In this document: piece after piece, positions 1-64,000 of the stretch | Layout of the letters: every line of letters begins with the position of its first letter | Position numbering within the stretch: position 1 is the stretch's first letter | NCBI GenBank assembly: GCA_003388505.1 | Contig: QQVO01000015.1 | Coordinates: forward strand, 186,001-250,000 | From: Planctomycetota bacterium | GTDB taxonomy: Bacteria > Planctomycetota > Planctomycetia > Planctomycetales > Planctomycetaceae | Direction of reading: 5' to 3' | Length of the DNA stretch: 64,000 bases | Translations under genes and position numbers: made by a program | The notes under the pieces: generated by a model | The model's input: the letters and a program-made list of their open reading frames with translations, nothing else | Told to the model about the DNA's origin: nothing | Database searches by the model: none

Positions 1-2
1 TC

Positions 3-344
3 GAAGACCTCGACGACCGGGGACGGCTGGAAAACACCCTCGTCATCTGCATGGGAGAGTTCGGCCGCACGCCCAAGGTCAACGGTCTCGCCGGACGCGA
101 TCACTATCCCAAGGTCAACAGCATCTGCTTCAGCGGGGCTGGACTGAAAATGGACGGATTCGTCCACGGCCGCACCAGCGACAAGTGCGAGCACGTCGTC
201 GGCGCAACCAACAGCACGCACGACCTTGCCGCCACCATTTTTCAAACGCTGCACGTCGACCACACAAAGGAATACCACAACGTCGACAGCCGCCCGATCC
301 TCACCACCGACAACGGCCGCCCGATCAACGAAATGTTCGCCTGA
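3..344 (+). CDS. DUF1501 domain protein, C-terminal part (partial)
   Basis: The window opens inside this gene; 113 residues remain and the frame is open back to base 3. The visible part holds the pattern CMGEFGRTPKVN, then GRDHYP, and a tail ending RPI...DNGRPINEMF. These are typical of the C-terminus of planctomycete DUF1501 proteins, a family of large exported proteins of alkaline-phosphatase/sulfatase-like fold with no settled biochemical role. DUF1501 genes usually follow DUF1549/DUF1553 cytochrome-type genes and are often followed by a PPC-domain protein, exactly what lies downstream here (52-bp gap). The family call is strong; the function is unknown. Start and N-terminal export signal lie outside the window. 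Confidence 0.85.
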   Translation, partial: EDLDDRGRLENTLVICMGEFGRTPKVNGLAGRDHYPKVNSICFSGAGLKMDGFVHGRTSDKCEHVVGATNSTHDLAATIFQTLHVDHTKEYHNVDSRPILTTDNGRPINEMFA

Positions 345-396
345 TCGAGTCCGCCCCCAAAGCCCACGGGCTGCGACCCGTGACCATCGAACTTCT

Positions 397-2475
397 ATGC
401 CGCGACGTTTCCTCACCATCGCCCTGTCGCTCACCACGCTGCTCGCTCACACCGCGTTCGCGGAAGTCGACAACCAACAGGGGGTGCTGCAAAGCGTCTT
501 CCCCGCTGGGGGTCAGCGCGGAACAACCGTCGAAGTGACCTTCACCGGCAACCACGGTGGACTGGAAGGCGCCGACGGATTGCTCATCGACGGTCCCCCC
601 GGAATTATCGTCGAGAAATTTGAATCACTCAGCGCCGAACAGGCACGGGCCACGCTCACAATTGCCCCGGATGCCTCGCCCGGTCGGCGGATGATCCGCG
701 TCAAGGGAGGCACGACCGGCCTCACCAATTTCCGCTGGTTCTTCGTCGGCTCACTGGCCGAGCACATCGAATCGACGAAAAACAACGAACTCGCTGCGGC
801 CGATACCGTCGAAACCCCGGTTGTCGTCAATGGCCGCGTGGAAGCCACGCTCGACCAGGACTGCTTTCGGTTCGAAGCACGCCAGGGCCAGAACCTCGTC
901 GTCGCCGTGCAGTCGCATCTGCTCGACGCAATGGGTTTCGACCGCAACACCGCCGGGTTCGGCGACGCCAGTCTGGAACTGCTCGATGACTCCGGAGCAG
1001 TCGTTGCGGAGGACGGTGATACCCTCGGATACGACCCGCTCATCGAATTCACCGTCCCGCAGGACGGCTCCTACACCGTGCGAGTCAGCGGAATGGGCTA
1101 CAAGGGCTTCCCGCAGTTCGTCTATCGGCTGACCATCGGCGAGGTCCCCTATCCCACCGCCCTCTTTCCTCCCGGCGGAACGCGCGGCAGTTCGCTCGAA
1201 GTCACTTTCACCGGCCCCAACGTGCCGCCCGGGACGACCAGACAGATCGATGTCGCCGCAGACGCCTCGCCCGTCCAGTACATCTCGCTCGACGGCGCAG
1301 CACCCGACCTTCCGTTCCTCCCTTCAGACGTCGATGAACTCACACCGGAAGACCCCCCAAGCGAACAGGGGGACGCACTGGCGATCGGCAGCCGGCCGGT
1401 CATCGTCAACGGACGGTTTGAGAAAGTCGGAGACGCGGACTGGTTCCGGCTTGATCTCGACCAGGGCGAAAAGATCGCGCTCGATATCGTCGCCCAGCGC
1501 CACCTCCGCTCCCCCGTTGACACGTTGCTTGAACTCTTCGACGCCGATGGCAAGCTGCTCGCCGCCAATGACGACAACCAACTCCTTCTCAGCGAAGTCG
1601 TTCACGAGTTCGTCCCCTTCGACAGCGGCCTCTCCTACGAGGCGAAGCAGGCCGGTCCCCATTTCATCCGCGTCAGCGAGCAGTCCGGTTCCAGTGGCCC
1701 TCGCACCGCGTACCGGTTGGAACTGGCCGCCGATGAACCCGATTTCAAGCTCTATCAATGGCCCGATGCCGTCCCGGTCTGGGGCCCCGGCACAACCGCC
1801 GGCTTCGTCGTGGAGATCCATCGTTTCGGCGGTTTGGACGCCGACGTGGCACTCTCCATCGAAGGCTTGCCCGAAGGCTGGATCGGCGGTACCGCGACTG
1901 CCTTTGCCGCCGACTACAAACACGCCTTCCGCGGCGCATTCGGGCACAAGGTGTTTCTCACAATCTCTGCTCCCGCCGCTGCCCCGGTCGGAACCATCGC
2001 CGAGTTTCACGTCGTCGGCCGCGCCGTGGCGGACGACCAGGAGGACAGCCGCACCGCGCAGCCGCTCTCGCACCTGTCTTGGGGCGAACCGAATCGCTTC
2101 CGGGTCGGCGTCAAATCGCGAACCGTCGTCGCACCTCCGCAGGGACTGCCGCTCGAGCCGATGGTCACCGAAATCACCGCCGCGCCCGTCTCGACGGTCG
2201 AAATCCCCCTCGCTATCCCCGACGGCCAGACCCCTGAAAAACCGCTCAGCCTGTCGGTCAACCGCGCCGGCACGCATTTCAAATGCTCAATCGGCGCACC
2301 GGTCAACGTCACCTTCCGCAACGGCAAAGGCGTTCTCACGCTCCCCCTGCCCGACGCCTTCACGGCCGGCCGCACCTACGAACTGTTGATCGCCAACGCC
2401 TGGACCAGCGAAACGCGCAAAGGCCTCCCCGGCCCATGCACCCCTCTCATCCGCCTCAACATCGCTGAGCAGTAA
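397..2475 (+). CDS. Exported pre-peptidase C-terminal (PPC) domain protein
   Basis: 692 residues. The ATG at 397 is chosen because it is followed by a clear signal peptide (MPRRFLTIALSLTTLLAHTA, cleavage near AFA/E), while the longer open frame upstream is Arg/Thr-rich and overlaps the previous gene. Two IPT/PPC-like blocks are visible. Each begins with a FPAGGQRG / FPPGGTRG strand, and each is followed by a PPC beta-sandwich (about residues 138-245 and 332-440) with the patterns D.D.FRFEARQGQ and GDADWFRLDLDQGE. No protease domain is present. The protein is probably a secreted or periplasmic binding partner. It lies 52 bp after the DUF1501 gene and is probably co-transcribed with it; this pairing is common in planctomycetes. 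The precise role is unknown. Confidence 0.85.
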   Translation: MPRRFLTIALSLTTLLAHTAFAEVDNQQGVLQSVFPAGGQRGTTVEVTFTGNHGGLEGADGLLIDGPPGIIVEKFESLSAEQARATLTIAPDASPGRRMIRVKGGTTGLTNFRWFFVGSLAEHIESTKNNELAAADTVETPVVVNGRVEATLDQDCFRFEARQGQNLVVAVQSHLLDAMGFDRNTAGFGDASLELLDDSGAVVAEDGDTLGYDPLIEFTVPQDGSYTVRVSGMGYKGFPQFVYRLTIGEVPYPTALFPPGGTRGSSLEVTFTGPNVPPGTTRQIDVAADASPVQYISLDGAAPDLPFLPSDVDELTPEDPPSEQGDALAIGSRPVIVNGRFEKVGDADWFRLDLDQGEKIALDIVAQRHLRSPVDTLLELFDADGKLLAANDDNQLLLSEVVHEFVPFDSGLSYEAKQAGPHFIRVSEQSGSSGPRTAYRLELAADEPDFKLYQWPDAVPVWGPGTTAGFVVEIHRFGGLDADVALSIEGLPEGWIGGTATAFAADYKHAFRGAFGHKVFLTISAPAAAPVGTIAEFHVVGRAVADDQEDSRTAQPLSHLSWGEPNRFRVGVKSRTVVAPPQGLPLEPMVTEITAAPVSTVEIPLAIPDGQTPEKPLSLSVNRAGTHFKCSIGAPVNVTFRNGKGVLTLPLPDAFTAGRTYELLIANAWTSETRKGLPGPCTPLIRLNIAEQ

Positions 2476-2530
2476 ACGGAGAGAATCCTGCCAAGGCCGG
2501 TGCCCGGCAGAGTCCCGCTGCCGAATGTAG

Positions 2531-2635
2531 TCAGCGGCGCAACCGCGACCCGATGTCGATCGGCCGCAATTCCTCAGCAGAAACCCGCCCCGCCAGGACT
2601 GTCAGCCAGCCCCCAACGGCCGCAGCGGTTTTCAT
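2531..2635 (-). other. Short signal-peptide-like ORF, possibly a gene remnant
   Basis: On the minus strand an ATG at 2635 sits 6 bases after a good Shine-Dalgarno (GAGG). It opens a 34-codon frame starting MKTAAAVGGWLTVLAGRVSA, which reads as a signal peptide with an A-x-A-like cleavage site, then stops 14 residues later. It may be a tiny exported peptide or the 5' remnant of a decayed secreted protein gene. No homology is recognised. The remaining bases between 2476 and 2766 show nothing else convincing. Confidence 0.25.
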
Positions 2636-2766
2636 AATCATCCTCTCGTTGAGCGCTCGTGGTGAAGCTTCGGACGCCGCACGGTGGCAGCCCCCAACGC
2701 GACGTTCACGCGTGCCGTCGATGGCAGTTCCCTCACCCTCCACCAATTGCAGTCCCGCCCTGCAAT

Positions 2767-3099
2767 TCAATGCGATTCCGGTCCGGCCTGGGGCTGAGCG
2801 CTCAAGATATGAATGTCGATCTCGTTGAGCGGATCAGTGATCCCTTGGCCGAAAAAAAAGCATCGAAGTTCTGTTTGGCCGCGTGATCCAACCAGCGACG
2901 ACCACTCCAGCAGACATGACTGAGCCGGTGTATCCACGATGACCCATTCTGCTGGACGATACCACATCGGTGACCGCCAATAGACAGTTTCCGAAATCGG
3001 ATGATTGAGGAGAAAGACCGGGTAGCTCGCCAAGTAGACTGCGATCAGACCGGCGATGATGAACAGAACAACCGCGTTGTTCGGCGACCAATTTCGCAT
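2767..3099 (-). CDS. Hypothetical single-pass membrane protein
   Basis: 110 residues, not recognised. The ATG at 3099 is preferred over an upstream in-frame start because a GGAGG lies 5 bases ahead of it. The N-terminus (MRNWSPNN) is followed by one hydrophobic helix (about residues 9-29, VVLFIIAGLIAVYLASYPVF). A soluble tail contains WYRPAEWVIVDTP and several Trp/Cys residues. It lies 55 bp downstream of the FKBP lipoprotein gene on the same strand and may share its transcript. No catalytic motif is seen. Confidence 0.6.
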   Translation of the reverse strand: MRNWSPNNAVVLFIIAGLIAVYLASYPVFLLNHPISETVYWRSPMWYRPAEWVIVDTPAQSCLLEWSSLVGSRGQTELRCFFFGQGITDPLNEIDIHILSAQPQAGPESH

Positions 3100-3154
3100 C
3101 ACTGCCTCCGCCCGTCCGTTCCAACATGTAACGGTGACCGCCAACAGCCACACA

Positions 3155-3685
3155 CTACTTCACCTCCAAAACCTCAACAATAAAGTGCAGCGTTGCATTC
3201 GGAGGAATCACCGGAGGAAACCCGCCTTCCCCGTAGCCCAGTTCGCTCGGGATCTCGAGCTCGATCATTCCCCCTTCTTTCACATAAGTCACCCCCTCAT
3301 TCCAGCCGTCGATCACCTGGCCCTGCTGTCCGATCGGAACCAGTCGGAAGTCGAACGGATTCTTGCCGTACGACTGGTCGAACGGCTTCTCCGGATCCTC
3401 GAGCCAGCCCTTGTAGTTGACGATCACCTGATCGGGACTCTGCGGCTTTGGCCCGCTCCCCTTGCGAAGGATGCGGTACTTCAGTCCCGACTCGGTCGTC
3501 GTGAATTCGGTCGGCGCGTCTTCGTCACGAGGCCCAGGCTCCCGCGCCGCCAGCGAAACCGGCCGCGCCGCGGTCGTTTCCTCACCCGACGGGTTGGACG
3601 TATTCACCGGCGCCGCCGGCCCACAACCGCAGAAAAATCCCGTAGCGACGCCAATCAACATCACCCGGCTCAAACAAAGATTCAT
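3155..3685 (-). CDS. FKBP-type peptidyl-prolyl cis-trans isomerase lipoprotein
   Basis: 176 residues from the ATG at 3685. That start is chosen because it begins a lipoprotein signal (MNLCLSRVMLIGVATGFFCGC, lipid-modified Cys probably C21); the open frame extends 36 codons further upstream without signal character. A Pro/Ser/Thr-rich linker leads into an FKBP domain (about 65-176). This domain shows TTESGLKYRILRKGSG, VNYKGWLED, FDQSYGKNPFDF, VIDGWNEGV, the IPSELGYGEGG loop and the final ATLHFIVEVLEVK strand. These match FkpA/Mip-like isomerases that accelerate prolyl isomerisation of exported proteins. Expected location is periplasmic, membrane-anchored. The next gene on the same strand is a small membrane protein. 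Confidence 0.92.
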   Translation of the reverse strand: MNLCLSRVMLIGVATGFFCGCGPAAPVNTSNPSGEETTAARPVSLAAREPGPRDEDAPTEFTTTESGLKYRILRKGSGPKPQSPDQVIVNYKGWLEDPEKPFDQSYGKNPFDFRLVPIGQQGQVIDGWNEGVTYVKEGGMIELEIPSELGYGEGGFPPVIPPNATLHFIVEVLEVK

Positions 3686-3841
3686 CAAACAGGCTCCCCA
3701 ACACGGTTTGCGAAACCACCGCACAGCAACCAGCCGCACGGAATCCCGTATTTCAGAGATGTTCAACGAATATTGCAATTCGTCCCGTTTCATCCGCCCC
3801 GTTCAGCCGCGACCCACAGCGGAGCGCTGCACATTTCGTCG

Positions 3842-4270
3842 TCACGTGACAATCATCCGGTACGCCGCAACCCGGCCGTCGCTGTCGAAGCGAAACACAA
3901 GATACTCGTCGTCCAATGAGAAGGCGCCGTGGCGTTCAAGCCCGATCAGGTACCCGCAATCCCAGCCGGAGAGGAATTCAGAGTCTTCAGCCTCCCAGTC
4001 AGGCTCCCCCAGGAGATCAATGAGCGACGCGCGTGACCAACCGTGAAAGTCGAATTCGTCGAGAAGATCCTCGACCATTCGACTCCGAACTGTGCGATGG
4101 CCTTCGATCGCCGTCGCTGATTCCCATTCGACTTGATCGAATGAAATTGGTTCAACATCTCGCTCGAAGACTTCCCATCGGTACGCACAATGCCCAACCA
4201 AGACAACCGGCGCTGCCAACAGGAGTAACAGCATCGCCTGGACCGGGCGGATTGTCGGATGGCCTGACAT
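3842..4270 (-). CDS. Hypothetical membrane-anchored protein, BamE/SmpA-like tail
   Basis: 142 residues from the ATG at 4270. The longer open frame upstream runs into a degenerate intergenic repeat (NHEDTKGTK), so it is rejected. One N-terminal hydrophobic segment (about 11-28, AMLLLLLAAPVVLVGH) is followed by an acidic soluble domain. The final ~65 residues (TSRASLIDLLGEPDW... then ...DEYLVFRFDSDGRVAAYRMI) resemble the alpha-beta layout of small BamE/SmpA-like lipoproteins: a helix ending in LLGEPD, then strands with a GRV turn. No lipobox is seen. The resemblance is weak and the function is unknown. Confidence 0.6.
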   Translation of the reverse strand: MSGHPTIRPVQAMLLLLLAAPVVLVGHCAYRWEVFERDVEPISFDQVEWESATAIEGHRTVRSRMVEDLLDEFDFHGWSRASLIDLLGEPDWEAEDSEFLSGWDCGYLIGLERHGAFSLDDEYLVFRFDSDGRVAAYRMIVT

Positions 4271-4310
4271 TTCGAGCGAGCAAGTTCGCCAACCGACTGG
4301 GACAGTCGGC

Positions 4311-4530
4311 TTCGTGCCCTTTGTGTCTTCGTGGTTCACAACCAATGCGCCGTATGTCCCGGACAATGAAGATACCACGAGTCGCCGTTCGAGAGGAGGC
4401 GGCGGCTACTCAAACTCCTTCGCCCGCGCGAAATCGACCGCCGCCCGCTCCAACTCTCCAACGAATTCTGCCCGATTCTCCCACCCCCGGCAACGCGACC
4501 GAACTCTCCGCGTCTCTGCGACTCCGCGAG
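4311..4530. repeat. Degenerate 'acaaag/cttcgtgg' dispersed repeats
   Basis: Two short pieces of a periodic repeat common in the gaps of this window. At 4311-4339 the run reads ttcgtgccctttgtgtcttc followed by gtggttc. At 4504-4530 it reads ctccgcgtctctgcgactcc followed by gcgag. Both are the reverse-complement sense of the cgcaaaggcgcggag / ccacgaagacacaaag type seen at 12185, 23889, 24582 and 28967. No gene is visible between 4271 and 4845. Confidence 0.6.
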
Positions 4531-4845
4531 AAATCCCGTCGCAGCCAACGCCCTTCCCTTCCTTCGTTCCCTTGTGTGTCTCCCAGTGCCCCGAAAACCA
4601 CGCAGTTTGGCCCCGGTTCGCTGAACCCGTGCGGCGCAGCCACAGGAGGCTCTGCAAAAGCCCTCGGGTAACGAACACCACGCGCCCCTAGCAAGCATCC
4701 GTCCAGCCCTAACGTGATTCCGTTCCGCTGACTTGGAGAATCAGCGGCGATCGAAAGGTGACTCGAACCGTCAATCACAGGTCAACGCGAGTTCGCCGGG
4801 TGGTCGAACACGGCGGCAGCGCCCCGGTGGGCTGACCACGCCTGC

Positions 4846-5589
4846 TCACTCCGGCTCAGGTTCGAAAACTTCACCCGCGTCTTTTCTCTTGGCAATCGCG
4901 AGCAGTCGCCGCGCAGTCGAGTGGTCCGGCTGTCGTTTCAGCACGGCTTTTAGATCGTCAATGGCCTTCGAGGGGTCGTCCAGTTCAAGGTACGCGTTCG
5001 CCCGGACAACATGCATCATCAGAACGTGCTCGAACCCCAACATGGGAGTGTCTCCGACCATGCAGAAACCGGAACCTGTCTCGGGCGTTCGCCTCAGAGC
5101 TTCGGTGGCGTCCTCGACGGCGTCTTCGTACTCCCCTGTATTGTTGTACGCGACGGCGCGAGCAAAGTAGATCGCCGCACCGTCTGACGGATCCCCCCGG
5201 TGGTCCAAACGCCGCAGTGCCTCGGAGAAATCTTCGATCGCGGCGCGGTGCTCATCACGCGCGAGGTATCTCGAACCTCGCGCGAAAAAGTCCTGGGACG
5301 TACTCGGGCGTTCGATGTACCATCCGACGGCGAGCACACCGACGAGCAGGATCAAGGCAGTCAACACGATGCGAGGGGATAGTGATGCCGCCGGAACGGG
5401 AGCAGCATCACTCGCCTGCCCCCCGACGAATCCCGCAGTAATCGCCTCTCCTTCGCTGGTTTCCGAAGCTGTCAGGAGGTCGGCGTGTTTGAATCCTGAA
5501 TCACTGTCACCACGGTGAGACGTCCCACACTTCCAACACGCGTTGAACGCATCATCTATGGTCTCATTGCAACCAGGACACCGCCACAT
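4846..5589 (-). CDS. Zinc-ribbon, single-TM, TPR protein
   Basis: 247 residues. Residues 1-25 hold two CxxC knuckles (CPGC and CWKCG) forming a zinc ribbon. A low-complexity linker is followed by one transmembrane helix (about 72-92, IVLTALILLVGVLAVGWYI). Three TPR-like helical pairs follow (FFARGSRYLARDEHRAAIEDF; AIYFARAVAYNNTGEYEDAV; VVRANAYLELDDPSKAIDDL), ending in an acidic tail. The order suggests a cytoplasmic zinc ribbon and an extracytoplasmic TPR scaffold, probably for protein-protein contacts. No partner is visible nearby; the gene is isolated between repeat-rich gaps. Confidence 0.75.
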   Translation of the reverse strand: MWRCPGCNETIDDAFNACWKCGTSHRGDSDSGFKHADLLTASETSEGEAITAGFVGGQASDAAPVPAASLSPRIVLTALILLVGVLAVGWYIERPSTSQDFFARGSRYLARDEHRAAIEDFSEALRRLDHRGDPSDGAAIYFARAVAYNNTGEYEDAVEDATEALRRTPETGSGFCMVGDTPMLGFEHVLMMHVVRANAYLELDDPSKAIDDLKAVLKRQPDHSTARRLLAIAKRKDAGEVFEPEPE

Positions 5590-6583
5590 CGCGATCTCTC
5601 GCTATGCACTTGTGAACCCAACTGGCCCGCCCGTCCGTCGTCGTACGTGCAACGAACCTACAAAGCACCGAGTCTCCTCGGATTCTCTGACGAATCGGGC
5701 GATCGGACAAGAGCGATCGAGTGCGCGCCGGGTGCCGCCGGCTCTGCCAGTGCGGTTCGACGTCTCACCGAGTGCATCGCCTGATCTCGATCTCGACTGA
5801 CGCATGTCGGGTCGGTTCACATGTTCGCAGGGTATCACCGATTCACCGAACCGGTGCGGCCCTGCCACAAGTGGTCCCCCGCCGCCCGCCGCCCGCCGGC
5901 GCAACCCCCCGCGCTTGTCTGAGGCTGCCATCTGCCAACTGCCAACTGCCAACTGCCATCAGCCATCGACCATCAGCCATCCACCATGATCCAACCGCGC
6001 AACACACCGCATCCTGCCCGCCCGCCGCAATCATCGCGCCGAGTCCGCGCATGTTCAGACACGCATCGCCCCCGCTTCCGGACGCACTTTTTTTCCAAAG
6101 ACTTAAAGAGTTGCTCAAGTCCCTCGAAAAGAATGCCGCTCAACTCTTTACGCCGGCCGCCGGACCCCAAACAGCCTCCCCCGGCTCCCCGAAAACCGAA
6201 CGCCTCCACCAACTCCCCCCGCGCACCCCTCGACCCCTGTCAGTTACACACAACTCGGCTGCGGCCCGGCCCCGAGAAACCGGGCCCAGGGGATTCTCGA
6301 ACAGCACACAGATTTTTGCAGATTTGGCGGATCAGCACGGATTTCGCAGGGTCTTCCTCAAGAGGCGGCAGCGCCGAGGCCGCATTGATTCAGGAGCGCA
6401 TGTCGTCGACACGCAAGAAAGCAATCAGCGAAAATCGGTCCAATCCGTGGTCATCCGCGTTCCATTCGAATCTCTGGGAGAGCCACTCAATCGGGAATCG
6501 AGAGATGTGTGTAAACGACAGCCCTCGACTCTCGTGCCTCGACTCTCGACTCTCGCCCACGATCCATCATCTCTCCCCCTCCG
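5590..6583. repeat. Gene-free repeat field upstream of tRNA-Glu
   Basis: About 1 kb with no convincing gene on either strand; all frames are Arg/Pro-rich shadows. It contains a tandem run of the gccaact / gccatc(agc) heptamer-to-decamer type at 5926-5988. Elements of the 'cacagatttttgcagattt' kind lie at 6301-6350, with an inverted partner (ccaatccgtggtcatccgcg) near 6439-6465. A ctcgactctcgactctcg run lies at about 6536-6556. Such runs are typical of planctomycete intergenic space. Confidence 0.6.
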
Positions 6584-6612
6584 TTGACACGCCCCGCGCG
6601 CGGGCCAATAAT
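6584..6612 (+). promoter_or_regulatory. Sigma70-type promoter of tRNA-Glu
   Basis: TTGACA at 6584-6589, a 17-bp GC-only spacer, and AATAAT at 6607-6612. Predicted initiation is about 6619, just before the tRNA 5' end at 6624. It has a consensus -35 and optimal spacing. Confidence 0.75.
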
Positions 6613-6623
6613 CGCCCCGTCCC

Positions 6624-6696
6624 GCCCCCATCGTCTAGTGGCCCAGGATGCAGGATTCTCAGTCCTGAGACAGGGGTTCAAATCCCCTTGGGGGTA
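6624..6696 (+). tRNA. tRNA-Glu (anticodon CUC)
   Basis: A full cloverleaf can be folded. The acceptor stem is GCCCCCA/TGGGGGT with a G-T closing pair. The D arm is GTCTAGTGGCCCAGGA, and the anticodon stem is CAGGA/TCCTG around the loop TTCTCAG, giving anticodon CTC. The T arm is AGGGG-TTCAAAT-CCCCT and the discriminator is A. CCA is not encoded. The body closely matches bacterial tRNA-Glu. The gene is monocistronic, with its own promoter and terminator. Confidence 0.95.
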
Positions 6697-6699
6697 TCG

Positions 6700-6734
6700 A
6701 AAACGGACGCACCGCCATCCGGTGCGTCCGTTTT
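6700..6734 (+). terminator. Intrinsic terminator of tRNA-Glu
   Basis: Perfect 15-bp inverted repeat (AAAACGGACGCACCG / CGGTGCGTCCGTTTT) with a 5-nt loop ccatc. The 3' arm ends in a T run, starting 3 bases after the tRNA. Confidence 0.9.
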
Positions 6735-6823
6735 CTCATTGCTCAACCCTCAAACGGCGAGCGGCCGGCGTCAGCCGGCCGATGCGTCCGATCGTCCATG
6801 GTCCTGAGTTTCCGCCGCGGCCC

Positions 6824-7186
6824 TCACCCCTCCCACTGCTCCACCACCCGGTTCCGCTCGTCCAGCACGGCGATTCGGGGGTGGTGCTCGCCCGCCTCCT
6901 CCGGCGTGAGTGCGGCGAATGCCAGAATGATCAGCCGGTCGCCGGCCGCGGCCAGCCGCGCCATCGCGCCGTTCATCTGGATCTCTCCGCTCCCGGCCTC
7001 CTTGCGGATCACGTAGGTCTCGCCCCGCTGTCCGGTGGAACAGTTGCCGATCAGCACTTTTTCGTACGGCAGCAACCCGACCGTCTCCATCAGATCGGCC
7101 GAGATTCCGACGCTGCCGTGGTAATGCAGATCGGCCGCCGTCACGGTCGCCATGTGCAGTTTCGACTTCAGGAGTTGCAGTTGCAT
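6824..7186 (-). CDS. panD: Aspartate 1-decarboxylase
   Basis: 120 residues, the usual PanD length. It opens MQLQLLKSKLHMATVTAADL. At residues 21-28 it carries YHGSVGIS, where Gly24-Ser25 is the self-cleavage site that makes the pyruvoyl cofactor. VLIGNCSTGQRGETYVI, GEIQMNGAMARLAAAGDRLII and the final strand are all family-typical. The enzyme decarboxylates L-aspartate to beta-alanine for pantothenate and CoA synthesis in the cytoplasm. No other pan gene is adjacent. The gene faces the tRNA-Glu terminator. Confidence 0.95.
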   Translation of the reverse strand: MQLQLLKSKLHMATVTAADLHYHGSVGISADLMETVGLLPYEKVLIGNCSTGQRGETYVIRKEAGSGEIQMNGAMARLAAAGDRLIILAFAALTPEEAGEHHPRIAVLDERNRVVEQWEG

Positions 7187-7544
7187 CGTGGATCGCTATG
7201 TATCGCGTTCGCCGCCGTGTCCCGCCTGCGGGATTGTTGCAGTCAACCAGAATCAGGAAAGGCCTCTCATCCGATTCTGATCAGAGTCCCGCGATTCTTC
7301 AATGACCGCGGCGACCGTGCACGGGAGATCGAAGCTTCGGAGAGTTGTTCCCTCGGGCCGCCGTCCGGTCGGGGCGGTTGGGCAACATCTGCCGCTCGCA
7401 GCGATTTCCCCTCAAGCCGATCATTGACGCGACCCGATCTGCATGAGAATCTGAATCGCGCATCTCGCGGGATTTCTGCACCGACGCAGGCTCGACCGGG
7501 AAACCAAGGTCCGGTCAGGGGGAACAGGAGGGCAACGCGGGCTG
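7187..7544. other. Intergenic region between panD and the kinase gene
   Basis: 358 bp between divergent genes. Both promoters should be here, but no good -10/-35 pair stands out. A loose inverted pair around 'agaatcag' and 'ctgattct' occurs near 7250-7281. No open frame with protein character is seen. Confidence 0.4.
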
Positions 7545-8381
7545 ATGATCGCGACTGCACGGGTGATGACAAACGGACTCAGAGCACGCCAACGACTCGG
7601 AAAGTACCGCATTGAATCGCGGTTGGGAGAGGGAGGTTTCGCTTCCGTCTACCAGGCGATGGACACGATTCAGGGCATCCGGGTCGCCCTCAAGGTTCCG
7701 CACGACGCGCACGTCACCGATGAAGTCCTCGAGGACTTCCGCAAGGAAGTCCGGACCACGTCGCGGCTGGAGCACGAGCATATCCTGCCCATCAAGGACG
7801 CCAGCATCATCGACAATCGGCTGGTGATCGTCCTCCCCCTGGGCGAGCGGACCCTCGACGACCGGCTGCGCAGCCGGATGTCCTTTGAACAGGCCCTGGA
7901 CATCAGCGAGCAGATCCTCGAAGCGGTCGCCTACGCCCACCGTCACCGGATCATTCACTGCGACATCAAGCCGGAGAACGTGATTCTTTTTCCCGACGGC
8001 CAGATCCGCCTCGCCGACTTCGGCATCGCCAAGGTGGCGCAGAAGACGATTCGCGGTTCGGGCACCGGCACGGTCGGGTTCATGGCCCCCGAGCAGGCGA
8101 TGGGGAAGCCGTCCCTCCGCTCCGACGTCTTCTCGATCGGGCTGATCATGTATCGTATGCTCTCCGGACACTGGCCCGAATGGCCGTTCGAGTGGCCGCC
8201 GGCCGGCTACCGCCGCCTGAGGAGCAAGGCTCACCCCGAACTGGTCGCTCTCCTGAAGCGGGCGGTGGAGCCGAATCCCCGCAAGCGGTTCCGCGACGCC
8301 GATCAGATGCTGGCCGCGTTCCAGAAGCTGAAACTGAAGTCGCTCCGCCACGCGAAACGAATTCGCCGATCAAAGCGCTGA
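7545..8381 (+). CDS. Serine/threonine protein kinase
   Basis: 278 residues, almost only a Hanks-type kinase domain. The glycine loop is LGEGGFASV (27-35) and the ATP lysine is K50 in VALK. The catalytic loop is HCDIKPEN with D140, the metal-binding DFG is at D158, and the APE motif is present. The loop sequence HCD rather than HRD marks it as a non-RD kinase, often not regulated by activation-loop phosphorylation. There is no transmembrane or sensor domain, so it is cytosolic, with a basic tail (KSLRHAKRIRRSKR). The PP2C gene starts 4 bp after its stop, so the two almost certainly form an operon of opposing enzymes. An alternative start is M8. Confidence 0.93.
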   Translation: MIATARVMTNGLRARQRLGKYRIESRLGEGGFASVYQAMDTIQGIRVALKVPHDAHVTDEVLEDFRKEVRTTSRLEHEHILPIKDASIIDNRLVIVLPLGERTLDDRLRSRMSFEQALDISEQILEAVAYAHRHRIIHCDIKPENVILFPDGQIRLADFGIAKVAQKTIRGSGTGTVGFMAPEQAMGKPSLRSDVFSIGLIMYRMLSGHWPEWPFEWPPAGYRRLRSKAHPELVALLKRAVEPNPRKRFRDADQMLAAFQKLKLKSLRHAKRIRRSKR

Positions 8382-8385
8382 CGTC

Positions 8386-9201
8386 ATGGCCCCGGATGCC
8401 GACGCCCACCTGTTTCTCGCTCACGACATGACCGAACCAGCCCGGCTGTCGCTGGCGGGCGGGGCAGTGGCCGCCTTCACCCGCCGTTCGCCGGTCAAGG
8501 AGTCTCCCAACGAGGACAGTTCCGCCGTCATCTCGATCGCGCCGGACTCCGGCGTGCTCGTCGTCGCGGACGGCGTCGGCGGCGCCCGCGCCGGACAGCA
8601 GGCCTCGGCCATTGCCGTCGAGGCCATCTGCGACGCCGTCGCTGAGTCTCCGGAGGCCCGGCCCGACTCGCGGGGCGCGATTCTGGACGGCGTGGAGCGC
8701 GCCAACCGCTCGATCCTCGAACTCGGCATCGGCGCCGCCACGACGCTCGCCGTCGTCGAGATCAACGGAGACCAGATTCGGCCCTATCACGTCGGGGACT
8801 CGACGATCCTGCTCGTGGGACAGCGCGGAAAGGTCAAGCTGCAGACGATTCCGCACTCCCCGGTCGGTCACGCGCTGGAAGCCGGCGTGATCGACGAACA
8901 TGAAGCGCTCAACCACGAGGAGCGGCACGTCGTGTCGAACATCGTCGGGACGGAGGCGATGCGGATTGAAGTCGGACCGACCGTCACGATGGCTGCGCGA
9001 GACACTCTGCTGTTGGCCAGTGACGGCCTCGCCGACAACATGACCGAAGCCGAAATCGTCGAGATGATTCGTTGCGGCCGGCTCGCGAAGCGAGTCCAGC
9101 GGTTGGCGAGCGCTGTGGACGACCGCATGCGAAACCCGTCAGCCGACAGCCGTCCCTCGAAGCCGGATGATCTCACGATCCTGGCTTTCCGCCGGACCTG
9201 A
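8386..9201 (+). CDS. PP2C-family serine/threonine phosphatase
   Basis: 271 residues from the ATG at 8386, 4 bp after the kinase stop. It shows the PPM/PP2C signatures: NEDS near residue 43, VVADGVGG with the metal Asp, ATTLAVVEI, HVGDSTILLV, LLLASDGLADNM and the terminal PDDLTILAF with the last metal Asp. The enzyme needs Mn/Mg and dephosphorylates Ser/Thr; by context it should reverse the action of the upstream kinase. An alternative start at M15 (MTEPARLS) would remove a non-conserved leader. No membrane segment is present. Confidence 0.92.
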   Translation: MAPDADAHLFLAHDMTEPARLSLAGGAVAAFTRRSPVKESPNEDSSAVISIAPDSGVLVVADGVGGARAGQQASAIAVEAICDAVAESPEARPDSRGAILDGVERANRSILELGIGAATTLAVVEINGDQIRPYHVGDSTILLVGQRGKVKLQTIPHSPVGHALEAGVIDEHEALNHEERHVVSNIVGTEAMRIEVGPTVTMAARDTLLLASDGLADNMTEAEIVEMIRCGRLAKRVQRLASAVDDRMRNPSADSRPSKPDDLTILAFRRT

Positions 9202-9221
9202 GCACGCCGCGCAGCCGGACG

Positions 9222-10289
9222 TCACACCGCGCCGATCCGCCGTTCGACCCGCCGCTCCGCCCGCGAGGCTTCGTAGATCGTGTCGATCAATTCCAGCGTC
9301 GCCAGCACTGATTCAGGGGTGCTGCGGCAGTCCCGGCCTCCGGAGCGGGCGGCGTCGATCCAGTCGCGCACCAACGCCGCGCCTCGCGCTCCTCCGTAGC
9401 CGGGCGTGTCGTCCGGTTCGGTGGTCACGGTTTCCTCCATCGCGATCCACTGCGGCATCGGACCGTGAATTTCGAGGACGCCGGACGTTCCCCGCCCGCC
9501 CGGGTTCCAGTTCACCCAGCGTTGATGCCCCCGGGTCGCCCAGGTCGATTCGCCGGCCCAGCGGGGCAGCCAGTATCCGCCGACGAAGGTGACCAGGCTG
9601 CCGTCCTCCAGATCGAGAATCACCGCGCCGCCGTCCTCAACGTCGCATTCGACGGGACCGAACCGGCCCACCCGCGCCGTGACGCCGACCACCGGCCGGC
9701 CGAGGATGTAGAACACCAGATCGAGCTGATGACAGGCCAGCCAGTTGAAGAAACCGCCTTTGCTGACGTCGGCGTCGAACAGGTAGTGCTCCGGGTCGCG
9801 GCGTTTCACGTCGCTGGTGACGAAGTTGATCTCCGTGCTGATCAGCCGCCCGAAACGGCCGTCCGCGACCATTTCGCGAAGCCGCGTCGCGCACTCGTCG
9901 TAGCGCCACATGTAACCGGCCTGAAAGGCGACGCCCGCGTTGCGCAACGCCTTTGCGGCGGGCCGGAAGTCGTCCGCGGAGCCGGCCACCGGCTTTTCCG
10001 CCAGCACGTGCTTGCCGCCGGCTGCCAGCGCCGTGATCGCCTGCGGCCCGGCGTCGTTCGGGAGGCAGACGACCGCACCGTCGAAGTCGGCCCCCTGCAG
10101 AAGCGCTTCGACGCTATCGAATCGAGGCGACGACGCCAGCCGCTCCTCCAGGCTCGTGGCGCCGCCGCCGAAGCCCGGCATCAGCGCGACAATTTCGATC
10201 TCGCCGTCCAGATGCCGCAGCAACTCCCGCCATCCATGACCGTGCGGGTTGTCGACACCAAGAAACGCAACGCGGAAGGGATTCGGCAT
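9222..10289 (-). CDS. Gfo/Idh/MocA-family oxidoreductase
   Basis: 355 residues from the ATG at 10289 (MPNPFRVAFLGVDNPHGHGW). The longer frame upstream is basic and overlaps the divergent promoter region. The N-terminal Rossmann half has FLGVDNPHG, a departure from the usual GxGxxG, then VVCLPND and the EKP motif (HVLAEKPVAG) with the catalytic-region Lys. The C-terminal half carries KGGFFNWLACHQLDLVFYILG, the family's substrate and dimer sheet. Members oxidise sugars or inositols with NAD(P); the substrate here cannot be read. It is convergent with the PP2C gene and stands alone. Confidence 0.85.
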   Translation of the reverse strand: MPNPFRVAFLGVDNPHGHGWRELLRHLDGEIEIVALMPGFGGGATSLEERLASSPRFDSVEALLQGADFDGAVVCLPNDAGPQAITALAAGGKHVLAEKPVAGSADDFRPAAKALRNAGVAFQAGYMWRYDECATRLREMVADGRFGRLISTEINFVTSDVKRRDPEHYLFDADVSKGGFFNWLACHQLDLVFYILGRPVVGVTARVGRFGPVECDVEDGGAVILDLEDGSLVTFVGGYWLPRWAGESTWATRGHQRWVNWNPGGRGTSGVLEIHGPMPQWIAMEETVTTEPDDTPGYGGARGAALVRDWIDAARSGGRDCRSTPESVLATLELIDTIYEASRAERRVERRIGAV

Positions 10290-10499
10290 GGTCGACGACG
10301 TTCTCCGGGATTTTGCGTATTGATCGACCACCATGAACAATCGGCGGCGGAAATTCCACCGTCGGCCCGATGGACGAAACCGCTTGCCAATTGTCCTGAC
10401 ACGAGGTTTCGGTTTTCCTCGAGGGCGGTGGGTCGCGTAGACTGGAATCACAGTTCACACGACGGTCGCTGGTCGCGGCCGAAGGTCGAGGCCTACGGA

Positions 10500-11033
10500 A
10501 TGAGTGGATCGACTCTGAAACGCGTTGCAGGAGCGATTGCCTGGGGTGCGGCAATGCTGGGCGTGCTGCAGGTGCATTATGCACAGACCAGTTGGAGCCA
10601 TGTGGTTTGCGGTCCGTGGGGATGCGGGCCTCCCGCCGAAGCGCTTGCCGCGTGCCACGCCGCCTGGCTGCTGGTTTTGGCGCCAATCACCGGCCTGATG
10701 ATCGGATACCTGCCGTCCTCGAAGATACGCATCATCGCAGTGGCTGCTCTTGCGCTAGGTTTCGGCGGCGTGATCGGTGTCGGTGTCTGGCAGTATTTCG
10801 CCTGGTGGACTCCGGCCTCTGAGCGGGCGCGGGAATACGTCGTGCAGCGGTATTTCTTTTCGCTCGCTTGTCTGGTGGACTTTCCGGCGGTGCAATTGCT
10901 GATCTCGGGCGTGGTGCTGCGGATTGGTGCGATACTGAAATCACGCCGCGAACGGGCCGATGGCATCGACCATTCGTCGAACTCCTCACTCGCAGCGGAG
11001 GACGCTGTGAGCGTTGCTCGAACCGCAACTTGA
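10500..11033 (+). CDS. Hypothetical multi-pass membrane protein
   Basis: 177 residues, not recognised. The ATG at 10500 is preferred to a far longer open frame that is antisense to the dehydrogenase gene. Four hydrophobic helices are visible, at about 8-28, 52-72 (AWLLVLAPITGLMIGYLP), 77-99 and 121-144. A Cys/Gly/Pro loop (CGPWGCGPP) follows the first helix and a polar C-tail follows the last. A weak -10-like TAGACT lies about 60 bp upstream. It is unrelated to the next gene, which has its own promoter. Confidence 0.65.
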   Translation: MSGSTLKRVAGAIAWGAAMLGVLQVHYAQTSWSHVVCGPWGCGPPAEALAACHAAWLLVLAPITGLMIGYLPSSKIRIIAVAALALGFGGVIGVGVWQYFAWWTPASERAREYVVQRYFFSLACLVDFPAVQLLISGVVLRIGAILKSRRERADGIDHSSNSSLAAEDAVSVARTAT

Positions 11034-11057
11034 GAAAGGCATCGGCCGCCCTACAAT
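11030..11057 (+). promoter_or_regulatory. Putative promoter of the xdhC-like gene
   Basis: TTGAGA at 11030-11035, a 16-bp spacer, and TACAAT at 11052-11057, 33 bp before the ATG at 11090. It overlaps the stop of the upstream gene. Confidence 0.5.
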
Positions 11058-11089
11058 CGGGGGACTGCCTGAATCTGCACCGCTGACCG

Positions 11090-12235
11090 ATGTCCGGCCA
11101 ACATGAAATGCGAACATTGATCGAGAAACTGCTGAAAGCCCACCGCGAGGGCGGGCCGGTGGCCTATACGGCGCTGGTCGAAACCCGCGGCAGCACTCCG
11201 CAGAAAGCGGGGGCCGCGATGCTGGTGTTCCCCGACGGTTCGCAAGCGGGGACGCTCGGGGGCGGATGCGTGGAGGCCGAAGTGAAGCGACGGGCGCTGG
11301 AGTTGCTCGCCGACGGGCGGCCGCAGCTTCTCAGCTTTCAACTCGACCACGACTACGGTTGGGATGACGGCCTGATCTGCGGCGGACGCATGCTGATGCT
11401 GGTCGATCCGATCCGGCCCGGCGACGACGTCACGTACTACGAGGAACTTGATCGGCTGCTGCAGGGCGCGCGGGGCGCAACGCAGGCGGTTGTGATCGAT
11501 GCCGAGCGGGCCGGGCTGGCCGACGCCACATGCGTTCTGCTCGACGAGTCGGGCACGCCGCTGGCGGTGCGAGGCGACGGTGGCGGGCTGGATGCCGTTC
11601 TCAGCCATCTGCGGCCGCTGGTCGAACGCCCGCGTCCCTACGTCGATGCGGGCGTGTCGTACCTGCCTCATCTGCCGCGCTGCCGGCTGATCATCGTCGG
11701 CGGCGGACACGTCGGCGCAAGCGTGGCGGAACTGGCCCGTCAGGTGGACTTCGACGTCTGGATCGTCGACGACCGGGAGGAGTACTGTAACCCGGACCGT
11801 TTTCCGCAGGCGGAGAAGCTGATCTGCGGGAACATGGAGGATGTTCTCACCGAAATCGACGTCACTCCGGATACCTTCTGCATCATTGTCACGCGGGGGC
11901 ACAATCACGATGAGACCGCCCTGCTCCATCTGGCCGAACGGCCGGCACGGTACATCGGGATGATCGGCAGCAAGCGGAAGATCCGGCTCATCTTCGACGA
12001 CCTCCGCCGGAGCGGAATCAGCGACGAGGTGCTGGAGCGCGTCCACGCACCCATCGGCTTCGACATCGGGTCGCAGACGGTCCCGGAGATTGCGGTGAGC
12101 ATCGTTGCTGAGTTGATTTCTCACAGGAATCTGGGGGGCGCCGGGGAGACCGTGGTTGGTTGCGAGACGCGTTTTGCGGCGTCCGGTTCACAACGCAAAG
12201 GCGCGGAGAGGCAAAGGGCCGCGGAGAAGTCTTGA
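11090..12235 (+). CDS. XdhC/CoxI-family protein
   Basis: 381 residues. Residues 1-100 form the XdhC_CoxI domain (ALVETRGSTPQKAGAAMLV, GTLGGGCVEAEVKRRA). Residues ~195-345 form the Rossmann-type XdhC_C domain (CRLIIVGGGHVGASVAELA, VWIVDDREEYCNPDRFP, IIVTRGHNHDETALLHL, IGMIGSKRKI). The family helps insert or sulfurate molybdenum cofactor in xanthine dehydrogenase-type enzymes. No such hydroxylase is in the window, so it may serve an enzyme encoded elsewhere. The last ~20 codons are a read-through of a dispersed intergenic repeat (SGSQRKGAERQRAAEKS), so the ancestral stop was probably earlier. Confidence 0.88.
   Translation: MSGQHEMRTLIEKLLKAHREGGPVAYTALVETRGSTPQKAGAAMLVFPDGSQAGTLGGGCVEAEVKRRALELLADGRPQLLSFQLDHDYGWDDGLICGGRMLMLVDPIRPGDDVTYYEELDRLLQGARGATQAVVIDAERAGLADATCVLLDESGTPLAVRGDGGGLDAVLSHLRPLVERPRPYVDAGVSYLPHLPRCRLIIVGGGHVGASVAELARQVDFDVWIVDDREEYCNPDRFPQAEKLICGNMEDVLTEIDVTPDTFCIIVTRGHNHDETALLHLAERPARYIGMIGSKRKIRLIFDDLRRSGISDEVLERVHAPIGFDIGSQTVPEIAVSIVAELISHRNLGGAGETVVGCETRFAASGSQRKGAERQRAAEKS
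12185..12230 (+). repeat. Periodic 'cgcaaaggcgcggag' repeat inside the xdhC 3' end
   Basis: ggttcacaacgcaaaggcgc followed by ggagaggcaaag and cgcggag, in about 11-bp steps. It is the same family as at 24582-24617. Here it is translated as the C-terminal tail of the XdhC-like protein. Confidence 0.6.
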
Positions 12236-12277
12236 CGGAGTTGTTGCTTCAAGGGGCGAACGAACGTGACGGCCGAC

Positions 12278-13630
12278 TCACGTCGGCCGCTGGGCTGGGC
12301 GTACGATGTCGCCGCCGGCGAAGGGGGCTTCATTGCCGAGTTGGTCTTCCAGGCGGAGGAGTTGGTTGTACTTGGCGAGCCGTTCGCTGCGGGCGATTGA
12401 TCCGATCTTGATCTGGCCGGCGGCGGTGGCCACGGCGAGATCGGCAATTGTGGCGTCCTCGGTCTCGCCGCTACGGGCCGAGACGACGGGACGATAACCG
12501 GCCTGCCGGCTGAGGTAGATCGCCTGCAGCGTCTCCCAGAGCGAGCCGACCTGGTTCAGCTTGATCAGCACGCTGTTTGCGACGCCGCGGCGGATTCCCT
12601 CCTCGATGCGGGTGACGTTTGTGGTGAACAGGTCGTCGCCCAACAGTTGCAGCCGGTCGCCGAGCGCCTCGGTCAGCGTCTTCCACCCGTCCCAGTCGTC
12701 CTCCGCCAGTCCGTCCTCGATGCTGACGATTGGATATCTGTTCGCCCATTCGACGAACCGCTGTGTCAACTCGGCTGCGGAGAGGTTCGCGCCGGATTCT
12801 GATTTGAGGTAATAGGCACCGTCGCGGAAGAAGTGCGTCGAGGCGACGTCGAGACCGATGGCGATGTCGTCGCCGGCTTCCCGACCGGCGCATTCAATTG
12901 CCTGGACCACGAAGGAGAGGGCCGATTCGTTGTCGGGCAGTTTCGGGCCGTAACCTCCCTCGTCGCCGACGAGATAGCCCTCGTGACCGGCGTCTCGCAG
13001 CAGGCTTCCCAGTTTTCGGTAGACGTCGACGATCCACTCCAGGGCCTCGGAGTACGAAGCCGCGCCGACGGGAATGATCAAGTAGTCCTGAAAATCGAGT
13101 TGACCTCCTGCGTGCAGACCTCCGGAGATCATGTTGACCATCGGCAGCGGCATCGACATCTGACACATGTCGTCCGCCCCGGCTGCGCTTTCGCTGTCGA
13201 CCAATTGTCCCCAGAGGCGGTTCAGGTGTCTGACGAGCGGCATTCGTTGCGCAGCGGCGGCGGCGTGTGCGGCCGCCAGCGAGACACCGAGGATTGCGTT
13301 CGCGCCAAGCCGGGACTTATCGTCGGTGCCGTCGGTTTCGATCAGTCGCTGGTCGAGACTTCGCTGGTCGCGGGCATCGAGTCCGATGACGGCCGGCGCG
13401 AGAACGTTGTTGACGTTCGCCACGGCCTGGAGCACGCCCTGTCCGGCGTAGCGCTGATTGTCGCCGTCGCGTAATTCGCAGGCTTCAAACCGTCCCGTGC
13501 TGGCGCCGCTGGGCGCGATCGCGCGGCCGTGGGCCTCGCCGCAGGTTACTTCGACCTCCACAGTCGGTTTCCCGCGGCTGTCCAGCACCTGACGCGCCCG
13601 AACGGTTGTGATCCGTGTTTCGTCCTGCAT
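12278..13630 (-). CDS. Divergent enolase (phosphopyruvate hydratase) paralogue
   Basis: 450 residues, of enolase length and with most enolase signatures: ARQVLDSRGKPTVEVEV, PSGASTGRFEA, KSRLGANAILGVSLA, VGDEGGYGP, D in LDVAST, SIEDGLAED, GDDLFTTN, LIKLNQVG and QIKIGS. The three metal-binding acidic residues and the general-base Lys are kept. Two active-site positions differ. The usual LQEFM/IQEFM glutamate is Asp (QDYLI, D182), and the usual SHRSGE histidine is Ala (SARSGE, A385). Canonical enolases interconvert 2-phosphoglycerate and phosphoenolpyruvate. This one may be a slow enolase or may act on a related acid-sugar phosphate. It is convergent with the XdhC gene and 42 bp from it. Confidence 0.85.
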   Translation of the reverse strand: MQDETRITTVRARQVLDSRGKPTVEVEVTCGEAHGRAIAPSGASTGRFEACELRDGDNQRYAGQGVLQAVANVNNVLAPAVIGLDARDQRSLDQRLIETDGTDDKSRLGANAILGVSLAAAHAAAAAQRMPLVRHLNRLWGQLVDSESAAGADDMCQMSMPLPMVNMISGGLHAGGQLDFQDYLIIPVGAASYSEALEWIVDVYRKLGSLLRDAGHEGYLVGDEGGYGPKLPDNESALSFVVQAIECAGREAGDDIAIGLDVASTHFFRDGAYYLKSESGANLSAAELTQRFVEWANRYPIVSIEDGLAEDDWDGWKTLTEALGDRLQLLGDDLFTTNVTRIEEGIRRGVANSVLIKLNQVGSLWETLQAIYLSRQAGYRPVVSARSGETEDATIADLAVATAAGQIKIGSIARSERLAKYNQLLRLEDQLGNEAPFAGGDIVRPAQRPT

Positions 13631-13839
13631 GGCATTCTCCGAGCGCCTGATGCCCCCTGGAAGGACTACAGTAAAACGAAAGCCCGTTCAGCGATCCAGC
13701 GGACGGTGCTTGAAGCAGAGTCGCGGCGAGTCGGCCACTCCGAAAGGAACCATGTGACTTGGGGCCGGCGGCGCGAATGGCTAGCATGCGACGCTCGGGC
13801 TCAAACCGCTGCCGCTACAGACGCGCCAATCCTGCCTCG

Positions 13840-14784
13840 ATGCCATTGCTTACGGTCGAACATCTGCAGAAGTCGTACAACGGCACGCCGGCGGTCCATG
13901 ACGTGAGTTTCACTGTCGAGGGGGGCGAAGTCTTCGGTTTGCTGGGACCGAACGGAGCGGGCAAGTCGACGACGATGTCGATGATCGCCGGACTGCTGCA
14001 CCCTGACGGAGGCGAAATCCGGTTTGATGCAGCTGAGTCTGCCGAGCGAGGCGGCGATTCGCGGTATCTGCTGGGATTCGTTCCGCAGGACCTGGCCGTC
14101 TATCCCGACCTGACGGTGGCCGAGAATCTCAAGTTCTTCGGCTCGCTCTACCGGCTCTCAGGCGACGAGTTGCGAGGGCGGGTCGATGCGGCGCTGGACC
14201 GGGTCGGACTCACTGATCGCAGCGTCTCGCTCGCGCGGACGCTCTCGGGCGGGATGAAGCGGCGGCTGAATTTTGCGGCGGCGCTGCTGCATCACCCGAA
14301 GCTGCTGATTCTGGATGAACCGACGGTCGGCGTCGATCCGCAGTCCCGCGCTCATCTGATGGACTGTGTGCGAGACGTGGCGGCCGGTGGGATGTCGGTG
14401 ATTTACGCCAGCCACTACATGGAGGAGGTGGAGGCGATCTGCCACCGCGCGGCCATCCTGGACCACGGCCGCGTGCTGGCGTGCGATACGATCGAAGGAC
14501 TGCTCAATCGAGTGGAAAGCCGGATCGACGTCGTTCCGGCAGCGGCAATTGGGAAGGCAAAATCGCGCGTTGCGGAATACGGCCGATGCGTCGACGAGGG
14601 GGGCGAGGAGCGCATCCTGATTGAGACGGGGGGCGGAGAGAGTGAGCTCAATGTCGCCGAGCGGCTGACGCACGTGCTGCAGATTCTGGTGGAAGAGCAG
14701 ATCCCGGTCGCGTCGGTCGCGACCCGGTCGGCCAACCTGGAGCGGCTTTTTCTCGATCTCACCGGTCGCGGACTACGCGACTGA
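13840..14784 (+). CDS. ABC transporter ATP-binding protein
   Basis: 314 residues from the ATG at 13840 (MPLLTVEHLQKSYNG); the longer frame upstream is Arg-rich without homology. It has Walker A GPNGAGKST, Q-loop VPQDLAVYPDLTV, signature LSGGMKRRLNF, Walker B LLILDEPTVGVD and switch His in YASHYMEEVE. The ~95-residue C-terminal extension is typical of DrrA/CcmA-type export ATPases. It energises an ABC-2 exporter, but no permease gene follows: the next gene is on the other strand, 260 bp away. The membrane partner must be encoded elsewhere or lost. Confidence 0.92.
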   Translation: MPLLTVEHLQKSYNGTPAVHDVSFTVEGGEVFGLLGPNGAGKSTTMSMIAGLLHPDGGEIRFDAAESAERGGDSRYLLGFVPQDLAVYPDLTVAENLKFFGSLYRLSGDELRGRVDAALDRVGLTDRSVSLARTLSGGMKRRLNFAAALLHHPKLLILDEPTVGVDPQSRAHLMDCVRDVAAGGMSVIYASHYMEEVEAICHRAAILDHGRVLACDTIEGLLNRVESRIDVVPAAAIGKAKSRVAEYGRCVDEGGEERILIETGGGESELNVAERLTHVLQILVEEQIPVASVATRSANLERLFLDLTGRGLRD

Positions 14785-15010
14785 GGCGGTCCGCGGTTGG
14801 TCCAGCAGCAGGGTTCATCGGGGCGAAACGGCAAGCCGTGTGACGGCTGGGCCACCCGGGATCCTGAGATGGGGTGGGCTCTATCCCGGATTATTCATGA
14901 CGATGGTCCGGTTCAACATAATGGGTTGCGAACCATCAGGTTATCGAAGAGTTGCCCAGAGCGCCGCGCTTTTCGAACGGATTACACCCCGATGTCAGGA
15001 CAACGGTGAC

Positions 15011-15048
15011 GCACGCTGGCAGCGTGCGCTACGAATAATCCGGGCTAT
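15011..15048. repeat. Dispersed hairpin repeat 'gcacgc-tggca-gcgtgcgctacg'
   Basis: Inverted repeat GCACGC/GCGTGC followed by gctacgaataatccgggcta. Related copies lie at 29086-29110 (GCACGCTAGCAGCGTGCGCT) and near 29018-29040. An 'attatccgggcta' tail recurs at 24784-24796. It sits between the convergent ABC and cadherin-like genes. Confidence 0.6.
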
Positions 15049-17795
15049 CCGGCGGGGACTGGTTCGTTCTGGTGCGGAGCGGTCGCTGGGGTCGGCGTTG
15101 GCTCGTTGTGGGGTGACGTTTCTGATGAGGGCTGGTCGGCTGTGGTTGCGGCGTTGGCGTCGGCTTCGGCGGTTGCGTGACTCGGGGCGTCTGTGTTTGA
15201 TTCGGCGTGGGCGACGGCAGACTGGTCGTTGTCTGTGAGACGTTGGAATGTGTAAACGCACATGGCGAACACGACGGCGCCGCAGGCCAGCATGCCCCAC
15301 CCCACCCACTGTCCGGTTCCGCCGACGGCCGACGCCAGCAGGGACATGCCGGCCACGCACAATACGCCCGTCAGAATTCCGGAAAGAAACAGTCGGTCCC
15401 GAATCTTGTTCTTCTTTTCGTGCTTGGCCAGAATGCCGCGGGCGTGTTGGTTCGCGAGATCACGCAGACTGGTGATCTCCTGCCGCACGGCTGACTTGTT
15501 CACACGGCTGACGCTGGTCTGTGCGACGGGCTGCGTTGGTTCGGCTTGAGCGATCTGGCTCTCCGGTTCGTCGGACAGTTCTGCTTCTCCGACAGGTTCT
15601 TCCGATATTGTTTGCGTTGTGGTGCTCGACGCTGCGGTCGTTGCGACTGCCTGCGTGGCGGTTGCGACGTTCTGTGACGCTTTGAACTGTTCGAGGAACC
15701 GGCTTGTTGACAGACCCATCGACGGCGCCGAGTCGCACGGTTCATCCTCGATCGGGTCGGTCTCTGCTGCGAGTGTTTCCTCTTCGGGGACATCGGTTTC
15801 CGATTCATTTTCCGAGAGGAGTCCGGAAGACGAGTCGTGTTCGACGTCGGCATCTGTGGTGTCCGTTTCCTCAGCCAAAGCCGTCGCATCATCCTCCATC
15901 GAGGACTCCGGTTCGCTCGCCGCGGTCCGACCGGAACGCTGCTTGAGTTCGTCCACCGAGACGCCGAACAGGTCCGAGAGTTCTTTGCGGAGCGAATCGA
16001 GGCGCGGGTCGTCTCCGAGCGGGGAATCGCTGTCTGCGAGAGCCTCCTCGGCCTCCTGCACAGCGGCGACTTCAAGCGGGTCCGCCGGCAATTCATGAGA
16101 CTCAGTTTCGTGACTGTCTGAAACGTCCTCGACAACGTCCGTGGTTGACTCCGCATCGACTTCAAAGACGTCCTCGGCGACAGTTTCGGGTTCAGTCTCC
16201 CGTTCGCTGGATGCGGGCTCGTCGCTGTCTGCGAGCGTCTCGGCGTGGCTGGGCGGTTCGGTCCACCGAGTTTCGTCGGCGGGTGAGCCTTCGATCAATG
16301 CGCTGACCTGATTCATCTGATCGTGGGTGGCGAGGTCGTGCGCTGCGATTTCCTCCGATTCGGTCTCCGGAGCGGCGCTTTCCACTTCGCTGACGTGGGA
16401 GTCGGAATCGTCCGGTGCGGCTTCCCGGTGCTCGTTTTCGGCGGGCTGCGCAGAACTCGATTTGTCCTCAGCCGCCAGTTGCTCCGGCGTGGGGAACTGC
16501 AGGGGCGTGGAGGGCCGCTGCGGCGGAACCGTTTCCGTCGATCGCGAGTCGACGGTCTGCTGCGGCATCGTTTCGGCATCGGAATCCGGCTGCTGGATGG
16601 TCGCGACGCCGGTCGCGAGCGCATTCCAGTTCGCGCGGGTTCGCTTGCGTCGCACCTGGAGATAGATCACGACGGCGAGCAACCCCAGGCAGACCAGCAG
16701 GAACGGAGCAAACCGGAGCCATGCCGTTGCGTTGCCCGGCGCGGTTGCGACATTCGAGGCGGCCTCGATCTGCTCCGCCGGCAGGAGCGAGACCTCATTG
16801 GCCTGCCGTGGGCGATCTGCAAGTTCCGTGGCCGTCGGTTTCTCCTGTGCGGCGTTCGACGTCACCGGTGCGGGCGTTGGGTCGCTTGACTGTTCGGGCT
16901 TCGACTGTGCGACCGGCTGAGCGTCGAGCGCGGCCGTCGCAGGCGACTCTTCGTCAATCGGAGCGGGTTTGTCGTTCTGCGCAGGGGTCGTTTCATCGGC
17001 GATCTGTAGATCGGGCGGGGTGGTCGAGGGAACGGGGAGTTGGACGACGCGGATATTGACCGTTGTGGCATCGGAGAGCCCGGCACGATCGACGACTCTT
17101 ACCGTGAGAGGAATCACGTGGCGGCCCGGGCCGAAATCGTTCTGTGAATTGATGGAGACTGCCCCGGTTTCGGGATCGAGCGCGATCAGCCCTTGCTCAT
17201 CGCCGCTGATGATCGAGAAGACGTGATGATCGTCGGCGTCGGGGTCGATGACGTTCAGCTTCGCGATCTCTGAGCTGGCGGCCTGGCCGCCGGCAACCAG
17301 AGTCAGGCTCTGCGCCGGCAACTGCGGACTTTCGTTGGCGTCGGTGACATGAATTGGCACCGACTGCGTCGTCGTGCGGGCGAGGAATTCGCCCACGACG
17401 TCTCCGTCCGCTCCGGAAGAGAGCAGGTCCGCGGCGAAGGAGCGCAGGGCCGCGTCACCCTCGACGACCAGCCGCGCCCGGACAGACAACGAGAACACGG
17501 AGCGCTGCTCGAAGTCGATCGCCGCCGGATTTGCCACCGTGAGGTCGCCTGTATCTGAGTCGATGGCGAACGCGCCGGCTTCGTTGCCTCCGACGATTTC
17601 AAACTGCGTCCATTCGCCGCCGCCGCTGTTGCCGCCGGTGGGTGAGACGCGTCCCACCACTGCTCCGCGCGAGACCTGTTCGCTCAGCGAGAAGGCAGGC
17701 TGTTGGGCGGGTTGCTCGGCCGTCGCGACGCCCGGGTCGATAGCGGTCGTCAGAAGGAGTGCGATGATGACGGCGGTGCGGGTTGTCGGGGTCAA
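15045..17795 (-). CDS. Large cadherin-like, acidic, multi-TM protein
   Basis: 916 residues. Signal peptide 1-26. Two cadherin-type repeats follow (about 32-150 and 160-256), each with AIDSDTGDLTV / ALDPETGAVSI strands and VTDANESPQ or VIDPDADDH calcium-type linkers. After a Pro/Thr linker comes one TM helix (about 366-386, LRFAPFLLVCLGLLAVVIYLQ) with RRKRTR behind it. A ~370-residue very acidic, Glu/Ser/Thr-rich, presumably disordered region follows, then a basic stretch, and two closely spaced TM helices (LSGILTGVLCVAGMSLLASA, WGMLACGAVVFAMCVY). The tail is Ala/Thr/Pro-rich. The layout puts the cadherin repeats outside and the acidic region in the cytoplasm. The function is unknown, perhaps adhesion or envelope organisation. 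It is divergent from the LRR/TPR lipoprotein gene. Confidence 0.8.
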   Translation of the reverse strand: MTPTTRTAVIIALLLTTAIDPGVATAEQPAQQPAFSLSEQVSRGAVVGRVSPTGGNSGGGEWTQFEIVGGNEAGAFAIDSDTGDLTVANPAAIDFEQRSVFSLSVRARLVVEGDAALRSFAADLLSSGADGDVVGEFLARTTTQSVPIHVTDANESPQLPAQSLTLVAGGQAASSEIAKLNVIDPDADDHHVFSIISGDEQGLIALDPETGAVSINSQNDFGPGRHVIPLTVRVVDRAGLSDATTVNIRVVQLPVPSTTPPDLQIADETTPAQNDKPAPIDEESPATAALDAQPVAQSKPEQSSDPTPAPVTSNAAQEKPTATELADRPRQANEVSLLPAEQIEAASNVATAPGNATAWLRFAPFLLVCLGLLAVVIYLQVRRKRTRANWNALATGVATIQQPDSDAETMPQQTVDSRSTETVPPQRPSTPLQFPTPEQLAAEDKSSSAQPAENEHREAAPDDSDSHVSEVESAAPETESEEIAAHDLATHDQMNQVSALIEGSPADETRWTEPPSHAETLADSDEPASSERETEPETVAEDVFEVDAESTTDVVEDVSDSHETESHELPADPLEVAAVQEAEEALADSDSPLGDDPRLDSLRKELSDLFGVSVDELKQRSGRTAASEPESSMEDDATALAEETDTTDADVEHDSSSGLLSENESETDVPEEETLAAETDPIEDEPCDSAPSMGLSTSRFLEQFKASQNVATATQAVATTAASSTTTQTISEEPVGEAELSDEPESQIAQAEPTQPVAQTSVSRVNKSAVRQEITSLRDLANQHARGILAKHEKKNKIRDRLFLSGILTGVLCVAGMSLLASAVGGTGQWVGWGMLACGAVVFAMCVYTFQRLTDNDQSAVAHAESNTDAPSHATAEADANAATTADQPSSETSPHNEPTPTPATAPHQNEPVPAG

Positions 17796-18211
17796 CGGAC
17801 CGTCCTCGGCATGGGGAGAGGTTGAAATCGGGAAACTCTACTTCTCTCGAACGACTTACGGGGAAAGGAATTCCATGTTCCGCGATGGGTGTTCGCCGGT
17901 TCGATCGGTGCAACCGGAATCCTGGGGCCAACAGGCGCGTTCGGGAGCAGCGTTACTGGCGTTATCTCCGGCAGAACTCTTCCGCCGGGCAGCCGGGTGC
18001 GATGATTTGCGTGGGAACGAATCACCGAGCGACACGTTTGGAACCGATTCTCGGAAATGTGCCGATCGAATGCGTTGCACGTTGCTGCTGCGCTGCGGAC
18101 GTGGGACGTTCGCAGGCAGACAGGACTTCACAATTTATTGTCCCGCAGGGACTTGCGGGTTTTCTCTGTGTGTGCGAGGGAACGGAACTCCCCCGGACGC
18201 GCCACTTCCAA
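17796..18211. other. Long leader between divergent cadherin-like and LRR/TPR genes
   Basis: 416 bp. The plus strand is weakly open, but its peptide is Arg/Gly/Cys-rich and not protein-like. The region ends with an intrinsic terminator-like hairpin at 18142-18165, about 50 bp before the LRR gene. It may hold a long 5' leader, an attenuator or a small RNA. No known RNA family was recognised. Confidence 0.4.
18142..18165 (+). terminator. Terminator-like hairpin upstream of the LRR/TPR gene
   Basis: CCCGCA (18142-18147) and TGCGGG (18154-18159) with a 6-nt loop GGGACT, followed at once by TTTTCT. No protein gene precedes it on this strand, so it could end a leader or small RNA. Confidence 0.5.
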
Positions 18212-19831
18212 ATGGATGTGGAGATGCTGGGAAAACAACTGATTGCACCGTTGATGGCGATTTCGCTGGTCGCCGGCCTGGCGGGTTGCCACGGGCTGCG
18301 GAATGACGGGACCGAGTGCGCACCAAAAAAGTCGTACCGCTTTCATTTGGATCGGTTCGGACCGAATACGGCGTCACTTACCCCGCCGACCCCTGATTCA
18401 TCCGCGTACTTCGGCGAGACGGCGCCTCCGTCATCTCCGGCATCCGAGGCCGATTCGGAAGACGAACCGGCGGCTCCGAGCCGCGAGGAGGCGGCGGCTC
18501 GACTGGCTCAGATCGGGGGAAGGCTGATTGAGTCGGACTCGGGGGAGGTCGTCGGATTTGATGCGGTGCGCACTGAGATGAGCGACGCCGATCTTCCGGA
18601 TCTTGCGGCGTTTCCGGGGTTGACGGAGCTGAATCTCCGTGAGACGAACGTCGGCGACGCCGGGCTGGAGCACGTGGCCGAACTGGAAAACCTCGAGTTT
18701 CTCGGCCTGACCGGAACGCAGGTCACTGACGCCGGGTTGCCGCACTTGACGCGACTGACCGAACTCCGATTTCTGACTCTGGGCAATACGGATGTCACCG
18801 ACGAGGGGCTCGACGTCCTGGCGGAATGTGCCCGGCTGGAAGCGATCAACCTGAAGGCGACGCGCGTCAGCGCGGAGGGCGTCGCGCGGCTGCAAAGCCG
18901 GTTGCCGCTCTGCCGCGTGGTCACGGACAGTCTCACATCCCCGCAGACGCCGACCTCACTCGATCACTCGCAGGACGCGCGGCCGAATGGGTTTTCGCCC
19001 TATCTTCCTTTCGACGCTCCTGCTCCGCGATCGAACCCGGCGGCGGAGACGCTGGAGATCCCGCTTCCGCCCGGCGGTGAACTCGATCGCGATGGGTCGC
19101 ACACGCCGCCGCAGACTCTGCCGGACGTTTCCAGCCGGACAAGAAGGCCGGCGGCGATGGAGATGGCGGCGAGAGAGGTCAACTGGCCCGCCGCCCCTTC
19201 CGATGAACTGCGGCCGCGCCGGGAGCGGTCGCTGCAGATTCCGCCTGCTGTTGCGTGGGCGAATCCGGAGGAGCGGTTGATGTGGATGCTCCATGAGAAG
19301 CTGGAGGATCCTGAGGTGTTGCGCGCCTTCGCCCAGGTGCACGCCGATCGTGAGAACTGGGCCGAAGCGCGGCGGATGCTGCAGGCCGCGGTGCGGCTGA
19401 GTCCTGACGACCTCTCACTGCGATACGAACTGGGCGTTGCCTGCGCCCGTTGCGGAGACTTCGAGTCTGCCTATGAGAACTTCGAGGCGACAGTGGGTGC
19501 GGCCCGCGCACATTACAACCTGGGCGTGCTCCTGCACGAAGAGGGGCGGACAATCGCGGCTGCGGCGGAGTTCCGCAAAGCGTTGGAGTCGGATGGTTCG
19601 TTGAGCGTTGCACGCGAGTGGCTGGATTACGTCGAAGGGGCGAAGGAGATCTCCAGGTCCAGCGAAGAACACTCCTTCGCACTGACCGACGAACAGATTC
19701 GCCGGCTGTTTCTTCCGCCCACGGGCGGTCGAACTCAAGCACTCAGGCAGGCCTCGTTCGGGGATGAGGCTGCCTACGAAGTTGAGATTCGCCCGCAAGC
19801 GAATGTGCCGCAACCTGGACTGCGGCGCTGA
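18212..19831 (+). CDS. Leucine-rich-repeat and TPR lipoprotein
   Basis: 539 residues. The ATG at 18212 (or 18224) is chosen because it opens a lipoprotein signal, MLGKQLIAPLMAISLVAGLAGC; the frame is open further upstream but not signal-like. After an acidic linker come about four RI-type leucine-rich repeats (about 128-220) with the pattern LTELNLRETNVGDAGLEHVAEL. A Pro-rich linker leads to a TPR region (about 353-475: WAEARRMLQAAVRLSPDDLSLRYELG; FESAYENFEATVGAARAHYNLG). It is probably an outer-membrane or periplasmic scaffold binding other proteins. Its neighbour on the opposite strand, across the 416-bp leader, is the cadherin-like protein, so a shared envelope role is possible. Confidence 0.78.
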   Translation: MDVEMLGKQLIAPLMAISLVAGLAGCHGLRNDGTECAPKKSYRFHLDRFGPNTASLTPPTPDSSAYFGETAPPSSPASEADSEDEPAAPSREEAAARLAQIGGRLIESDSGEVVGFDAVRTEMSDADLPDLAAFPGLTELNLRETNVGDAGLEHVAELENLEFLGLTGTQVTDAGLPHLTRLTELRFLTLGNTDVTDEGLDVLAECARLEAINLKATRVSAEGVARLQSRLPLCRVVTDSLTSPQTPTSLDHSQDARPNGFSPYLPFDAPAPRSNPAAETLEIPLPPGGELDRDGSHTPPQTLPDVSSRTRRPAAMEMAAREVNWPAAPSDELRPRRERSLQIPPAVAWANPEERLMWMLHEKLEDPEVLRAFAQVHADRENWAEARRMLQAAVRLSPDDLSLRYELGVACARCGDFESAYENFEATVGAARAHYNLGVLLHEEGRTIAAAAEFRKALESDGSLSVAREWLDYVEGAKEISRSSEEHSFALTDEQIRRLFLPPTGGRTQALRQASFGDEAAYEVEIRPQANVPQPGLRR

Positions 19832-19837
19832 GCGGCT

Positions 19838-20227
19838 TCATTTTCCGAGCGCATCACCGCCGGCCGCCGACAGTTCCTGCCATTGGGCGAGTCGGGTCTC
19901 GAGTTCGGCGACGGCGGCGCGTATCGAAGCGACCGCCTGTACGAAGTTCATGTGGGTTGAAGCTTCGGGAGCATCGACGGCGAATTGCTCGCTGGCCTGC
20001 CGCAGCTTGCCGAGTTTTTTCTGCAGCATCCTGAAGTAGGCCGGCGGATCGTCGACGCGGGTTTCGAGCGCGCGGGCGGTGTCGAACACTGTGCGGGCGA
20101 TCGGCATCAGGCCGGGAAAATCTTCGACCTCTTCGCTGTGTTTGACGAACGTGCGCACCATCCAGGCGTGCGCCATGGCGTTCTCACACTGCTCGACGAG
20201 TTCTGTCGCCGTCGGTTGCGCCTGCAT
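19838..20227 (-). CDS. Hypothetical helical protein
   Basis: 129 residues, not recognised. It is all-helical in appearance (ELVEQCENAMAHAWMVRTFVKHSEE; YFRMLQKKLGKLRQASEQFAV; NFVQAVASIRAAVAELETRLAQWQ), with no signal peptide or membrane segment. It resembles small four-helix cytosolic proteins. It starts with ATG at 20227 and converges, 6 bp apart, on the LRR/TPR gene; its stop is close to that gene's stop. Confidence 0.6.
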   Translation of the reverse strand: MQAQPTATELVEQCENAMAHAWMVRTFVKHSEEVEDFPGLMPIARTVFDTARALETRVDDPPAYFRMLQKKLGKLRQASEQFAVDAPEASTHMNFVQAVASIRAAVAELETRLAQWQELSAAGGDALGK

Positions 20228-20425
20228 TGGATTTCAATCTCCCGCGATTGGCTGGTCGTCGGCGAGGCTACGATACGACAGCGGTGATTCGCAAGCAGCG
20301 GCGGGCGGGTCTGCGGCTCCGATTTGCAGACGACCAGAAAAAAATTCACAGCGCCTTAACTGTTCATGCATCGAGACTTCCAATCGCGACGGGGCTCTTT
20401 CGAGGGGGATGTCGGAAGCGGTGTA

Positions 20426-20453
20426 TTGACAAAGTTTTTGACCCGGCTAAACT
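20426..20453 (+). promoter_or_regulatory. Putative upstream promoter of nrdJ
   Basis: Consensus TTGACA at 20426-20431, a 16-bp spacer, and TAAACT at 20448-20453. Initiation would fall near 20460, just ahead of the NrdR-like boxes. Confidence 0.55.
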
Positions 20454-20470
20454 CGCGACTTCACGGAAGT

Positions 20471-20484
20471 CACAAGATGTTGCG
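20471..20484 (+). promoter_or_regulatory. NrdR-box-like site 1
   Basis: CACAAGATGTTGCG, a weaker match (about 10 of 14) to the NrdR consensus CACTATATATTGTG. It starts exactly 31 bp before the better site at 20502, the classical three-helical-turn spacing of paired NrdR boxes. Confidence 0.45.
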
Positions 20485-20501
20485 TCCCTTTGGAGTTTCT
20501 T

Positions 20502-20515
20502 CACTATAGATTGTG
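20502..20515 (+). promoter_or_regulatory. NrdR-box-like site 2
   Basis: CACTATAGATTGTG differs from the NrdR consensus CACTATATATTGTG at one base. It lies 220 bp upstream of the nrdJ start and overlaps the likely -35 area of the TATAAT at 20536-20541, as expected for repression of a ribonucleotide reductase gene. Confidence 0.65.
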
Positions 20516-20541
20516 GAGAATATCCGTTCACCTTGTATAAT
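20511..20541 (+). promoter_or_regulatory. Putative proximal promoter of nrdJ
   Basis: Perfect -10 TATAAT at 20536-20541. The nearest -35-like hexamer is TTGTGG at 20511-20516 (19-bp spacer), inside the second NrdR-like box. Confidence 0.5.
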
Positions 20542-20734
20542 TCTGTACAGGTGACCTCACTCTCCATCCGATAGGAATTGCGTTCGCGGCTGCGCCGTTC
20601 GCGACGCGATTTCGTCGTGGGAGTGCGAGAGGGACTGGCATCGGACTCCGCTTCTCGATTGCTCGAACGGGCAGGTGGACTGGTCCACGGGAAGCGAATT
20701 GACACGGAAACGATTTCATCAGGAGAGGTGCACG

Positions 20735-23710
20735 ATGCACGATGCGCAGGGAGCAGTGGTCGAACGTCGTACGAACGGAAAATCTGCACTCGCCCCGACT
20801 CAAGGGCACGCCATGCAGGTCGACCCTTATTTCTGTCCGGCTGACGTCGACCCGTTCGAGACCGTCGAATGGGACTCGCGAACCGCTCAGATCAAGGACG
20901 AGAACGGGGGCGTCCTCTTTGAGCAGAACGACTGCCAGGTTCCGGTCGACTGGAGCGCGCTGGCGACGAACGTGGTCGTCTCCAAGTACTTCTACGGCGA
21001 ACCGGGGACGCCGGAACGCGAAACGAGCGTTCGCCAGGTGATTCACCGCGTGGCGCGGACGATCGCCGACTGGGGCACCCAGGACGGCTATTTCGCATCC
21101 GCCGCCGACGGCGAGAACTTCTATCGCGAACTGACGTGGCTCTGCCTGCATCAGCACGGGGCGTTCAATTCGCCGGTGTGGTTCAACGTCGGCCTGTATC
21201 ACCAGTACGGGGTGAAGGGCTGCCGCGGCAACTACTACTGGGACACGGCCACCAAAGTGGTCAAGCGGCCGGAGACGCCTTACGAATTCCCGCAGGCGTC
21301 CGCGTGCTTCATCCAGTCGGTCGACGACAACATGGAGTCGATCATGCATCTGGCGACGGCCGAGGCGATGCTGTTCAAATTCGGGTCGGGAACGGGAACC
21401 GATCTGTCGACGATTCGCTCTGCGAATGAAAAGCTCTCCGGCGGCGGCACACCGTCCGGGCCGCTGTCGTTCATGCGGGTTTACGACCAGATCGCGGCCG
21501 TCGTGAAGTCGGGCGGCAAGACCCGCCGCGCGGCCAAGATGCAGTCGCTCAAGGACTGGCATCCGGACATCCGCGAGTTCATTCAGTGCAAGGCCAAGGA
21601 AGAGAAGAAGGCCCGCACGCTGATCGAAAGCGGCGAGTACGAGGCGAACTTCAACGGCGAAGCCTACTCGTCGATCATGTTCCAGAACGCGAACCTTTCG
21701 GTTCGGGTGAGCGATGAGTTCATGCAGGCCGTCGAGGATGACGGCGAATGGACGACGCACTGGGTCACTGACTCCACCCGGCCCGGCCCCACCTATCAGG
21801 CCCGCGACCTGATGCGCGACATCGCCGAGGGAACCTGGTTCTGCGGCGATCCCGGCGTGCAGTACGAGTCGACAATCAACAACTGGCATACCTGCAAGGA
21901 GACCGGACCGATCAATGCGTCCAATCCCTGCAGTGAGTACATGTTCCTCGACGACACCGCGTGCAACCTGTCGAGCATCAACCTCAAGAAGATGCAGCGT
22001 GCGGATGGTTCGTTCGACGTCGATCGGTTTCGCCGGGCGTGCTCCATATTTATCACTGCTCAGGAGATTCTGGTCGATCATGCCAGCTATCCGACGCCCT
22101 CGATTGCCGAGAACTCCCACCTGTTCCGCCCGCTGGGACTGGGATACGCCAACCTCGGCAGCCTGCTGATGTCGATGGGCATCCCTTACGACAGCGACAC
22201 GGGACGCGGCATCTGCGGCGCCATCACAGCGCTGCTCAACGGACAGGGCTATCTGACTTCCAGCGAGATGGCGGCCCACCTGGGGCCGTTTGCCGGCTAT
22301 CGCGAGAACGAGCAGTCGATGCTCGACGTGATGCAGATGCACCGCGACGCGGTGGAACGGATCGATCCGGCGTGTCCGGCGGAATTGCGGGACGCGGCGC
22401 GGCAGGTCTGGAACGAGTGTCTGCAGTCCGGCCGCAAACACGGCTATCGCAACGCTCAGGCGACCGTGCTGGCGCCGACCGGGACGATCGCGTTCATGAT
22501 GGATTGCGACACGACCGGCATCGAGCCCGACATCGCTCTGGTAAAGTACAAGCAACTCGCCGGCGGCGGCATGATGAAGATCGTCAACCGCACCGTTCCG
22601 ACGGCGCTCAAGTCGCTCGGCTACGATCAGCCGGTGATCGAGGGCATTCTCGATTACATCGAGAGCGACGAAACGATCGAAGGCGCTCCGGGCCTCAGGG
22701 AGGAGCATCTGCCGGTCTTCGACTGCGCCTTCAAGGCGGCGAAGGGGACGCGTTCGATCTCGTGGCGGGCGCACATCGGCATGATGGCGGCCGCGCAGCC
22801 GTTCCTTTCGGGGGCGATCTCCAAGACGGTCAACATGCCGTCGGACTCGACCGTGGAGGACATTGAGCAGGCCTATATCGAAGGCTGGAAGCTCGGTCTG
22901 AAGGCGCTCGCGATCTACCGCGACGGATCGAAGCAGTCGCAGCCACTGGCGACATCCAAGGAGGGAGGCCGCAAGAAGGGCGAAGAGGCGCCGCGGGGAC
23001 CGGTTCGCCGGCATCTGGCGGAGACGCGGCAGTCGGTGACGCACAAGTTCTCCGTCGGCACGCACGAGGGCTACATTACCGTCGGCCTGTTTGAGGACGG
23101 CGAGCCGGGAGAACTGTTCATCACGATGGCCAAGGAAGGATCGACCGTGGGCGGGCTGATGGACGTGATCGGCACGCTGACTTCGATGGCGTTGCAGTAC
23201 GGCGTGCCGCTCAAGGCGCTGGTCGACAAGTTCAGCCACATGCGGTTTGAGCCATCGGGCTGGACGAAGAACCCCGATATTCCGCTGGCGAAGAGCGTTC
23301 CGGATTACATCTTCCGCTGGCTGGGAATGCAGTTCATACCCGGCTACCGGGAAGCGCATGCTCCCAAGCAGGAGGCGAGCGGCTCACCGGACGAAGGCGG
23401 AGAGAGTGACGACGGCGGTTCACCGGCGGCGGCCGTCCGAGCGATGAAGGACGTGCTCGCCGCCCACGACGTCCCGACGACTGAGACGAACGGCGTGCAC
23501 CGGAAGAACGGGTCGAACGGACACGCGTCGCCCTCAGGGGTGGTTCCTTACGGAGCATCCGTTTCGGAAGGGAGCGTACACAAGCGCGATGAGCAGTTCT
23601 CGACGTTCCAGTCTGACGCCCCAGTCTGTGACAACTGCGGTGCGATTACCGTGCGAAATGGCAACTGCCATTTGTGTCACAATTGCGGCAACAGCATGGG
23701 GTGCAGTTAA
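20735..23710 (+). CDS. nrdJ: Vitamin B12-dependent ribonucleotide reductase (class II)
   Basis: 991 residues from the ATG at 20735, which has AGGAGAGG 6 bases ahead. The core shows NSPVWFNVG, the substrate-site CFIQSVDD, FGSGTGTDLSTIRS, NPCSEYMFLDDTACNLSSINL with the active-site cysteine region, ATVLAPTGTIAFMMDCDTTGIEP, and a C-terminal zinc-ribbon-like tail with CDNCG and CHLCHNCG. The enzyme reduces ribonucleotides to deoxyribonucleotides using adenosylcobalamin to make the thiyl radical, and needs no oxygen. The 23270-23590 part is a low-complexity linker before the Cys tail. NrdR-type boxes upstream suggest dNTP-responsive repression. It is monocistronic. Confidence 0.96.
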   Translation: MHDAQGAVVERRTNGKSALAPTQGHAMQVDPYFCPADVDPFETVEWDSRTAQIKDENGGVLFEQNDCQVPVDWSALATNVVVSKYFYGEPGTPERETSVRQVIHRVARTIADWGTQDGYFASAADGENFYRELTWLCLHQHGAFNSPVWFNVGLYHQYGVKGCRGNYYWDTATKVVKRPETPYEFPQASACFIQSVDDNMESIMHLATAEAMLFKFGSGTGTDLSTIRSANEKLSGGGTPSGPLSFMRVYDQIAAVVKSGGKTRRAAKMQSLKDWHPDIREFIQCKAKEEKKARTLIESGEYEANFNGEAYSSIMFQNANLSVRVSDEFMQAVEDDGEWTTHWVTDSTRPGPTYQARDLMRDIAEGTWFCGDPGVQYESTINNWHTCKETGPINASNPCSEYMFLDDTACNLSSINLKKMQRADGSFDVDRFRRACSIFITAQEILVDHASYPTPSIAENSHLFRPLGLGYANLGSLLMSMGIPYDSDTGRGICGAITALLNGQGYLTSSEMAAHLGPFAGYRENEQSMLDVMQMHRDAVERIDPACPAELRDAARQVWNECLQSGRKHGYRNAQATVLAPTGTIAFMMDCDTTGIEPDIALVKYKQLAGGGMMKIVNRTVPTALKSLGYDQPVIEGILDYIESDETIEGAPGLREEHLPVFDCAFKAAKGTRSISWRAHIGMMAAAQPFLSGAISKTVNMPSDSTVEDIEQAYIEGWKLGLKALAIYRDGSKQSQPLATSKEGGRKKGEEAPRGPVRRHLAETRQSVTHKFSVGTHEGYITVGLFEDGEPGELFITMAKEGSTVGGLMDVIGTLTSMALQYGVPLKALVDKFSHMRFEPSGWTKNPDIPLAKSVPDYIFRWLGMQFIPGYREAHAPKQEASGSPDEGGESDDGGSPAAAVRAMKDVLAAHDVPTTETNGVHRKNGSNGHASPSGVVPYGASVSEGSVHKRDEQFSTFQSDAPVCDNCGAITVRNGNCHLCHNCGNSMGCS

Positions 23711-24143
23711 GGGGTTGTCGGCGGTCGGTCTTCAGTTTACGGAGAACTGACAACTACGTATCCAGCCTGGGATGCTGCTGACGGAGCGGCACGTCTCATG
23801 CCGCGGCGTCCCGGTCGCATGGAGCGGCCGGGACGCTGCCCTTTCTGGGTGGGTGAATTCTCGTACCGCTCGTGCAGAATAGGCGGGGGAACTACCACAA
23901 AGGTACAAAGACCACCAAGACGCGGACAGCGGGTTGCTGCCCGCCGCTACAGTTTCCGCACCTGGTGCGGGGGACTGAGTTGGTCGATTCCCGGGGGGAC
24001 TTCGCTTCGCTCCGCCCCCCGTCGCGCTGGGCAATGCCAAGATGCGCCATTGCTCGCGCTTTCACTGAGGCCAGAACCTTTGAGTTCTTCGTGCCGTTGT
24101 GGTTCAATTCCAAAGCCGTACGCGAACCGGGGAAATTACCGCA
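23711..24143. repeat. Repeat-rich gap after nrdJ
   Basis: 433 bp with no gene. It contains an inverted ttgtc/gacaa pair with the 'cagtt..gaactgacaact' repeat at 23715-23756. A GCGTCCCGG/CCGGGACGC hairpin lies at 23805-23835. A periodic 'accacaaaggtacaaagacc' run lies at 23893-23920, with its inverted partner 'ttcttcgtgccgttgtggtt' at 24085-24104. The hairpin next to nrdJ may act as its terminator, though there is no T run. Confidence 0.55.
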
Positions 24144-24554
24144 ATGTCTGACGCCAACGAACAGGTGCTCTACGAAGCTCATCCGGCGATGTTCAGGAAT
24201 CATCCGTTCCTGTTCGTGCTGAACTGCATCCTCTGCCTTGCCATCGTCGGCATCATCATCTTTGTCGTCTGGTATTTCCGCTGCCGCGGGACGAAGCTCA
24301 CGATTACCAACGAGCAGACGACGCTGCGCACCGGGCTCTTGTCGAAATTCACCAACGACGTCTTTCACGAGAACGTGCGGAACATCATCGTGCGGCAGAC
24401 GTTCTTTCAGCGGATCATGGGGGTCGGGTACGTCGGAATCTCCAGCGCCGGACAGGGGGGCATCGAGATCGAGGTGAATGGCATCCCCGATCCGGACCGC
24501 GTGAAGCAGATCATCGACGATTGCCGCGACCCGCGATCCGGGCGCGACGATTGA
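24144..24554 (+). CDS. PH-like (bPH2/YdbT-type) membrane protein
   Basis: 136 residues from the ATG at 24144. A short N-terminal motif (EQVLYEAHPAMFRNHP) is typical of the bacterial PH family. One TM helix (about 22-44, FLFVLNCILCLAIVGIIIFVVW) leads into the PH-like domain (TKLTITNEQTTLRTGLLSK, FHENVRNIIVRQTFFQRIMGVG, VGISSAG). The sequence pattern 'it.er...r.G.......e....dI..i.v.q....r..g.g' is diagnostic for this DUF304/bPH2 family. The role is unknown; members bind membranes or partner proteins. It stands alone, with repeat-rich gaps on both sides. Confidence 0.82.
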   Translation: MSDANEQVLYEAHPAMFRNHPFLFVLNCILCLAIVGIIIFVVWYFRCRGTKLTITNEQTTLRTGLLSKFTNDVFHENVRNIIVRQTFFQRIMGVGYVGISSAGQGGIEIEVNGIPDPDRVKQIIDDCRDPRSGRDD

Positions 24555-24972
24555 CCCGCGCTGGGCAGGAAGCCCGGTTTGGCTTTTGACGCGAAGGCGC
24601 GGAGCCGCAAAGACGCGCTAACCCGGTTTATTCACCACGGAAAGCACGGAATTCACGGAAAGGTAAAGCTGACAAGAGGTTCATTCATTTCTGTACCTGA
24701 TGGGCGAGCGACACACCGTCAGGAAGAGTTCGGAGAATTCCTGACCCATTTCGGTGACTTCCGTGAGTTCCGTGGTTCCTACTGCATTATCCGGGCTAAG
24801 GACAAAGCGAGAGGTGGGCGGGTATCAGTCGCTCTTGCGATCGTTCAGGATCGCAACCGGGGTGACCGGGAGATGAGGAGGCGCAGTAAGAGTGAGGCCG
24901 CGGTGGAGTTGGAGGTCATTCTCATCGGGATTTCGCTCCTGTCGCGCGCGATCCTGCGTTACACTGGATAGG
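24555..24972. repeat. Repeat gap with an inverted 'cacgga' pair
   Basis: 418 bp, no gene. It holds 'gacgcgaaggcgcggagccg' plus caaagacg at 24589-24616. A 'ttcaccacggaaagcacgga' element lies at 24630-24662, and its inverted counterpart 'cggtgacttccgtgagttcc' plus gtggtt at 24752-24778. A copy of 'attatccgggcta' follows at 24785. The facing arms could form a long imperfect hairpin. Confidence 0.6.
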
Positions 24973-26790
24973 ATGCCATCGATCGACGCCCAATCGACGT
25001 TTCGAGTTGACCTCTCCCTGAAAACGGTGCAAGGGGCTGCGCTATGCGCGCTGATTTTAGCACAACAGGCGTCGGCCGATGCTTCGCACGATCTGCGGGA
25101 GATTGCTCAATTCCGCCGGCCGGTTGCTGCCTGTGCGCTGGACAAGGAGCTCATCGTCGTGGCCAACAGCAGAAGCGGCAGTGTTTCCGTCGTCGATACG
25201 GAGACGTGGTCGGTGACCGTCGAACGACAGATCGGCGAGCGGCTGAGCGACGTTGCGGCGCTGCCGGACGGGCGACACGTGCTTGCGACGGACGAACAGG
25301 AGCACGCGGTCCTGTTGCTGGGCGTTGAAGCTGGAAAGATATGGGAAATCGGTCGTGTTCCGGTGGCGAACCATCCGGTTTCGATCGCCGTCATGCCGGA
25401 TGGACGGTCCGCCGCGGTGGCTTCGCTGTGGTCTCGGACGCTGACGTTGCTCGATGTCGCGGCTTCAGCGGGCGACGATGAGCCGCCGCAGATTTCCGTG
25501 CGGGCCACAATCCCCTTCCCCTTCCCTCCGCGTGTCCAGTGCGCTCTGCCGGATGGGCGGCATCTGATTGTCGCTGATGCGTTTCAAGCGCGGCTGGCTG
25601 TCGTGAACGTCGAGTCGGCCGAGTTGAAGTTTGTCCGCAGCTTTGCCGGGCACAACATCCGGGGGATGGCGGTCGCTCCCGACGGGCGCGACCTGTACGT
25701 CACGCATCAGCTTCTCAATTCCGCAGCGCCGACGACTTTCGATTCGATTCACTGGGGGAACCTGCTGGAAAACCTGATCCGCGTGCTGCCGATGAAGGCT
25801 GTGCTCGATCCGGAGACCGACCTGGTGCGGGCCGGGCGGTCGATTCTGTTAGGCACCACCGGCAGCGGCGCCGGAGACCCGGGCGGGGTCGCCTTCACCG
25901 ATGATGACCGTCTGATTGCCGTGGCATCCGGCGTGGATAAGGCCGCTCTGTTTCCTGAACTCCATTCAGTCGTTACGCCCTGGATTGAAACGGGCCGCCG
26001 TCCAACGGAAGTGCTTGTGGTTGCCGGCGGAGCGACGGCGATCACAGTCAACATGCTCGACGACTCATTGACGGTGATCGACGTCTCCGAGCGTACATTG
26101 GAGCGCGACGTCTCCCTCGGCCCGACGCCGGACCCCGGCCCGCGCGAGCGGGGGGAGTCGCTGTTTTTTGACGCGCGGCTGTCGCACGACCGCTGGCTGA
26201 GTTGTCACAGTTGTCACACCGACGGACATACCACCGGCCTGCTGGCCGATACGCAGGGAGACGGGAGTTACGGTTCGCCGAAACGAATTCTGTCGCTGCT
26301 GGGAACGCGGGATAACAACCCGTGGGCCTGGAACGGAGGCTTCCGTACGCTGCACGACCAGGTCGGGAATTCCGTCACAACGTCGATGCACGGCGAAGCA
26401 CTTGCCCCCGAACAGATCGGCGACGTCGTCGCCTACCTGCACACGCTCGAGGCGCCTCCGCCGCTGATTCCGGAGCCAACCTCTGAGGACGACGCCCGGT
26501 TGCTCGAGCAGGGGCGAACGGTCTTCCATGCAGAAGGCTGCGCCCGCTGTCATGTGCCGCCGCTGACCTACACGAGCGACCAGATCGTCGACGTGGGACT
26601 CGAGGACGAACAGGGGGCTCGCAAGTTCAATCCTCCGTCGCTTCGTGGAGTCAGCCAGAACGAGCGGCTTCTGCACGACGGCCGGGTCGATTCGCTGGAG
26701 GCACTGTTCCGCGACGAGGGACACCAGCTTGAGACTGGTCTCTCCGATGACGACGTCGCGGCGCTGGTGCGGTTTTTGCGCAGCCTATAG
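24973..26790 (+). CDS. Exported YVTN-type beta-propeller with cytochrome c domain
   Basis: 605 residues from the ATG at 24973. The N-terminus has a hydrophobic export segment (about 20-36, GAALCALILAQQASADAS). Residues ~45-380 are propeller repeats (ELIVVANSRSGSVSVVDTETW; VSIAVMPDGRSAAVASLWSR; VAPDGRDLYVTHQL). The rest is a di-haem peroxidase-like (MauG/CCP) region with two CxxCH haem sites, CHSCH and CARCH, and a following CHVPPLTYT. The protein is expected in the periplasm, in electron transfer or substrate oxidation. The exact substrate is unknown. This propeller-plus-cytochrome architecture is common in planctomycetes. Confidence 0.88.
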   Translation: MPSIDAQSTFRVDLSLKTVQGAALCALILAQQASADASHDLREIAQFRRPVAACALDKELIVVANSRSGSVSVVDTETWSVTVERQIGERLSDVAALPDGRHVLATDEQEHAVLLLGVEAGKIWEIGRVPVANHPVSIAVMPDGRSAAVASLWSRTLTLLDVAASAGDDEPPQISVRATIPFPFPPRVQCALPDGRHLIVADAFQARLAVVNVESAELKFVRSFAGHNIRGMAVAPDGRDLYVTHQLLNSAAPTTFDSIHWGNLLENLIRVLPMKAVLDPETDLVRAGRSILLGTTGSGAGDPGGVAFTDDDRLIAVASGVDKAALFPELHSVVTPWIETGRRPTEVLVVAGGATAITVNMLDDSLTVIDVSERTLERDVSLGPTPDPGPRERGESLFFDARLSHDRWLSCHSCHTDGHTTGLLADTQGDGSYGSPKRILSLLGTRDNNPWAWNGGFRTLHDQVGNSVTTSMHGEALAPEQIGDVVAYLHTLEAPPPLIPEPTSEDDARLLEQGRTVFHAEGCARCHVPPLTYTSDQIVDVGLEDEQGARKFNPPSLRGVSQNERLLHDGRVDSLEALFRDEGHQLETGLSDDDVAALVRFLRSL

Positions 26791-26908
26791 GCTGCCGGTC
26801 GATCGCTGACCATCGGCGCGGAATACCTGCTTCCATTGGAATGTGGCGGCCGTGTGGTCAATGCGGCGCTGCGGAAATCGTCTCGACGCTCAACACCTGG
26901 ACTCCAAC

Positions 26909-28954
26909 ATGCCGTTCGCACTCCGCGTGATCACTTTTTTCTGTCTTGCCACCTCAACCTTTGCCGTCGAGCCGGACGAGTCGCGGTTTGAGTTGCGGGA
27001 TGTGTTCGATCTGGAGTTTGCGTCCGATCCGCAGATCGCTCCGGACGGGTCGCTGGTCGTGTATGTCCGTAACTTTTTTGACATCAAGACGGATCAGAAG
27101 CTGTCGAACCTGTGGATTGTTGGCGCCGATGGTGCGAGTCACCGGCCGCTCACCACGGGCAACCAGAGCGATGGTTCGCCCCGTTTCTCGCCGGATGGAA
27201 CCAGGCTGCTGTATGTCTCCGACCGGGACGGCGAGGCGCAGCTTTACTGCCGCTGGCTCGATACGGGGGACACGGCCAAGCTGACGAACCTGACCAGCGC
27301 TCCCGGCAGCGTGGAGTGGTCGCCCGACGGGCGCTGGATCGCGCTGACGATGCACGTCCCGGCGGAATCCGCGCCGTTCGTCGAGCTTCCGCAGCCGCCC
27401 GAGGGAGCCGAGTGGGCCGAACCGTTTCAGGTGATACGAGAAGTCCTCTATCGCGGGGACGGAGAGGGCTACCGGAGGGCGGGTTATCACCAACTCTTCG
27501 TCCTACCGGCGGAGGGAGGTACGCCGCGGCAATTGACTGAGGGAGAGTTTGACCACGAGGCGCGTCCCGCATGGACTGCCGACAGCCGGGCGCTGATCAT
27601 CTCCTCCAATCGCAATGCCGACTGGCGCTATCAGGCATTGGAGTCGGAGTTGTACCGCGTCGAAGTCGCAACTGGTGAAGTGACACAACTGACGGAGCGG
27701 GACGGTCCGGATCATTCCCCTGCGGTTTCACCCGACGGCCAGATGATTGCGTGGGTTGGGTTCGACGACCGCCGGCAGGGATACCAGGTCGAGCGGCTGT
27801 ATGTGATGAATGCCGACGGAACGGACCAGCGGGTGATCTCCGAGGGATTCGACCGGGAGGTGGCAGCGCCGGTCTGGAGTGAAGACGGGGGCGGACTGTT
27901 CTTTCAGTATGACGATGAAGGAGACACCAGGGTCAGCCACATGACACTGGAGGGGGACGTCACACCGGTTGCCTCGCCTGTCGGGGGCGTCACGATTGGC
28001 CGGCCTTATGCGAGCGGATCGTTCAGTGCGTCGGCCGAGGGAACGGTTGCGTTTACCGAGAGTCGCCCGGATCGTCCGGCGGAATTGGCGGTCGCGTCGT
28101 TTCGCGGTGAGCAGCCGCCGCGCACGCTGACCCGGCTCAACGAGGACCTGCTGGGGCACAAACAACTCGGCGACGTGCAGGAGTTTCGGTTTGCTTCGTC
28201 GGTCGACGAGCGCGAGATGCAGTCCTGGATTGTGACACCGCCCGGTTTCGATTCTTCCAAGAAGTACCCGCTGATTCTCGAAATCCACGGCGGACCGTTC
28301 GCCAACTACGGACCACGATTTTCGGCCGAGGTTCAGCTTTACGCGGCTGCGGGTTATGTCGTGCTCTACGTCAATCCGCGGGGCAGCACCGGATACGGGG
28401 AGGAGTTCGGCAACCTGATCCATCATGCGTATCCCGGCGATGATTACCACGACCTGATGTCGGCCGTTGATGCGGTGCTTGCCGAGGGCTACGTCGATGA
28501 GGACCAGTTGTACGTGACCGGCGGCAGCGGAGGCGGCATCCTGACCGCCTGGATCGTGGGGCAGACTGATCGCTTTCGCGCAGCAGTCGCCGCCAAGCCG
28601 GTGATCAACTGGTACAGTTTCGTGCTCACCACGGACGGCTACCCCTTCTTCAACGAATACTGGTTTCCCGGCTATCCGTGGGAGCACGCGGAGCATTATC
28701 TCAAGCGGTCGCCGCTGGCGTACGTGGGCAACGTGACAACGCCGACGATGCTGATGACGGGTGAGGTCGACTACCGGACCCCGATCTCCGAATCGGAGCA
28801 GTTCTACCAGGCGCTCCAATTGCGAAAGATCGACACCGCGCTGGTCCGCGTCCCCGGTTCGTCACACAACATCGCCGCTCGGCCCAGCCACCTGATGTCG
28901 AAAGCGGCTCACGTGCTGAAGTGGTTTGAGATGCACAGCGGGCGCGATGAGTGA
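26909..28954 (+). CDS. S9-family peptidase (prolyl oligopeptidase/acylaminoacyl-type)
   Basis: 681 residues from the ATG at 26909, chosen for its signal peptide (MPFALRVITFFCLATSTFA). The N-terminal half is a WD40/TolB-like propeller with repeated SPDG motifs (RFSPDGTRLLYVSDRDGEAQLY; SVEWSPDGRWIAL). The C-terminal alpha/beta hydrolase has the oxyanion HGGP (EIHGGPFANYG), the nucleophile elbow GGSGGG, Asp in GEVDYRTPISESEQFY and His in SSHNIA. The full catalytic triad is present. The protein should cleave peptides in the periplasm. It lies 118 bp after the cytochrome/propeller gene. Confidence 0.93.
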   Translation: MPFALRVITFFCLATSTFAVEPDESRFELRDVFDLEFASDPQIAPDGSLVVYVRNFFDIKTDQKLSNLWIVGADGASHRPLTTGNQSDGSPRFSPDGTRLLYVSDRDGEAQLYCRWLDTGDTAKLTNLTSAPGSVEWSPDGRWIALTMHVPAESAPFVELPQPPEGAEWAEPFQVIREVLYRGDGEGYRRAGYHQLFVLPAEGGTPRQLTEGEFDHEARPAWTADSRALIISSNRNADWRYQALESELYRVEVATGEVTQLTERDGPDHSPAVSPDGQMIAWVGFDDRRQGYQVERLYVMNADGTDQRVISEGFDREVAAPVWSEDGGGLFFQYDDEGDTRVSHMTLEGDVTPVASPVGGVTIGRPYASGSFSASAEGTVAFTESRPDRPAELAVASFRGEQPPRTLTRLNEDLLGHKQLGDVQEFRFASSVDEREMQSWIVTPPGFDSSKKYPLILEIHGGPFANYGPRFSAEVQLYAAAGYVVLYVNPRGSTGYGEEFGNLIHHAYPGDDYHDLMSAVDAVLAEGYVDEDQLYVTGGSGGGILTAWIVGQTDRFRAAVAAKPVINWYSFVLTTDGYPFFNEYWFPGYPWEHAEHYLKRSPLAYVGNVTTPTMLMTGEVDYRTPISESEQFYQALQLRKIDTALVRVPGSSHNIAARPSHLMSKAAHVLKWFEMHSGRDE

Positions 28955-29383
28955 GCCGAAGAATGCACCACGGAGTCACTGAGGCACGGAGCAGGCTGTG
29001 CCCGCAACCCAACCACGTAGCGCACGCAGCCTTGCGTGCGTCCCGCCGATTGCGGAGAGAGCTGCTGATCAGGGGCGGGGCGGTCGCACGCTAGCAGCGT
29101 GCGCTACGGGCCAGCGCAAGAATCTGGGCAGGACAACAAGATTCTGCACGTTCGTGGTACGCAGTCCTATTGTGAGGTCGACGGCGGGATTCGTCGGTGT
29201 TTGGGAATTACTGTTCCTGACTGTGCCCGGTGTGCTTCCGGTGTGCTTTGTGCCGTTGTGGTCGACCAATCGAACGATGAAAGGCAGGAGCAAGAACAAA
29301 GGGTTGGAGCCCCGGCCTTGGACGGCCGGCGTACCGAACTTGGACACCAGCCTTGGTTGGCAGCGCGGGTGCTTCCGCGAGGT
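28955..29383. repeat. Repeat gap with facing 'cacgga' and 'gccgttgtgg' elements
   Basis: 429 bp without a gene. It contains 'caccacggagtcactgaggc' plus acggagcag at 28967-28995. Two GCACGC-type elements lie at 29018-29040 and 29086-29110, the latter with the exact inverted repeat GCACGC/GCGTGC. A facing 'gtgctttgtgccgttgtggt' lies at 29242-29262. The pattern mirrors that at 24589-24796. Confidence 0.6.
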
Positions 29384-30844
29384 TTACGGCGGGGCGACGA
29401 TTTGCCACCAGACGGGGTCGCTGATGTCTTCCATGTGGGTCATGAGGGAGTCTTGCAGGTTGACCTTGATCCGGTGGATGTCCTGGTCGGTTGAGCCGTA
29501 GAGGTTGTGCGTCTCGGCCGGGTCGTCCTGGAGGTTGTAGAGTTCGTCGCGGTCGGGGTTTCTGAAGTCTTTGATGAGCTTCCACTCGGGCGTGCGGTAC
29601 ATGCGCATCCAGGTTTCGGACTGGTGGTGCGTGCTGTACTCGGCGTACAGGTCGTTGTTCCAGTCCGGCCGCTCGTCGCGGAGGAGCGGGACGATGCTGC
29701 GGCCGCGGATGGTGATGTCGTCCGGCAATTCGACGCCGGTCATGTCCAGCAGCGTGGGGAACCAGTCGATGTTGGCGACGGTCTGTTCGATGACAGTTCC
29801 TGAAGAAACGACGCCGGGCCAGCGGACGGCTGTGGGGACGCGGATGGAATGGTCGTACATGTTGGGCCGCTGGCCGGCCGGGATGGTCTCGGTGGCGGGG
29901 GGATTCTCGGTGAGCACCCAGTGGCCGTTGCCTTTGTGCCAGATCCCGTTGTGCCCCATGTTGTAGCCGTGGTCGCTGGTGAAGATGACGATCGTCTTCT
30001 CTTCCAGCCCGAGGAGATCCAGTTCGGCCAGCAGACGTCCCACGTTGCGGTCGACGCCGGCCACGCTGCCGAGGTATTCGCGCGTCATGCGTTTCACGCG
30101 TTCGACGTCGAGTTTCGGGTAATCGGGATTGGGGATCGTCGGATCGAGCGATTCGAAGTCGGACCAGTCCTCGTCGCGCAGCGGCAGCCAGGGGGCGTGC
30201 GGCGCGCGGTAGTGGAGTGACAGGGCGAACGGACCGGTCGCGGGATCGTGCAGCCTGAGCCAGCGGATCGCTTCGTCGGTGAGGATGTCGGTCGTCAGTC
30301 CCCGGACGATGCGCTGCTCGCCGTTCACTTCCAATGAGGGATGAATGACCCTGGCACCGCCGGGACGGAATCCGAAGAAGTCCTGGTAGCCGAAGACGCC
30401 GGGATGGAATTCGTCCCGCGTGCCGAGATGCCACTTGCCGATCAGGGCCGTGCGGTAGCCCGCAGCTTGCAGCAGATTCGGCCAGGTCGGAGTGCCGGGT
30501 TCGAGGCCGAGGTCGGGTTCGTTTCTCGGGTTGATCCAGTCGGTGATCCCGAGTTCCGATCCGTACCGGCTGGTCATCAAACTGGCGCGCGACGGGCTGC
30601 AGACGGGTGTCACGACGAACGAATTGACCAAGTAGGCCCCGTGCTCAAACAGCCTGTCGAGATGCGGCGTCCGCGCGTGCGGGTGGCCGGAAAGCCCGAG
30701 TGCCCAGGGCGCCTGATCGTCGGTCAAAATGAAGAGGATGTTGGGACGGTCGTCGGCTGCGGCCGGGCGGGTCATCGGAAGCGTCAGGCCGAGAATGCAT
30801 GTTGCGGAGAGAATCACGGATCTGCATCCGAACCGAGAACGCAT
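29384..30844 (-). CDS. Secreted sulfatase (alkaline-phosphatase superfamily)
   Basis: 486 residues from the ATG at 30844, with a signal peptide (MRSRFGCRSVILSATCILGL, cleavage after AAA). It has the sulfatase signature CSPSRASLMTSR with C82 in the C-x-P-S-R context, the site oxidised to formylglycine by a maturase, here encoded elsewhere. Other elements are PNILFILTDDQ (metal aspartates), GKWHLG, and FTSDHGYNMGHN with the second metal pair. The substrate is probably a sulfated polysaccharide or other sulfate ester. Planctomycetes carry many such genes. No adjacent sulfatase-maturing enzyme or second sulfatase is present. Confidence 0.95.
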   Translation of the reverse strand: MRSRFGCRSVILSATCILGLTLPMTRPAAADDRPNILFILTDDQAPWALGLSGHPHARTPHLDRLFEHGAYLVNSFVVTPVCSPSRASLMTSRYGSELGITDWINPRNEPDLGLEPGTPTWPNLLQAAGYRTALIGKWHLGTRDEFHPGVFGYQDFFGFRPGGARVIHPSLEVNGEQRIVRGLTTDILTDEAIRWLRLHDPATGPFALSLHYRAPHAPWLPLRDEDWSDFESLDPTIPNPDYPKLDVERVKRMTREYLGSVAGVDRNVGRLLAELDLLGLEEKTIVIFTSDHGYNMGHNGIWHKGNGHWVLTENPPATETIPAGQRPNMYDHSIRVPTAVRWPGVVSSGTVIEQTVANIDWFPTLLDMTGVELPDDITIRGRSIVPLLRDERPDWNNDLYAEYSTHHQSETWMRMYRTPEWKLIKDFRNPDRDELYNLQDDPAETHNLYGSTDQDIHRIKVNLQDSLMTHMEDISDPVWWQIVAPP

Positions 30845-31268
30845 GGCAGCGCCTTTCCAGAAGAAAGTGGAGGAACCTTGGCTCACAGCGTATGGCAGCG
30901 AAACTCTGTGAATCAAACCCAAGGCCGTCGTTCGTCCGGCGTTGACGCATGTCATGCAGTTCTTCGGAGAGCTTCCGCCGCGGTGAATCTGATACGCGAT
31001 GGAATCGGGGCGGATGTCGCTTCCCTCTCGCGTGCGTGATCCGCCGGTTCCGGTGCGCTTCGTTGCGGCGTTTCATGTGTGTGAGGATACTCCGGGTGAG
31101 CACTCTCATATCCGTGACGGACAAGATCCTGGAAGAGGAACTCAGCGGATTCGGCTCGGCCGGCGCCTCGCCCTCCGGAGATGCTCGGTTCCTTCGGGGA
31201 TGATTCTCTGTTCGGGTCTGCGGAATACCGCGGCGGCTCGTCACTGCCCAGACTGGACGGTTCGATCG
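30845..31268. repeat. Gap with a GC-rich 'gccggcgcctcgccctcc' repeat
   Basis: 424 bp between the divergent sulfatase and 31269 genes. At 31150-31200 lies a GC-rich element whose reverse strand would encode the 'EGEAPAEP' run seen as a dispersed repeat in many planctomycetes. The rest shows no protein-like frame. Both promoters presumably lie here but are not recognisable. Confidence 0.5.
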
Positions 31269-32066
31269 ATGGAATTCTTCAACATTGAAACCATCGCCGG
31301 GGTCGCCCTCAGCCTGGCGGGCGCGTACTTCCTCGGGATTCCGCTGCTGATTCTGGTCAATCAGCGGATGGCGGCGAATCCGGAGATCGTTGAGTTCGAT
31401 GAATCGGCGACGCTGCCGGAAGTCGTCTCTGACTACTTCTACGCATGTGAGCAGGAGTTGACGGAAGCCGGCTTCGAGCGCGCGGCCTCCATCGCGCTGC
31501 CCGATCCGGTGCCGAACGTGCGGGCGATTTTGCAGATCTACTTTCACCAGCCGAAAAGCACGGCCTGTATGGTGACCGCGATGTTCGGTCTCACAGAAGG
31601 CGGACCGCCGTTGCAGACGCGGTATGTCGAGTTCGTCACGCGGTTTCGCGGCGGCGAGCTGGAGATGGTGCAGACGAACAACTCGACTGAAGTCAATGCG
31701 TTTGCGGAGGTTCCTGAATCCCCCACGTTTCGGCTTCCACACGTCACGGACGTCGCGCGGCTGGCGAATTACCATGAACAACTGGTCGATCGCACCGCGC
31801 CGGGCACGCCGAGATCGCTCGCCATGCTGGATGAGTTCGGCGGCGATGTGGTGGAGTACCTGCGGGTCAAAGCGTTCAAGGAAGCGTATGAGCGGCAGGT
31901 TGAGACCGGTTATCTGCGGTATGACTCCGGCCAGGACTGCTACCGGCCGACGCTCGGCGGCGCGTACAAAATGACCTGGAAGAATCTGTGGCCGATCAAA
32001 CCGCTGATTCTGGCGCGAACCCGCGCCGCCGGGAAGCGGCTGGAGACGGAACTCGACAGACGGTGA
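31269..32066 (+). CDS. Hypothetical membrane-anchored protein
   Basis: 265 residues from the ATG at 31269, which begins a hydrophobic helix (MEFFNIETIAGVALSLAGAY, continuing FLGIPLLILV); longer upstream reading is repeat-derived. The soluble part includes EVVSDYFYACEQELTEAGFE, PKSTACMVTAMFG, an FVTRFRGGELEMVQTNNS strand pair, and RVKAFKEAYERQVETGYLRYD. No family is recognised. It may be an inner-membrane-anchored cytoplasmic protein. The PQQ-propeller gene 128 bp downstream has its own putative promoter. Confidence 0.65.
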   Translation: MEFFNIETIAGVALSLAGAYFLGIPLLILVNQRMAANPEIVEFDESATLPEVVSDYFYACEQELTEAGFERAASIALPDPVPNVRAILQIYFHQPKSTACMVTAMFGLTEGGPPLQTRYVEFVTRFRGGELEMVQTNNSTEVNAFAEVPESPTFRLPHVTDVARLANYHEQLVDRTAPGTPRSLAMLDEFGGDVVEYLRVKAFKEAYERQVETGYLRYDSGQDCYRPTLGGAYKMTWKNLWPIKPLILARTRAAGKRLETELDRR

Positions 32067-32108
32067 ACGATGGTTGGCAGGTTTGAGGCTTCAGCAGGCC
32101 CGCACGAA

Positions 32109-32137
32109 TTGGCAGCCGCATGGTGATCGAATAGGCT
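32109..32137 (+). promoter_or_regulatory. Putative promoter of the PQQ-propeller gene
   Basis: TTGGCA at 32109-32114, a 17-bp spacer, and TAGGCT at 32132-32137, 57 bp before the ATG at 32194. Confidence 0.4.
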
Positions 32138-32193
32138 GACGACTTCAGCCGCCGCCTTTGAGAAAATCTTGCCTGTCTTTACGGAGCCGATTC

Positions 32194-33468
32194 ATGCGTT
32201 TGACAACACTGACCCTGGCTGTGGTGATTGGAGCATCTTGCCTGCTGCGTCTGGAAGCCGGTGACTGGATGCGGTTTCGCGGTCCCAACGGGAGCGGCGT
32301 TGCGGAGGGGGAGACGGGCGTGCCGGTCGAATGGGGGCCGGAGAAGAACATCAAGTGGAAAGTTGCCCTGCCGGAGGCGGGCAATGGAAGCCCGATTGTC
32401 GTGGGCGACCGCGTCTTCGTGACGTGTGCGGAGGACCAGGGCCGCCAGCGGCATCTGCTCTGCTTTGACCGGGAAGACGGCTCAGAGATCTGGCGGAAGA
32501 CGGTCGCGTATCCGGAGGTTGAAGAGACGCACGAAACGAATCCGTACTGTGCCACGACGCCCGCCAGCGACGGTGATTACGTGGTCGTCTTCGAGGGCTC
32601 CGCCGGAATTCACTGCTACACTATCACCGGCAGCCCGCTCTGGTCGCGGGATCTGGGCGAGTTTCGGCACATCTGGGGCTACGCATCGTCGCCGATCATT
32701 TATGACGGCAAGGTGATTCAACTCTGCGGTCCCGGCGAACGGACGTTCCTCACCGCGCTCGATCTCGAGTCGGGTGACACTCTGTGGGAGACGCCTGAAC
32801 CGGGCGGCAGCGCCAGCGACGAGGGGAAGTACATCGGCACCTGGTCGACGCCGGTGATCGTCAACGTCGACGGCAAGGACCAGATCCTGTGCGGGATGCA
32901 CGGCCGGGCGGCCGCCTATGATCCCGACAGCGGGGAAGTGATCTGGTACGTCGAGGGGGTCAGCAGTGAGCGCGGCGACCTGATGTATACTTCACCGATG
33001 GTCGGCGACGGCGTGGCCGTGATCATGGGGGGATTCCGCGGGCCGGCCTTCGGCATGAAGCTCGGCGGTGAAGGCGACATGACCGCAGAGAACCGGCTGT
33101 GGTACGACACGGAAGAGAACCCCCAGAGGATCGGCAGCGGCGTCGTGATTGACGGCAATGTCTTTATGGCCAACGCCGACGGAGGGGGCTCGCTGGAGTG
33201 CACCGACATCCGGACCGGCAAGACGCACTGGTGGGAGCGGCGGACCGGAGACGGGGCGTACTGGGGATCGGTGGTGTTCGCGGACGGTCGGCTCTACGTC
33301 AACGGGCAGGACGGCGTGACCCGCGTCTTTGCGCCCAATCCGGACCGTTACGAGTCGATTGCAGCGAACGACCTCGGCGAGCAGTGTCACTCGACGCCGG
33401 CGATTTCAGACGGGGAGATCTTCCTGCGGACGTTCGGACATTTGTATTGCGTTTCGACGCGGGAGTAG
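32194..33468 (+). CDS. PQQ-like beta-propeller repeat protein
   Basis: 424 residues from the ATG at 32194, with a signal peptide (MRLTTLTLAVVIGASCLLRL). It has DWMRFRGPNGSGVAEGE, the standard opening of planctomycete PQQ_2 proteins, then repeated 'GKVIQLCG...ALDLESGDTLWE' blades such as AAYDPDSGEVIWYVEG and TDIRTGKTHWWERR. The PQQ-like fold does not imply bound PQQ. The role is probably that of a BamB-like secreted scaffold or enzyme. An intrinsic terminator follows 27 bp after the stop. Confidence 0.9.
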   Translation: MRLTTLTLAVVIGASCLLRLEAGDWMRFRGPNGSGVAEGETGVPVEWGPEKNIKWKVALPEAGNGSPIVVGDRVFVTCAEDQGRQRHLLCFDREDGSEIWRKTVAYPEVEETHETNPYCATTPASDGDYVVVFEGSAGIHCYTITGSPLWSRDLGEFRHIWGYASSPIIYDGKVIQLCGPGERTFLTALDLESGDTLWETPEPGGSASDEGKYIGTWSTPVIVNVDGKDQILCGMHGRAAAYDPDSGEVIWYVEGVSSERGDLMYTSPMVGDGVAVIMGGFRGPAFGMKLGGEGDMTAENRLWYDTEENPQRIGSGVVIDGNVFMANADGGGSLECTDIRTGKTHWWERRTGDGAYWGSVVFADGRLYVNGQDGVTRVFAPNPDRYESIAANDLGEQCHSTPAISDGEIFLRTFGHLYCVSTRE

Positions 33469-33494
33469 CGGCCCGTGAGATGAATCAGAGCAGA

Positions 33495-33526
33495 GCCCAC
33501 AGGTTGCAACTTGTGGGCGTTTTTTT
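33495..33526 (+). terminator. Intrinsic terminator of the PQQ-propeller gene
   Basis: GCCCACA/TGTGGGC stem with further pairing in the interior (ggttgcaact) and a T run from 33520. The stop of the converging acetamidase gene (33525-33527) lies in the same T run. Confidence 0.85.
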
Positions 33527-34442
33527 ATGCGCCAGTGGACGGCAAGAACTTCTTCGCGATCTTGCAGATCATCGTATACGCCGGATCGAAGACGTTGCCG
33601 ACCTCGTAGCGCACGCACTGCTGGAGCAGGAGATTCGCTCCGGCGACATCGAGACCGTATTCGGACTGAAGCCAGCGAAGCATTTCGGTCGTCGCGTGCT
33701 GGAGCGCCTGATCCAGCGGCCGGGCATTGCCGGCTGTTCCGATGAACTGGTCGTTTTCGAATCGCGGCCAGCCGATCGTTTGCCCCTTGATCAGACTGAG
33801 GGTCACTCTGACGTCCATCGAGATTTCGACGCCGTTTCCGCTGATCTCGCCGTCCCCCTGCAGGGCGTGGCCGTCCCCGAGAAAGAATAACGCTCCCGGT
33901 TCAAACACCGGAAAGTAGACAGTCGTTCCCTGGCGAAAACCGCGGTAGTCCATGTTGCCGCCGTTCGGTCCGGAGGTGGCCGTCGATATGGCCTGTTCCT
34001 TCGGTGCGGCGACGCCGAAACAGCCGAGCATCGGGTCGAGCGGCAGAACGAGATCTCCCAGCGATTCCGGCTTCGGGGCGACTAGTGTGGCAGTGCCCGC
34101 GCCGGGATCAACGCGCCACTCCACGAGATCGGCAGGGGGGAGTTCCGGAACGAATTCCGGGTCGACCACGTTGGGAGCGACGGACGCCGTGGTGAAACCG
34201 TAGCTGCGGTTGGGGACGATCGAGTTGAGTTCGACCTTCAGCGTGTCGCCCGGTTCGGCGCCTGTGACTGCGAACGGCCCGGTCATGGGGTTGCCGCGGC
34301 GCGCGACCTGCTTCCGGTCGCAGTCGAATCCGCGGGCGTCGACGGTGGTGGTGACGAGGGTATCGCCGTCCGCCACCTCCAGCACGGGCTGGTGAGGGCC
34401 CAGCGTGTTCCAGTACGTTGTCGGAGAGAAAGTGTGTTCCAT
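33525..34442 (-). CDS. Acetamidase/formamidase-family protein
   Basis: 305 residues from the ATG at 34442 (MEHTFSPTTYW). A GTG at 34520 would add 26 non-conserved residues. The FmdA/AmdA signatures are TVDARGFDCD, NPMTGPFAVTGAEPGDTLKVEL, PLDPMLGCFGVAA, STATSGPNGGNMDYR, GTTVYFPVFEPGALFFLGDGHALQGDGE and ISGNGVEIS. The family hydrolyses short-chain amides to ammonia and the acid in the cytoplasm. It is convergent with the PQQ gene and alone otherwise. A role in urea or amide nitrogen use is possible but not shown. Confidence 0.92.
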   Translation of the reverse strand: MEHTFSPTTYWNTLGPHQPVLEVADGDTLVTTTVDARGFDCDRKQVARRGNPMTGPFAVTGAEPGDTLKVELNSIVPNRSYGFTTASVAPNVVDPEFVPELPPADLVEWRVDPGAGTATLVAPKPESLGDLVLPLDPMLGCFGVAAPKEQAISTATSGPNGGNMDYRGFRQGTTVYFPVFEPGALFFLGDGHALQGDGEISGNGVEISMDVRVTLSLIKGQTIGWPRFENDQFIGTAGNARPLDQALQHATTEMLRWLQSEYGLDVAGANLLLQQCVRYEVGNVFDPAYTMICKIAKKFLPSTGA

Positions 34443-34730
34443 GAGACCTGTGGGGCTGGATTCGACGTCGGCGGATTGAAATCGCGTCGCAAGTTTATGC
34501 GCGTCCGCAGGGGAATTCACTCAAACGCGCTCGTGGGGACCGTGACCCATCCCGGTTCGTCGGCCGTGAAAACGCGCGGCAGACGCGGCAAAACATCGCT
34601 TTCCACGGCATGCGGCGTCATGCTACGATTGCCGGCAGCTGAATGTAACTTCCCCGTGCGATGCAAGATCGGGCGATTGTCGCCCGGCGCTTTCCACGGC
34701 ATCGATTCCCTGAAGCAAGGTCGACGGCAA

Positions 34731-36014
34731 ATGAGACGCCGCGTCGTGGTCACCGGCATTGGTTGTATTACTCCTGTCGGGAACTCTGTTGAGGAAATGT
34801 GGAAGTCGCTGCAAGAGACGCAGAGCGGGATCGATTCGATCACGCACTTTGATGCGTCGGGCTTCCCGACGAAATTTGCGGCCGAGGTAAAGGGCTTCAA
34901 CCTGGCCGACTACCTCGACGATCCGGAGCGATTCGAGTACGCGGGGCACAATATTCGTTTCGCGATCGGCGCAGCGGTTCAGGCGGTGGGCGATTCCGGC
35001 CTGGAAGACGGCAAGTTCGATCCGGGCCGGTTCGGCATCTATCTCGGCGCGGGTGAGGGACAGCAGGATTTCTTCCTGTTCATGAAGCTGATCGCCCAGG
35101 CTCAGCACGACGGGACGTTCGACGTGGCGGAGTTCACGCGTCAGGGTCTGGAGCAACTCAATCCCAGGTTTGAAATGGAACAGGAACCGAACATGCCGGC
35201 CGGTCACCTGGCCGGGCTGTTCAACGCCCAGGGGCCGAATTTGAACTGCCTCACCGCCTGCGCTGCCTCGAGCCAGGCGATCGGGGAAGCGACCGAAATC
35301 ATCCGGCAGTCCGAAGCGGACATCATGCTTTCGGGCGGCGCGCACAGCATGATCCACCCCTTCGGGCTGACCGGGTTCAACCTGCTGACGGCGCTGTCGA
35401 CGTACAACGAAGCGCCCCAGCGAGCATCACGCCCGTTCGACAAGAAGCGCGACGGCTTCGTGCTCGGTGAAGGCGCCGGGATGCTGATTCTCGAAGAACT
35501 GGAACACGCCAAACAGCGCGGCGCGCAGATCTACGGGGAAGTGGTCGGGTACGGTTCGACCGCCGACGCCTACCGAATCACCGACATTCATCCCGAGGGA
35601 CGCGGTGCGACGGGCTGCATCAAGATGGCGTTGAACGACGCCCGGCTCAACGCGGACGACATCGACTACATCAACGCGCACGGAACGAGCACCGTCGTCA
35701 ACGACAAGGTGGAGACGATGGCGATCAAGAACGCGTTGGGCGAGCACGCTCGGGAGACTCCGGTCTCCAGCACGAAGAGCATGATGGGACACCTGATTGC
35801 GGCAGCCGGCAGCGCGGAGGCGATCGTATGCTTGATGGCGATTCGCGACGGCGTGTTGCCGCCGACGACCAACTATGAGGAACCCGATCCGGAGTGCGAT
35901 CTGGACTACGTCCCGAACGAGCCCCGGCCGGCCAAGGTGACAAAGGCGCTCTCCAACAGCTTCGGATTCGGCGGGCAGAACGTCTCCCTCGTTTTCTCCG
36001 CGTACAAGGGATAG
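34731..36014 (+). CDS. Beta-ketoacyl-ACP synthase II family protein (FabF-like)
   Basis: 427 residues from the ATG at 34731. Thiolase-fold condensing enzyme with nucleophile C177 in TACAASS, catalytic His in INAHGTST, second His in MMGHLIAAAG, and NSFGFGGQN at the end. VVVTGIGCITPVGNSVEEMW and GFVLGEGAGML are typical. It is slightly longer than E. coli FabF because of an insert around 120-150 (HDGTFDVAEFTRQGLEQLNP). FabF elongates acyl-ACP with malonyl-ACP. No acp, fabG or fabD is nearby, so this copy may serve a side pathway rather than the core fatty-acid cluster. Its stop codon is the first codon of a 120-bp dispersed repeat. Confidence 0.93.
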   Translation: MRRRVVVTGIGCITPVGNSVEEMWKSLQETQSGIDSITHFDASGFPTKFAAEVKGFNLADYLDDPERFEYAGHNIRFAIGAAVQAVGDSGLEDGKFDPGRFGIYLGAGEGQQDFFLFMKLIAQAQHDGTFDVAEFTRQGLEQLNPRFEMEQEPNMPAGHLAGLFNAQGPNLNCLTACAASSQAIGEATEIIRQSEADIMLSGGAHSMIHPFGLTGFNLLTALSTYNEAPQRASRPFDKKRDGFVLGEGAGMLILEELEHAKQRGAQIYGEVVGYGSTADAYRITDIHPEGRGATGCIKMALNDARLNADDIDYINAHGTSTVVNDKVETMAIKNALGEHARETPVSSTKSMMGHLIAAAGSAEAIVCLMAIRDGVLPPTTNYEEPDPECDLDYVPNEPRPAKVTKALSNSFGFGGQNVSLVFSAYKG

Positions 36015-36132
36015 TGCCCTGCCAGGGTTGTGTCAGGGGGTTGGCTGGGTTGCAGATCCGCACGAAAGCCTGCGGCCTTCGTGCTCCCGTGAGAATCCCT
36101 CAACCCAAAAATCTGAATTGACGAACCACCAG
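36012..36132 (+). repeat. ~120-bp dispersed element, copy 1
   Basis: Begins TAGTGCCCTGCCAGGG (its TAG is the fabF-like stop) and ends with TGAATTGACGAACCACCAG. Its second half includes GTGCTCCCGTGAGAATCCC. Internal inverted repeat GCACGAA/TTCGTGC. Copies 2 and 3 lie at 50033-50156 and, reversed, at 52458-52579. Confidence 0.8.
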
Positions 36133-36220
36133 GGCGAGAAAAGAATGCTGTGGTTGCAAGACAGGGCGTAGAGTATTCTCAGGGACAAATCTTCATTGGA
36201 GATCAGCGGGAGCAATCGCC

Positions 36221-36643
36221 GTGGTCTGCAAGATCGATCGAGAATTTCGACTGCTTGTGGCGGACGACGACCCCGGATTCCGGGAGACCGTCACGGACTT
36301 TCTGCATCCCCACTATGAGACCATCGCCGTCGGTTCCGGCGAAGAAGCGATCGAGGTCGTTGAGCGGCGAACGATCCACCTCGTGCTGATGGATGTTCAC
36401 ATGCACGTCTTGAACGGCGTCGACACGGTGCGGATCGTCCGTTCGATTCGGGATGAATTGCCGTGCATCCTCATCACGAGCGATTTTTCCGAGGGGATCG
36501 TGGAAAGCGCCCGCGATGAAGGCGCCTACGCCGTGCTGCGAAAACCTCCGCAGCGACGCCATCTGCTCCACACCATCACTTCAGCGCTCGAAGAGTGCTA
36601 CGGCGACCTGTTTGACCAAAGCCGAGACGTTCCCAAAAACTGA
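36221..36643 (+). CDS. Stand-alone receiver-domain response regulator
   Basis: 140 residues from a GTG at 36221 with GGGAG 8 bases upstream. A single receiver domain: acidic pocket LVADDDPG, phospho-acceptor Asp in VLMDVHMHVLNG, switch Ser in ITSDFSEG, and Lys in VLRKPPQ. There is no output domain, so it acts by binding a partner (CheY/Spo0F-like) or as a phosphate relay. No histidine kinase is within the window. The 88 bp before it hold no feature beyond the dispersed repeat that ends at 36132. Confidence 0.9.
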   Translation: MVCKIDREFRLLVADDDPGFRETVTDFLHPHYETIAVGSGEEAIEVVERRTIHLVLMDVHMHVLNGVDTVRIVRSIRDELPCILITSDFSEGIVESARDEGAYAVLRKPPQRRHLLHTITSALEECYGDLFDQSRDVPKN

Positions 36644-36690
36644 CGCAACATCACCGTACCGCGTATCGCATTGCCTCCAGGGAGGGAGCC

Positions 36691-37467
36691 ATGCCAGACA
36701 CAACCGCGCAGAACGCGCCCCGCAATGTTTCCCAGCGTCCGCTCCGCCTGCTGGCCGTCGGAGATTGCAATACGGGAGGTGCGCTGGGGACGGCGGCGAA
36801 AGACCGCGTCTCGTCGCGGCTGGCCGCACGTTTCGAGGCTCACGGGATCTCGTGCGCGGAGCAGAACCTCGGCTACACGATGAGCACGACCCGCGAAGGT
36901 CTGGCCCGCATGCAGCGGGACGCCGAGCCGGCCGATCTGCTGGTCCTCAATTTCGGACTCGTCGATGCATGGGTGACCAGCATTCCCCGCGTCTACATTC
37001 CGTACTATCCCGACGGTGTGTTCAAGCGGCTGGGGCGAAAGCTGCTGAAGTCGGTAAAGCGTCGACTGCGTGCGCCGCTCCTCCGCCGCTTTGTCCCGAT
37101 CGGCGCCGTGGTGCCGATTGAGGAGTATGAACAGAACATGCGGCGGATCATGGCTCTGGCCCGAGAGCAGAATCCGGCTGTCAGGATTCTGTTGTGGGGC
37201 ACGGTGCCGGTCGTCGGCGACGCCGAACGGAGTCGCAAGATCTCGCATTACAATGTGCGACTGCGGAATATCGCCGAGGCGGAGCCGGAGACGTGGTACT
37301 TGGAGACCATGGACGTTCTAAAGGGACTGAATCCGGAGGAGATTTATCTGGATCATCTGCATATTGCGGCGGCGGCGGCGGACCGAATCGCAGAGGAAAT
37401 GCTGCAAATCAGTTTGACGCGGATGCCACTCGGCGCTAATATTCCCGATCTTCCCAACGCTGCCTGA
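36691..37467 (+). CDS. SGNH/GDSL-like protein with Cys in the nucleophile position
   Basis: 258 residues. Block I reads LLAVGDCNTGG, with C26 where GDSL/SGNH hydrolases have Ser. Later come LLVLNFGLVDAW (an altered block III), IPRVYIPYYPD, ILLWGTVPVVGD, and a C-terminal DHLHI that supplies the DxxH Asp/His pair. The resemblance to SGNH esterases is clear from block order, but the Ser is replaced. It lies 47 bp after the receiver gene on the same strand and may be co-transcribed. Its stop is followed at once by the GTGCCCTGCC motif that also opens the dispersed repeat. No signal peptide is seen. The substrate is unknown. Confidence 0.75.
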   Translation: MPDTTAQNAPRNVSQRPLRLLAVGDCNTGGALGTAAKDRVSSRLAARFEAHGISCAEQNLGYTMSTTREGLARMQRDAEPADLLVLNFGLVDAWVTSIPRVYIPYYPDGVFKRLGRKLLKSVKRRLRAPLLRRFVPIGAVVPIEEYEQNMRRIMALAREQNPAVRILLWGTVPVVGDAERSRKISHYNVRLRNIAEAEPETWYLETMDVLKGLNPEEIYLDHLHIAAAAADRIAEEMLQISLTRMPLGANIPDLPNAA

Positions 37468-37606
37468 GTGCCCTGCCGAACGTCCGGGACTGACTCCCGA
37501 CTCCCGCCCGATCGAGCCAACACCTCCAACCTGCATCGAACCGCTCCAGGCATGCGCACGGCGCTCGCGCATGCGACGATGAAGACAGCAAAGGACGGCG
37601 GTCTCA

Positions 37607-37650
37607 GAGCAAATTGCTCTACCATGTGTTCGCGTCGAGCGGTGTTCGGA
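37607..37650 (+). repeat. GAGCAAATTGCTC palindrome repeat, copy before typA
   Basis: Perfect 6-bp-arm palindrome GAGCAA-A-TTGCTC at 37607-37619, followed by taccatgtgttcgcgtcgag. A near copy starts at 39569, just after typA, with the same palindrome and similar downstream order (catgtg...gcgtcga.cgg). Confidence 0.6.
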
Positions 37651-37742
37651 CTGTCGAGGACGAGAAACCGCGAGACAGATTGCCAACACTGATTTGCAAA
37701 GCGCCATACGGCCGCGAGCGCTCTCTTCGCGGGCCTGAATAG

Positions 37743-39569
37743 ATGAAGCAGACAATGCGACGCAACGACATCCGCAACATCGCGATTATTGCCCACGTCG
37801 ACCATGGGAAGACGACTCTGGTTGACGCGCTGCTGCGCCAGAGCGGCCAGTATCGCGACTCGCAACTCGCGGGCGACTGCATTCTCGACTCCAACGAACT
37901 GGAGCGGGAACGCGGAATTACGATTCTTTCGAAGAACATCGCCCTCGAATACTCCGGAGTGAAGATCAATCTGATCGACACTCCCGGGCACGCCGACTTC
38001 GGCGGCGAGGTGGAGCGGGTGTTGCGGATGGCCGACGGGGCGTTGATTCTGGTCGACGCATTCGAGGGGCCCAGGCCGCAGACCCGGTTCGTGCTGACGA
38101 AGGCGCTGGAAGTGGGTCTGGTTCCGCTGATCGTCGTCAACAAGATCGACCGGCCTGATTGCCGGCCCGAGGACGTGCTGCTCGAGACGCTGCATCTCAT
38201 CGAGGAGATCGGCGGTGAGAACGCTCTCGAGATTCCGTACATCTACGCCAGCGGCCGCGACGGATATGCGACGGAGGATCCCAGCACGCCGGGCGATTCG
38301 ATTCGCCCGCTGCTTGATCTGGTTCTTGCGCACGTCCCCGGCCCGGACGTCGACACGGAGGGCGCCCTGCAGATGATGGTCACGAACCTCGTCTGGTCGG
38401 AATACGTCGGCCGGATCGCGGTGGGGCGGATTGCAGCCGGTTCGGTGCGCGCTGGGGAACAGGTGTGCATCCTGAAAGCGGGGGATCGCCGGTCGACGTC
38501 AACGGTCGAAAGCGTCGAACTGTTCGACAAGCTGGGCCGCGTGAAGGCGGACGAGGCGACGGCCGGAGACATTGCCGCGTTGATCGGCCTCGAGGCCGTG
38601 GAAATCGGGGACACGGTTGCGGATCCCAACCGGCCTGCGGCGTTGCCGCGGATCCAGGTCGACGAGCCGACGCTCTCGATGGTGTTTACGATCAACAGTT
38701 CTCCGATGTCGGGCCGATCGGGCAAGTTCGTCACCAGCCGGCATGTGCGGGACCGGCTCTACCGGGAACTGCAATCCAATGTCGCGCTCCGCGTAGAAGA
38801 CGGCGACACGAAGGACATCTTCAAGGTCTCCGGGCGGGGGCTGCTCCATATTTCGATTCTGATTGAGCAGATGCGACGGGAAGGTTACGAACTGTCGGTC
38901 GGGAAGCCGGAGGTGATTCGCAAGCAGATCGACGGCGTGTGGCACGAACCGTTTGAAGTGCTCGACATCGAAACGCCGACCGCAGAGGTCGGGACTGTGA
39001 TGGAACTCGTCTCTCTCCGCCGCGGCAAGCTGGCGCATATGCACGCCGGCAGCGGGGGCCATACGCATCTGGAATTCTCGATTCCCGCCCGCGGACTGAT
39101 CGGCCTCAGAACGCGGCTCCTGAATGCAACGCGGGGCGAGGCGGTGATGCATCACCGATTCGACGAGTACCGTAAGGCCGAGGGAGAGATCCCGAGGCGC
39201 AAGAACGGCGTGCTCGTCTCGCAAGTCAACGGGAGAACGACGGGGTATGCGCTGGCCAAACTGCAGGAACGGGCCGAACTCTTCGTCGGCCCCGGCGCGG
39301 AGGTGTATGAGGGCATGATCGTCGGCGAGAACTCGCGGGATAACGATCTTGTGGTCAATCCGGTGCGTGAGAAGAAGCTGACGAACATTCGCGCCGCCGG
39401 CTCGGACGACAACGTGCTTCTCGCCCCGCCCCGCGAGATGTCGCTCGAACTCGCGCTGGAATACATTGAGTGGGACGAGTACGTCGAAATTACGCCGGCC
39501 GTCATCCGTTTGCGAAAAATCGGGCTGACGGAAAACGAGCGCAAGCGGGCCGCCCGTCTGACGGGGTAG
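37743..39569 (+). CDS. typA: Translational GTPase TypA/BipA
   Basis: 608 residues; an alternative start is M5. G1 AHVDHGKTT, G2 RGITI, G3 DTPGHADFGGEVER, and G4 NKIDRP. Domain II then the BipA-specific C-terminal region follow: SVGKPEVIRKQIDG, RGLIGLRTRLLNATRGEAVMHHRF, RKNGVLVSQVNGRTTGYAL, GPGAEVYEGMIVGENSRDNDLVVNPVREKKLTNIRAAG. The protein binds ribosomes and helps assembly, mainly under stress such as low temperature. The stop codon overlaps the second copy of the GAGCAAATTGCTC palindrome repeat. Confidence 0.97.
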   Translation: MKQTMRRNDIRNIAIIAHVDHGKTTLVDALLRQSGQYRDSQLAGDCILDSNELERERGITILSKNIALEYSGVKINLIDTPGHADFGGEVERVLRMADGALILVDAFEGPRPQTRFVLTKALEVGLVPLIVVNKIDRPDCRPEDVLLETLHLIEEIGGENALEIPYIYASGRDGYATEDPSTPGDSIRPLLDLVLAHVPGPDVDTEGALQMMVTNLVWSEYVGRIAVGRIAAGSVRAGEQVCILKAGDRRSTSTVESVELFDKLGRVKADEATAGDIAALIGLEAVEIGDTVADPNRPAALPRIQVDEPTLSMVFTINSSPMSGRSGKFVTSRHVRDRLYRELQSNVALRVEDGDTKDIFKVSGRGLLHISILIEQMRREGYELSVGKPEVIRKQIDGVWHEPFEVLDIETPTAEVGTVMELVSLRRGKLAHMHAGSGGHTHLEFSIPARGLIGLRTRLLNATRGEAVMHHRFDEYRKAEGEIPRRKNGVLVSQVNGRTTGYALAKLQERAELFVGPGAEVYEGMIVGENSRDNDLVVNPVREKKLTNIRAAGSDDNVLLAPPREMSLELALEYIEWDEYVEITPAVIRLRKIGLTENERKRAARLTG

Positions 39570-39612
39570 AGCAAATTGCTCCAGCATGTGACTCTGCGTC
39601 GACCGGCTGCTG
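39569..39612 (+). repeat. GAGCAAATTGCTC palindrome repeat, copy after typA
   Basis: The palindrome occupies 39569-39581; the last base of the typA stop (39567-39569) is its first base. It is followed by cagcatgtgactctgcgtcg, an imperfect direct copy of the sequence at 37607-37650. Confidence 0.6.
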
Positions 39613-40013
39613 AACTGCGGTGACCGGGAGGCCGCGTGACACAACATCGACACCGATCTCCCAAGCGCTGCGGGGTCTTCTCCAGCGTCGACCACGCGGC
39701 CGACGGCAAGTCTCCTGCTGGTTCTCTTCGCGCGGGGCCGCATCAGCGGAACGGCAGTTCGTTCTGGATTCGTCCGGCGCGGTGCAATCACGCGAGCCGC
39801 TCCAGGCGGGGGAATCGGCTCAACTCGTGCAACCGGGACTGCCGATAGTTTGAGAGACGACCCTGTCCTGCAAAATCAGTGCACGACGCGGCTGACCCGG
39901 TTCCAGGGGGGAAATGGGCATCCGGGCTGCCGAAGCGCGTAGCTTCGTCGGCATTTCCACCTACCGGCTGAATACACAGCCGTGGTCGCTGCTCTCATGA
40001 TGGGAACAGCACC
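39613..40013. other. Gap between typA and the 40014 lipoprotein gene
   Basis: About 400 bp with no convincing gene; short open frames here are Arg/Ser-rich and not protein-like. A GCCGAAGC.../GCTTCGTCGGC hairpin (gccgaagcgcgtagcttcgt) lies around 39928-39950. No promoter was recognised. Confidence 0.4.
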
Positions 40014-41630
40014 ATGCTTCGTGGATGGACCCGCTACGGTCTGCGAATGACCGGCCGTGCGCGGACGGCTGCCATTTGTGCGGCCGGCCTCGCTACGCTC
40101 GGTTGCGCCGGCAGCAAGATCGATCTGACCACCCTCACTCGACCGTCCGCCGAGAGGCAGGACGATGCGGACGACCGACCGGCAAGCGTGTCGAAGACGG
40201 GATTCGAACGGCTTCTCCGATTGAGAAAGGACGCCGATGATTCGGCGCCAGCGACTGAAGAATCGGGCGGAGGCCGCGTGTTCTCGGCATTCGTCGACCG
40301 TCTCCCGGGCGGCCGGGACGAAGTGCGCGACCCGTTCCTTGCTCCCCCTGAAGGACAACAGGGAGTCCCGGTGAACGAGGCGGCACTGGCTGCTGCAAAT
40401 CGGCCGGCGGAACAGAAACCTGAGAGCGCTGCCCGCAGGCAGCCTCGACGAACCGCGACCGAACCACGTGCCGACGACGAACTGTGGCGGATGTTCGTCA
40501 GTGACGCGGGAACAACGCAGGAGCATCGCGCCGAGGATGCGCGCCCTGCGCAAGTGGTCCGGATCGCCGACAACTCGATCCCGGAGTGGGCCAAGGATGA
40601 TGTCGGCTCATCACGCGGCGTAGCCGAGGAATCGCTGGCGGCGGCATCCTTTCAGGAATCTGACGACGAGCCAGCGGGCCGCGCTCGTGTCACGTCGGCC
40701 GTTGAGATGACCGACGATTCGCGGGAAAGCGAAACACCGGTGAGTTTCGCCCGCCGGCGTCTTGATTCGCTTATGGCGCAAGTCCGGCTGCAGGAAAAGC
40801 GGGGCGACCTGATCGCCGCATACCGCACAGCGGCCGCGGCCTCTGAACTCGCGCGAATCGAGCAGATCGTCTTCGCGCCCCGCGACGAGCAACCGGAGGA
40901 CGTGATGCGGCGGTTGACGGAACAGATGCGGGCAGCGCACCGCGGTGATCCGTTCGTTGCCGATGCGTCTCTCGCAGATCCCGTCAGCCCTTTCGGACCT
41001 GAATACGCGAGAGAGCCGGCGAACGCCGCCGTCCCTGCGCTGCCGGCTCCCGAAGTTGCGCGCGAACTTCCAGCACCGGCCGAACGACCGGCGCGGCCCG
41101 AGACCCGCTCGGTCGCAAGTGCGGAATCTGATTCGTCGCAGACTGTGAACGCGGACTTTCCGCCGCTTCACCAGTGGCGGGGAGTCGCGGCCAATCGCCC
41201 GGTCTCGCTGGCGGTTGTGGACCCGACGCGCGATTCGGAATCGACTGGATTGCAGCACCGCGCGGCGCGAGCCGGTCTGATCGAATCCCAGATGGGACCG
41301 AATCTGGACGGTCCCCTGCTGGCGCCGAACGACGACGACGTGCGGGGGCAGGATCCAGGGCGGCGGCAGGCGATGCTGGCGCCGGTTCGCAGCCGCGGCC
41401 CTGTCTCATCAGTTGCCGGCGACAGCCTGCGGCCGACGGCGTCGAGACTTGGCGTGCAGGCCCTGCCGCCGGCCGAGACGACGGTTGATCTCTCTGTTTC
41501 GCCTGCTTCCGTCCCGATGGCGACGGCGGAGAATGCCACCGTGACGGAGGACGGATCGGTCGTCTGGTGGGTGCTCGGCGCGCTGTGCACGATCGCCGGG
41601 GCCCTGTTCTTCAGGCGGCGAGCGGCTTGA
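40014..41630 (+). CDS. Low-complexity lipoprotein with C-terminal TM anchor
   Basis: 538 residues, not recognised. The N-terminus (MLRGWTRYGLRMTGRARTAA then ICAAGLATLGCAG) ends in a lipobox-like LGC; M12 is an alternative start. The middle is Ala/Pro/Glu/Arg-rich and probably disordered, with a short helical stretch around 245-305 (RRRLDSLMAQVRLQEKRGDL; AYRTAAAASELARIEQIVF) that resembles a TPR-like segment. The end has one TM helix and a positive tail (VVWWVLGALCTIAGALFFRR then RAA), a layout like sorting/anchoring signals of the LPXTG/PEP-CTERM class but without a recognised motif. Having both a lipobox and a C-terminal anchor is unusual. Confidence 0.65.
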   Translation: MLRGWTRYGLRMTGRARTAAICAAGLATLGCAGSKIDLTTLTRPSAERQDDADDRPASVSKTGFERLLRLRKDADDSAPATEESGGGRVFSAFVDRLPGGRDEVRDPFLAPPEGQQGVPVNEAALAAANRPAEQKPESAARRQPRRTATEPRADDELWRMFVSDAGTTQEHRAEDARPAQVVRIADNSIPEWAKDDVGSSRGVAEESLAAASFQESDDEPAGRARVTSAVEMTDDSRESETPVSFARRRLDSLMAQVRLQEKRGDLIAAYRTAAAASELARIEQIVFAPRDEQPEDVMRRLTEQMRAAHRGDPFVADASLADPVSPFGPEYAREPANAAVPALPAPEVARELPAPAERPARPETRSVASAESDSSQTVNADFPPLHQWRGVAANRPVSLAVVDPTRDSESTGLQHRAARAGLIESQMGPNLDGPLLAPNDDDVRGQDPGRRQAMLAPVRSRGPVSSVAGDSLRPTASRLGVQALPPAETTVDLSVSPASVPMATAENATVTEDGSVVWWVLGALCTIAGALFFRRRAA

Positions 41631-42066
41631 TTCCGGGGAGCGCGCTCTGTCGCGACAGGGGATGTCTTCTGATGACCCGCGCGGGGAGTCATGCTCTCTG
41701 TCCGTTCTGCAAGCGCCAGCGGCCGTGATGGCTTCAGCGGGCTTGTCTGATGGCGTCATGAAACGGGGTGTGCCCGGTTTCCTGATCGGAACGATCGTGC
41801 CGGTTTTCGTGAATTGAGGGCGCTTGACGGTGCGAGGCATCTCTCTGCTGCCCGACCGTTGATTTCAGACGGTGGCGGCCCCCGCCGCCGGATCGGCTCC
41901 ATCGACGCGCGGCCGAAGCATCGAACGACGTTCGACGAAAAGCCGTTGCTCGCGTCGCGGCGTGGCCTATAGTTGCCGGGAAATCGATCGGCTTCGCGGC
42001 CGATGTCGAGTTCCGACGCCGCATTCGCGGGCGATCCCGTTACGAGCGAGAATTCAGGATACACAC
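41631..42066. other. Gap upstream of the PilZ gene
   Basis: 436 bp with no gene. Open frames here are Arg-rich in all phases. A putative promoter is listed at 41946-41973, near the end of the gap. Confidence 0.45.
41946..41973 (+). promoter_or_regulatory. Putative promoter of the PilZ gene
   Basis: TTGCTC at 41946-41951, a 16-bp spacer, and TATAGT at 41968-41973, 94 bp before the ATG at 42067. Confidence 0.45.
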
Positions 42067-42429
42067 ATGGCCAGCGATCCGTTCCAGCGACCGACAATGG
42101 ACGACCTGCGGCACGTGCTGGAGAGCATCGGCAAATCGGAAATCGAACACGACCGCGTTGCCGAACGTCTGGAACTCTCCGTTCCCGCCGAGATCGTGAC
42201 GCAACGCGGAAACACGGTGTCAGCCATGACTCGCGAGATCAGCCGGTTCGGGATCGGCCTGCTGCACCGCGGTTACGTCTCACCGGGCGAAGTGACAATT
42301 CGCATGGCGAGCGAGACGCGGCAGTTTCAGTACACCGTGCAAGTCGAGTGGTGTCATCCCTGTGAGAACGGCATGTTCATGAGCGGCGGCCGGTTCGTGA
42401 CCAAGGATGGCAAGCAGCCGTCGATGTGA
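42067..42429 (+). CDS. PilZ-domain-like protein
   Basis: 120 residues from the ATG at 42067. After a short helix (DDLRHVLESIGKSEIEHDR) comes a beta-rich domain: RVAERLELSVPAEIVTQRGN, TREISRFGIGLLHRG, VTIRMASETRQFQYTVQVEW, SGGRFVT. The RxxxR-like start and the S-R-x-G-I-G (S/D-x-S-x-x-G-like) strand fit PilZ, which in many bacteria binds cyclic-di-GMP. The second motif here is SRFGIGLL rather than the canonical D-S-x-x-G, so ligand binding is uncertain. The next gene on the other strand encodes an FHA protein. Confidence 0.7.
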   Translation: MASDPFQRPTMDDLRHVLESIGKSEIEHDRVAERLELSVPAEIVTQRGNTVSAMTREISRFGIGLLHRGYVSPGEVTIRMASETRQFQYTVQVEWCHPCENGMFMSGGRFVTKDGKQPSM

Positions 42430-42460
42430 CCCGGTACGGCAAGCAGCCGTCGATCGCAAC

Positions 42461-43156
42461 TCACTCCTCTTCAGGCGGCGGATCGGCGACGTTTCTGATG
42501 TAGACGGCCAACTGCATCTGGAGTTGTTGCAGCTCCCGCCAGACGTCCATGGGAACCAGCATGGCGTCTTCGCCGTCGTCGTTTCGCTGCGTAATCCGCT
42601 CCTGCGCCTGCAACAGAACCTGCATGATGCGGGAATGCGAATAGGCGAGGACGTCCGAGAGTTGAGCGGCCTGGAGCGCGCCAAGTTCCGCCGGCAACGG
42701 GGGCGGCCCATTGGGAAACGGGTCTTCGAGCGGGTCGTCGGCGTCCGCATCGTCATCGCGTCGTGCGGGCAAGGCGCCGAGATTGCTGTCGGCCGCAACA
42801 GTCTGGCCGCCCTCGCTGACCCCGCTGAGGGTAGGCCGATTCTTGACCTGGGCGGAAATCTCATCGGGACTGCCGTAGAGCAGGAGGCAACGTCCGATGA
42901 GCACCTGATCGCCGATCTGCAGGACGCGCATCTTGACGGGGTGGCCGTTGACGCGCGTCCCGTTGGTGCTTTCCAGATCGGTCAGAATGATCTTGCCGCC
43001 GTCTTCCTGGATCTTCGCGTGAAAACGGCTGACGCGCTCGTCGTTGAGCCGAAGATGGTTGTCCTCTTCACGGCCGATCGTCACCGGCGTGGGAAGATCC
43101 CGGTAGACGTCGCCTCGTTCGAGTCCCTCCAGGACTTGGAATGTAACCAGAGACAT
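42461..43156 (-). CDS. FHA-domain protein
   Basis: 231 residues from the ATG at 43156 (MSLVTFQVLEGLERGDVY). Residues ~1-95 are an FHA domain: TIGREEDNHLRLNDERVSRFHAKI with the phosphothreonine-binding Arg/Ser, and LTDLESTNGTRVNG with the conserved NG. An acidic Pro-rich linker leads to a helical tail (LQAAQLSDVLAYSHSRIMQV; MDVWRELQQLQMQLAVYIRN). It recognises phosphothreonine on a partner, consistent with Ser/Thr kinase signalling such as the pair at 7545-9201, though no link is shown. No membrane segment is present. It converges on the PilZ gene. Confidence 0.92.
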   Translation of the reverse strand: MSLVTFQVLEGLERGDVYRDLPTPVTIGREEDNHLRLNDERVSRFHAKIQEDGGKIILTDLESTNGTRVNGHPVKMRVLQIGDQVLIGRCLLLYGSPDEISAQVKNRPTLSGVSEGGQTVAADSNLGALPARRDDDADADDPLEDPFPNGPPPLPAELGALQAAQLSDVLAYSHSRIMQVLLQAQERITQRNDDGEDAMLVPMDVWRELQQLQMQLAVYIRNVADPPPEEE

Positions 43157-43325
43157 CAGCAATCCGGAGAAACGGGGAACGACGCAGTCGACTGGAAGCA
43201 ATGACACGCGGAAACAACGCGCAAGTGCGATTGTTCCGCGTCAAGACTGTGTTTCTTGTACCAAGCGGGTTTCGACACCGTCAAGCAGCGTCCGCACGCC
43301 CGCACTGATTGTCCGGCGAGGGGGT

Positions 43326-44003
43326 TCAATCAAGCAGACTGAGCAGCGCCTGCGGATCGGAGAGATCGGCGAACAGGTAATCCGGTTTCGCTTCCTGCAA
43401 TTCCTCCTCGGAAAACATCCCGGTCGCGACGGCGACCGCCCGTGCGCCGATGGCCCGGGCGCAACGGACGTCGGACGGCGTGTCGCCGATCACCCAGATG
43501 TGATCGACGGAGACGTCGCGATCCAGATGCCGCCGCGCTTCTTCGAGAGCCTCGCGGGCCACGTCGTCCCGGTGCAAATGACGATCGCCGAAACCGCCGA
43601 ATGCGAAGTGATGATCCAGGCCGTAATGCTTGAGCTTCAGTTCAGCGCCGGCGCGAAGATTCCCGGTGAGCAAACCGAGGTCGACATCGGGGCGGGCTGC
43701 GAGGGCATCGAGGATTTCGAAGACGCCGGGCAGCACGCGGCCGTCCAACTCGGCCAGAGTCTGCGGGAGATGTGCCAGGTACGCCTCCAGAAACGGTTCC
43801 CATGCCGCAGGGCCGTTCTCGAGCCTGTGGTGTTCGAACAGGTCCGCGACGATCGCCCGGTCTGTCCGTCCGGCGGCCGGGATATCGTGCGACAGATCGT
43901 CGAGATTGAACGCCGACGCCAGAGCCCGCTCCATCCCCCGCTGCCCTGCCCCACCGGTGTTCAGCAGCGTGCCGTCGATATCGAACAGGCAGACGTACTT
44001 CAT
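43326..44003 (-). CDS. HAD-superfamily hydrolase
   Basis: 225 residues from the ATG at 44003 (MKYVCLFDIDGTLLNTGGAG). Motif I is FDIDGTLL with nucleophile Asp and acid/base Asp. Motif II is the Thr in LLTGNLRAGAELKLKHYGL, motif III the Lys region, and motif IV is VIGDTPSDVRCARAIGA. The cap is of the PGP/beta-phosphoglucomutase type (DIPAAGRTDRAIVADLF). It is probably a cytoplasmic phosphatase of a small phosphorylated metabolite; phosphoglycolate is a possibility. The SGNH gene on the same strand is 134 bp upstream. Confidence 0.9.
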   Translation of the reverse strand: MKYVCLFDIDGTLLNTGGAGQRGMERALASAFNLDDLSHDIPAAGRTDRAIVADLFEHHRLENGPAAWEPFLEAYLAHLPQTLAELDGRVLPGVFEILDALAARPDVDLGLLTGNLRAGAELKLKHYGLDHHFAFGGFGDRHLHRDDVAREALEEARRHLDRDVSVDHIWVIGDTPSDVRCARAIGARAVAVATGMFSEEELQEAKPDYLFADLSDPQALLSLLD

Positions 44004-44137
44004 TGTCGCAATCCCCTGGTGTCTCCACTCGCCGAACTCTTGAATACGGCGCCGCTGCGCGGCACTCGTCAGTCGTCCCACGGTCATAGAGACACGGACC
44101 GCCTGCTGCAAGCCGCCTGCGATCCTCGACCGATTCC

Positions 44138-44905
44138 CTAATAGATCGCAACTGTACTTCCGTCGTCAAACCGGATCGCCGGCTGCGGCGTCTGCTGGGT
44201 CCGTCCGGCGAGTGTTCGCGTTTCGGGCCGTGCGCGGCGGAGACGGAGCCGCTCCGCCGGGACGGACCGGTCCGTGCGCGGCAGCTTCCGGAATTCCGGC
44301 CAGGCCGAAAAATAGTGACGCCACGCCGCAGTACGATATCGCCGCCGGATGTGAATCGGATCGAACCCATACCACTCCGCACGTGGCGAAACGATCTCCG
44401 CGCCCCGGCTCTCTGCCAGTTCCCGCAAACCGGCATCGAGGTCCGGAGCGATGCATCGGACATCGTGCCAGCGCGGGCCGTGGCTCGGGAAGAAGAGACG
44501 CCGCGTCATCTCGAACCGGACTCGCCCCAGCGACCGGATGCTGTCGAGCGGCAGCGTGGTGACCACGATCGACGCGTTCAGGGCGCTCAGTCGCACGAGG
44601 CACTCGTCGACCCACTCCAGAATCCGTTCGACCTCGACGCCGTAAATGACGTCGTTGCCGACATCGGTGAGGAGCGCCAAAGGCCGCGCGTCGCCCGCCG
44701 GCACTTCGCCAAGCGCATCCCACAGGCCGCACCTGCGGATGCCCGGCAGGGCGCGCACGAGGACGCGGCTGGTCATCCCGTACGAGCGGCCGTGCCCATG
44801 AGCCGTCAGCAGTTCAAGCGGCCCGAGTGAGGAGCGGAGCATCTGCACAATCAACGGGAAGTTGATCGTTACGTTGCTTGCGCCAAGGAGAATAACCTGT
44901 TGCAT
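44138..44905 (-). CDS. SGNH-like hydrolase
   Basis: 255 residues from the ATG at 44905. Block I is ILLGASNVTINFP with Ser in the GxSN context. Block III is LLTDVGNDVIYGV, giving the G-N-D pattern. A C-terminal block V is FDPIHIRRRY with Asp/His. The central section has ASIVVTTLPLDSIRSLG. The tail is basic and Pro/Arg-rich. No signal peptide is seen, so it is probably cytoplasmic. The substrate is not evident. Unlike the SGNH-like protein at 36691, the serine nucleophile is present. Confidence 0.75.
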   Translation of the reverse strand: MQQVILLGASNVTINFPLIVQMLRSSLGPLELLTAHGHGRSYGMTSRVLVRALPGIRRCGLWDALGEVPAGDARPLALLTDVGNDVIYGVEVERILEWVDECLVRLSALNASIVVTTLPLDSIRSLGRVRFEMTRRLFFPSHGPRWHDVRCIAPDLDAGLRELAESRGAEIVSPRAEWYGFDPIHIRRRYRTAAWRHYFSAWPEFRKLPRTDRSVPAERLRLRRARPETRTLAGRTQQTPQPAIRFDDGSTVAIY

Positions 44906-45053
44906 CGACCGTCTCGGTGGTGACCTTTCATAGACCCCCTATCGTCGCCGCAGATTCAGACGAAGCGGCGGACTTGACTGTATCGACCTGGATTCCGACT
45001 CTGGAGCCAACGGCCCCGGCTTTCACTTCACGCACACTTTCCCCACGAACTGC

Positions 45054-46277
45054 ATGCCCGTCTATCTCATCGGCACACTGGACACCAAGGGCCGGGAGAT
45101 CGGCTTCGTCCGCGATCTCCTCGGCGAATACGGCGTCGACTCCTGCGTGCTCGATGCGGGATGTCTGGGCGATCCGGCGATTCCGGCCGACGTGTCGCGC
45201 GAGCAGGTCTTTGAAGCGGCCGGTACGACGCTGGAGGAGGTTCTATCGGCGCGCGATCGCGGCCGCGCCGTGACAACGGCCGCCGAAGGGGCTGCGGCAA
45301 TCATCGCCGCGGAATCCGAGCGGGGGAATGTCAACGGCGTGCTCGGTCTCGGCGGGTCAGCCGGGACGACGATCGCCACGGAAGCCATGCGGAGGCTGCC
45401 CCTGGGCGTGCCGAAGCTGATGGTGAGCACACTCGCCTCCGGCCAGACACGCCCCTACGTGGGCGACAAAGACATCCTGATGCTCAACCCGGTCGTCGAC
45501 ATTTCGGGGATGAACCGGATCACCCGCACTGTATTGACGCAGGCGGCCCGGGCCATGGCGGGACTTGTCACACTGCAGCGGTCGGACGAAAAGTCGTCCT
45601 CGCAGCCCGGCGGTGAAAACGACAAGCCGCTGATTGCTGCGACGATGTTCGGCGTCACCACACCGTGCGTTGAGCGGGCCCGGCAGGTGCTCGAAGAGGC
45701 GGGCTACGAAGTGCTGGTTTTTCACGCCACCGGCACCGGCGGACAGGCGATGGAGTCGTTGATCCGTGACGGTCTCATCGCCGGCGTCCTCGATATCACA
45801 ACGACGGAACTGGCGGACGAACTTGTCGGCGGCGTACTTTCCGCCGGCCCCGATCGTTTGACGGCCGCCGGCCTGAAGGGAATCCCGCAGGTCATTTCGG
45901 TCGGCGCGACCGACATGGTCAACTTCGGCCCGCCGGACACCGTCCCCGAGAAGTTCGCCGATCGAACGTTTTACCACCACAATCCGACAGTGACGCTGAT
46001 GCGAACCACCGTCGAGGAGAGCCGGCGCATCGGCGAAGAAATCGGCCGCAAGGCCGCTGCCGCCGCAGGTCCGACGGTTATCATCCTCCCGCTGCGCGGC
46101 GTCTCGGCCATCGATGCGGACGGACAGCCGTTCGATGACCCGGCGGCGCGAGACGCCCTGTTTTCCCCAATCCGCGATACTGCGGCCGGTGTGAAAATCA
46201 TTGAGCGAGATGAGCACATCAACGATGAGGCGTTTGCTGATGCGGCTGCCAGAGCGCTGCTCGAAATGATTCGGTGA
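45054..46277 (+). CDS. Tm-1-like (UPF0261) ATP-binding protein
   Basis: 407 residues. VYLIGTLDTKGREIGFVRDLL is the family opening. GVLGLGGSAGTTIATEAMRRLP has the glycine-rich nucleotide loop, and MVSTLASGQTRPYVGDKDILMLNPVVDI and MFGVTTPCVERARQVLE are equally typical of UPF0261/Tm-1 N-terminal domain proteins. In plants this domain is fused to a TIM barrel of the PEP-hydrolase-like type. Here the partner is the next gene (72-bp gap), in the same order. The function in bacteria is unknown, probably ATP-dependent and cytoplasmic. Confidence 0.93.
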   Translation: MPVYLIGTLDTKGREIGFVRDLLGEYGVDSCVLDAGCLGDPAIPADVSREQVFEAAGTTLEEVLSARDRGRAVTTAAEGAAAIIAAESERGNVNGVLGLGGSAGTTIATEAMRRLPLGVPKLMVSTLASGQTRPYVGDKDILMLNPVVDISGMNRITRTVLTQAARAMAGLVTLQRSDEKSSSQPGGENDKPLIAATMFGVTTPCVERARQVLEEAGYEVLVFHATGTGGQAMESLIRDGLIAGVLDITTTELADELVGGVLSAGPDRLTAAGLKGIPQVISVGATDMVNFGPPDTVPEKFADRTFYHHNPTVTLMRTTVEESRRIGEEIGRKAAAAAGPTVIILPLRGVSAIDADGQPFDDPAARDALFSPIRDTAAGVKIIERDEHINDEAFADAAARALLEMIR

Positions 46278-46349
46278 ACCTCCGTCGTCTGACACTGAGC
46301 AGATTGATTCGGTTGATAACTCGAATGAACTCAGTCCAGCTGGTATCCA

Positions 46350-47177
46350 ATGACACAAACTCGCGACTCAATCCTGCAACGCCTCCGCGACAAGGTCGCA
46401 AGTGGCAGTCCGATCATCGGCGGTGGCGCGGGGACCGGGATCAGCGCCAAGTTCGAGGAGGCGGGCGGGATCGACCTGATTGTGATCTACAACTCGGGGC
46501 GGTTTCGGATGGCCGGGCGCGGGTCGCTGGCCGGGATGATGCCTTACGGGGACGCCAACGGCATCGTGATGGAGATGGCCCGGGAAGTGCTTCCGGTCGT
46601 CCGGGAAACGCCCGTGCTGGCCGGCGTGTGCGGCACCGATCCGTTTCGCCTGATGCCGCAGTTTCTCCGAGACGTGCAGGCGGCCGGATTCGCGGGCGTG
46701 CAGAACTTTCCCACAGTCGGCCTGATCGACGGCACGTTCCGCCAGGGGCTGGAAGAGACCGGGATGGGCTTCGGCCTCGAAGTCTACATGATCCGGCAGG
46801 CGGCCGACCTCGGCCTGCTGACGACACCCTACGCCTTCAATCCCGAGGAAGCGACCGCGATGGCGGAGGCTGGCTGCGACATTCTGATTCCCCACATGGG
46901 GCTGACCAGCAAGGGGTCAATCGGCGCGGCCTCGGCGCTGTCGCTGGAAGAGGCTGCGGCACGATGCCAGGCGATGCACGACGCCGCGAGGAGAGTGAAT
47001 TCCGAGATCCTCGTCCTCTGCCACGGCGGTCCCATCGCTGAACCGGCCGACGCCCAGTACATCCTCGACCACACCGAAGGCATCGTCGGCTTCTACGGCG
47101 CAAGCAGTATGGAACGCCTGCCGGTGGAGACGGCGCTGACGGAGCGGACGCGGGAGTTTGGGGCGCTGAGGATTTGA
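46350..47177 (+). CDS. Phosphoenolpyruvate hydrolase-family TIM-barrel protein
   Basis: 275 residues. [101 protein letters not shown] and [14 protein letters not shown] are typical of the PF09370 TIM-barrel family. The family includes proteins annotated as PEP hydrolases and the C-terminal half of plant Tm-1. It sits after the UPF0261 gene and the two probably work as a complex or fusion equivalent. The chemistry is not read from the sequence. Confidence 0.92.
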
Positions 47178-47232
47178 CCGGTGGAAGTCGGAGACGGAGC
47201 TTTGGATTGCGGCGACTCGTCGCCGGATTGAG

Positions 47233-47412
47233 ATGAGCACAAGTTCAAAGTTCCGGCGGTGTGGGCGGGAGCGGCGTTCGACCAACGCCGCCGGAATCGG
47301 GTTGATTGTCGTAATTCCGGTGGCGGGTCTGTTTGCTGCGCTCCCCTCCCTGTGCGTGCTGTCGGGCGGACTGATCTTCCGGACAATCCAGAAACAGACG
47401 ATTGAGCATTGA
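47233..47412 (+). CDS. Small single-pass membrane protein
   Basis: 59 residues. It has an Arg-rich N-terminus (MSTSSKFRRCGRERRSTNAA), then a hydrophobic helix (GIGLIVVIPVAGLFAALPS and CVLSGGLIF), then FRTIQKQTIEH. Positive-inside rules place the N-terminus in the cytoplasm. It lies 56 bp after the TIM-barrel gene and 21 bp before the next membrane protein, so it is probably in the same transcript. No homology is recognised. Support comes only from its composition, its position and an in-frame ATG. Confidence 0.5.
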   Translation: MSTSSKFRRCGRERRSTNAAGIGLIVVIPVAGLFAALPSLCVLSGGLIFRTIQKQTIEH

Positions 47413-47433
47413 CTCCAGGTCAGAGGAAGCAAA

Positions 47434-47862
47434 ATGAACCAGGCAGAACCGGCCGAGTCGTATCTGTCGTGGATGATTCAATCGCTCGGCGTGTATGCCA
47501 TCATCCTGCCGTTTCTGGGCCTTGTGCTGTTCGGGGGCGGTTGCCTGGTGGTGGCGATGAGCAAGCGGCCGTCGGTGATCGCGGCCTGTCTGGCGTTCGT
47601 GCCGTTTCCGCTGTTGATCGGGCTGTTCGGCTTTTTTGACGGCGCGATTGCGTCGTTTGAGGTGATTGCGAATTCGCCTGTGGCGCCGGCGCCGAAGGAT
47701 CTGGCCGCGGGAATTTCGACGGCACTGTTCGTTCCGTTCACGGCCCTGCTGGTCACGATGCCCGGGTATCTGGTGCTGGCCTGCGGGTTGTTGTGGCGGA
47801 CGATCGCGAGCGGGAGGGGCGCTCAGTCGGATCGAATTCCGGGGGAAGTCAATCTGCGATAA
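47434..47862 (+). CDS. Small multi-pass membrane protein (MotA/TolQ/ExbB-like pattern)
   Basis: 142 residues. Three hydrophobic segments are visible: about 16-42, 47-70 (IAACLAFVPFPLLIGLFGFF) and 92-123. LFGGGCLVVAMSKRPSVIAA and GISTALFVPFTALLVTMPGYLV echo the proton-channel family MotA/TolQ/ExbB, in which a conserved GL/T-rich helix faces the channel, but it is shorter than typical ExbB. It may be a diverged or reduced relative. It starts 21 bp after the 59-residue gene. No ExbD partner is seen in the window. Confidence 0.65.
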   Translation: MNQAEPAESYLSWMIQSLGVYAIILPFLGLVLFGGGCLVVAMSKRPSVIAACLAFVPFPLLIGLFGFFDGAIASFEVIANSPVAPAPKDLAAGISTALFVPFTALLVTMPGYLVLACGLLWRTIASGRGAQSDRIPGEVNLR

Positions 47863-48111
47863 CCGGTCCTACGAGGGGAAAACGGCTGTTTCCGGCATGC
47901 GCTGCCGGTGTTGTGGTGTGTGGCTCGGAGAGCGGAACTCTCGTATTGACGCATTTTGAGCGGTATGCCACATTCCCGCCTCTCGCGTGCGGCGGAGACT
48001 GCACGCGAGCCCTGTCCCACCGAATTCGGCTCGTTCGGGCCGAGAAATCTGATGCTGCCGCGGCGCAATACGCGTGCGGCCGAGCAGGTCGAGCAAAGGA
48101 GTGCGATCGCT

Positions 48112-48762
48112 GTGAAGAAACTCATCGTTTGTCTGGCTGCCGCGGCCGTCGTGGTCGGTACGCTCATTACTGCTCGCGAAGGTGCGGGTCAGGACAATAA
48201 ACCCCAGTCCCAGTCTGCGAAGACGCCGCACCAGATCGGCCTGATCGACATGGCGCACGTCTTCAAGGAATACGAGAAATTCAAAGCGCTCAGCGACTCG
48301 CTGCGGGCCGAAGTCGAGTCCAGCGACGCCGAAGCCAAGGCCATGGTCGAGGTGATGCAGCAGCTTCAGGCGGAGCTGACCAGCGGCACGCTGACCGAAG
48401 GCAGCCCCGAGTACTCCGCCAAGGAACAGCAACTGCTCCAGAAGCAGGCCGAACTCGAATCGTTCCGCAAGATGAAGCAGCGCGATTTCCTCCGGGCCGA
48501 AGCCGACATCTATAAGACGGTCTACCTGGAAGTCCAGGACGCCGTGACCAAGTACGCCGAGTACTACAACTACACGCTGATTATGCGATTCAATCGCGCC
48601 AAGGTTGAAGACGCCGAAAATCCGCAGGAGATCATCCAGAGCATGAATCGGCCGGTCGTGTTCCATCGCTCGAAGGACGACCTGACCGATCCGATCCTCG
48701 GCTTTTTGAACAGCAACTACCGTAAGACGGCCGGCGCCCCGGCCGGCGGTTCGACCAACTGA
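48112..48762 (+). CDS. OmpH/Skp-family periplasmic chaperone
   Basis: 216 residues from a GTG at 48112 preceded by AAGGAG 10 bases upstream; the open frame further 5' is not signal-like. Signal peptide (VKKLIVCLAAAAVVVGTLIT). The mature part opens IGLIDMAHVFKEYEKFKAL, as in OmpH, then a long coiled coil (SLRAEVESSDAEAKAMVEVM; AKEQQLLQKQAELESFRKMK), then AEYYNYTLIMRFNRAKVED. Skp/OmpH chaperones carry unfolded outer-membrane proteins across the periplasm. The lipid A genes lie next, 400 bp downstream, as in many Gram-negative clusters. A hairpin follows the stop. Confidence 0.88.
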   Translation: MKKLIVCLAAAAVVVGTLITAREGAGQDNKPQSQSAKTPHQIGLIDMAHVFKEYEKFKALSDSLRAEVESSDAEAKAMVEVMQQLQAELTSGTLTEGSPEYSAKEQQLLQKQAELESFRKMKQRDFLRAEADIYKTVYLEVQDAVTKYAEYYNYTLIMRFNRAKVEDAENPQEIIQSMNRPVVFHRSKDDLTDPILGFLNSNYRKTAGAPAGGSTN

Positions 48763-49162
48763 GGCGGCCGAATCGGGAACGGTTTCGATTCAGGGTCAGG
48801 CTGAGCACGAGTGGGCCATCGCGTCCACTCGTGCCTTTGCGTGCCCGGAACGAGAAGTTGTCAGTTGTCGGTGATCAGTAATCAGTTTCGGTTGTCAGTG
48901 TTCCGTGCTACTAACGGTAAGAATTATCGCGTGGAACGGAAATTTCGCGTGCAGCATACTCCATGTCGTAGACACCCGACTCGGCGGAGCGAGTCGGCTA
49001 CACTGGTTGCAGCCGGAAGCCTCGCTGGGAATTCTGAGGACCACGGGGCGAGACGGTGCGGGCATGCTCCCGACAACTGAGAACTGACGACTGACAACTC
49101 AAGCGATCTGTTCAGACTGACCGGACGATATTTGCCCACAGCAGCGGAGGGGGGGACCAGGG
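48763..49162. repeat. Gap with hairpins and 'gttgtcagttgtc' repeats
   Basis: 400 bp with no gene. It holds a GCACGAGTGG/CCACTCGTGC hairpin at 48805-48834. A 'agttgtcagttgtcggtgat' run lies at 48853-48872, continuing cagtaatcag to ~48900. A CCGACTC/GAGTCGG hairpin (48976-48997) follows, then 'aactgacgactgacaactca' at 49082-49101. The first hairpin may be the terminator of the chaperone gene. Confidence 0.55.
48805..48834 (+). terminator. Hairpin after the OmpH-like gene
   Basis: Perfect 10-bp stem GCACGAGTGG/CCACTCGTGC with loop gccatcgcgt, followed by ctttgcg. The T run is weak, so this is a possible terminator only. Confidence 0.45.
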
Positions 49163-50035
49163 ATGGGCCACCGAAAGCAGCGCACAATCTCGCGGCGGGT
49201 CGTGATTGAGGGACGCGGTCTGTTTCGGGGCGCGGCGGTGACGATGGAGTTGCTGCCCGCTCCGGAGTTTCACGGCATCGCCTTCCAGCGGATCGACCTG
49301 GCCGACCGCACCCGGATTCCGGCTCACGTGCGGTTTTTGACAAAGCAGTTCCGCTGCACGGCGCTCACGCGGCTGGGCGCCTCGGTGGAGGTTGTGGAGC
49401 ACATTCTCGCCGCGCTGGCGGGACTCCAGGTCGACAACTGCCTGGTGCGTCTCGATGCTCCCGAATGCCCGAACGGCGACGGATCGGCCCGCGTCTTCGC
49501 CGAGGCGCTGCTCGACGCCGGAATCGTCGAGCAGACCGCGCTCATGCCGCGGATCGCCGTACAGGAGCGGATTGTCGTCTCCCACGACGACGGCTGCCCT
49601 GCGATCAGTGTGGGACCGGCCGGTTCGGGTCGACTGACGGTCACCTACGATCTGGATTATCCCGGCGGGGTGATTTCCCGGCAGATTCGCACCTTCGAGT
49701 TGACTCCCGAGAGCTTTGTACGGGACATCGCGTTCGCACGGACGTTTGTCATGGAATCCGAGGTCCGTGCGCTGCGGGCCCAGGGAATCGGACTAAAGAC
49801 CACCGCACAGGATCTGCTCGTCTTCGATTCCAGCGGCGCACCGATTGAGAACAGATTGAGGGCCGACGACGAGTGCGTCCGCCACAAGATCCTCGACTGC
49901 ATCGGCGATCTCGCTCTCGCCGGGGCGGAAATCACGGGAATCGTGCACGGCCGCCAATCCGGACATCACCATAACCACGAGGTCGCCCGCGAAATCGCCA
50001 GCAAATCGACCGTGACCCGCGGCCGCGCCGCATAG
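49163..50035 (+). CDS. lpxC: UDP-3-O-acyl-N-acetylglucosamine deacetylase
   Basis: 290 residues from the ATG at 49163, with GGAGGGGGG upstream. Zinc ligands: H80 in VEVVEHILAALAGLQVDN, H241 and D245 in RHKILDCIGDLALAG. The general-acid motif is GHHHNHEVA (268-275). LpxC removes the acetyl group from UDP-3-O-acyl-GlcNAc, the committed step of lipid A synthesis, on the cytoplasmic side. It is about 15 residues shorter than E. coli LpxC. lpxA follows, separated by a copy of the dispersed 120-bp element that starts at the lpxC stop. Confidence 0.95.
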   Translation: MGHRKQRTISRRVVIEGRGLFRGAAVTMELLPAPEFHGIAFQRIDLADRTRIPAHVRFLTKQFRCTALTRLGASVEVVEHILAALAGLQVDNCLVRLDAPECPNGDGSARVFAEALLDAGIVEQTALMPRIAVQERIVVSHDDGCPAISVGPAGSGRLTVTYDLDYPGGVISRQIRTFELTPESFVRDIAFARTFVMESEVRALRAQGIGLKTTAQDLLVFDSSGAPIENRLRADDECVRHKILDCIGDLALAGAEITGIVHGRQSGHHHNHEVAREIASKSTVTRGRAA

Positions 50036-50156
50036 TGCCCTGTCGGGGCTGTTTTTCGGGGGTTGGCTGGACCACTGATTCGCACGCAACCTCGCGAGAT
50101 TCGTGCTTTCGAGGGAACCGTTTGACCCCAGAGAACATGAATTGACAAACCACCAG
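50033..50156 (+). repeat. ~120-bp dispersed element, copy 2
   Basis: Begins TAGTGCCCTGTCGGGG, with TAG as the lpxC stop. Ends with TGAATTGACAAACCACCAG. Middle inverted repeat GCACG/CGTGC around CTCGCGAG. It is the same element as at 36012-36132, of nearly the same length but more diverged in the centre. Confidence 0.8.
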
Positions 50157-50224
50157 TCCGGCTGCGGCCCTGCCCCGAGAATCCGACGACGCAACCGCTT
50201 GCCGCGACGCATCAGGATGTTGCC

Positions 50225-51064
50225 ATGAACACAAAAATCTCACCTCTCGCCTGCGTCGATCCCCGTGCTGAAATCGGCGAACGGGTCGAAATCGGCCCGT
50301 TCTGTCTCGTCGGCCCCGAAGTGGTGCTGGGAGACGACTGTATTCTCGACAGCCACGTCACGTTGACCGCCAGAACGCAAATCGGAAACGGAAACCGATT
50401 CTGGCCGAACTGCGTCATCGGGGCGGAGCCTCAGGACAAATCGTACGCAGGCTCCAACACGCGCATCGAGATCGGCAACGGCAACCAGTTCCGCGAAGGC
50501 GTGACCGTCAACCGTGGCGCGGACAAGGAAGACGGCTGCACGCGCATCGGCGATCGCAACCTGCTGATGTCCAACGCCCACGTCGCGCACAACTGTCACG
50601 TCTACGACGACACAATCCTCGTCAATGGAGTTCTGCTGGGCGGGCACGTTCACGTCCAGGACCGGGCGATCATCTCCGGGAATTCCGTCGTCCACCACTT
50701 CTCGACGATCGGGACGCTGGCGTTCGTCAGCGGGGGGTGCCGCGTCCCGAATGACGTGCCGCCCTACATGCTGTGGGCCGGCAGCGATGATCCCAGCGTT
50801 CGCACGATCAACCTTGTCGGATTGCAGCGCTCGGGGATGTCCCGGGAGGCGATCGGCCGCGTGAAACTCATCTATCGCATGCTGTACCGCGAGCACAAAT
50901 CGCTCGAAACCGTTGTGGAGCAGATTCAGGGTGAATTCGGAGCGGACTATCCGCCGGAGGTGAGGACGCTGGTTGAATTCCTCGAGGCGCAAAAACGTGG
51001 TCGCATGGGCCGGGCGCGAGAGCCGAGACGAGACGTTGCGAAGCCCCAGGCCAAAGCGGCGTGA
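50225..51064 (+). CDS. lpxA: Acyl-ACP--UDP-N-acetylglucosamine O-acyltransferase
   Basis: 279 residues. A left-handed beta-helix of hexapeptide repeats (VEIGPFCLVGPEVVLGDD; THE catalytic His is H122 in SNAHVAHNCHV). The expected residues follow: GGHVHVQDRAIISGNSVVHHF, VPPYMLWAGSD and LVGLQRSGMS. The C-terminal helical domain ends in a basic tail. LpxA transfers a 3-hydroxyacyl group to UDP-GlcNAc, the first step of lipid A synthesis. The last codons are part of a 30-bp direct repeat that recurs at 51199. The next gene, a Gfo/Idh enzyme, may act on UDP-GlcNAc. Confidence 0.95.
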   Translation: MNTKISPLACVDPRAEIGERVEIGPFCLVGPEVVLGDDCILDSHVTLTARTQIGNGNRFWPNCVIGAEPQDKSYAGSNTRIEIGNGNQFREGVTVNRGADKEDGCTRIGDRNLLMSNAHVAHNCHVYDDTILVNGVLLGGHVHVQDRAIISGNSVVHHFSTIGTLAFVSGGCRVPNDVPPYMLWAGSDDPSVRTINLVGLQRSGMSREAIGRVKLIYRMLYREHKSLETVVEQIQGEFGADYPPEVRTLVEFLEAQKRGRMGRAREPRRDVAKPQAKAA

Positions 51065-51228
51065 CCCAGGACCGTAGCTGAAATCACAATTCCTCGTTCC
51101 CGAACTTCTGTTCGGGAACGCACCGTGGTGATACCGACTCTGTGCCCAAACAGATGTTTGGGCATAAGGTTTGACAGAAGCTTGGGCACCAGGTCTGAGC
51201 GGCGTGACTCAAGACCGGAGCTGAACTC
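51056..51228. repeat. Direct 30-bp repeat flanking two hairpins
   Basis: Copies 51056-51085 (GCGGCGTGACCCAGGACCGT...) and 51199-51228 (GCGGCGTGACTCAAGACCGG...) match at 26 of 30 bases. Between them lie two perfect hairpins: CGTTCCCGAAC/GTTCGGGAACG (51095-51120) and TGCCCAAAC/GTTTGGGCA (51143-51164). The first copy includes the lpxA stop. Confidence 0.75.
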
Positions 51229-51231
51229 GAA

Positions 51232-52329
51232 ATGCATGAGTGGGACGCAGAAGCGATGCAATGCTTGAAAATGGCTGTCATCGGCGTGGGCGCTCTGGGC
51301 CGTCACCACGCACGGATTCTCTCGCAAATCGAGAACATTGACCTCGTCGCCGTCGCCGACCCGAACGAGCAACAGGGGCGCAGCGTCGCCGAGACCAGCG
51401 GTTGTGAGTGGACGGCCGACTATCGTGAACTGATCGGCCGCGTCGACGCAGCCAGCATCGTGGTGCCGACGTTCCTGCATCGCCCCGTCGCCGCCGAGTT
51501 TCTGCAAGCCGGCGTCCCGGTGCTGATCGAAAAGCCGCTCGCCGGGAACGTTCCTGACGGTGAAGCCCTGGTCGAGCTGGCGGCGGAAAAATCGGTTGCG
51601 CTTCAGGTGGGGCACGTCGAACGATTCAACCCGACGTTTCAGAAGCTGCAAGCGGTCACCGGCGCGGCAAAATACATCCGCGCGGAACGGCTGAGCCCTT
51701 ATGCGTTTCGCTCGATGGACATCGGAGCGGTCCACGACCTGATGATCCACGACATCGATCTTGTTCTGGCGCTCGCTCGTTCGCCCGTCGACCGCGTTGA
51801 GGCTTTCGGAGCCAGCATCGTCGGCGGCTGTGAGGACGCGGTCCAGGCCCGGCTGGTGTTTGAAAACGGCTGCATCGCCGACCTGACGGCCAACCGCGTC
51901 TGTCCGCAACCACGCCGCACACTTCAAGTCTGGTCCGACACGGGGTGTATCGACGCCGACTTGCACCAGCGAAAGATTACGGAGTTTCGTCCCGGCGCCG
52001 CGCTGCTGGCCGGCGAACTCCCCTACGACCTGGCCATGCAGCCCGGCGCCGAGATCGCCTCGCTCAAGCAGCAGATCTTTGAGCGGTTCATAACCATCAC
52101 GGAGACGGACGCCGCCGCGGACGACGCCCTGACCGCGGAACTGGCCAGCTTTGCCGCCTCGGTGCGGCACGGAACCACTCCGGCGGTGGACGGCGCCCAG
52201 GCCCTCGCCGCACTGCGGATTGCCGGCAGAGTTGTCGAATCGGTTCAGAACCATCGCTGGGACGGCGCGGCCGACGGTCGGATCGGACCGCACGCCCACG
52301 CGATCCACACCAAGCGGCGGGCGGCCTGA
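51232..52329 (+). CDS. Gfo/Idh/MocA oxidoreductase next to lpxA
   Basis: 365 residues; the start at 51232 is tentative, as M9 (51256) or M14 (51271) fit the conserved start KMAVIGVGALGRHHARIL better. The Rossmann motif is VIGVGALGRHH, then VAVADPN, IVVPTFLHRPVA and the EKP motif VLIEKPLAGN. HVERFNPTF and DLMIHDIDLVLAL follow. The pattern matches the clade related to UDP-GlcNAc 3-dehydrogenases such as GnnA, which supply 3-amino sugars for lipid A. Directly following lpxA supports that role. No aminotransferase (GnnB) is adjacent, so the product is uncertain. Confidence 0.85.
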   Translation: MHEWDAEAMQCLKMAVIGVGALGRHHARILSQIENIDLVAVADPNEQQGRSVAETSGCEWTADYRELIGRVDAASIVVPTFLHRPVAAEFLQAGVPVLIEKPLAGNVPDGEALVELAAEKSVALQVGHVERFNPTFQKLQAVTGAAKYIRAERLSPYAFRSMDIGAVHDLMIHDIDLVLALARSPVDRVEAFGASIVGGCEDAVQARLVFENGCIADLTANRVCPQPRRTLQVWSDTGCIDADLHQRKITEFRPGAALLAGELPYDLAMQPGAEIASLKQQIFERFITITETDAAADDALTAELASFAASVRHGTTPAVDGAQALAALRIAGRVVESVQNHRWDGAADGRIGPHAHAIHTKRRAA

Positions 52330-52633
52330 AGACTCGCAGCGATAGGGTTACTGACACGGATTCGCTGGTCGAGTGCGGCCTGAGTTGGAACAAGCGTCAG
52401 CGCCCTCGAGCCCTGGATCAACCGCCTACTGGTGGGTGGTGGCGGGCGTCGGTTAGACTGCCGGTTTGTCAATTCAGATTCCTGGGGTTGAGCGGTTCTC
52501 ACGGGAGCACGCATCCGGCGGGGTTTGGTGTGGTCTTGCGGACCTGCCGAACGGACAATAACGCCCTGACAGGGCACTCCGTCCCGGCGCGAACTCCAGA
52601 TGTTGGCCCCATTGGCGAGGAGTTGCTGCGCGC
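52330..52633. other. Gap upstream of purA
   Basis: 304 bp, no gene. It holds copy 3 of the dispersed element (52458-52579, reversed). A GAGGAG Shine-Dalgarno lies about 11 bases ahead of the purA start. Confidence 0.5.
52458..52579 (-). repeat. ~120-bp dispersed element, copy 3 (reverse orientation)
   Basis: On the minus strand it reads GAGTGCCCTGTCAGGGCG, ends AATCTGAATTGACAAACC then GGCAG, and contains GTGCTCCCGTGAGAACCG. It shares the first 16 and last ~52 bases with copy 1. The block GCCCTGACAGGGC (52563-52575) is a perfect palindrome. It lies in the purA 5' region, so this copy is not attached to a stop codon. Confidence 0.78.
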
Positions 52634-53914
52634 ATGTCGGTCACTGCTGTCGTCGGTCTCCAATGGGGGGACGAAGCGAAGGGAAAGATTGTCGATCTGC
52701 TCACCGAAGACCACGAGATCATCGTGCGGTATCTCGGGGGCAACAACGCCGGCCACACCGTGGTCGTCCGGGGAGAGAAGTACAAGCTCTCACTGCTCCC
52801 GTCGGGAATTCTTCACCCGGGGAAGACGTCGGTGATTGCGGCCGGCGTCGTCATCAACCCGCGTGCACTGCTTGAGGAGATGGACAGCCTCACAGCCCGC
52901 GGGGTCAAGGTTGACGACAACCTGCTCATCAGCGATCGAGCGCATCTCGTGATGCCGTGGCATCCCGCGGAGGAGGCGGTGCTGGAACAACTGCGCGGCG
53001 GCGATGCAATCGGCACGACGATGCGCGGGATCGGGACCTGCTACCGGGACAAGATCGGTCGCACGCACGCCATCCGCCTGGGCGACCTGATGCGTCCGGA
53101 CGTGTTCCGCAAGAAAGTCGCCGACGTGTCGGAGCAGAAGCTGGCAGTGCTGAAGGCCCTCGACCCCGCCTCGCCGCCGCTCGATCCGCAGCAGATCGTC
53201 AGTGAATACGAAGAGTACGCCGCCCGGCTCAGACCGCACGTGATCGACACAACTCCCGTGCTTCACCGGGCGATCCGTGAAGGAATCAGCATGCTGTTCG
53301 AAGGAGCGCAGGGCAGCCTCCTCGACATCGACCACGGGACGTTTCCGTTCGTCACCTCATCCAACAGTTCGGGCTGCGGCATCCATGCCGGCAGCGGAGT
53401 CCCGGAGCGGGCCATCGACAAGATGATCGGGGTCGTCAAGGCTTACACAACGCGCGTCGGCGGGGGGCCCTGCCCCACCGAACTCGACAATGAGATCGGC
53501 CAGCATATCCGCGATGAGGGAAATGAGTACGGCACGGTGACCGGCCGCCCGCGACGCTGCGGCTGGTTCGACGCGGTCGCTACGGCCTACGGCGCACGAA
53601 TCAGCGGCGTTGACACGCTGGCCATCATGTTGCTCGATGTTCTCAGCAAACTGGACGAGGTCAAGATTTGCGAGGCTTATGAAATCGACGGCGAGCGCAC
53701 AACCGATTTCCCCAGCCACGCCGCAGACCTGGCTCGCGCGCAGCCCGTCTACCGGACGCTCCCCGGCTGGAAGCGCGACATTACCCAGGCTCGCAAGTTG
53801 GCTGACCTTCCGCCGGAAGCCCGGGCGTACGTGGACGCCGTGAGCCGCCTGCTGGAGTGCTCCGTCGAATTTATTTCCGTCGGGCCGGACCGGGTGCAGA
53901 CGGTCACCGCCTGA
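52634..53914 (+). CDS. purA: Adenylosuccinate synthase
   Basis: 426 residues. [20 protein letters not shown] carries the GTP loop (GDEAKGK, where the common form is GDEGKGK), then [64 protein letters not shown] and [15 protein letters not shown]. The enzyme joins aspartate and IMP using GTP, the first step to AMP. It is cytosolic. It stands alone. Confidence 0.96.
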
Positions 53915-54034
53915 ACTCTCTGCAGCGGCTGCCGGAGCCGGCTGTGTTGACGTTGGGACCGGAATGCGCGAGCATATCGATTGATGTGATCTTTCCTGGT
54001 CGAGTTCTCGACATTCAATCGCAGTGAAGCCGCA

Positions 54035-55825
54035 ATGAGACGCATCCGTGTCTTCTTGAAGTCGGCGGCCTTCTTCAGCGTCGGCGTAGCGCTTTTCGTG
54101 GTCATCTTTCGGCTGGAAAAGGACCGGCCGATGATGATGCTGCAACGCGCCGGCGCGACGATGTTGACGAACCAGCGAGGGGAGACGTTCTCGCTTTCGC
54201 TCTCGGGGGAGGAGGCGGGCGACGCCGAACTCCGGCACGCGGCGAAGATCAAAACACTCACCAGAGTGAACCTGGCCGGCAGTCACGTCACGGCCGAGGG
54301 CATCGCTTCTCTGAAGTCGCTGCAATCGCTGGAGGAACTTGACATCAGCGAGACGCCGTACGCGGACGGCGCGCTGGCGGTTGTCGCGCAATTCCCGGCT
54401 CTCAGGACGCTCCATGTACGGCGCTGCGACTGGCTGGATGACGCCGATCTGTCCGGACTGGCGGGCGCGAAATCGCTTGAACAGCTCGTTGTGCTGGACA
54501 GTCCGATTACGGATCGCGGCCTGTCGGAGTTGGGGAACTTGCGACGGCTGACTCACCTGTGGTTGAGCAGTTGTGAACAAATCACAGACGACGGAATCGC
54601 CCACCTGGACGGACTCTCGCGGCTCGAGCAGATTTCGCTGGACGGCTGTTCCCGCGTGACCGTCGATTCGTTGTGGCGACTGGCGGAGCATCCGGCGATC
54701 GAGGGGATTTCGATCAACGACGTGCCCGTTGATCGAGTCGGCATCAGTCGGTTCACGACCGCGTTTCCCGCAATTCAGATTTCACTGACCGAGCTGGACG
54801 CCACGGATCTGGAGCCGATCAGTCGCCTGGGCGCGACCGTGCTGTTGAATCACAACTTCGAATGCGACTCGATCCGTATCGACGGCCGTGCGCCGGGCAG
54901 AGTTCGTGATGCCGACTTGCCGGACGGTGCGCGGGCCACGTCGGACGGTTTTCGAGAGTTCGTCGTCCCCCCGCGAGTTCCGGAGACCGGGGTGGACTTA
55001 TCGGACGTCGCGCTGATCGCGGAGATTGCCGACGTCGCCCCCGGGGTGCGACGTCTCGAACTGCGAGACGTATCGCTGGATGTCCAAGACCTGGAAGATT
55101 TGGCGCTGCTGGAGAGGCTCGAATTCCTGGCTTTGGACGCTATCGACGCTCCGCTGGAGGAACTCAATATTTCAGCCCAATCGCCGCGGTTGCGGGCGAT
55201 TTCCTTGTCGAACGTCAAGGTGCCCGAGCCTTGTTTGCGGATGTTGTCCGAGAACGCCGGGATTACTCATCTCGAACTGCATGATGTTGCATTGTCGCCG
55301 CCGGAGTTTTCTTTGATCACGAAGGCTCCCAATCTGGAGAGGGTTTCGATCCGGGCGGCCAGCCATCCGCAGGAGTGTTTGTCCGTGCTGGGTCAGGCTT
55401 CAAGTCTGCAGGCATTACAGATTATCGGTCGTCTTCCCGATGAGGGACTGCCATGGCTCGCCGACCTCGATCACCTCATCGTGCTGCGGCTCCACGCCGG
55501 CAACTTGTCCCTGCAGGCCTGTCGCGATGCCGCCAGCGCTTTGCAGTTGGAGGCCATCAGCCTGAACCACCTGACAATCGAGAATGAGGGGTTTCGGGAG
55601 CTGGCAGGTCTTCCGGCCCTCAACAGCGTCTACCTTCACAACTGCCGATACGACGGGCGAGACCTGCAGTTGCTGCGGAACGCGCGGCCTGACGTTCTCG
55701 TCTTTTCGAATACTCGCCGGGAAGGGGAGCGCGTAAGCCCGAGTCCGATGATGCCGGTGAGCGGGCGTTCGTTCGATTCCACCTCACGACTGTTCTACGA
55801 CGTGGAGTGGCGCGGCGGGAATTGA
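54035..55825 (+). CDS. Membrane-anchored leucine-rich-repeat protein
   Basis: 596 residues from the ATG at 54035. One N-terminal TM or signal-anchor helix (about 9-25, SAAFFSVGVALFVVIFRL). The rest is RI-like and irregular leucine-rich repeats, from LTRVNLAGSHVTAEGIASLK and LEELDISETPYADGALAVV to LTHLWLSSCEQITDDGIAHL, and again in the last third. A central section (~250-330) has no repeats. It is expected to display the LRR surface outside the cytoplasm. It is the second LRR protein in the window (cf. 18212). The partner is unknown. Confidence 0.8.
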   Translation: MRRIRVFLKSAAFFSVGVALFVVIFRLEKDRPMMMLQRAGATMLTNQRGETFSLSLSGEEAGDAELRHAAKIKTLTRVNLAGSHVTAEGIASLKSLQSLEELDISETPYADGALAVVAQFPALRTLHVRRCDWLDDADLSGLAGAKSLEQLVVLDSPITDRGLSELGNLRRLTHLWLSSCEQITDDGIAHLDGLSRLEQISLDGCSRVTVDSLWRLAEHPAIEGISINDVPVDRVGISRFTTAFPAIQISLTELDATDLEPISRLGATVLLNHNFECDSIRIDGRAPGRVRDADLPDGARATSDGFREFVVPPRVPETGVDLSDVALIAEIADVAPGVRRLELRDVSLDVQDLEDLALLERLEFLALDAIDAPLEELNISAQSPRLRAISLSNVKVPEPCLRMLSENAGITHLELHDVALSPPEFSLITKAPNLERVSIRAASHPQECLSVLGQASSLQALQIIGRLPDEGLPWLADLDHLIVLRLHAGNLSLQACRDAASALQLEAISLNHLTIENEGFRELAGLPALNSVYLHNCRYDGRDLQLLRNARPDVLVFSNTRREGERVSPSPMMPVSGRSFDSTSRLFYDVEWRGGN

Positions 55826-55997
55826 AGGATGGAATGCTCGTGGAAGTCTCACTACGACCTCGGTGCGACATCGCAGCGACGGCTTCTCGGGTCACAGATG
55901 TGGGACACGAACAACAAAGACGCGCTCACAGAGTTGCGCGCAGCCGCCTATAAGCGGCGCGTGACGCGCTCGTCGCAAGCCTTTGGTCGATCTGGCG

Positions 55998-56378
55998 CTA
56001 TGTCGGTGCTTCTGTCGGAAACCCCTCATCGTTCCAGGCGCGCCAGCCGCCGTCCATCGAGATGACGTTTGTGTAGCCCATTCGGGTCAACGCGTCCGCA
56101 GCAAGGGCGGAACGGTATCCGCCGCCGCAGTACAGGACGAGCGGGGTCGACGGATCGGGAAAGGCCGCCTCGATATCCCGCTCGATGACGCCCTTTCCCA
56201 AGTGAACGGCGCCGGGAATTCGCCCCCGCGCGAACTCACTCTCTTCGCGGACATCGATCAAGCCGAACTCTTCGCCGGCGTCCAGCCGCGCTTTCACGTC
56301 CTGGACGGTGCACTCCTGAACGCGCGAACGGGCCTCGTTGACAAGTTTTACGAACTTCTGCGAATGCTGTTTGGCCAC
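55998..56378 (-). CDS. Rhodanese-like domain protein
   Basis: 126 residues from a GTG at 56378 with GGAG 7 bases upstream. Single rhodanese domain: FGLIDVREESEFARGRIPGAVHLGKG, active-site loop LYCGGGYRSALAADALTRMGYTNV with the catalytic Cys, and MDGGWRAW. It moves sulfane sulfur between carriers, in the cytoplasm. The active-site loop CGGGYR is close to the GlpE/PspE type. It lies 105 bp downstream of the pheT stop on the same strand. Confidence 0.92.
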   Translation of the reverse strand: MAKQHSQKFVKLVNEARSRVQECTVQDVKARLDAGEEFGLIDVREESEFARGRIPGAVHLGKGVIERDIEAAFPDPSTPLVLYCGGGYRSALAADALTRMGYTNVISMDGGWRAWNDEGFPTEAPT

Positions 56379-56483
56379 AGCCGAGTCTCCTCGAGAATGA
56401 TCGCGTCGATTGACGCGGGAAGTCTGAAACCGCACGCAGGCAGCCGCCCCCGGTTGAGGAAATCGCGACCGATTCGCTGCAGG

Positions 56484-58508
56484 CTACCGCAAGACGGCCC
56501 CGAGTCGCTTTCCGCACGCCTCCACGATCGCTTGTTGATCCGCGTCAACTTCCTCGTTCGTCAACGTTCGATCCCCCGCGCGATACAACATCGACAACAC
56601 GTAGGACTTCTTCCCTGCCGGAATATGCTTGCCCCGGTACTGCTCCACGAACTCCACAGCTTCGAGATGCGCCCCACCGCTTTCCCGCACGACCTGCTCC
56701 AACTCGCTCCACGTGACTTTTTCGTCGAGGACAAAGTTCAGGTCACGCGAGATCGCCGGCTGCTCCGGGACCGGGCGGGCCTGGCCGATCAAGTCGGCGA
56801 AGTGGTGCAGCGGTTGCAGGTTGATTTCACAAACGCACACTTCGTCGCGGAGCTTGAGATCCTTCACACCTTCGGCGGCCGGGTCGAGTTCGCCCAGCCA
56901 CCCCCAGAACTCGCCGTTCAGGAATAATTCGGCGCCGCGTCCCGCCTGGAACTGCGGCACATCGGCCGGCGCGACTGTGACGGCCGAATGCGGACAGATG
57001 GAGTGGGCGGCGGCGTCGATGACTCCCCGCATGTCGGCAAACGAACGGCCCCCCACGAAAGCCAAACGGCGAGGTTGAGAGGCCGGATCGGCCGGGGCTG
57101 CGCCGAGATACGCGCGAGCGATTTCGAACAGTTCCGCATTCACGTTGCCGCGACGCGAGTTTTCGGCACGAGCGGCGATGAGGCCGGGAACCAGACTCTG
57201 CCGCAACTCGTCCCCGTAGTCGCCCGCAGCCGGGGTGATCTTCAATTGAGGGGCGTCGGGATGCGGAGTGAAGATTCCCCGCGTCTCTTCCGTCACGAAC
57301 GAAAACGTGATCGCTTCATGAAAACCGGCGGCCGTGAGAACGGAACGCAATCGCTCGTCGATCCGCTCTTCCAACGAGGGAGTCCGCGCCACGATCGGAA
57401 TCGGGCGGTCTTCCGGAATCTGATCATATCCGTGGATTCTGGCGACCTCTTCGATCAGATCGATCTCGCGGGTCAGATCCCTGCGCCAAGCGGGCGGCCG
57501 GAAGTCCGCAGACTCCGACTTCGCCTGCCCGACCTGTTCCACTCCGAGCCGGGTCAGGATCGCCTGCACTTTATCGGCCGAAACATCGATTCCAAGCACG
57601 CGGGATGTCTGGGAGAAGCGGTATGTGATGGGCGCGGGTTCCCATTCCCGAATTGTTCCCGCCAGGACCGATCCCTCCAGCAGTTCGCCGCCGGCCGTCT
57701 GGAGAATCAATTCGCAACAGCGGCGGCTCGCCCAGTCCAACTGTCGATCATTGACTTTCCGCTCAAACCGGTAGGACGACGGGCTGTGCAGTTTGAGCGA
57801 TCTGGCGGTGTGGTGAATTGACAACGGCTGGAAGTTGGCCGTTTCGATCAGCAGATCGGCCGTCTCCTCGCTGATCTCGGTTTCCGCTCCGCCCATCACG
57901 CCGCCGATGGCGACGGGATGCCGGTCGTCAGCGATGACGCACATTTCTGGATCGAGACGGTACTCCCGGTGATCGATCGCCTGCAGCGACTCCCCCTCCC
58001 GAGCGCGGCGGACGACAATCCGGCGACCGGAGAGTTTGTTGAAGTCGAACGCATGCAGCGGCTGGCCGCACTCCATCAGCACGTAATTCGTTGCATCGAC
58101 AACGTTGTTCACCGGCGCGATGCCGATCGCCCGCAACCGGTCCTGCATCCAGTCGGGGCTCGGCCCGATCTTCACGCCGCGGATGACCCGCGCGATGTAG
58201 GCGGGGCAAAGGTCTTCGCATTCGATCGACACCGACGTGACGTCGGACGTTGTTCCGCCTGAAGTCTCCGGTTGAGCCTCGGGAATTGTGATCGGGCGGG
58301 CGGTCAGCACGCCGGCTTCTCGCGCCACGCCGATGTGCCCCAGGCAGTCGGGACGATTGCTCGTGACCTCCAGGTCGAGCACCGTGTCGTTCTGGAGGAC
58401 GTCGATCGATTCGAGGTTCAGTCCCGACATCGTCAGCCGGTCGGCGAGTTCTTCCGCCGGCAGGTCGAGCGACACGTAATCTGCGAGCCAGTTCCAACTG
58501 ACGTTCAT
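56484..58508 (-). CDS. pheT: Phenylalanine--tRNA ligase beta subunit, short form
   Basis: 674 residues. It has SWNWLADYVSLDLPAEELAD, then goes directly to DLEVTSNRPDCLGHIGVARE at about residue 46. The ~110-residue EMAPII tRNA-binding domain that follows the N-terminus in most bacterial PheT (about 795 residues) is absent. The B3/B4 editing domain (PVNNVVDATNYVLMECGQPLHAFD, AIGGVMGGAETEIS), the B5 region (WRRDLTREIDLIEEVARIHGY), the catalytic-like core (RRGNVNAELFEIARAYLG) and the C-terminal anticodon-type FDX domain (PAISRDLNFVLDE) are present. It pairs with PheS encoded at 62496 on the other strand; the two are normally adjacent in one operon. Confidence 0.93.
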   Translation of the reverse strand: MNVSWNWLADYVSLDLPAEELADRLTMSGLNLESIDVLQNDTVLDLEVTSNRPDCLGHIGVAREAGVLTARPITIPEAQPETSGGTTSDVTSVSIECEDLCPAYIARVIRGVKIGPSPDWMQDRLRAIGIAPVNNVVDATNYVLMECGQPLHAFDFNKLSGRRIVVRRAREGESLQAIDHREYRLDPEMCVIADDRHPVAIGGVMGGAETEISEETADLLIETANFQPLSIHHTARSLKLHSPSSYRFERKVNDRQLDWASRRCCELILQTAGGELLEGSVLAGTIREWEPAPITYRFSQTSRVLGIDVSADKVQAILTRLGVEQVGQAKSESADFRPPAWRRDLTREIDLIEEVARIHGYDQIPEDRPIPIVARTPSLEERIDERLRSVLTAAGFHEAITFSFVTEETRGIFTPHPDAPQLKITPAAGDYGDELRQSLVPGLIAARAENSRRGNVNAELFEIARAYLGAAPADPASQPRRLAFVGGRSFADMRGVIDAAAHSICPHSAVTVAPADVPQFQAGRGAELFLNGEFWGWLGELDPAAEGVKDLKLRDEVCVCEINLQPLHHFADLIGQARPVPEQPAISRDLNFVLDEKVTWSELEQVVRESGGAHLEAVEFVEQYRGKHIPAGKKSYVLSMLYRAGDRTLTNEEVDADQQAIVEACGKRLGAVLR

Positions 58509-58602
58509 AACAAAGCTTCATCCGCGGGATTCACGATCGCGCCGGCCCAGGCGGCGCAGCGTGAGGCGAGACTACCGGTCCCTCTCGCGATCAGCAAGGC
58601 TG

Positions 58603-59454
58603 CTACGCCGAGGGCAATCGGCGGAGCAGTTTTCGAGCGCGGCCTTTCCAGAATTGATGCTTCCGGACGATCGCCCGGGGTCCCCCTTCGAGATCCTGAA
58701 TCAGGCCGTTCAACTGATCCCGCGCCAGTCGCGGCTCGCCGTTGTCCGCGTAAATTGTTGCCAACAGATAGACCCCTTCGGGGTGACGCCAGCGGCGCGT
58801 GTGCTTTTCGAGGTGATCCCGGGCCTGCTCCGTTTGGCCTAGCGCATGGAGGACTTTTCCCTGCAGCAGTGAAACGTCCCCAAACTTGTACGCCGGATCG
58901 GACGCCAGGATGGTTGCCAGCTTCTCCCGCGCCGCCTCCAGCTTTTGCTGGTTGAAGTCGACGCACGCCCCGCCCCAGAGCGCCTGGAGATTCTTGTTGT
59001 CCCTGGCCAGCGCCTTGGCGTAGGCCGCCGCCGCTTCCTCCGTCTGACCGGTCTCCCGCAGGGCGTCTCCCAGTTCGACGTACTGGTGCGCGTTCCCGAT
59101 CTGATTGGCGGCGATTTGCAACCGGTTGATCTCCCGCGACCGCGTCCAGCGATGGAGGAATTTCGGCGGCTTGAGGTCGGACGACGGAAGCCAGCGCGCC
59201 AGCAGGTAGATCACCGGTCCCAGCGGCACGAAAACGATGATCCAGATCCACAGATACCGCTCCGGATCCCGGCGAATGCAGGAGACCGCCATCCAGATCA
59301 TCAGCGGGAGATAGACGATCCACCACCCGCAACTGCACCCCAAGCCGAACAACAGGTCCAGGAGACCGAATTGAACCTCCGGACCGTATGACGGGTCGTA
59401 CGGGTACGGGGCGGCATCCGGTGCGCTTTGTGCCAGCGGAAGCATGACAGTCAA
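58603..59454 (-). CDS. Membrane-anchored TPR protein
   Basis: 283 residues; M4 at 59445 is an alternative start. Hydrophobic helices lie at about 29-55 ([20 protein letters not shown]) and 68-86 ([20 protein letters not shown]), resembling the N-terminal module of many PLDc_N-type membrane proteins. A TPR region follows: [80 protein letters not shown]. It is probably an inner-membrane scaffold with cytoplasmic TPRs. It is upstream of and on the same strand as pheT (94-bp gap). Confidence 0.8.
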
Positions 59455-59636
59455 TCAGCGTGCGAATCAGGAGTCGCGGTCATTCTGACAAACCTGTTTG
59501 CCGTTTGCATCCCGGGCGCCGCGAGGTCGGCGTTGACACGTTCTCCCGGTTGCAGGAATACTTGACGTCCAGAGTGGAGGCTCCGAATCGACTCAAACAC
59601 CAAGAGACTGCGGCGCTGCAGCCAGACAGCCGGCCC

Positions 59637-60893
59637 ATGACCGATCTCGAACAATACTGTCAAACCGTGGGCCGGCAGGCCCGGGAGGCGTCGCGCCTGC
59701 TTGCGACGGCGGGGGGTGACCTGAAGAATGGATGGCTCCGCCTCGCGGCGCAACTGATTCGTGACAGAATTGACGATCTTGTTTCGGGCAATGTGCGGGA
59801 TTTAGAGCAGGCGCCCGAATACGGCCTCGCAGAGGCCGCTGTCGACCGGCTCCGCCTCACTCCGGATCGGATCGAAGGCATCGCGGCCGCGCTGGAGCAG
59901 GTTGCGGCGCTGCCGGACCCCGTCGGTGAAGTGATCGACGGACACGTGCGTCCCAATGGGCTTTCGATCATCCGCCGCCGCGTTCCGCTGGGGGTCGTGT
60001 TCTTCATCTACGAGTCTCGTCCGAACGTCACGGCGGATGCGGCCGCTTTGTGCGTCAAGAGCGGCAACGCCGTCATTTTGCGGGGCGGCAAGGAGGCGCT
60101 GCACAGCAATCTCGCCCTCTACCGCGTGCTGGCCGACGCCCTGCAACAGGCCGGCCTGCCGGAGAACGCCGTCCAGTTGGTCGAGACGACCGACCGCGCC
60201 GCAGTGGGGCACTTTCTGGGGCTCTCGGAATGGATCGACGTTGCGATTCCGCGCGGTGGCAGGTCGCTCATTGAAAGAGTCGCATCGGAAGCCGCGATGC
60301 CGGTTATCAAGCATTTCGACGGCGTCTGTCACGTCTACGTCGACGAGTCGGCCGATCTCGAAATGGCCCGGTCGATCGTCCTCAACGCCAAATGCCAGCG
60401 GCCGGGGGTCTGCAATGCGGCAGAATGCCTGCTCGTGCATGCGGGCATCGCCGATCAGTTCCTGCCCATCATCGGCCCGGCCTTCGACGAAGCCGGCGTG
60501 GAAGTCCGCGGCGACGATCGAGTCTGCCGGGCCCTCCCGACGGCAAGACGTGCGACGGATGAGGATTTTCGGACCGAGTATCTGGCCCTGACGATTTCCG
60601 CGAAGGTCGTCGATTCGCTTGAGGACGCGGTGACTCACATCAACACCTACGGGTCGCATCACACGGATGCGATCATCACATCGGATGTCAGTGCGGCGGA
60701 CCGATTCGTCGGCGGAGTCGACTCGGCGGCCGTCATGGTCAACGCGAGCACTCGGTTCAACGACGGCGGGGAGTTCGGACTGGGAGCGGAAATCGGGATC
60801 AGCACCGACAAGTTTCACGCCCGGGGACCGTGCGGACTGCGGGAGTTGACCAGTTACAAGTACGTCGTGCAGGGACAGGGACAGGTCCGTTGA
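59637..60893 (+). CDS. proA: Glutamate-5-semialdehyde dehydrogenase
   Basis: 418 residues from the ATG at 59637 ([20 protein letters not shown]). [36 protein letters not shown], catalytic C259 in [37 protein letters not shown] and [30 protein letters not shown] are diagnostic. The enzyme reduces gamma-glutamyl phosphate with NADPH for proline synthesis. The partner kinase proB is not in the window. It is divergent from the TPR gene and 102 bp ahead of infC. Confidence 0.97.
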
Positions 60894-60995
60894 ACGCATG
60901 AAGTTCTTGACGGCCTGTCCAATTCGGGATACAAGTCAAGCATGTCAGTGGCCGAAAGATCGGCCAGGGAATCTCAGGTTTAGACTGAAGGCGCA

Positions 60996-61520
60996 ATGCG
61001 AGGATCGACCGCACCAGAGCACACTCACAGAATTAACGAGCAGATTCGTCTCAGCCCCATCCGGGTTGTCGACCAGGATGGAGAAATGCTCGGCGTCATT
61101 CCGACGGAAGAGGCGATGGCGATCGCCGGTGAAGCCGGTCTGGATCTCGTCGAGGTCGCGCCCAACGAGCGGCCTCCCGTATGCCGGATTCTGGACTACG
61201 GAAAGTTCAAATACGAGCAGAAAAAGAAGACGTCCAAAGGGCAGAAGACTCACCAGATTCAGGTCAAGGAGATCCGGCTGCGCCCCAAGACCGGCGACCA
61301 CGACATTGAGTTCAAGATCAAGCGGGCCCGGCGGTTCCTCGAACAGCGGGACAAGGTCAAGCTCAACGTGATGTTTCGCGGACGCGAGAACGCTCACCAT
61401 GACCGCGGACGGGAGATGTTGAACCAGATCATCGAGGTGCTTGACGACGTCTCGAAGGTCGAAAAGTTTCCCGGCATGGAAGGTCCGCGGAGCATGAGCG
61501 CCATTCTTGCTCCGAAGTAG
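60996..61520 (+). CDS. infC: Translation initiation factor IF-3
   Basis: 174 residues. It opens with [27 protein letters not shown], then [24 protein letters not shown], the basic linker [22 protein letters not shown], and the C-terminal [22 protein letters not shown]. The ATG at 60996 is used; infC in many bacteria uses rare starts. IF-3 checks the start codon and tRNA in the 30S complex. It starts the classical infC-rpmI-rplT-pheS order that follows. Confidence 0.96.
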
Positions 61521-61581
61521 CCGCTCTTCGGCGGACGATGTTTCTTCGCCTGCGGAATTCCGGGATTTCCGTCGGGCGTGC

Positions 61582-61611
61582 TGGAATCGCAATGGCGGTT
61601 CTGACTATACT
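61582..61611 (+). promoter_or_regulatory. Putative promoter before rpmI
   Basis: TGGAAT at 61582-61587, an 18-bp spacer, and TATACT at 61606-61611, 88 bp before the rpmI start. Only the -10 is good. Confidence 0.35.
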
Positions 61612-61698
61612 CCGCGTTTCCTGACCGGTCCGCGCCCTGACGAGTGTGGAGCGGTTTCGAGTCAAAGAACGTGCACTCCCGCTGAAGATCGGTCGGCC

Positions 61699-61899
61699 AT
61701 GCCCAAACAAAAGACGCACAAAGGCATGCAGAAGCGCTTCAAGGTGACCGCTTCCGGCAAGGCCAAGCATCGCAAAGCCTTTCGGGGCCACATCTTGGGG
61801 AAAAAGAGTGGCAACCGCAAGCGACACCTGCGACAGGACGGGATCATCACCGGTCCGCGCGCGGCGGTGATTCGCGATGCACTGCGGCCGGGGATGTAG
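61699..61899 (+). CDS. rpmI: 50S ribosomal protein bL35
   Basis: 66 residues from the ATG at 61699. [20 protein letters not shown], then [13 protein letters not shown] and [12 protein letters not shown], typical of bL35. A small basic large-subunit protein. It sits between infC and rplT, in the usual order. Confidence 0.97.
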
Positions 61900-62023
61900 C
61901 AGGCGCGGCCGCGAGCGGGCCTCTGACGTGTGACCGTTCACGCGGCTCCTCCGGGACGAGGCCTACGGCAAGAGGCGTATCGGCAGAGGCGAAACCGCCG
62001 CTGCGAGTTTCAGGAACAATTCC

Positions 62024-62389
62024 ATGAGAGTCAGTACTTCCAAGGCTTCGCGACGATCGAAGAAGCGCTGGATCAAGCGCGCCAAGGGAAACTTCGGCCG
62101 CCGCAAGAACATCATCCGAACCGTCAAGGAGACGGTCGTTCGTTCCCGGGCTTACGCGTTTCGCGATCGGCGAGTTCGGAAAAGGGAATTTCGCCGGCTG
62201 TGGATTACCCGCATCTCGGCGGCTTGCGCCGAACGCGGGTTGCGGTATTCCACCTTCATGCACGGTCTGAAACTCGCCGGCATCGACCTCAACCGGAAGA
62301 CCCTCAGTGAACTGGCCATCTTCGAACCGGCTGTCTTCGACGAACTCGCCGATATCTGCAAATCGGCGCAGGCTGAACACGTTGGATGA
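62024..62389 (+). CDS. rplT: 50S ribosomal protein bL20
   Basis: 121 residues. [60 protein letters not shown] and [20 protein letters not shown] match bL20. It binds 23S rRNA early in assembly and in many bacteria represses its own operon through a pseudoknot; no such structure was identified here. The 124 bp before it hold no clear promoter. A strong terminator follows. Confidence 0.97.
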
Positions 62390-62423
62390 AGACCTGCGGT
62401 TTCCGAGATCAATCTGAACTGGG

Positions 62424-62453
62424 ACCCGGCTTCACCACGAAGCCGGGTTTTCG
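62424..62453 (+). terminator. Intrinsic terminator after rplT
   Basis: ACCCGGCTTC/GAAGCCGGGT 10-bp stem, loop accac, then a T run. It separates rplT from pheS, so pheS may have its own start or be reached by read-through. Confidence 0.8.
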
Positions 62454-62495
62454 TGTTTCTGAGGCCCTTTTCCCACCCGACGGCGGCGGTCATTG

Positions 62496-63497
62496 ATGGA
62501 CGTCCAGGAACAATTCGCGGACTATGAATCGGCGGCCCTTGACGCGGTGCGGAACGCGGAGAGCGCTGAGGCCCTGGAACAGGTCCGCATCGAGTTCCTC
62601 GGAAAGAAAAAGGGCCGCCTGAAAGACCTGCAAAGCCTCCTCGGGAAGGCCTCCCCGGAGGAGCGTCCCGAACTCGGCAAGCGCTTTAACGAAGTCAAAC
62701 AGCGGGTCGAGCAGGCCTGGGGGGAGCGGAAAGACGGCCTGGAACGACCGCCTGAGAGCGTTGAGGGCATCGACATCACGCTCCCCGGCAATCCCCTCGT
62801 CATCGGAACCCGCCACCCGCTTACGCAGACGATGGACGAATTCCGGCTCATCATGGGGCGGCTCGGATTCGCGGTCGCGGATGGGCCGGAGATCGAGGAC
62901 GAATTCCACAACTTCGAAGCCCTCAATATTCCGCACGATCACCCGGCCCGCGATCCGCTGGACAACTTCTATCTCGAGACGGCGCAGCGCTTTAGCGGCA
63001 AGCCCCTGCTGCTGAGAAGCCAGACTTCGACCGTCCAGATCCGGGTGATGGAACAGACGCGGCCGCCGGTCCGCATCGTCTCCCTGGGACGTGTCTACCG
63101 CCCGGACGCCGTCGACGCCACCCATTCCTGCATGTTCCACCAGATGGAAGGCCTGATGGTCGATGACTCGGTGACCATGGCGGACCTGAAAACCGTTCTG
63201 AGGCTCTTCGCCACCGCTTATCTGGGCGACGACGTCCACGTGCGGTTTCGCCCGTCGTTCTTTCCGTTTACCGAACCGTCGGTCGAGGTGGATATGCGGT
63301 GGAAGGACGATTGGCTTGAGATCGGCGGCGCCGGCATGGTCGATCCGAACGTCCTGTCGGCCGTCGGATACGACCCCGAGCAATACACCGGCTTCGCTTT
63401 CGGACTCGGAATCGAGCGATTCTGCATGCGCCGGCACGGCATCGACGACATCCGCCGACTCTTCGACAACGACGTAAGGTTCCTGCGACAGTTTTAG
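62496..63497 (+). CDS. pheS: Phenylalanine--tRNA ligase alpha subunit
   Basis: 333 residues from the ATG at 62496; a TTG one codon earlier is less likely. An N-terminal coiled coil ([20 protein letters not shown]) is followed by the class II core: [92 protein letters not shown] and [18 protein letters not shown]. It makes Phe-tRNA with the PheT at 56484-58508. The stop TAG begins a short motif related to the start of the dispersed element. Confidence 0.97.
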
Positions 63498-63624
63498 CGC
63501 CCTGTCAGCACTCTAACGAGGCAAGGCCTCGGACCATGCGAGCTGCCGCTCGAAAGCGCGAACCCGCTCCCGTTGGTCGCTGAAACTTGATTCAACTGGA
63601 ACAAGTTCCCGGGAACAAAGTAAC

Positions 63625-63960
63625 CTATTCCGACGCGAACCGGCTGCATCCGTGCTCGTGCAGTCGCTCGGAGAGCATCCGCTCCCGCTGAACGTCGGAA
63701 AGGCCGTTCAGCATGCCGTACAACTGACAGCCGCACACGAGGCTGGCCACCTGCACGACCCGCATCGGCAGCTTGAATTCGCTCAGATCGGCGAAGATCT
63801 CCGCCTCGCTGCAGAATTCGCCGAACTTGCAGCCGCGATAGGTCAGCTCGACCCCGTACAGGTCGCTGCTCCATTCGTAGTCGAACGGACCGTACTCCCG
63901 GCGTCGGTGAACCACCCAGAAGCGGCTGCCTTCGAAGCGAATCTGGTGCGACCTGGTCAT
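63625..63960 (-). CDS. Hypothetical protein
   Basis: 111 residues from the ATG at 63960 (MTRSHQIRFEGSRFWVVHRRR); an in-frame start 11 codons upstream exists. It begins with a strand-rich half (FWVVHRRREYGPFDYEWSSD, YGVELTYRGCKFGEFCSEAE) and ends with a helical half. Five Cys residues are spread over it. No signal or membrane segment, and no family recognised. It resembles conserved short cytoplasmic proteins of planctomycetes. Confidence 0.6.
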   Translation of the reverse strand: MTRSHQIRFEGSRFWVVHRRREYGPFDYEWSSDLYGVELTYRGCKFGEFCSEAEIFADLSEFKLPMRVVQVASLVCGCQLYGMLNGLSDVQRERMLSERLHEHGCSRFASE

Positions 63961-64000
63961 CAGCTTCCATAGAATAGCGGCGAAAACCTGCATCGTAGTT

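Follow-up and report, generated by a model that had tools for sequence, protein, structure and literature searches.

A hairpin pair downstream of lpxA in a planctomycete genome is probably a copy of a dispersed REPIN

Introduction

In a 64,000-nucleotide stretch of DNA from a Planctomycetota bacterium (contig QQVO01000015.1, positions 186,001 to 250,000; hereafter the window), two perfect hairpins occupy the space between the lipid A gene lpxA and a dehydrogenase gene, and the final codons of lpxA reappear on the far side of the hairpins. What kind of structure is this, and how did the end of lpxA come to be copied next to it? An initial annotation, made from the letters of the window, offered two answers: a small element that had duplicated its surroundings, or a structured regulatory RNA. 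We weigh these and other explanations against copies of the hairpins in the same genome, the corresponding site in relatives, and the transposase genes that similar hairpins accompany elsewhere in the phylum.

Results

Anatomy of the lpxA-dehydrogenase spacer

The features of the site are collected in Table 1. The direct repeat is as the initial annotation described it, with 26 of 30 positions matching between 51056-51085 and 51199-51228 at a spacing of 143 bp; the match amounts to 29 of 35 over 51056-51090 and 51199-51233, and a repeat finder lengthens it to 48 nt at 79% identity. The two enclosed hairpins are perfect, the left with an 11-bp stem (51095-51105 paired with 51110-51120) and the right with a 9-bp stem, each closed by a 4-nt loop. 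Two further features had been missed in the first reading. The left and right hairpins are related to one another in inverted orientation (75% over 28 nt), and positions 51174-51193 hold half of a second right hairpin, within a 24-nt tandem repeat shared with 51150-51173 (19/24).

Table 1. Coordinates of features at the lpxA-dehydrogenase site, as positions in the window
Feature	Position	Strand	Basis
lpxA (acyl-ACP--UDP-N-acetylglucosamine O-acyltransferase)	50225..51064	+	ORF; NCBIfam NF003657 and TIGR01852 above cut-off
F, left flank direct repeat, including the final lpxA codons and stop	51056..51090	+	Repeat comparison
Left REP hairpin (CCTCGTTCCCGAACTTCTGTTCGGGAACG; stem 51095-51120)	51092..51120	+	Repeat finding, copy alignment, folding
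Spacer between hairpins, variable	51121..51139	+	Alignment of 19 copies
Right REP hairpin, inverted relative of the left (stem within 51143-51164)	51140..51169	+	Repeats, alignment, fold
Half of a second right REP hairpin	51174..51193	+	18/20 to family half-consensus
F', right flank direct repeat	51199..51233	+	29/35 to F
Gfo/Idh/MocA-type dehydrogenase	51256..52329	+	Start codon common to relatives; ORF also permits 51232

The flank pair has a score of 46, compared with a maximum of 30 among 20,000 shuffles, and this score is reached by 0.12% of 5,800 pairs of left and right flanks taken from different copies of the element described below. Perfect hairpins of at least 9 bp with loops of 2-6 nt number only four in the 64-kb window, and two of them are at the lpxA site. 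As DNA, the hairpin pair folds with a z-score of -7.8; the RNA fold of 51056-51233 is stable as well (z -3.9), as expected from the two hairpins. At 6699-6735 the window also contains a perfect 16-bp stem with a 5-nt loop and TTTTC at its end, perhaps a terminator. The dehydrogenase scores below the cut-off for UDP-N-acetylglucosamine 3-dehydrogenase (NF040723; 200 of 450 bits), and a role in the modification of lipid A sugars is only a thought.

The hairpin pair belongs to a dispersed family

The assembly that contains the window comprises 6.78 Mb in 78 contigs, with a completeness of 98.76. When positions 51043-51233 were compared with it, 39 matches were found, all of which except the self match fall within positions 40-132 of the query; thus the hairpin pair is repeated elsewhere, while flank F, at that sensitivity, is not. 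A covariance model built from 19 copies, with matches kept at E<=0.001 on both strands, yielded 108 matches that collapse to 66 distinct places, a lower bound because 150 of 1865 candidates were scored. At least 66 places thus match an element of about 79 nt made of two inverted hairpins, with 32 doublets, 18 places that have only the left hairpin and 16 that have only the right. The family consensus in the 19-copy alignment is CCTCGTTCCCAAACTTCnGTTTGGGAACGC, a variable spacer, and TCTGTGCCCAAACAGAAGTTTGGGCACAAGG, and the foot of the element reads CCTC or CCTT.

This is the anatomy of a REPIN, in which two inverted REP hairpins enclose a short variable spacer (here in 32 of 66 places) and many dispersed copies are accompanied by singlet remnants (34 single hairpins among the at least 66 places). 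The REP super-families are matched less closely: the foot is not the GTAG (or GTGG) of one, and it fits the CGTC super-family (feet CGTC, TGTC or CCTC) in its CCTC form, but the consensus stem of 11 bp is longer than the 8-9 bp of that group. Two copies (L015 and L027) have similar left flanks (GTGTCACTG.CAGCCTTGGAAG...), apparently another dispersed repeat adjoining the REPIN.

Flank duplications accompany few copies

Long flanking direct repeats occur at 3 of the 66 places, namely the site in the window, C9:102300 (28/29) and C40:26074 (17/18). The repeats are 18-36 nt long; their left copies stop 1-6 nt short of the left hairpin, and their right copies start 8-29 nt past the right hairpin. 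The C40 repeat also appears to contain the 3' end of an open frame on the opposite strand, like the lpxA end in the window. The lowest flank score of the three is reached at 9 of 2716 control positions in the same genome and at 2 of 1588 in the window, one of which is the site itself (control positions overlap and are not independent). These features speak for a target-site duplication, in which the element and some adjoining bases would have entered a break with a stagger of 18-36 nt and left the lpxA end on both sides. However, 63 of the 66 copies, near-consensus ones included, have no such repeat; the stretch that separates the right hairpin from the right flank copy is unrelated among the three; and the C9 case is doubtful because an inverted version of a similar motif is present close by. 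With the right edge as anchor, the 66 copies show no excess of short target duplications. With the left edge as anchor, 3 of 66 attain the threshold (null 0.73%), these being C9, C40 and a marginal C10:73979; the window is missing from this set because its last matching bases are interrupted. We know of no such target duplication for IS200/IS605-type enzymes, and we consider this origin of the repeat unlikely. The proposal of the initial annotation that the element duplicated its surroundings is a possible account of the site, but one weakened by the 63 copies without a repeat and by the location of one of the others in a locally repeated motif.

A tandem cluster offers a simpler account of the repeat. 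In the portions of PMC3116915 on which we draw, including the legend of figure S7, ordered REPIN clusters consist of tandem units of flank plus REPIN with a short unrepeated stretch between them, and excision of REPINs is observed. The order seen in the window, with F, the REPIN, a short stretch and then F', would suit such a cluster from which the second REPIN is missing. That the second REPIN expected after F' is absent nevertheless counts against this reading.

The site lacks the element in relatives

An LpxA-like match is present in all 61 family genomes searched (own included), and we examined 32 relative loci from genera other than that of the window, 29 among the matches listed and three on named contigs; 30 of them are distinct, because two contigs are each represented twice (L041/L044 and L042/L061). 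The end of lpxA falls at a similar position in the relative loci compared, and the dehydrogenase follows the gene in all but one of the 32; the exception is L052, on a short contig, where no dehydrogenase was found. Neither hairpin occurs in any of the 32 loci (30 distinct), all of them from other genera. The spacer from stop codon to conserved start is 69 nt in the nearest relative (LpxA 75.9% identical) versus 191 nt in the window, and in at least 10 relatives the two genes overlap by 4 nt. Subtraction of one 143-nt period from the window spacer leaves 48 nt. Other inverted repeats are found in the spacers of L043, L046 and L054, and those of L054 (after 2361) and L043 (after 781) are unrelated.

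These comparisons bear on both answers of the initial annotation, which had named as evidence against an element an arrangement conserved in all relatives and a lack of further copies of the hairpins. The genome search and the relative loci revealed the opposite, and a small element is supported by its dispersal at no fewer than 66 places together with its absence from the site in 32 of 32 relative loci.

The regulatory RNA is not supported. A structured RNA between lpxA and the dehydrogenase could control transcript stability, termination or translation; the folds of both DNA and RNA are stable and the gene pair is co-directional, and according to the sections of PMC6006769 used here, REPs in other settings reportedly influence the stability of mRNA and its termination. 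Yet the structure is not conserved at the site, the same sequence is found at 65 other places, an Rfam scan of 50900-51400 gave no match up to E 5, and a scan of the site for promoters and terminators returned none of either. Although 91.6% of pair cells are paired and 8.4% broken, 86 of 500 shuffles reach as high a value, and the covariation score, reached by 29 of 500 shuffles, is not clearly above them. Such pairing and covariation suit the spread and decay of copies better than they suit an RNA kept by selection, and we regard a regulatory RNA at this site as very improbable.

Related hairpins accompany a clade of RAYT transposases

The left hairpin reaches beyond the genome that contains the window. 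A blastn search with the whole element found matches in 7 of 101 family genomes (own included), and 19 of the 20 matches outside the own genome fall within query positions 1-43, which correspond to the left hairpin and its edge. In seven genomes the covariance model (R1, both strands) gave 108 matches in the own genome, 13 in G036, 82 in G015, 5 in G063 and 16 in G065, with no matches in G047 and G039. A left-hairpin pattern is present in 10 of 294 genomes of the phylum and its reversed form in none. In copies from G036 and G015 (L141, L143 and L145, at about 1520-1590), the GTTCCC hairpin is partnered by a hairpin of the GCGAAGC..GCTTCGC type, not by GTGCCC; species may thus differ in what forms the second end of the doublet.

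REPINs are expected to have the same hairpin beside a RAYT gene. In the own genome (78 contigs) this was not seen: ten matches to PF01797 (Y1_Tnp) are present, and family hairpins were found in none of these ten loci of about 3.3 kb each, while the same patterns detected hairpins in 20 of 20 loci of known copies. The link to a transposase thus comes only from relatives, where the arrangement does occur. A PF01797 search of seven hairpin-carrying genomes returned weak matches situated between hairpins in G036, G015 and G069, which correspond to RAYT candidates of about 180-190 residues. All three proteins of this clade that were tested pass the NCBIfam model REP_Tyr_transpos (90.1-107.8 bits versus a cut-off of 80), and TnpArep 4er8 is the solved structure with the best sequence match (E 0.0016).

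Among 294 genomes of the phylum and 11 chosen genomes, the clade is represented by 17 loci at E<=1e-40, a cut-off that, like the hairpin criterion that follows, was set after the first loci had been seen. A perfect GTTCC..GGAAC hairpin (at least 9 bp, within 350 nt) adjoins 16 of the 17, on both sides in 10, and the exception, L183, is on a short contig; the same hairpin is found at 0 of 40 other Y1-transposase loci among the matches listed. The stricter family pattern occurs at 9 of 17 clade loci versus 0 of those 40, a smaller share because the stems vary between species, and it adjoins 1 of 7 weaker clade matches (E 1e-40 to 1e-20). By genome, a RAYT at E<=1e-20 is present in 12 of 294, and 7 have both this gene and the left-hairpin pattern; the Fisher value of 2.6e-9 for this co-occurrence ignores kinship, and 6 of the 7 are members of a single family (f44). 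The pattern is missing from five RAYT genomes, and it is seen without a RAYT at E<=1e-20 in G239, G253 and the own genome (G000). One genome (G184 C1:1410312-1411732; L189 and L195) has a tandem pair of clade RAYT genes separated by 905 bp, and a family-type hairpin follows each of them.

The best match of a clade RAYT in the own genome is only 28% identical (C6:158775) and has no family hairpin around it; three of the four weak RAYT matches there were checked for hairpins, C1:10828 being left out. Since a close homologue of the clade RAYT was not seen in the own genome, the REPIN copies there look orphaned, unless the gene is hidden by a gap in the assembly. The possible situations are loss of the enzyme, a gene that falls in such a gap, and a distant RAYT that serves the copies. 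Another ORF of the Y1 transposase type, different from these, in the own genome (L181:2371-3174, G000 C46:19871-20674) has the same DNA stretch on both sides, which reads in frame ...IHHSFNP.SIPASR, and may be an element with long terminal repeats.

That the 78-nt unit is instead a MITE of a DDE-type insertion sequence, as its inverted ends (CCTCG...CAAGG) and its length near 79 nt in the alignment might suggest, is scarcely credible given that each end forms a complete hairpin by itself, only one of the two hairpins is present at 34 of 66 places, short target duplications are not in excess at the right edge, and the hairpins accompany Y1-type RAYT genes in relatives.

Discussion

The hairpin pair downstream of lpxA is a known kind of element and not a new regulatory RNA. 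We are confident, short of certainty, that 51092-51169 is a REPIN copy that entered the spacer between lpxA and the dehydrogenase, and that the flanking repeat is a local duplication, most simply the remains of a tandem cluster. A REPIN is a non-autonomous element of two inverted REP hairpins that would be bound as single-stranded DNA by a RAYT, which would move or copy it. In the lineage of the window, such an element would have entered the spacer, and the direct repeat would represent a local duplication of the 3' end of lpxA plus spacer, left from a cluster of flank and REPIN units whose second REPIN was lost or never copied. The cluster is our suggested cause of the flank duplication. It also seems likely, judging from the hairpins beside this RAYT clade in other planctomycetes, that a RAYT of the clade mobilized the copies in the own genome. 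The element probably has no dedicated role at lpxA, and some effect on the transcript is possible.

A broader scenario would join these observations. Planctomycetes may have a REP class of their own, with a GTTCCC hairpin on a CTCG or CTTG foot and a corresponding clade of RAYTs. In this class the REPIN ends would have become unlike hairpins through divergence, and some insertions would duplicate 18-36 bp of the target, so that the 3' end of the adjacent gene is copied. The genome of the window would have kept the repeats and lost the enzyme. This scenario invokes a break-and-fill step not known for RAYTs, and in its entirety we consider it improbable.

Under the REPIN reading, the puzzling hairpins next to a lipid A gene are explained as a mobile repeat and not as a new RNA. 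More broadly, this reading connects a class of hairpins that lack the GTAG foot with one particular clade of RAYTs in Planctomycetota, a pair suited to in vitro testing, and it offers a natural example of REPINs whose transposase is apparently missing. Two features are mildly interesting: the enzyme seems to be absent, and the end of lpxA has been copied.

Among known systems, the REPINs and RAYTs treated in the relevant passages of PMC3116915 and PMC8049555 share with the present family two inverted REPs, a variable spacer, solo remnants and many copies per genome, as well as a hairpin beside the RAYT (here in relatives) and tandem clusters that include flank. They differ in having a GTAG foot where we find CCTC or CCTT; here, moreover, the two hairpins are unlike, with a GTTCCC stem and a GTGCCC stem, and no cognate RAYT was found in the own genome. 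By motifs alone (NHLH, WQ or WE, and YIxxNP or YMHNNP), the clade comes near the entries for TnpAREP 2.4 and 2.6 in the table of PMC6006769. In that table, group 2.6 is listed for Bacteroidetes, unlike here, and group 2.4, listed for Cyanobacteria, Bacteroidetes and other phyla, has GT[AG]G feet, also unlike here. In the searched literature on RAYTs, REPINs and planctomycete palindromic repeats, as far as the consulted portions extend, we found no description of the GTTCCCAA / TTGGGAAC hairpin family. Planctomycetes are named as a group with REPs in PMC3733652, which in the part used here gives no planctomycete sequence. The CGTC-tagged REPs presented in that part of the paper resemble the family in their 4-nt loops, their inverted dimers and the reported change of the CGTC foot to CCTC in many of them. 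In contrast to those REPs, which have 8-9 bp stems with A-T first pairs and no transposase, the hairpins described here have an 11-bp consensus stem that begins with C-G, and their class accompanies a clade of RAYTs.
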